Assembly: GCA_943704525.1 (NCBI GenBank)
Contig: CALSCQ010002434.1
Span: 1 to 23,930 of the forward strand
Source of the DNA: Pigoraptor vietnamica
Taxonomy: Eukaryota > Opisthokonta > Filasterea
Direction: 5' to 3'
Length of the DNA: 23,930 nucleotides
Positions 1 through 23,930 of this stretch are shown one piece after another. Within the stretch, counting starts at the first letter, position 1, and the number at the start of each line of letters is the position of its first letter. Below the pieces are notes generated by a model that was given only the letters and a program-made list of their open reading frames with translations, was not told the origin of the DNA and made no database searches. The translations under genes and the position numbers were made by a program.

Positions 1-4
1 CCCA

Positions 5-78
<74 letters not shown>
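1..78. repeat. (CA)n microsatellite at the window edge
   Basis: An almost pure CA/TG dinucleotide run of about 39 units opens the window. It lies just beyond the last recognisable exon of BBS9 on the minus strand, so it probably sits in a BBS9 intron. Its position at the very end suggests that the assembly stopped here. Confidence 0.97.
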
Positions 79-79
<1 letters not shown>

Positions 80-111
80 CAAGCAAGAACGTGGCAGCGC
101 GCGACTCCCAC

Positions 112-1590
112 CGTTCGTGGCGGACGCGCCGACAGGGTACGCCACCATGCAGCTGGGGTTGTAGTCCAGCCGTCGCGACATGCGCACCGATCCCGTTGGC
201 TTGAGACAGAAGAGATTTCGCTCCCCAAGCACAATCAAATCGAGCTGTGACGACGACTGCGCCGGGCTGAAGCGCGCAACGACAATCGCTACCACGTCTT
301 CGCCGATGTTGAGCGACCAGTCCGGCTGTAGCAAGCGCGAGCTGCCGTCGCCCTCTTGCGCGGAGGCCGCAATGTTCGCAAACCTGCGTGGAATCGCGGC
401 CAGAAGTAGAGTTAACGTGAGGGTTTGTCGAGAGGGAAATCCTAACGGGTGCGAATGCAAGGTGTAGTCATTGCAGCGCGACAGCGGCACAAGCCACACA
501 CAGAGACAACGAATATCAGTACAACGAAGGAAGGCACAGCAGCACATAGGACGACGTGCCAGGTGCCGCAGTCGATCCCACTCGCCTGAAGGACTGAATG
601 TGACGCGATGCCGACCACGTGACAAACGAGTCGGTGCGCGCGACGTAGCAGAGGGGCCCCGGCAGAAGGGCGCCGGGCAGCGAACACGAAAACTGGAACG
701 ACTCCCTCTCATAGAAGAACAGGACGCCGTCGAGCGACTGCACGCACACGCAGTCACGCGTGCGCGACCCGCCAAACGGACCGTACGCGAAGTTGGCGGC
801 GCTTCTCACGAGGATGTGCTCGTACAAGAGGCGGATGCCGAGCTGGCCGTCCCCGTCACGTGACACAGAGTACACGGCGAGCCGCCGCGGGTGGAGGACG
901 GCGAGGGCATTGTCCGACGAATTGGGCGCAAAACGGCCGAGGGCAATCTGGAGAACGGGGTCGTCGAGCGAGACCTCGCAGAGGAGATGGTCGGGGCGGT
1001 ATGCGCGTTCGGCGGGGCGGTACACGCGCAGCACACCCTGCAGCATACCACGAGTGAGTGCGCCATACAGTGCGAAAGGCTTTGAGCGTTGACGACGGAG
1101 TATTGGTAGAAACAGAAGGCGTTGTAGGGCGTGTTTTGTGTGTGTGTGTGCGGATACAAAAGTGCTCAAGGGCCACAACCGGCCATAGGTGTGGAATTGT
1201 CGTGCCGTGTGTGCGCCAAGCCAAGCTGGCGGCGTTCGCGCGAGTGGCAGCAACGCTGACAGGCGTATTATGAGAGTGCGCAAGGCGTGCGCGAGTGGCA
1301 GCAACGCGGACAGGCGTACTTGAGTGTGCGTGGCGTGCGCGAGTGGCAGCAATGCTGACAGGCGTACGTTGAGAGTGTGTGTGGCGTGCGCGAGTGGCAG
1401 CGACGCTGACAGGCGTACGATGAGAGTGCGCATCCACCACTTTCAGACGCACCTGGAAGGAGCCGACGACAATCTTGTCGCCGTCGCTGTCGTTGTTGTC
1501 CACGCACCCCACGCACAAACTGCCGATGTCGAAGTCCTCGCCCACGCCAATGGTCGTCCCCCAGAACTCCCGCGCGCTGAAGAGCGACAT
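112..1590 (-). CDS. BBS9: BBS9/PTHB1, BBSome subunit, N-terminal part
   Basis: BBS9 is a core subunit of the BBSome, the coat that moves membrane proteins in and out of cilia. Three minus-strand exons are visible: 1590-1453, 1037-586 and 383 to about 112, giving some 287 residues of a protein usually near 880. The start MSLFSAREFWG and the block ending DKIVVGSFQ match the family N-terminus, followed by YRPAERAYRP, DPVLQIALGRF, LAVYSV, YGPFGGSRTRD, SLDGVLFFYERESF, LPGALLPGPLCY and, in exon 3, DWSLNIGE and LGERNLFCLK. These belong to the N-terminal beta-propeller (PHTB1_N). Intron 1 is phase 0. Intron 2 is phase 2 and needs a GC donor (CAG|GCGAGT at 585). The end of exon 3 is uncertain; a GTGGGA donor at 111 is the best candidate. 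The rest of the gene lies off the window. The 5' end faces the coiled-coil gene at 2024 across 433 bp. Confidence 0.93.
1238..1432. repeat. Four-copy ~50-bp minisatellite in BBS9 intron 1
   Basis: The element CGAGTGGCAGCAACGCTGAC recurs, with small changes, at 1241, 1292, 1340 and 1391, so the periods are 51, 48 and 51 bp. The array lies wholly inside the 415-bp first intron of BBS9. Every period is a multiple of three, and the minus-strand frame continuous with exon 2 stays open through it, reading a repeated V-R-L-S-A-L-L-P-L-A-H. No family match suggests that this is translated; the splice sites on both sides fit BBS9 exactly. Confidence 0.9.
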
Positions 1591-1667
1591 TTGCGCGGGA
1601 TAAAGACAGCATCGAGCCTAATCTAAGTTGCCGCCATTTTTCAGTGCTTGGTGCCATGGATCGACCA

Positions 1668-1675
1668 TGACGTCA
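1668..1675. promoter_or_regulatory. CRE palindrome TGACGTCA (first copy)
   Basis: This is a perfect 8-bp cAMP-response element, 78 bp upstream of the BBS9 start codon. It is the classical target of CREB/ATF-type bZIP factors. The sequence match is exact; binding is inferred. Confidence 0.55.
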
Positions 1676-1692
1676 CTGTCGGGTGATTGGAT

Positions 1693-1700
1693 TGACGTCA
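1693..1700. promoter_or_regulatory. CRE palindrome TGACGTCA (second copy)
   Basis: This second perfect TGACGTCA starts 25 bp after the first, about 2.4 helical turns away, with an ATTGG (CCAAT) box immediately before it. The grouping supports a real promoter element more than either site would alone. Confidence 0.55.
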
Positions 1701-2023
1701 TCACAATGTTACAAACTCTGTTACTGTGTATTTCTATTTTGGGCACGGTTGTCAGGGTGGCCCTCCAGTTTCGCCAACGGCCGTTTGCATCTTTTTTTTT
1801 TAAGCGCAGGCTTGTTCTCCGTTCGCCCCGTTGCTCGCACAGCGCGGGATATTAGCGCGACAGGGGGGCGCACCTTACCAGTGCGTTCGCACTTTCAGCA
1901 TCGCATGGGCCCAGTTTGACATTGCTGGGAAGTGTTCCGTGTTTAGCCACTGTTCGTTCGGCAGTGCGAGCAGCACAGCGGGAGAGCGGGATAGGGAAGG
2001 GGAGGGCTGCTGGAGGGCGCGGC

Positions 2024-3724
2024 ATGGCGGCGTCGGAGGGCGGGGGATTGCTTCCCCCGCCGGTGTACGACCCCAATGCGGTCTACTACGACGAGTCCGG
2101 CCAGCAGGTCACCTACGAGCAGTATGTCGCCGCGTACGACCGGCAACAGCAGGCGCTGAAGAAGGCGCAATTGAGCGGCGGCGCTTTCTCAAAGAGCGGC
2201 ACGGCGCTCAACACGGTCGTTGAGAGCGCGGGGGAAGAGAGCGACTTGGATTCGTCGTTTTCGCCGCGTGGGAAGGCGGCGTCGCTCAGGGCGAACGATG
2301 ATTACGAGACTGTCGAGTCGCTTGTAGAGGAACTCGAGCGATTGAAGGTGGAGAACATGCGGCTGTCCGCGGACAACGACGACCTCCGCGCGCAGGTGGC
2401 GCTGCAGACGACGCTGAAGGCGCTGGACCTGCTCGCGACCGTCAACGACAAGATATCGGAGACGAACAACGAGCTGCAGCGGCAGTACCAGGAGGCGCTG
2501 AAGCTGCAACAACAGCGCGCGCTCAAGGTGCGTTTGGTGGAGTCGGATGTTCTTGCGTGTGGTGAGAGTGTGTGCACACACGTGTTCTGGCGTGCACAAG
2601 CACTCAGCGGCTGCGCATCTGCAAACTCTGTCGAAGTGCGCGTCGTAACATGCCCCTTTCGCCCTTTCATTCGCAGGCAAAGGCGAACGGCGCGCAGGCG
2701 TCGAGTGGCCCTGGGAGTGGCAACGGCAGCACCGGCAAGTCGCCCCGCAACAACGGACGGAACCCGAAGGACATTGCCGAGATCTCGCGGCTGAAGATTG
2801 AGCTGGAGACGCGAGACAAGCAATTGGCGAAGATTCGCAAGCACTTGGACCTCACGCGAAAAGAGAACGGCGTATTGCAGAAAAAGGTGGACGAGTACGG
2901 CACGGCGGGTCAGATCACGTCGCTCGAGAACGAAATTGTGGCGCTCAAAAAGACCATCAAGGGCTACGAGCACGAGCTGCAGGTCGGTGGTACCCTCGAT
3001 GCAAGGCGATAGTGGCACACGCGTGCTCGTTTCGCTTGGAGGGTTTACGTGGGGGGGGGGGGGGGCCATATGTGGACCCCTCTTTTCCAACTCACCCACA
3101 CCGCCAACTGCCTATCCGACGACACTGGTCCGGCCGCAATTCTCACTGGCCATTTTCCGTTCTTTCTCTGCGCAGGTGATGCGCCTCATCCAGCACCAGC
3201 AGGAGAACGCGCTGCTGCAAAGGGAACGAAGGCACGCGGCATCCACGGCGGCGCACAATGACAAGCCGCATGGCGACGACGTCTTTATTCCGGCGAGGGG
3301 TCCGCTGCGACTCACCGCGCAGGTGCGTCGTAGTGCGCGCACGCCTGCACTCCGTTCACAGTGGGGTTGCTAGGGTTCGCGAAGCCATCAATTCCTTTAG
3401 ACTCTACTATTCGCAGCCCCCTGCTCTCTCGTCGTGTGGGATCCACGCATCTCATTGGTACAGGCGCCATTCTGCCTTTGTTTTCTCTTTCGTCCATTGT
3501 AACGCACAGTGCCTGACCGTTACTCTTGCCATGCGCCTCTCCAGACGCGGAAGCCCATGCAGCCGATGGGCCCCATGAAGCCGTCCCAAATGACGGCACT
3601 CCCGTCCATCGTCGCCGCACAGAATGCGCGGGCCGCGGCAGCCGCAGCCGAGAGCCACATTCCGTATGTGAAGACAGGACCGCACGGCGACCACGTCGTA
3701 CCAGAGGGCGCTGGGCCGTGGTGA
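2024..3724 (+). CDS. Unassigned coiled-coil protein
   Basis: The family was not recognised. Four exons (2024-2527, 2677-2982, 3176-3322, 3545-3724) join in phase 0 throughout to give 378 residues. The start is the first in-frame ATG and has a G at -3 and +4. The N-terminus is rich in Tyr, Gln and Pro (PPPVYDPNAVYYDESGQQ). A long coiled coil follows at about residues 95-168 (SLVEELERLKVENMRL, NNELQRQYQEALKLQQQ). A Gly/Ser/Asn-rich linker and a second coiled coil at about 200-290 come next (ISRLKIELETRDKQLAKIRKHL, SLENEIVALKKTIKGYEHEL). The C-terminus is a basic, Met/Ala-rich tail. No membrane segment or signal peptide is visible, so a cytoplasmic or cytoskeletal protein is likely. The shared promoter with BBS9 hints at a ciliary or basal-body role. 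A lebercilin-like protein was considered, but the resemblance is only generic coiled coil. Confidence 0.82.
3051..3065. repeat. Poly-G run (15 G) in an intron
   Basis: Fifteen consecutive G residues lie in the second intron (2983-3175) of the coiled-coil gene. Such runs form G-quadruplexes and are prone to sequencing error, but here the count does not affect any coding frame. Confidence 0.9.
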
Positions 3725-4104
3725 GAAGAGCGCTGCGCTGGCTGCGTGCGTGCGATGCGTGCTGCGTGCGTGGGTGCTGCGTTGCGTTGCGTTGTGTTGC
3801 GTGTGCGTTCGCTAGCCTTTCACTGGCGTAAATTACAAGCCGCCGATGGCGGTCACCTGCACTGACCGGATATGCACACGGGCAATTTATCGCAATAGTA
3901 CGTGCCCCACTAGCTAAAATAGGAACGCATCACGATGACATCGCAACAAGGGCGTGGAAATAGATTACGAAACACGAAACACGCGCAAAAACCAATCGAG
4001 GAGCATCGCCTCCGTTTCTGCGCACAAGCACAGATATTTACACAATCGCGCGCGAGTGGGACAGCCCTATCTTGCCGACAGGGCAACCGAAGCTCACACG
4101 CGTA
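3725..4104. other. Convergent intergenic spacer with GCGTGC-type low complexity
   Basis: Two genes end here facing each other. The first part (3732-3810) is a run of imperfect GCGTGC and GCGTT units. The remainder is ordinary, less GC-rich DNA, presumably the two 3' untranslated regions. No AATAAA hexamer, RNA gene or convincing open frame was found. Confidence 0.7.
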
Positions 4105-7028
4105 TCATCTAAAGAACACAATTATGGACCCGGGGTTGCTGCTCTCGTCAAACGACAGACCCTCTCGCACCAGGTACGAGATCACCGCAGGCCGCAGCCG
4201 CGCACGCCCGCCTGCGCTGTGGCTCCCACGACCCGTCACCACCTCCAGTGTGTCGACGGCTCGCGCGCCGCGTCCACTCGACGATCGCGCTGCCCGCTTT
4301 GCGCCGACAACAAATTCGAGCGTCGCAATGGCCTCCGCCACGACGAGGCCATGCAAGTCGAGCACGCTGAGGGCGGCGGCGTCGGCGGCGTCCAGCATTC
4401 CGAGCGACTCGCCCTGGGACGCGACAAACAGCGACACGGCGACCGCACCGCCGTCTCCCTTTCGCATAAGCAAGGGCCCGGCGAGAGCACGCTCCACCTT
4501 GGCCCGCGCAGCGTGCTCGCGCGCCGTCGCAGAGTAGTGCCCCGCGACCGCACTCTGACCTGCGTGGAAGGCTTCGGCTGCTTTGGCGACGTATTCGGCG
4601 CGCAGGGCGTCGTGGCGAACGGCAGCCGCCGCGTGTGAAGCGCGACTAGCAGCAGGCTCAGAGGCAGCCGTCCCAATGTCCGTTGCGCCGTTTTTCGCCG
4701 CAACGCGCAACGTTCTGGCTGGCACTGTGTTGTCGGCGGCGAGCGCAGACACCGCGGGCGGTCCGAAGTCGTCCGCGAGCAGCTGCACGGCCGTCTCGAT
4801 CGACTCACCGGCGGCCTCGAGAATACCCGCCAGGTCACCCGCGGGCACGGAAGGGTACATGTCACGCAGCCGCGCCAGCTTGATTTTGCCGGCAATCGAC
4901 GGGCCGTTCGCACTTCCGCTTCCGCCGGCACGTGCGCTTGGGACGCCAGCAGTGACGTCAAGCACGCGTTTCGATTTTGAATTGCCACGCCGCTTGCGCC
5001 CACGGCCGCCAGCAGAAGTCTTCTCGTCGTGCGTGTTCGTGCTGGCGTGGGCGGTTTGCATGTCAACAAGGCCGTACTCTTCCGTCAGCACGCGAACGGC
5101 AGCGTCCACGGCAAACGCGGCCGTCTCAAACACAGTCAATAGAATGTCTTCCGGCATCTCCGGAAAGCGGCGCTGGAGAGCAGAAAATCCCTCGTCCTGT
5201 TCGCCGGACGCGGCGAGCCCATTATCGGCCCGTTTGAGCGCATTCCCCTCGCCCACGCCGTCCCCCGCACTGCCCGCCGACAGAATGAACGCCACAGCCG
5301 TGTCAAATTCGCCGCCCGCGTCACGCAATGCCGCGGCGAGCGCGGCGGGTTCTGCGCCGGGAAACATCTCGCGCAGGTTCTTCAGGGCGCACCGATTTTC
5401 CTCGCTGTTCGGCAGATTTGCGGCCCTCAGCACAAACGAATTGTCGAGCGAGTCGTCGACGTCGTCGTCGGTCAGTGCATCTGGGGTCGCGCCCCCATTG
5501 AGCGTCATGTCCGCCACCGCATTCACCACTGCAACCAACGCTTCGTTCGAATTCGCATTTCCGACGGGAAAATCTTCCGACAGAAATTCCGTGACGGCAT
5601 CCAAAGTCGTGTCGAGTGCCGCGAGTGTCTCGATGGCGGCGTGCACGTCGCACTCATTCTCGCTCAGAATGGACGCAATGAGCGCACCGTCGACGCCGGG
5701 AAATGCGAGCACTAGAAAATCGAGCGCATCCGCTGGCACGTCCGAACTGGATGCGCCCACTGGCTCGTCACGTGCCAGACTGCGCTTGTACCCGGGATAT
5801 CGGGCCCACGTGCGCGACCCACGCGCAGCGCTTTGTTCAAACACAACGCGCACTGGCGATATCGGCGCAACGGGATACCGGTCCAGATCGTCGGATTGCA
5901 CGCTGCGTGCGGGCGACGTGGGCACTGGATTCGCAGAGGGCATGGTCGCACGCGGCGATGCGGGGACTTCGTTTGTGTCGCCATGTTCTGAAGACCATGC
6001 AGGGGGCGTCGCTTGCATGTATGGCGCAGGGAATGCAGCCGAGGCGGCGTCGGATTCGGGGGGCGCGTAAGACGTGATATGGGTCGACTGGGGCGCACGC
6101 GATGTTGTGTGGGGCAATTGGGGCACAGCGCCGCCCATGGTCGCGCGCACATCCGAAGACTCGAACGACCAGCCACTTGCACGCAAGGTCACGTGATCGG
6201 AAGGTGGCGCAGCGCCATATTCAAGGGGCTCATGCGCCGCGCGGGTGCTCTCGCTACTAGCTGCTGACCACGCCGTCACGTGACTTGCTGGGCGCGTGCG
6301 GACTTCCGCGTAATCGGACCGAAGAGCCGAGGCAGGGACACCCGTGCGGGAAGTGGGCATGTAGCTCGAGACATACCCGCGCGCCCACGCGGCGTCCGAA
6401 GTGGGTGCATGCGATTCACGCCCCCGTGCGTGGGACCCGTGCCGCCACGGCTCAGATCCGTATCTTCTTGCATTCGCGCCTCTTCCCTTCTCCGGTTTCC
6501 CGCGATTTCCACGGCTCCGTGCAGCGGGACGGAAAGAGTTGAAGGAGGAAGACGCGTCGACTGTCGATGCAGGCGCAAGGGAAGGGCCACTAACGTCGCG
6601 CTCCAAGTCGAAGTCGTCGTCGTCTTCGTCCAGAATGCGACCAAACGGATTGCTCCCATCACTGAAAAACAAAAGAGGCTCGTCCTCAGAGCCGCCGGGA
6701 TGCTTTCCGGCGCCTTCGCGGGCGAATTCCGCGCGTTCTGCAAAATATCTCATGTCAGTAACGCAAGTAGCAGAGCACCTCGTGAGAGTAACGCAAATGT
6801 CTCTCTGTGCTCGCACAGCGTGCACGTGCGTTCGCCCACCTTCGAGGCCCAGCGGGTTTTCCAGCCACCACCCGCGGCAATTGGGGCGCGCAAAAGGCTC
6901 TGCGCGGAAAGGGCATCGCGTAAGTTGCCGCTTGACCAACTCAATGTCCGTTTTCAGTGCGAGCACCCACCGCCCGTTACAAAATCGCCAAACCATCCTC
7001 GGTACGCAGCGCCTTCATCGCGGGCCAT
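4105..7028 (-). CDS. Cue2/N4BP2-like protein: four CUE domains, DUF1771, Smr nuclease
   Basis: The likely role is an endonuclease that cleaves mRNA at collided ribosomes (no-go decay), as shown for yeast Cue2 and animal N4BP2/NONU-1. The final exon (6737-4105) holds a Ser/Ala/Pro-rich disordered half, then four CUE-type ubiquitin-binding modules marked by FP or YP: LAFPGVD near 5700, MFPGAE near 5360, RFPEMP near 5165 and MYPSVP near 4858. A DUF1771-like helix pair (about 4630-4480) precedes the C-terminal Smr domain, with LDLHG (the DxH catalytic pair) and TGRGSHSAGG (catalytic Arg). A 102-bp intron (6839-6738) is clear. A further 71-bp intron (6970-6900) joins in phase to MARDEGAAYRGWFG at 7028, giving about 916 residues. 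The alternative start at 6996 needs no such intron and gives 929. Yeast Cue2 has fewer CUE domains, so four is notable. It shares an upstream region with XRRA1. Confidence 0.9.
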
Positions 7029-7487
7029 TACTGACGGTGCATTTCCAGTCGACTGGACCGCCTGTGCGGGGCGCGCTCTTTGGGGTCGGTCGCCAGCCCC
7101 GCGCCCGTGCGAAGGCTGCGGATGCGCGCGTGCGGCGCGTCGAGTGGACGGCGACGACGGGCCATGCCTGGAGTGCGGGTGCGGCCGCGAATGCCCACGC
7201 CAGTTGGTGCGCTGCGCGGATTGCCCACGGTGCGGGGACTGCGAGTGTGCGTGCCACTCGTGATCGGGGCGTGGCGAGCGGTACGGTGCGTGCGTGTGTT
7301 CGCTGCCATTGTACGGGTCCTCAGTGGCCGCCCCATCGACCCTTCTCCATTCGCCGTCCCCATCGGGCGCATCCGCCTGCGCACTATGCGCGCCTGCAAT
7401 GCGCCCGCGCCGCGAATTCATAACTGGGCTTCGAAAGAGATGCATATGCTGCAGCGACAGAAGAAAAGGATGTTCATGCGTCAACAT

Positions 7488-7507
7488 ATCACGTGATAGC
7501 ACGTGAT
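7488..7507. promoter_or_regulatory. Paired E-boxes (CACGTGA), divergent promoter
   Basis: ATCACGTGAT (7488-7497) is a perfect 10-bp palindrome, followed at once by GCACGTGAT (7499-7507). CACGTG is the core bound by bHLH and bHLH-zip factors. The same extended box recurs at the divergent kinase promoter in this window. Confidence 0.5.
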
Positions 7508-7544
7508 GATCAGCGATTATCCGAAATCTCGCTCAATGGAGTGG

Positions 7545-7558
7545 ACTGCCCTGGCAAC
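7545..7558 (+). promoter_or_regulatory. Candidate RFX X-box upstream of XRRA1
   Basis: ACTGCC-CT-GGCAAC satisfies the X-box consensus RYYNYY N1-3 RRNRAC and matches 11 of 14 positions of the ideal palindrome GTTGCCATGGCAAC. It lies 288 bp before the XRRA1 start codon. RFX factors bind X-boxes in promoters of ciliary genes in animals and choanoflagellates. The match is seen; function is inferred. Confidence 0.5.
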
Positions 7559-7845
7559 CGGGTACTTACTAGAGAGTCTGCTTTCAACCGACGCACACGG
7601 TGAAAGGCCTGAGGGCATCCTCACACACTCGCTGAACTTTGCCGCACTCGCCGCGTTCCCTCTTCTGTTTAACGCTCTTGTGTGCTGTTGCATTACTTCT
7701 TCTTCTGTTGAACTCTCGTGTGTCCTTCTCACCTTCGTGTGCCACGAGCGCTGGTCGAAGTAGGTCTGCTACATGGGACAATAACTGGGCGGTCGAGTCG
7801 ATCCCCGTCGTGGGCTGGGGAGGCGTTCACGCCGTTGCTCAGAAG

Positions 7846-10800
7846 ATGGCGTCGACGTCGTTTGTTCCCACGAATTTCTTTCCCCCGCGGCAGCTGAACC
7901 GACACGGCGGCCGCGGTGAGTGCATCTGCCTTGCGAGTGTCTTGCTGGGCAGCTGTCCTTTCTGCTGCGCTGACGTGTGTTGCGAATAGGGGGCGGTATG
8001 TGGGCACGGACGTCCACTGCGACGTCAACAACGACGCCGTTTTCGGTGCATCGGCACATGAAAGAGCGGCAAAAGTTTGAGGCCTCTCTTGGCCGTCGCC
8101 CTCCCGAAAAGCTGTCTGTGGATGCCGGCGCGAAGAGCGAAACGGACACGCACAAGGGGTCGTCGGCGGTGTCCACTGTCGGCGACAACGATCGCGGCGT
8201 CTCGTGGCTGTTGGACGGCTACTACATGGTGCGTGGAACAGGCGTATTCGTGCGCTGTGTTTGTGTTTGTAAACAACGAAACATTGCCGCGTTGTTTGGA
8301 GATGCCGCTGCTGAGTATTGGGCCGTCCGCAGCTGCGCGCGTGCCATGTCGCGGACCCGGACGACGCGTACCGGTGCAAGATCAACGGGCGCAATCTGCG
8401 CGCGGTGGTGGAGGAGGACCTGCAGCACTTTCGGAACCTGACCATGCTCGAGGCGAACGAGAACACGCTGCAGTTGGGCCCGCTCGGCGCGCTCCCGAAC
8501 GTCGAGGTGATGCGGCTCGCCTTCAACGAAATACGCGACGTCGTGATAGCGCAGGGCGCATTTGCGCGGCTGGAGGTGCGTGGCGTTGCTGTCTGCGTGT
8601 GCGGAACGGGCATTCGCGGACCGCGTGCTGTTTGTGCGCATTTGCGATCCATTCCTTGTGTTGTCCCCCTTTTCCTTCTTCATTTTTCCCCCCTTTTGTT
8701 TCTTGAACAACTCACGTTCACCCACACTGTCCTCGGCAGTCGCTCGACCTCTCCTTCAATCGGCTGTCGCTCGATGCTGTTCTCGCGCTGTCCGAACTGC
8801 CGCGCCTGGAGACGCTCGACCTCACCGGAAACGGCCTCTCGTCATTTCCCGCGTACAAGCAGAGCGTCGTGTTCTTCCCGCGCCTCGCAAACCTTACCTT
8901 GGACCGCAATGCGCTATCAGAAGACGAGATGTTTGCCACACTCGCGCCGCTGCCGAGCCTAAATCGCCTGAGCGCACGCCACAACCGCATCGCTCGCGTG
9001 CCGCCCGCCGACACGGCGCGCCGCCTGCCGTGGTTCAACGCGCTCCAGTCGCTGGACGTCGCGCACAACGCCATCGCGACCGAGGACGACCTCGTGGGCG
9101 TGACGACATGGCCGGCCGTGCGGGAGCTCGTGTGCTGGGGGAACCCGCTCGCCCTCGCGCTGAAGGTCGGGTACGGGCTGATGGTTGCGCTGGTGGAAGA
9201 CCGCGGCATGAACGTGGTGAAGCAGGAGCCGGACGGCAGCGGACGCACGCGCGTGCACCTCGCGGCGCATGAGGTACTGCGTGTGAAGGAGGATCCCCTG
9301 CCGCCTATAGTGCGCGGGCAGCTGCAGATCACGTTTCCCTCCAAGGTGCGTCGAGTGGTCGCTAGCTGCGATGACCGCTGCGCAGACCGAGTTCTGTGTT
9401 ATTTGCTGTTGCGTCTGCTTGGGATTCGACATTGATGGCAGCACTGGTCCTTGACGCTGCGTGGCTCGTTTCTCCATTGTTGTGTGCGTGTGTGTGCTGA
9501 TGTGTCTGCGTGCGCACGTGCGCAGGAGGAGTCGTCGAGCAGCGAGTCGGAATCGTCGTCGGAAAGCGAGGAGGAAGAGGCGTCGAGCGAATCCGACGGG
9601 TCGGACTCTGATTCCGACGACAGCAAGAGCTCGTCCGACGAGTCCGAGTCGGAGGACAGCAATTCCGACAGCTCGGAAAAGCGCTCGAAGGCGAAGCGGA
9701 AGAAGCGCAGCGCCAAGGACAAGGGCAAAGAGAGTGACGCGAAGGAGGCGAAAACCAGCAAGGAAACCAAGGGGACTGACGAGCGAAAAGGGGGCGACGC
9801 CCCGCCTGCACCATCATCCGGGGGTTTCTTCATGACGCAGGCCGACGAGCCCGCAGGCGCCCCTACGGCTCCGTCGGGTGTGCAGCCCGTTACTGCCGAG
9901 GCGCTTTCTCTGCTCGAGGCGGCGGCGGTCGCGCCGAAGCCGGTGGCCGCCGTGGTGCCGCGGCGGTATCGAGGGTACGAGGCGCTGCTGTCGATGGACC
10001 CGGAGGAGGGCGACCCGCCGGCGGTGGACTTGCCAAGCGACACGCGCGGGGCTGTGCAGGCGCTGCGCTATGCCCTTGCGCGCCCGCTCGTATTTTCGGA
10101 CAAGCCGTCGCTGGCAGGGTACAAGCGTCGCAATCAACTCAAGCGGCAGATGCAGGACTCGCTGGCATCCCGCACGGCCGCGAAGGCGCTCAGCAAGACG
10201 CGCGCGCAGGTGGCCGCGGCGAACCGGCAAGCGTCGCAGGGACAGCTACCGCCCCCACGGCGCGCGTCGCTCGCGCTGACGGTTGTTGCACCAGACAGGC
10301 GTGCCTCTCAGCTACCAGGGGACCGTCGTGCGTCGCAACTACCGGGCGACCGTCGTGCCTCCCAATTGCCCGGCGATAGGCGCGCGTCCCAATTGCCTGG
10401 CGACAGGCGCGCGTCCCAATTGCCTGGCGACAGGCGCGCGCCCCAATTACCCGGCGATAGGCGCGCTTCTCAACTGCCGCCGCCGGCGGGTGCGAGGCGA
10501 ACGTCGCAATTGCCCACGGGCGACCGCAGGGGGTCGCAACTTCCGCCGCCCGCCAACCGCCGCACGTCGCAAGCACCGGCCACTGGGGACAGGCGGGGAT
10601 CCCAGCTGCCCCCGAACCGGCGCACGTCGCAGGTCCCTTCGGCAGCCGACCGTCGCGCATCGGTGGCACCACAGACGCCCTTGAGCGCTCTCTCGGCACC
10701 GCTATCGCAGACTGGCGCGACGTCCACGCAGATTGTTGTGCACGCTCTCGCCTCGACGCTCGCGGAGCTGGCGACGGCACCCGGCTACCGCGCGCCGTAT

Positions 10801-11579
10801 AAGGAGAGCGCGCTGCAGCGGGCGCGTCGGAAGATGGCCGCCACGCGAGTAACGGGCGCGAAGAAGTCGGTGACAGTGGAAATGGTCGTCGAGGCCATGA
10901 GGGAGCGACCGGCGGTTGAGGAGGACAGTCTCGGTGAGTGCTGCATTGCTTGTGCCGGTTGTTCGGTGCTCGGCCGTGCACTGCTCTATTTCTTACCTGT
11001 GTTGCATATCGTGATTCCCTCGTTTGCGATGATGCGTAGACGCTAGTCAGCATGTACCTTTTACCTTGTAAGCGGCACACTCACGAGATCTCGTCCTCGC
11101 ACGCAGCCACTGTCCTCGCGCAACCCGCCGTCGTGGCACCGAAGCTCTCTCGCGGGGCGGAGCGTCTGCTGCAGAAGGCGCAGGCCGAATTCGACCGCGT
11201 GCGCGCGTCCACCATCGGCGCCGCCGAGCAGAAGGCGATGCTCGGGGACATGTCCAACTCGCCTGAGCTGGCCAGTCTCATCGCATCGCGCGCTGCGAGC
11301 GTCTCGTCAATGAGGCGCATGTCGGCGGTGCTTGGGCAAACGGCGTCGCAGACGTCGTCCGCCGCGTCGCCGTCTCCTGTGCCCCCGATGGGCTCGCCCC
11401 CGCCGCGCGGTCTCACGGCGCTCATGGAAGACGACGACGCACCGGGTGTGTCGCCGGACCGACGCGTGCTGAGCGTCGAATCGCGCGCGCAGTCACGTGG
11501 GCAGTCGCGCAGCCCTTCGCGCTCGAACAGCATCGCGACTGACTTGCGACCGTTGTCGCGCCAGTTCTCGTCGCACTAA
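7846..11579 (+). CDS. XRRA1: XRRA1-like leucine-rich-repeat protein
   Basis: This is an orthologue of X-ray radiation resistance-associated protein 1; its biochemical role is not settled. Six exons (7846-7915, 7990-8228, 8333-8575, 8740-9345, 9526-10933, 11107-11579) give about 1,012 residues. Exon 6 could instead begin at 11047, which keeps the frame and adds 20 residues. The leucine-rich repeats (about residues 115-330) align with human XRRA1: YRCKINGRNL, MLEANENTLQLGPL, VMRLAFNEI, SLDLSFNRLSLDAV, TLDLTGNGLSSFP and HNAIATEDDL ending in CWGNPL. The XRRA1 C-terminal part is also present: PRRYRGYEALLSMDPEEGD near residue 530, then a helical ALRYALARPLVFSDKPSL segment, and RGAERLLQKAQAEFDRVR in exon 6. 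Lineage-specific additions are an acidic Ser/Glu tract (387-440), a tandem R-R-x-S array (636-770) and an Arg/Ser-rich C-terminus. All introns are short GT-AG. No signal peptide was seen. Confidence 0.93.
10294..10482 (+). repeat. Seven in-frame 27-bp repeats encoding DRRASQLPG
   Basis: Seven contiguous 27-bp units start at 10294, 10321, 10348, 10375, 10402, 10429 and 10456 and encode D-R-R-A-S-Q-L-P-G with little change. The fourth and fifth units are identical, so slippage is recent. The sixth reads R-R-A-P and has lost the serine. Degenerate copies (ARRTSQ, DRRGSQ, NRRTSQ, DRRASV) extend the array to about 10665. Confidence 0.95.
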
Positions 11580-12006
11580 TTAAATGTATTGACTTGATGG
11601 ATGAACGCGCCACAACCGAGCACTTTATGTTGTGTGTCGCGTGACGCGGTGGACAGGCGAAAATGGCCCAGCGGGTTATTGCGCCAGCCATTTCGGCAAG
11701 TCAAGCGACGTTTCAGAGATTCTCAGTTTTGTCACCTGGAACCGACCGGTAGGGTGTGTGGAAATTCTCAGCCACCTCGCGGTGCGCTGTTACGAATAGA
11801 GAGGGCGATTGTTATAACATTATTGTGGCCGTGGCAAACACATTGGGGCCATGAACTGAACTGGCGGATGAAGGTGTCCGTCGGATCGCGGGCCACGTTC
11901 GGGACACAGTCGCAGGGCAAATTTCGGTCAGGTGCGCTAACTGAGAAACAACACTGCGCTGCGCAGGTTTATGCTATAGAAGAGCACCAGTCTGCCAGTG
12001 ATGTCC
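11580..12006. other. Convergent intergenic spacer, XRRA1 / receptor kinase A
   Basis: Two genes converge here. An ATTAAA overlaps the XRRA1 stop codon (11579-11584), but it is probably too close to the stop to act as the poly(A) signal. The spacer is less GC-rich than the genes. No RNA gene, repeat or plausible coding frame was seen. Confidence 0.65.
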
Positions 12007-15000
12007 TCAGTCGGACTGTCCAACGGGCGGGACGCGTTGTCCTTGCACGAGACTGACGGGAGGGGCGGGCGGCGCCGGCAACCGTGCGTGCAAATCCGAA
12101 TACGATGCGATGGGCTCACTATCGTATTGCGACAGCCCCATCTCCGTGCCGGGGTAACTATCGTCACAACCCGCGGGAGTGCTCTTGGTCCGACCGTCCC
12201 ACTCCGATGCGAGCTCCACGAACACACCGAGCAGGTCCAGTATGCGCGCGAACGAGGGGCGCAGGGCGGGATCTTCGTTCCACGCGGCCACCATCAGCGC
12301 CGCCCACGGCTCTGGACAATTCGCGGGTGTCGGCGGGCGCAGGCGGTAGTGGGAAACGAGGCGGATAATGTCCTCGCGCGAGAGATCCGTGTGCGGGAGG
12401 CGCCGGCAGAGCAACTCCCACAGAATGACGCCTGCATGGGAAACAGCGACGGTCACAAACAGTGCGTAACGGCAGCAGTCAACCGCAGCGCCGCACGCTT
12501 AATAGCTCGCTGCGTGGCATCGCCAGACCATCGCAAATTCTTCTGGACCCACCGAAGCTGTAGGCGTCCGCCTTTTCGCCTTCGAATGGGACTTTGCGCA
12601 CGACCTCCGGCGCCATCCTGCGGTCCAATGGACAGGGTTGCTGGCATGAGTATATACGCCTACTCCGCAGTGGGCCAAAGAGTAAGACGATGATATTGCG
12701 CGCCATTGTGAGTGCACAAGTGCTCTCGGTTGACGCGAGCAGTCGCAACGCACCACAGCAGCGTCCCCGTGCGGCCCACGTCAAGCTTTCTTCCGCGCTT
12801 GAATTCTGCCAATCCAAAATCGCCGACCTGAACCATATTTAGAGGGTCATTTTAGATCACTTCGAGGGAATTATGCAGTGAAGGACGCTCCCCTGGCATG
12901 CGTAGATTTCGCATAAGCACGCACCTTCACGCGCATGGCTTCGTCGACAAACAAATTGAGGCTCTTGAGATCGAGGTGGTCTGTGGAAATGGATCAACAC
13001 GGCAGACAAAATGAGATCACTGCAACCCGGGGCACATGTGACGTCCCACTGGCCATCATCTTACTCACATATGGGCGGGTTGGATGCGTGCAAGTAGGCG
13101 AGCCCTCGCGCGGCATCCGTCGCTGTTGGGGTTGGGAATTGTCACCCGCACAGCCAACCCTCGCTTGCAATGTGCGCACACTTGGTTTGACGCGTGCACA
13201 GGGATTGAAACGGGTGCAATTGCGCCTATGTGTTAGCCCACTAACCCATTTCAACACGCAGACGCCAGTCCATTCCAATCTGCGGGTTGCTGTAGACGTC
13301 GTAGAGGCTGCCGCGCGCCATCAGCTCAACAACAATGGCGAGTTCGGGGTCTGCGGACGGAGAAGCCATACTCAGCATGCGGCGCACACAGGCACAGAGG
13401 TTTGAGTGTGGAACTGAAGAGCGACTACCACTCACACTGCACACTCGCGGCGAGAAGCATGACGATGTTCGGATGGCGGAGTGCGCTCATCGTACGCACC
13501 TCCTGCGCCATCACAGGGAAACAATGAACTTGAGCATTTGGAATGCGCAATCAAAGATATCTAATGTCACACCACACTCAAAGCACACACCTTCATGAAG
13601 CCGGCGACCGCGGGCTTGAATACGTCCGAGGGTATCTTCGCGGGCGGCGGCTTAGCGACAGTTAATGCCTTGCCCTTCGCGTTTCTGTCCCCTCCATCGG
13701 CGATTGGCTCGAAGAGGAGGCTGCTTGCGATGGCGTCCACGCGGCCACGCGCACCCATGCGCTTGACTGGCGCCACTTCCACGCCCTTGATGCAGAGCGT
13801 CTTGATCGCCACGTGGGACCCGCGGAAGGAGCCCTGCGGTGGTACCGTTAGTTCGCCGATGTGGGATAAAGCCGAGTGCGCAATTGACATACTCACCAGG
13901 TACACTTTGCCGTACGTTCCCTGCACCCAAGCAAACACAGATAAGTCGACGTCACAACACGCACAGACCCTGTCGGCGAAAACGATGCATGGGCACTACA
14001 TACAATGTACAGTATGGTCACAAGAGTTAAAAAGGCCAATACAAACCTGTCCGAGGAGTGTCTGGAACGAGAGCTCACGGAAATCGACCTCGTAGTTGCG
14101 CTCCTCGCGCTCGATCGCTTTCTTCTTTCGCCAGTACATGACGGCACCAAAAGCAGCGACAGCAACAACGGCCGCGGGAATGACCGCAAACACAGCCGAC
14201 GACGTGTGCGCTGCATGCCGAGGCTGTTAAAGTTACATACAAACCCCGGGTGGTCCTCCCCCTCTTTCCTTTTCTCACAAGACCATTTCCCAGGAACCCA
14301 CCTGCTGACGACAACTCCACACAAATAGGGTAGCTCGTCCCATCGATCGTTTCGGCACTTGTGTAGAAGCCCTTTCCGCATGGTAGCACAGTTGCGACGA
14401 ACGAAGCCGATATGTTCGACGTACGAAAGAACGGCGAGGCAGAGATGAGCGCCACAGTGTACGTGCCGGGATCTGCGAAGATGCGCACGGACGGGAACTG
14501 CGCGGTCGAGTGCAGGACGGCCTTCTTCGTCAGTCCCTGGAGGCGCACGCGCGGCGCCAACGCATTGCCGCGCCCGAGCGGCGACAGTGGGCGCGCCTCC
14601 ATATTGATGAGGAGCACGTGGTACGGATCGGTCGCTGTCCACTGGCCGTATGCGTCCAGTGCGACGACGCTGACGGTCGGCAAAAGCCCGCCGCTCGTAA
14701 CGACAACGGGTCCACTCGACGCAAGCGACACGCCGATAGATCGCGGCGGCGTAGCCACGGCCGACGTAAGCGCGTCCGCCGTACCCGGTCGAGAGGCAAA
14801 GGTGCAGTTCACAATGTCACGGCCGACGACAAAGTACGATTGCGTCTGCGTCGAAAAGCACGCACTTCCAAGCTTGGCTACATTGCCAACGAAGGCCGTG
14901 TCCCGCAGCTTCGCGGATGCGCCTGACGACGGGTCGAGGAGAACGGCGCCCCCTTCGCCGCCGTCCACGTCGCGCACCACGTTGGCGATGAATGCGGACG

Positions 15001-16828
15001 CGCTCACCTCGAGGCGGCCCTGCGAAGTAACCGAAACGGCGCCGCCACCAACCCCTGCGCTGTTACTCCGCAGCGTGCACTCGCTCAAATATGCCGAAGC
15101 GGAATCCGTTACGAGCAGCACACCACCACGCGAAGCGGACGGCGCGGCCGTGTTGTTCTCAAACACGCAACGAAACGCCTCGAGCACCGAGGCGGTGTCG
15201 AAAAATATGGGCGCTTTGGCGGGCCCCATCGACGTGTTGTTTACGAAACGCGAGTCGCACATACGCAGACGGCCGTCGTCCGATCCGGCGACGACTTTCA
15301 GGCCGACATGGTCGCGAATTACAGTCTGAGTGACGTTCACTTCGGCCCACGCCTGGATGGCGGCGACCGAGCCCGAATTGCGCGCGATGAGGCTGCGCTC
15401 GACAGTCAAGCGCCCGCCGCCCTCAGCGTGGATGCATCCACCATAGTATGTCGCGGCGAGGTTGTCCGTACATTCCGAGTCCGCGAACAGGACGTGCGCA
15501 CTCCCACGAGCGCCGAAGCCCCCGCCTGACTCATACCCGGTGTTGCCGGTCACCACGCACCCGCGCACCACCACGGTCGCCGCCAGCGTCGCAAACAGGC
15601 AGCCCCCAGTGAACCCCGCGTAATTCCCACGGCACACGCAGTCCGTCACTGAGACATTCGACGCTGCGCCTGTCACATACAGGGCTCCCCCAAAGTCGAG
15701 CACTTTCGAGTCCTCGAGAACGCTCCCGTGCAAGGCGACCCGCCCTGCGTCCTGCAAGGACAACGCACCGCCCCAGCCAGCCGTCGCCGAATTCGCCGTC
15801 AAATTCGTACGCTCCACCGACACAAACGCGGACAGGAGCGCATACACACCACCGCCGGCGTCAACCGCCGTGTTGCCGTCGATGCCTGATTGGTCGACGG
15901 CGAAATGTCCGTCAGAGGTGACGGACGCGCACCCGCCGGTCTGTTTCGCGGAATTGCGCGCGCAACGGGACGCGAACACGTCGGCGCGGCTGTACCCCGA
16001 CACAGCCATCGCACCGCCGCTGAGGGCTGCGTTTCCTGTGAAGTCGCATTGCGACAGCGACACGGACCCTCCGCCGCTAACGGCCAGCGCACCGCCCGTC
16101 GCCGCCGTGTTGTTCTCAAAGTGTGAGTCGGTCACAGTGCCCTCCGCTCCGCCCGAGAGGACCACTGCGCCACCCGCGTCCACCGCAGCGTTCCCACTGA
16201 ACACGCATGCCTCCAGGGTCACCGACGCAGACGCACCCGTCACGTGCACACCGCCGCCGTTGTTCGTTGCGCTGTTGTTGCTGAATGCGCATCCAGTGCA
16301 TCTAAAGTGCGCATCGCTCACTCGAACCGCACCCCCCTTCGCAGCGCCCGCGTTACCCACAAACAACGACCCCACCGCCGTCGCATTCGCTCCGCCCGAC
16401 ACGCACAGCGCCGAGCCAGCGCAGTTCGAGAAGGTCAGATTCGTAAAAACCACGACGACAGACGCACCGCCGGAGATGTCGAGTCCCGCACCCGCAGCGC
16501 CATTTGCGCACGCAACAGTTGCACTTCCGTCGCCAGCACTGGCGAGTGAGAGCGCAAAAGTCACTGCCACACCCGCATCGAGCACGTGCACACCCGCATG
16601 CAGCACAATAGTGGGTGCGCTAGAACCGCCGGTGACCTGCGCCGCAGCGACGGCCGCAGCGAGGGACGCGAGGGGATGCGTTGCGTTGCCGCGACCGTCC
16701 GCGTCCACACCGCCCGAAGAGGGTGTGGCCACGTGGAGCACCTGTGCACGCACGATAAAGACGGTGTGCGCCCAAACTGACAGCGCGATTGCAATGGCGG
16801 CAGACCGAGTCACGTGACGTGTCGCCAT
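12007..16828 (-). CDS. Receptor kinase A: Pmp-like beta-helix ectodomain, TM, non-RD TKL kinase
   Basis: Eleven exons give about 1,267 residues: 16828-14302, 14210-14047, 13920-13897, 13833-13591, 13502-13436, 13350-13246, 13122-13069, 12980-12925, 12827-12754, 12617-12553 and 12431-12007. A signal peptide ends near VRAQVLHV. About 600 residues of right-handed beta-helix follow, with repeated GGAV/GGAL/GGAM and FxxN (FSNNS, FSGNA, FENNT, FTGNA) as in chlamydial Pmp proteins. A beta-sandwich-like segment (VSVVALDAYGQW), a Cys-containing stalk, one membrane helix (VIPAAVVAVAAFGAVMYW) and a basic stop-transfer KKK come next. The kinase has GQGTYGKVYLG, VAIK (K916), alpha-C Glu987, HLDLKSLN (D1065), DFG (1083) and MAPEV; catalytic residues are intact but HRD Arg is Leu. 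An upstream in-frame ATG at 16864 is less likely because 16828 starts the signal peptide. A Pro-rich tail with two Tyr (DSYPG, SQYDS) ends the protein. Confidence 0.9.
16083..16744 (-). repeat. Inverted-repeat arm 1 (662 bp), N-terminal ectodomain
   Basis: Read on the minus strand, this block matches 17550-18211 over exactly 662 bp without an insertion or deletion; about 11 of 220 encoded residues differ. It starts at the CAG/CAA codon after the signal peptide and ends at GGTGCGCTGGC, after which the two genes diverge sharply. The arms are separated by 805 bp. Confidence 0.92.
16809..16818. promoter_or_regulatory. GTCACGTGAC palindrome inside kinase A signal-peptide codons
   Basis: This perfect 10-bp E-box palindrome lies about 10 bp downstream of the presumed ATG at 16828, where it encodes R-H-V-T. 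The identical sequence flanks the start of kinase B at 17448-17457, so the two boxes mark both ends of the shared promoter. Confidence 0.45.
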
Positions 16829-17006
16829 TTCCGTTGGCCGGCAGTGGGCTGGCGGCAACGTCACTGAATATCACAGCGCTCAGCGAACGTAGCTGTGGGA
16901 CTTCGAGTAAAGTGGGGTGCGTGTGTGTTGTGCCCGCTCGACGCAGAGCAACTGCGAGCAACCCGGCTATGTGGCGGCGCGTCAACTTCGGCTGCGGTTA
17001 CCCCAC

Positions 17007-17024
17007 TGGACAACGTATTGTCCA
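17007..17024. promoter_or_regulatory. 7-bp dyad with CCAAT box
   Basis: TGGACAA and TTGTCCA form perfect arms around CGTA. The right arm runs into CCAATCA. The site is near the middle of the divergent promoter and is a candidate binding site for a dimeric factor plus NF-Y. Confidence 0.4.
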
Positions 17025-17242
17025 ATCAGAGCACACCAGGTGGCTAAAAATTGCATGCCCCCACCCGTTCCCCGGCATGTTCGTGTCCGAGTTGACGACT
17101 TCTCGAGTTCCAGAGTGGCTGCTGCCCCGGCGTGCGACCATGTGCGCGTGTCGCATCCGGGCAGTCGCGTATGCGCCGGTTGCAGTCGACCTCTGTATCC
17201 ACCGTGGGCTCGGTGCGCCGGCTCCCGGCCGACCGCCGCCGT

Positions 17243-17286
17243 CCGGCGGCCGGCGACGCCGGCGCCGCCGATCCGCCGGCCGCCGG
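17243..17286. repeat. Perfect 13-bp GC inverted repeat (hairpin)
   Basis: CCGGCGGCCGGCG at 17243-17255 is exactly reverse-complementary to CGCCGGCCGCCGG at 17274-17286, with an 18-nt loop that is itself GC-rich. It lies in non-coding DNA between the divergent kinases, and such a stem would be very stable in DNA or RNA. Confidence 0.85.
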
Positions 17287-17447
17287 CTGGCGGCGGGGGC
17301 CGTGCTCAGCCGAGCCCGCAGCCCGTGGGCGGCACTGGCAGCGAAGAAGTGACCGTGCTGGCAGCGAACGCGGTGCGCCCTGCTTATAACAACAGGTGGC
17401 ATACGCGAGAGTGATTCGGCCTGCTCAGAGTGCCCCGCGCGCCAACT

Positions 17448-17457
17448 GTCACGTGAC
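17448..17457. promoter_or_regulatory. GTCACGTGAC palindrome 14 bp upstream of kinase B ATG
   Basis: This perfect 10-bp E-box palindrome is placed where a core-promoter or 5'-leader element would be. The same 10-mer also occurs at 855-864, 6275-6284 and 16809-16818. Confidence 0.5.
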
Positions 17458-17471
17458 CCGCACGTTGTAAA

Positions 17472-20400
17472 ATGGCCGCCTCGGTGACACTCGTCGTGGC
17501 ACTGCTGTGCTTTCACGCCGTTCCCACGACATGCGCACCCCCGCAGCCGCAAGTGCTCCACGTGGCCACACCCTCTTCGGGCGGTGTGGACGCGGACGGT
17601 CGCGGCAACGCAACGCATCCCCTCGCGTCCCTCGCTGCGGCCGTCGCTGCGGCGCAGGTCACCGGCGGTTCTAGCGCACCCACTATTGTGCTGCACGCGG
17701 GTGTGCACGTGCTCAATACGGGTGTGGCAGTGACTTTTGCGCTCTCACTCGTCAGTGCTGGCGACGGAAGTGCAACTGTTGCGTGCGCAAATGGCGCTGC
17801 GAGTGCGGGACTCGACATCTCCGGCGGTGCGTCTGTCGTCGTGGTTTTTACGAATCTGACCTTCTCGAACTGCGCTGGCTCGGCGCTGCGCGTGTCGGAC
17901 GGAGCGAATGCGACGGCTGTGGGGTCGTTGTTTGTGGGTAACGCGGGCGCTGCGAATGGAGGTGCGGTTCGAGTGAGCGATGCGCACTTTAGATGCACTG
18001 GATGCGCATTCAGCAACAACAGCGCAACGAACAACGGCGGCGGTGTGCACGTGACGGGTGCGTCTGCGTCGGTGACCCTGGAGACATGCGTGTTCAGTGG
18101 GAACGCTGCGGTGGACGCGGGTGGCGCCGTGGTCCTCGCGGGCGGAGCGGAGGGCACTGTGACCGACTCACACTTTGGGAACAACAAGGCGGCGACAGGC
18201 GGTGCGCTGGCGGCGAACGGAGGGACTCTGTCTGTCGTTTCGAGTGCCATCGTCAGCAATAAGGCCACGAACGGCGCGGGGTTTTTTCTGTCCAATGGCG
18301 CGTGTCTGGACATGGTCGCCGGCCTGTGCAGCGCCAACAGAGCGCGCACCGGTGGCTGTGCGCATGTCACCACGGCCGCCAACGCGTCGTTCCGCGGCGT
18401 TGCGATTGATTCCAACACAGTGAACGACCAGGGTGCCGGCGTATGGGCGATTGGGTCCTCAGCGCTGTTCGACGGCGTGCATGCCTCCCAGAACGCCGTG
18501 CTCGGTGGCTCCGGTGGCCTCTTCTACGGCGAGGAAAGTGCGGTCGTTGCTCGCGGCTGCGTTATCGAGCGTAACTACGCCAGCGAAAAGGGCGCCGGTT
18601 TCATGCTGGCCCTCAATGCGCACATGCAGTTCAGCGACTCGACATGCCGGTGGAACAACGGCGTCCGGGACAGCGGGTGCGCGCACGTGCAGCGGGGATC
18701 CGCTGCTTTGATCGACCGCGTGCGTGTGGATTACAATTACGGGCGGCGCTCCGCCATCAATGTGTGGTACACGTCCACGCTGCACATGAGCGACTCGACG
18801 TGCGACGGAAACGCGGCGCTGCTATCGTATGCGGCGTGCGTGTACGTGTCTGATTCGAACGGATATTTTGCGCGCGTGAACTTCACAAACAGCTGGGGCG
18901 TGACGTGGGTGTCGGCCGTCCTGTGTGACGGCGTGGCGGTCGCTGAGATCTCCTCGTCGATCGTCGCCAACAATTACCGCGAGTCGGCGCTGATGCTGTG
19001 GGACACGGCCGAGGCGCGCGTCACGGACACGGTCTTCCGCAACAACACGTGCTCGGAGACGGCCTACGGTGGCGGTGCGATTGTGGCGATGGACTCGACG
19101 CGCCTCGCGGTGACGCGGTGCATGTTTGATGCGAATCAGGGGCGGAAGTCGGCGGGCGCGGGGGGTGCGGGGGGTGCGGTGACGGTGATGACGAGCGCCC
19201 AGGCCACCTTCTCGGACTCTGTGTTTGTGGGCAACGTGGCGCAGTCGGGTGGTGGGGCGCTGAACGTCCGGGACAACGCGGCCGCGCATGTCACGGGCTG
19301 TCGGTTCGGCAACAATGTGGTGTTGGATGGTGACCTGGGCACCGGCGGTGCCATTCTCTACGCCCCCGCGGCCGGTCCATCGGCCATGTCCATCAACAAC
19401 TCAACGTTCGCCGCGAACACGGCGTCGTTTGGGAGCGACATTTATTCCGCGGACGTGGCTCGTCCACTGCTCTTCGGGGCCAACATCGCCGGCTGCGCCT
19501 TTACGGAGGGCGCTTCTGTCACAAGCCCTCCCGTTTCGATTTCGATCGCGCCCTCCACACGAGGCCCCTTTTCAGTCGCGAGCGGTGGCACTCTCCCGCC
19601 GATCAGCGTGTCTGCCGTCGACGCCTACGGTCGTCCCGTAGTGCCGCTCTCGTCGCGCGTGCTTATCATCGAGCTGAGCCTGAGAACCCCCGGCGCTGCT
19701 GTGCCCGCCACGGGTGCCGCGCTGCAGGGCAACACGGAGGCGGCGGTGCTCACGCCCGATGTGCCGTTCTCTGACGTCCGCGTGTTTGCGCCGTCGGGAA
19801 CGTACGCACTCGTGGTGGGTTCGGGAACACCGCTGTACGACCGCACCGTGTTTCTTGATGCCGCCCCCGTCACGGTGACGCCGTGCGTTTGGCCAATGTT
19901 GGAGGCGTCGGTTGTTGTCAACGGGCAAACTGTGCTCGCGTGCCAAGCCTTCTCCGAAGGCTCAGGTACGTCCATCTTGACGTCGCGTTACATTGGCGAC
20001 TTCATGGCGTTCGCACTGTGCGTTTACGTGCGTGGATTCTTGACGTCGCGTCACATTGGCGATTTTATGGCGTTCGCACTGTGCGTTCACGTGCGTGGAT
20101 TCTTGACGTTGCGTCACATTGGCGATTTTATGGCGTTCGCACTGTGCGTTTACTTGCGTGAATTTGTGTTTAGCCTCACTCTCAAGCACTGATCGTGTCA
20201 CTTCGCAAGAGACTTTCTCTGATGTGATTGCGCGTGCGCACTATCCTGATGATGTCATCTAGCTGTGCATCCGTTTGAAAAGCGTGAACTTGGGGGAGGG
20301 GTCGTCTGCCGTCGTCGCTTATTGGTCTGTATAATCGCAGGCTCCATTTCAGTCGCCGTGTTCGCTGCGGTCATCCCGTGCGCCGTTGTAACGGCTGCTG

Positions 20401-22623
20401 TTACGCTGGGTGTGCTCTACTGGCGCAAGAAAGCGCTGATGGAGCGCAACGCACGGAAGTACGAGGTCGAATTCCGCGAGCTCACGTTCATCTCGCAGAT
20501 TGGGCGGGTGAGTAGGCCCCTGTGTGCGAAGTCGTGTTCTGTTGCGGCATATGACACGTTATTTATAACATTCAACCTTTGCGCATGCAGGGGTCGTACA
20601 GCACCGTGTACCTGGTGGGTCCACCGACAATGTATATTACGTGTGCATGCGTGTGCCTCGCTGTGTTTCGTGTGCGACTGCTTACGCGCGCGCTGCCGGC
20701 CCGCGAGCCTCATACGACATCACCCGTCCGTTCACAGGGCTCCTTCCGCGGGTCCCACGTGGCGATCAAGACGCTCTGCATCAAGGGCGTGGAAGTGGCT
20801 CCCGTCAAGCGCACCAGTGCCCCCGGCCGCGCGGATGCATTCGCGAGCAGCCTTGTGTTCGAGCCGATGGGCGAGGAAGAGGAACCCGACGGAAAGGGAC
20901 ATGGTGCGCGCGTGCTAGGCGGGCGCGCTCAGATTCCGTCGGACGTATTCAAGCCCGCGGTAGCCGGCTTCATGAAGGCGCGTGTGCTTCGAGTATGCCG
21001 TCCTTGGTTCATGCATTCCGAATGCTCAAGTTCTCTGTGTTTCCTTGTGATGACGCAGGAAGTGCGCACGATGAGCGCACTCCGCCATCCGAACATCGTC
21101 ATGCTTCTCGCCGCCAGTGTGCAGTGTGAGCTCGGTTGCCAATAGGAAGTCGTGTGCCCCTGTGCCGCGAGCTGAGTCCTCTGTCTCCGCAGACCCCGAA
21201 CTCGCCATTGTGGTTGAGCTGATGGCGCGCGGCAGCCTCTACGACGTCTACAGCAACCCGCAGATCGGAATGGACTGGCGCCTGCGCGTCTCCATGGGTG
21301 GGCCACCTGCCGCGCTTTCTGCACGCATCGCTCCCCCGCCCTTGCAATGTGCGTATGCTCACACTCTTCTATGACCGGCATGCAGCAACCGACGCCGCAC
21401 GCGGACTTGCCTACTTGCATGCGTCGAATCCGCCCATATGTGAGTGCCGCGGCGTTAATCAGGCAACCCCAATTAAAGCCGTGCCGCCGAATCTGTGTTG
21501 GCTGCGTGCAAAGCTGCGCTATTGCCTTCGCGCTGATCACTGTCCCTCGCAGACCACCTCGACCTCAAGAGCCTCAATCTGTTCGTTGATGAGGCCATGC
21601 GCGTGAAGGTACGACTTCAGTTCCCCCTTCTGCGCCATCTTGCAGTCATGCCTTGCGAACGGCTGGCCTTCGTTCTCTCAGGTGGGCGACTTTGGTCTCG
21701 CCGAATTCAAGCGCGCAAGTGGCAAACTCGACGTTGGGCGCACGGGAACACTGCGGTGGTGAGAGTTATCACTGGGAGTGTTGTGGATCCATCTGCGCTT
21801 GAAGTGCTCGTACTGAAAGCTCATTCATTCCGTACGCTGAGGCAGGATGGCACCCGAGGTGCTGAGCGGCAAGTCTTTTGAGGGCGACAAGGCCGACGTG
21901 TACAGCTTCGGTGAGTGGATCGTCCTTACATCTTGCAGCTCGCGTGCCAACAAAATTTCACCCATGCCACCGCGCTCTTCTAGACACACGTGCACACTCG
22001 CCCGCGCACGCAGAGACACGCACTCTCGCCCGGCGTGCACTATCACTTTCAGCACATTAACGCACAACACTAACACGCACACATTTCGCCTCGCACACAC
22101 TCAACACGCAGGGATTGTCTTGTGGGAACTGCTGTGCCGGCGGCTGCCGTATGCGGAGGGGCGGCACGAGCACACGCGGCAGGACATCATTCGGCTCGTC
22201 AAGGAGGACCGCATGCGCCCCCATGTGCCGCCGCACTGCCCTGAGCCGTGGGCTCTGCTGATGGCCGCCGCGTGGGGCGACGACCGTGCTCAAAGGCCCT
22301 CCATGAGTCACGTGCTCTCGACGCTTGAGGACTTCGACCCCGTCGGATGGCCTGTGGACGAAGCGGTTGCTGCGCTACGTGCCCGCCCTATGCCGCCGCT
22401 GGACGACGGGTATGCGAGCGGAAGCACAGAGGGAGGGAACATGATCCGCGAGGGGGGTACGGGGTCGTCGCCGCACTTTGAGACCGACGCGCGTGCGCCC
22501 GTGCGGCAGGGGCACCTCCGCATTGGCGTTGCTGATGGATACGAAGGCCACGTACGGTTGCCGCAAAGCGCCGATCGACCGGGACCGCGCGGGGCGGACC
22601 GCGACGACCAGGCTACTTCTTGA
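17472..22623 (+). CDS. Receptor kinase B: Pmp-like beta-helix ectodomain, TM, non-RD TKL kinase
   Basis: Paralogue of kinase A with identical exon structure and phases: 17472-19965, 20341-20507, 20591-20614, 20738-20977, 21059-21125, 21193-21297, 21386-21439, 21553-21608, 21682-21758, 21846-21910 and 22112-22623, about 1,286 residues. A signal peptide (LVVALLCFHAVPTTCA) leads into a GGA/FxxN beta-helix of about 600 residues, a beta-sandwich-like segment (ISVSAVDAYGRPV) and one membrane helix (VAVFAAVIPCAVVTAAVTLGV) with WRKK after it. Kinase motifs are GRGSYSTVYLG (third Gly of the loop is Ser), VAIK (K906), alpha-C Glu976, HLDLKSLN (D1054), DFG (1072), RWMAPEV and DVYSFGIVLWELL; HRD Arg is Leu. 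Intron 4 uses a GC donor. The tail after the kinase is about 100 residues, charged and disordered, and unlike that of kinase A. The ligand is unknown; the downstream targets are unknown. Confidence 0.92.
17550..18211 (+). repeat. Inverted-repeat arm 2 (662 bp), N-terminal ectodomain
   Basis: This is the partner of 16083-16744 in opposite orientation, encoding the first four to five beta-helix coils of kinase B. The reading frame and length are preserved exactly; beyond 18211 similarity to kinase A falls to ordinary paralogue level. Confidence 0.92.
19977..20165 (+). repeat. Three 63-bp tandem repeats in kinase B intron 1
   Basis: Units begin at 19977, 20040 and 20103 with an exact 63-bp period; the last is degenerate at its end. 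They lie inside the 375-bp intron between the ectodomain and transmembrane exons. Read through from exon 1 they stay open and give a hydrophobic 21-residue repeat around IGDFMAFALCVYVRGFLT, ending at a stop at 20190. Confidence 0.93.
20591..20614 (+). other. 24-nt microexon encoding the kinase B glycine loop
   Basis: The microexon encodes GSYSTVYL and is flanked by ATGCAG and GTGGGT. It is phase 0 on both sides. The minus-strand paralogue has the same 24-nt exon (13920-13897, GTYGKVYL) between GTGCAG and GTGAGT. Confidence 0.9.
20978..21058 (+). other. 81-bp GC-AG intron of kinase B, in frame and without stop
   Basis: The donor is AAG|GCGCGT and the acceptor GACGCAG|GAA. Removing it joins FMK to EVRTMSALRHPNIV, exactly as in kinase A, which uses AAG|GTGTGT. 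Because it is 81 bp with no stop, retention would only insert 27 residues before helix alpha-C. Confidence 0.8.
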
Positions 22624-22728
22624 AGGGGGCCGTGCTGGTCACGGGCACTTTTTGTGTCGAGCAGGTTGTGTGAGCAAAAGGGGCCCCTGGCAAAGGCTCA
22701 CCGCGGCACCACCTATCCGAGGGCCGTT

Positions 22729-22738
22729 CCATAAATGG
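22729..22738 (+). promoter_or_regulatory. CArG box CCATAAATGG
   Basis: This is a perfect CC(A/T)6GG, the binding site of SRF-type MADS-box factors. It is the exact reverse complement of the second box at 22791-22800, and both lie within flanking TT...AA, so the two sites form an inverted pair. Confidence 0.5.
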
Positions 22739-22790
22739 AATCTTCTACCAGCGAGAAGACATATGTAGTATCTAATGGATCACAATATTT

Positions 22791-22800
22791 CCATTTATGG
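22791..22800 (+). promoter_or_regulatory. CArG box CCATTTATGG
   Basis: This second perfect CC(A/T)6GG starts 62 bp after the first, about six helical turns away. It lies 125 bp before the start codon at 22926. Confidence 0.5.
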
Positions 22801-22925
22801 AGTGCGGTTTTCGCGGAAAATCAGCCACGCCAACTGTCCGCGTCGCACCAACTCGGCACACGCCGTGCAAGTTCAAACCGACACGAGGCCCATTCTTACC
22901 AGTGGCGAGGAACCCCGCGGGGAAA

Positions 22926-23768
22926 ATGGGCGTCCTGCTTCGTTTTGCCGCGGTGATGGCCGTGCTTGGGCTCCTCACGATTCCTGCCGTGGTGTGTTTT
23001 GTGCTCACTGCAGTGCGGGCCAGTGCAGCCTTTTCACAGCATATTCATGGCTCCCATGCACGCAGGCTCAAAGTGGCGGCACTGTCGTTGTGAGGATCAA
23101 CACGCTGACGAACCCGCACCAAGTCGTGGACTCCGGCAGCTACTGTGACGCTACCTCAAACTGCGACGTCTGGCCCGAGCTGTGCATGGACTACAGCACG
23201 TACGGTGCGTCACGATGCGGTGTCCGAATTCACGCACCTGCTAAGCTGACGTGCTGCGTGTGTGTGCGCATGTGCGTAGAGTATACGGAAACAGACAGTA
23301 ATGACAATGAGGTCACTCGCACTGGGCGAAACTGCGGCACGACGAAGACCGGTGACAAAACGCAAGATGCGCCGTCGTTTGTTGACTTCGGCAGCTTTTC
23401 GGAGTCCATGAATTTCGCAGGATCATATAAGGTTTGGATGCACGTGCGTGTGCGCGTGCGTTTGTATGTGTGCGTGGCTGTCTTTGTTTCGTGCGTGTGT
23501 GTGTTCTGGGCGTGCACGTGGTTGCGCCTGCAACGTGCTTGAGGTTTGCACGCAGGGGAACCATGTTCTATCGGAGAGGCTGACTTTTAATCTCCGCCAC
23601 TGCAGTTCAGTTCCCTCCAATTCCAGATCCGCCTGATGGACCAAGACGTTTTGGGCTCGGATCAAATCGTGTCTGTTGTCAAGGCGATATCTTTGCTCCG
23701 TGTGTCTTCGCAGCCCGTGCCACAGACATACACGTTTAAAGGCGATTCCTCGTCATATTTCACATGGG
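22926..23768 (+). CDS. Secreted or membrane Cys-containing protein, 5' part
   Basis: The family was not firmly recognised. The first exon (22926 to about 23012) starts MGVLLRFAAVMAVLGLL, a signal peptide or anchor. Further exons are about 23072-23203 (AQSGGTVVVRINTLTNPHQV, SGSYCDATSNCD, ELCMDYSTY), 23281-23432 (EYTETDSNDNE, GRNCGTTKTG, FVDFGSFSESMNF) and 23606-23768 (FSSLQFQIRLMDQD, TYTFKGDSSSYFTW). Phases agree at each junction; exon 3 may instead end at 23444. The order of a beta-strand, an SG-x-x-C pattern, a C-x(n)-LCMD motif and then a strand ending in an MDQD acid cluster recalls the N-terminal C2-like (MNNL) domain of Notch ligands, but this is weak. After a GTACGT donor at 23769, a possible exon starting at 23888 soon reaches a stop in the joined frame. 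Whether the gene ends there or continues is open. Confidence 0.6.
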
Positions 23769-23930
23769 GTACGTCATTTTCGGTGTCTTTCTCCCCTGTC
23801 GTCACTCGCGACCGAAGTCACTGGGCTCGCGTCCATAATTGGTTTTTATTTCTCTCGCACGGTCTCTGTCACCTCTCTCTCACGTAGATTGCTTGGGCAC
23901 GCGGGTATAATCGAAACTGGTGCCCCCCCC
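23769..23930 (+). other. Intron and window end in a C homopolymer
   Basis: A candidate intron (donor GTACGT at 23769, acceptor CACGTAG ending 23887) leads to about 43 bases that close with eight C residues. There is too little sequence to define another exon. Confidence 0.5.

Follow-up and report, generated by a model that had tools for sequence, protein, structure and literature searches.

A divergent pair of beta-helix receptor kinases with a near-identical N-terminal cassette in Pigoraptor vietnamica

Two divergent receptor kinase genes

The window analysed here is the whole 23,930-nucleotide stretch of Pigoraptor vietnamica contig CALSCQ010002434.1. It contains two divergent genes, A (12007–16828, minus strand) and B (17472–22623, plus strand), with 643 bp between their start codons. 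The splicing of both genes was modelled by hand from the sequence, with introns predicted by eye. Gene A encodes a type A beta-helix receptor TKL kinase of 1267 aa in 11 exons (minus strand: 16828–14302, 14210–14047, 13920–13897, 13833–13591, 13502–13436, 13350–13246, 13122–13069, 12980–12925, 12827–12754, 12617–12553, and 12431–12007). Gene B encodes a type B beta-helix receptor TKL kinase of 1288 aa, also in 11 exons (plus strand: 17472–19965, 20341–20507, 20591–20614, 20738–20983, 21059–21125, 21193–21297, 21386–21439, 21553–21608, 21682–21758, 21846–21910, and 22112–22623). The 10 predicted introns of each gene are all GT-AG, and neither model contains a premature stop. The hand-spliced models thus bear out the proposal of the initial annotation that two full-length genes diverge from a 643-bp spacer (16829–17471), which presumably serves as a bidirectional promoter.

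Intron 1 of B (19966–20340, plus strand; 375 bp) contains three copies of a 63-bp unit. A spliced alignment with A as query placed the donor of B exon 1 at 19784 and also shifted intron 4 slightly; this alternative was dropped and the hand model of the exon 1 donor was kept because the junction GGCTCAG/GTACGT joins the frame. Intron 4 of B has a possible GC donor two codons earlier.

Exon 1 of A (14302–16828, minus strand) encodes a signal peptide, a beta-helix up to about residue 680, and an Ig-like membrane-proximal domain (residues 685–841). Exon 1 of B (17472–19965, plus strand) encodes a signal peptide, a beta-helix, and a membrane-proximal domain, as judged from sequence, the fold prediction being of A. 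In both genes, exon 2 (A, 14047–14210, minus strand; B, 20341–20507, plus strand) encodes the transmembrane segment, the juxtamembrane region, and the start of the kinase. The most hydrophobic 19-residue windows immediately precede the kinase (A, residues 849–867, score 2.52; B, residues 834–852, score 2.48) and are followed by WRKK. The proteins start with a signal-peptide-like hydrophobic segment (A, residues 10–28; B, residues 1–19), and the other hydrophobic windows within the ectodomains (three in A and two in B) are weaker (1.63–1.83). By hydropathy, A and B are therefore predicted to be single-pass receptor kinases with a signal peptide, one transmembrane helix joining ectodomain to kinase, as initially proposed, and an inner kinase.

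The coupling in A and B depends on introns predicted by eye, and secreted beta-helix proteins might merely adjoin unrelated kinase genes; one contig counted by position, C618, proved to be such a case. However, three paralogues couple both parts with no need of an intron. A single open frame contains Beta_helix (1.2e-12) and the first kinase half (1.2e-25; model positions 3–131 of 258) in C717, Beta_helix (3.7e-9) and the first kinase half (4.5e-22; model positions 2–126 of 258) in C761, and the ectodomain and the whole kinase (3.1e-74) in C327. Four more models, with start codons only partly modelled, have a similar order and introns (covering the kinase in C912p, C912m, and C184p and running to the end of the contig in C184m), and in 16 contigs a beta-helix match never has a kinase match ahead of it within 6 kb on its strand. 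Therefore, we give such an artefact next to no credence, and separate genes for ectodomain and kinase, the objection raised in the initial annotation, are very unlikely.

Ectodomain fold, kinase type and gene family

The motif [FILV]xxN-x3-10-G[GA]x occurs 11 times in each ectodomain, as compared with means of 1.2 and 1.4 and a maximum of 6 in shuffled ectodomains (2000 each). Both ectodomains match Pfam Beta_helix PF13229 (A, 7.1e-26; B, 3.2e-21). AlphaFold2 predicts a regular beta-helix for A (five models, mean pLDDT 49.6–68.7), in which ten-residue blocks of residues 121–620 have mean pLDDT of 67–97. In a fold search, the A model gives a best Z of 29.7 (rmsd 3.0 over 477 residues) and matches Vag8 (Z 27.3 over 384 residues) and pertactin (Z 22.0 over 428 residues), as well as epimerases, polysaccharide lyases, and phage tail proteins; no PDB sequence matches the ectodomain at 0.01. 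The fold is a right-handed parallel beta-helix of the general pectate-lyase type, PF13229, with three-stranded coils of ~27 residues, in agreement with the secreted beta-helix with GGA and FxxN repeats described in the initial annotation. The helix is shorter than the residues 30–830 there put forward for structure prediction. It stops near residues 660–680, and residues 685–841 of A form a separate Ig-like beta-sandwich (mean pLDDT 79.4 in the best of five models, 36 and 32 in two others), whose best fold match (Z 8.8 over 97 residues) is too low for a family name.

The ectodomains had also been called chlamydial Pmp-like. Chlamydial Pmps, pertactin, and Vag8 do form long right-handed beta-helices that contain GGA and FxxN repeats, but A and B lack an autotransporter domain and fuse the helix to a transmembrane segment and a kinase, which occupies the C-terminus in place of an outer-membrane beta-barrel. 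Chlam_PMP (PF02415) scores 24.9 bits against a cut-off of 20.6 in A, with no single stretch significant, and is absent from B, and neither protein matches autotransporter or Pmp middle-domain models in Pfam at E up to 0.1. The beta-helix thus stands, but the Pmp label is weak, PF13229 being far stronger, and "chlamydial" is too narrow a term for this fold. A chlamydial or other lateral origin was considered and rejected. A whole-genome search with PF02415 gave no match at E 0.001 (42 candidates scored), and none of 128 pattern matches in bacterial and archaeal genome contigs or 40 in viral contigs was confirmed as a relative, in scans with two short peptide patterns each that could miss distant relatives.

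Both kinases match Pfam PK_Tyr_Ser-Thr (A, 1.5e-46; B, 7.8e-44). The closest solved chains to the A kinase are CTR1 (8.5e-52), MLK, and DLK; B-Raf and a small number of tyrosine kinases rank below them. VAIK, DFG, and APE are present, as are a catalytic and activation segment of the TKL type, which is marked by HxDLKSxN and GTxxWMAPEV; the TKL assignment made earlier is supported. The catalytic loop, encoded by exon 8 (A, 12925–12980, minus strand; B, 21553–21608, plus strand), reads HLDLKSLN in both and not HRDLAARN, the type that marks receptor tyrosine kinases of the TK group. Leu replaces the Arg before the catalytic Asp, which is usual but not required in TKL kinases, making A and B non-RD. 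Lacking this Arg, these kinases would probably be less dependent on activation-loop phosphorylation. HLD also replaces HRD in C912p, C912m, C184p, C1370, and C455; the TKL member C1006 has HRD, and the sequence of C1189 ends before the loop.

After hand checks, the genome contains at least 18 beta-helix receptor kinase genes, of which nine are TKL and nine have tyrosine-kinase-type loops. Among the latter, C327 and C465 have the loop HRDLAARN, and PDB matches also assign C327 to the tyrosine-kinase type. Counting each exon separately, the genome has 27 SH2 matches. The kinase at C618 (HRDLKPEN and YAAPE) belongs to another group, and C618 was excluded from the family. Two sister pairs, each of one type A and one type B gene as in the window, lie at C184 and C912. 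C1370 probably carries the remaining part of gene C184m, as both contig ends enter CA/TG repeats and the kinase coordinates of one continue those of the other. The initial annotation noticed neither the family nor its tyrosine-kinase branch, nor the homogenised cassette at the N-terminus described below. In this family, one rod-like ectodomain sits on TKL as well as TK-type kinases, which suggests that sensing and signalling parts have been exchanged repeatedly. Single-celled eukaryotes that have tyrosine-kinase signalling serve to study what pre-animal receptors sensed.

Receptor tyrosine kinases of holozoans and Acanthamoeba are likewise single-pass, with diverse, lineage-specific ectodomains on a conserved kinase, and excerpts of PMC8662651 and PMC4053784 treat domain shuffling and the Acanthamoeba kinases; neither set of excerpts mentions a beta-helix, a term that occurs 0 times in PMC8662651, and the kinases of A and B are TKL rather than TK. 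The GDT and DRK TKL receptor kinases of Dictyostelium also have a signal peptide, an extracellular region, one transmembrane segment, and a TKL kinase, and their rk1 and rk2 have closely related ectodomains. In contrast to the beta-helix of the window pair, excerpts of the source (PMC1420674) describe GDT-specific, DRK-specific, or TIG ectodomains with no mention of a beta-helix. The initial annotation knew of no characterised eukaryotic receptor class with exactly the present architecture, and the literature matches listed, with subscription papers mostly outside their scope, contain no description of a beta-helix receptor kinase. This claim is tempered by the insulin-receptor L1 domain, which is part of a receptor-kinase ectodomain and is also termed a beta-helix (in a reference title within the excerpts of PMC2577065). 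Its sequence family differs from that of A and B, which do not match the receptor L-domain profile in Pfam at E up to 0.1.

The N-terminal cassette

The A cassette (16083–16744, minus strand; approximately residues 29–249) and the B cassette (17550–18211, plus strand) are the two arms of an inverted repeat, in the same codon phase and 97.4% identical over 662 bp with no gap. A second comparison gives 97% between 16071–16744 and 17550–18223. The 805 bp between the arms (16745–17549), which hold the presumed promoter together with the signal peptides of A and B, lie outside the similar tract. The cassettes are thus in-frame inverted repeats flanking the presumed promoter.

In the three pairs, the cassette (residues 29–246) is 91–97% identical within pairs and 41–56% between pairs. 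Its dS is 0.034, 0.045, and 0.098 within pairs and 1.2–1.8 between pairs; for residues 247–842, the within-pair dS is 1.55, 1.62, and 1.28. Differences at fourfold sites are few in each of three consecutive cassette segments (0/55, 2/52, and 2/46 in the window pair; 3/53, 3/54, and 1/47 in the C912 pair; 5/48, 6/53, and 2/27 in the C184 pair). In trees, the cassette clusters by locus (97–99% bootstrap) and residues 247–842 by type (100%); residues 843–980 and the kinase do not clearly follow either. As a control, DNA matches of at least 150 bp at 90% or more among 23 sequences (133 kb), leaving out overlaps of sequence pieces and CA repeats, comprise only the three within-pair tracts. The low cassette dS within pairs and the divergence by type beyond it indicate recurrent gene conversion within pairs up to one boundary, which best explains the pattern in these sequences.

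A proposed shared sensing tip and alternative explanations

By sequence, the N-terminal ~220 residues lie at the far end of a long beta-helix rod, away from the membrane, and may bind a ligand, probably a surface polysaccharide or a protein of another cell. The near-identical outer tip in three pairs suggests that partners read the same outside signal. We therefore propose, with a probability of about 0.5, that each pair is a matched pair of receptor kinases in which the partners have a sensing tip in common but differ in stalk and kinase, so that both would see the same ligand and relay it differently. The three pairs are a natural experiment, the tip being common to partners and differing between loci, on where specificity may lie.

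Conversion between adjacent inverted repeats can be neutral, which weighs against a functional shared tip. The identity might be a by-product with no function, and the boundary near residue 246 the limit set by prior divergence of A and B. We regard this as a real possibility, at odds below even. All three pairs have the boundary at about one position, which would follow from its inheritance from an ancestral pair, and short kinase stretches are also alike in the window (93 bp at 95% and 114 bp at 93%, in the regions of exons 5 and 6) and in the C912 pair (exon 5 region, 76 bp at 97%). Moreover, the within-pair cassette dN/dS (0.70, 0.59, and 0.34) does not clearly fall under the values between pairs (0.27–0.38), and thus gives no sign of selection for identity. 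However, the C912 genes are convergent with cassettes ~9.8 kb apart, yet the cassette is the long homogenised part, and their 3' parts, which lie closest, are mostly not homogenised (kinase dS 1.30).

Alternatively, the in-frame repeats could flip the 805-bp segment with promoter and signal peptides, swapping the promoter side between A and B with both frames intact, and conversion would be the footprint of this expression switch. Arms of 662–674 bp at 97%, inverted and in the same codon phase around the spacer, fit such a flip, as does the head-to-head C184 pair with its 385-bp spacer; at C912, inversion of the gene bodies would give a like outcome. We consider the switch improbable, since the assembly has one orientation per locus and conversion without crossing-over yields the same pattern. 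Its extension, an invertible receptor switch that plays one tip specificity through alternative stalks and kinases and leaves cassette homogenisation as its trace, is more doubtful still; if true, it would mean that receptors of a eukaryote undergo phase variation.

In divergent pairs of the matched-receptor kind proposed here, one intergenic region is common to both genes. In the convergent C912 pair, the copied sequence lies instead just upstream of both mature starts; the similarity extends ~330 bp upstream of the mature start and includes the signal-peptide codons. Pair members may act as homo- or heteromers, and their non-RD kinases would probably act with a partner, by analogy with plant non-RD immune receptors. 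According to excerpts of PMC3411088, FLS2, EFR, and XA21 are likewise single-pass receptors with a non-RD kinase, a class linked to microbial sensing, and plant non-RD kinases typically have Cys or Gly at the position of the Leu of A and B. The ectodomain of these plant receptors is of the LRR type. CTR1, the plant TKL kinase that is the best solved relative of the A kinase, is not itself a non-RD receptor like FLS2. In C912m, the loop reads HLDLNSHN and the catalytic-loop Lys is lost, so one C912 partner may be inactive; this counts against the matched-receptor reading, as do the Cys or Gly of the plant kinases and the HRD of the TKL member C1006. The pairs also make up a candidate group of non-RD receptors from a protist.

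Gene structure, predicted fold and kinase of A and B

Genes A and B were spliced by hand on GT-AG sites, and most B junctions were recovered from protein A with a purpose-written spliced aligner. A runs from 16828 to 12007 on the minus strand and B from 17472 to 22623 on the plus strand, each in 11 exons. These models agree with the initial annotation, which had the gene coordinates, the divergent layout and the 643-bp spacer right. The first exon encodes the entire ectodomain (842 codons in A, 831 in B). It is followed by a transmembrane exon and a kinase split among small exons, with intron positions in the kinase matching between A and B. Against Pfam, A matches Beta_helix at 7.1e-26 and PK_Tyr_Ser-Thr at 1.5e-46, and B matches them at 3.2e-21 and 7.8e-44; each ectodomain has 11 repeat motifs, versus a maximum of 6 in 2000 shuffles. 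Intron 1 of B contains three 63-bp (21-codon) repeats, and its frame is open from 19966 to 20192 (plus); if retained, it would yield a secreted ectodomain lacking transmembrane segment and kinase. The palindrome GTCACGTGAC lies close to both start codons, at 16809 (within codons 4–7 of A) and 17448 (~15 bp upstream of the B start), with two further copies at positions 855 and 6275 of the window.

Exon 1 of A was modeled by AlphaFold2, with B as the sole other alignment row (mean pLDDT 68.7, best of five models). In residues 121–620, each coil has roughly three short strands, and ten-residue blocks average pLDDT 67–97; the model of residues 1–110 is poor. Among the 670 chains top-ranked by Foldseek, the best structural match is phage tail protein 8egr (Z 29.7, 477 residues), followed by Vag8 (Z 27.3), alginate epimerases, a cyanophage tailspike, a capsule lyase and pertactin (Z 22.0). 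Many of these act on or bind polysaccharides or adhere to cells, but the predicted fold by itself does not show function. The beta-helix claim leans on the model, the ~27-residue period and PF13229, because the Foldseek matches taken by themselves are weak (best E 4.6e-5, with TM 0.17; five matches at 0.001). When residues 685–841 of A are folded separately, the best model (mean pLDDT 79.4) is a beta-sandwich, with a best Z of 8.8 in a fold search; the base of the rod is therefore probably an Ig-like domain.

The kinase retains the glycine loop, VAIK, DFG and APE. Its sequence places it in the TKL group, since the nearest solved chains are CTR1 (8.5e-52), MLKs and DLK, and then B-Raf. The catalytic loop of A and B is HLDLKSLN. 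HLD also occurs in C912p, C912m, C184p and C455 (genes on other contigs; p and m, plus and minus strand) and in C1370, probably the remainder of C184m; C1006 has HRD, and C1189 ends before the loop. A review states that all plant non-RD receptor kinases then characterised function in microbial recognition (PMC3411088). For a protist, this statement offers a lead and does not amount to a test, and the plant proteins typically have Cys or Gly at the position where A and B have Leu. In C912m (L002, C912:10301-16500, minus), the loop is HLDLNSHN, in which Asn takes the place of the usual Lys, and the activation segment is altered; the kinase of this partner may therefore be weak or dead.

A homogenised N-terminal cassette in three gene pairs

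In a codon alignment of the six close genes (the window, C912 and C184 pairs), residues 29–246, the cassette or tip, are 91–97% identical within each pair, with dS of 0.034 (window), 0.045 (C912) and 0.098 (C184). Between pairs, the cassette is 41–56% identical (dS 1.2–1.8). Residues 247–842 within pairs are 16–45% identical by segment (dS 1.3–1.6). A tree of residues 247–842 separates A, C912p and C184m from B, C912m and C184p with 100% support, the cassette tree groups by locus with 97–99% support, and trees of the transmembrane-to-kinase parts give no clear grouping by locus or type. At the sequence level, this shows two histories, one for the cassette and one for the remaining ectodomain.

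The homogenised DNA tracts are 16744–16083 versus 17550–18211 in the window (662 bp, 97.4%, gapless), 3259–2625 versus 3645–4285 in C184 (92.8%) and 4577–5560 versus 16308–15338 in C912 (94.0%). The C912 tract extends ~330 bp upstream of the mature start and covers the signal-peptide codons. These are the only DNA matches of ≥150 bp at ≥90% among 23 sequences (overlaps and CA repeats excluded); the C912 kinases share a 76-bp stretch that is 97% alike. Given how different the cassettes of the three pairs are, homogenisation must have taken place in each pair separately. The simplest history would be that an ancestral pair, A+B, whose members had a tip in common, was duplicated twice as a unit, with later conversion inside each pair up to the inherited divergence point. 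A seventh cassette, cut by a contig end, lies at C1168:11000-12578 (L019); what is left of it shows 46% identity to A.

Pair layouts and the shared tip

The window and C184 pairs are head to head, with tips adjoining the shared spacer; the C912 pair is tail to tail, with tips ~9.8 kb apart. In C912, similarity still extends over the tips and immediately upstream of them, but the neighbouring kinase parts mostly differ (dS 1.30). Proximity alone therefore appears insufficient to explain which part is homogenised. For this reason we mildly favour a functional reading, in which tip identity would give one tip with two outputs, over neutral conversion of the tips without function. The within-pair dN/dS (0.34–0.70) does not decide between them. 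A further, bolder hypothesis is an inversion switch: the window tips are inverted and in phase on either side of the presumed promoter, and crossing-over between them would flip the promoter and signal peptides while keeping both reading frames intact. In C912, crossing-over would flip the gene bodies, with like effect.

Earlier reports describe receptor kinases with lineage-specific ectodomains in Dictyostelium (TKL; PMC1420674), Acanthamoeba (PTK; PMC4053784) and holozoans (PMC8662651), and a reference title within PMC2577065 terms the insulin-receptor L1 domain a beta-helix. None of the literature matches listed describes, as far as their visible text goes, a receptor kinase that carries a long beta-helix of the Pmp type. 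What is unusual here is the concerted tip.

The receptor family and the rest of the window

A and B are members of a family, not an isolated pair. Matches of several searches, hand-copied and partly selected, were placed together; all counts are lower bounds, as only the best candidates were scored. On 16 of 1395 contigs, a match to the beta-helix or the ectodomain precedes a same-strand kinase or transmembrane match by no more than 6 kb; the reverse order was not found among these matches. C618 was removed after its kinase was read, leaving at least 18 genes on 15 contigs. Nine are TKL members: A, B, C912p, C912m, C184m, C184p, C455, C1189 (cut off by the contig end) and C1006 (one clear coil only, within the stretch examined). 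Nine are of tyrosine-kinase type by loop (C327, C465, C717, C761, C602, C915, C848, C1076 and C1378), with HRD in all except C1378 (HAD). In C717 and C761, a single open frame joins Beta_helix to the first half of the kinase. C327 (L007, C327:8000-13300) is a single frame of 1378 aa with the whole kinase at 1056–1319, PDB matches that are tyrosine kinases, and an ectodomain similar to A (tblastn 4.6e-8); neither this ectodomain nor the C465 frame reaches PF13229 at 0.001. The C327 kinase domain has an HRDLAARN loop and matches PDB chain 9p9u_A, labelled EGFR, at 7.7e-78 in two stretches (next chain, 5.6e-58). SH2 has at least 27 matches in the genome, counted per exon.

Elsewhere in the window, a 969-aa open frame (4105–7014, minus) has CUE (6.2e-12) and then, below cut-off, DUF1771 and Smr, in that order; we take it to resemble a Cue2/N4BP2-type ribosome-rescue nuclease. 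A 536-aa open frame without Pfam match at 0.01 includes 27- and 54-bp tandem repeats (10294–10478, plus), and a 51-bp tandem repeat of 3.9 copies lies at 1238–1433. Assembly breaks fall in microsatellites, as contigs start or end in long CA/TG runs (window 3–78; ends of C184, C1370, C1076 and C1189); the C184 break is apparently inside a receptor gene.
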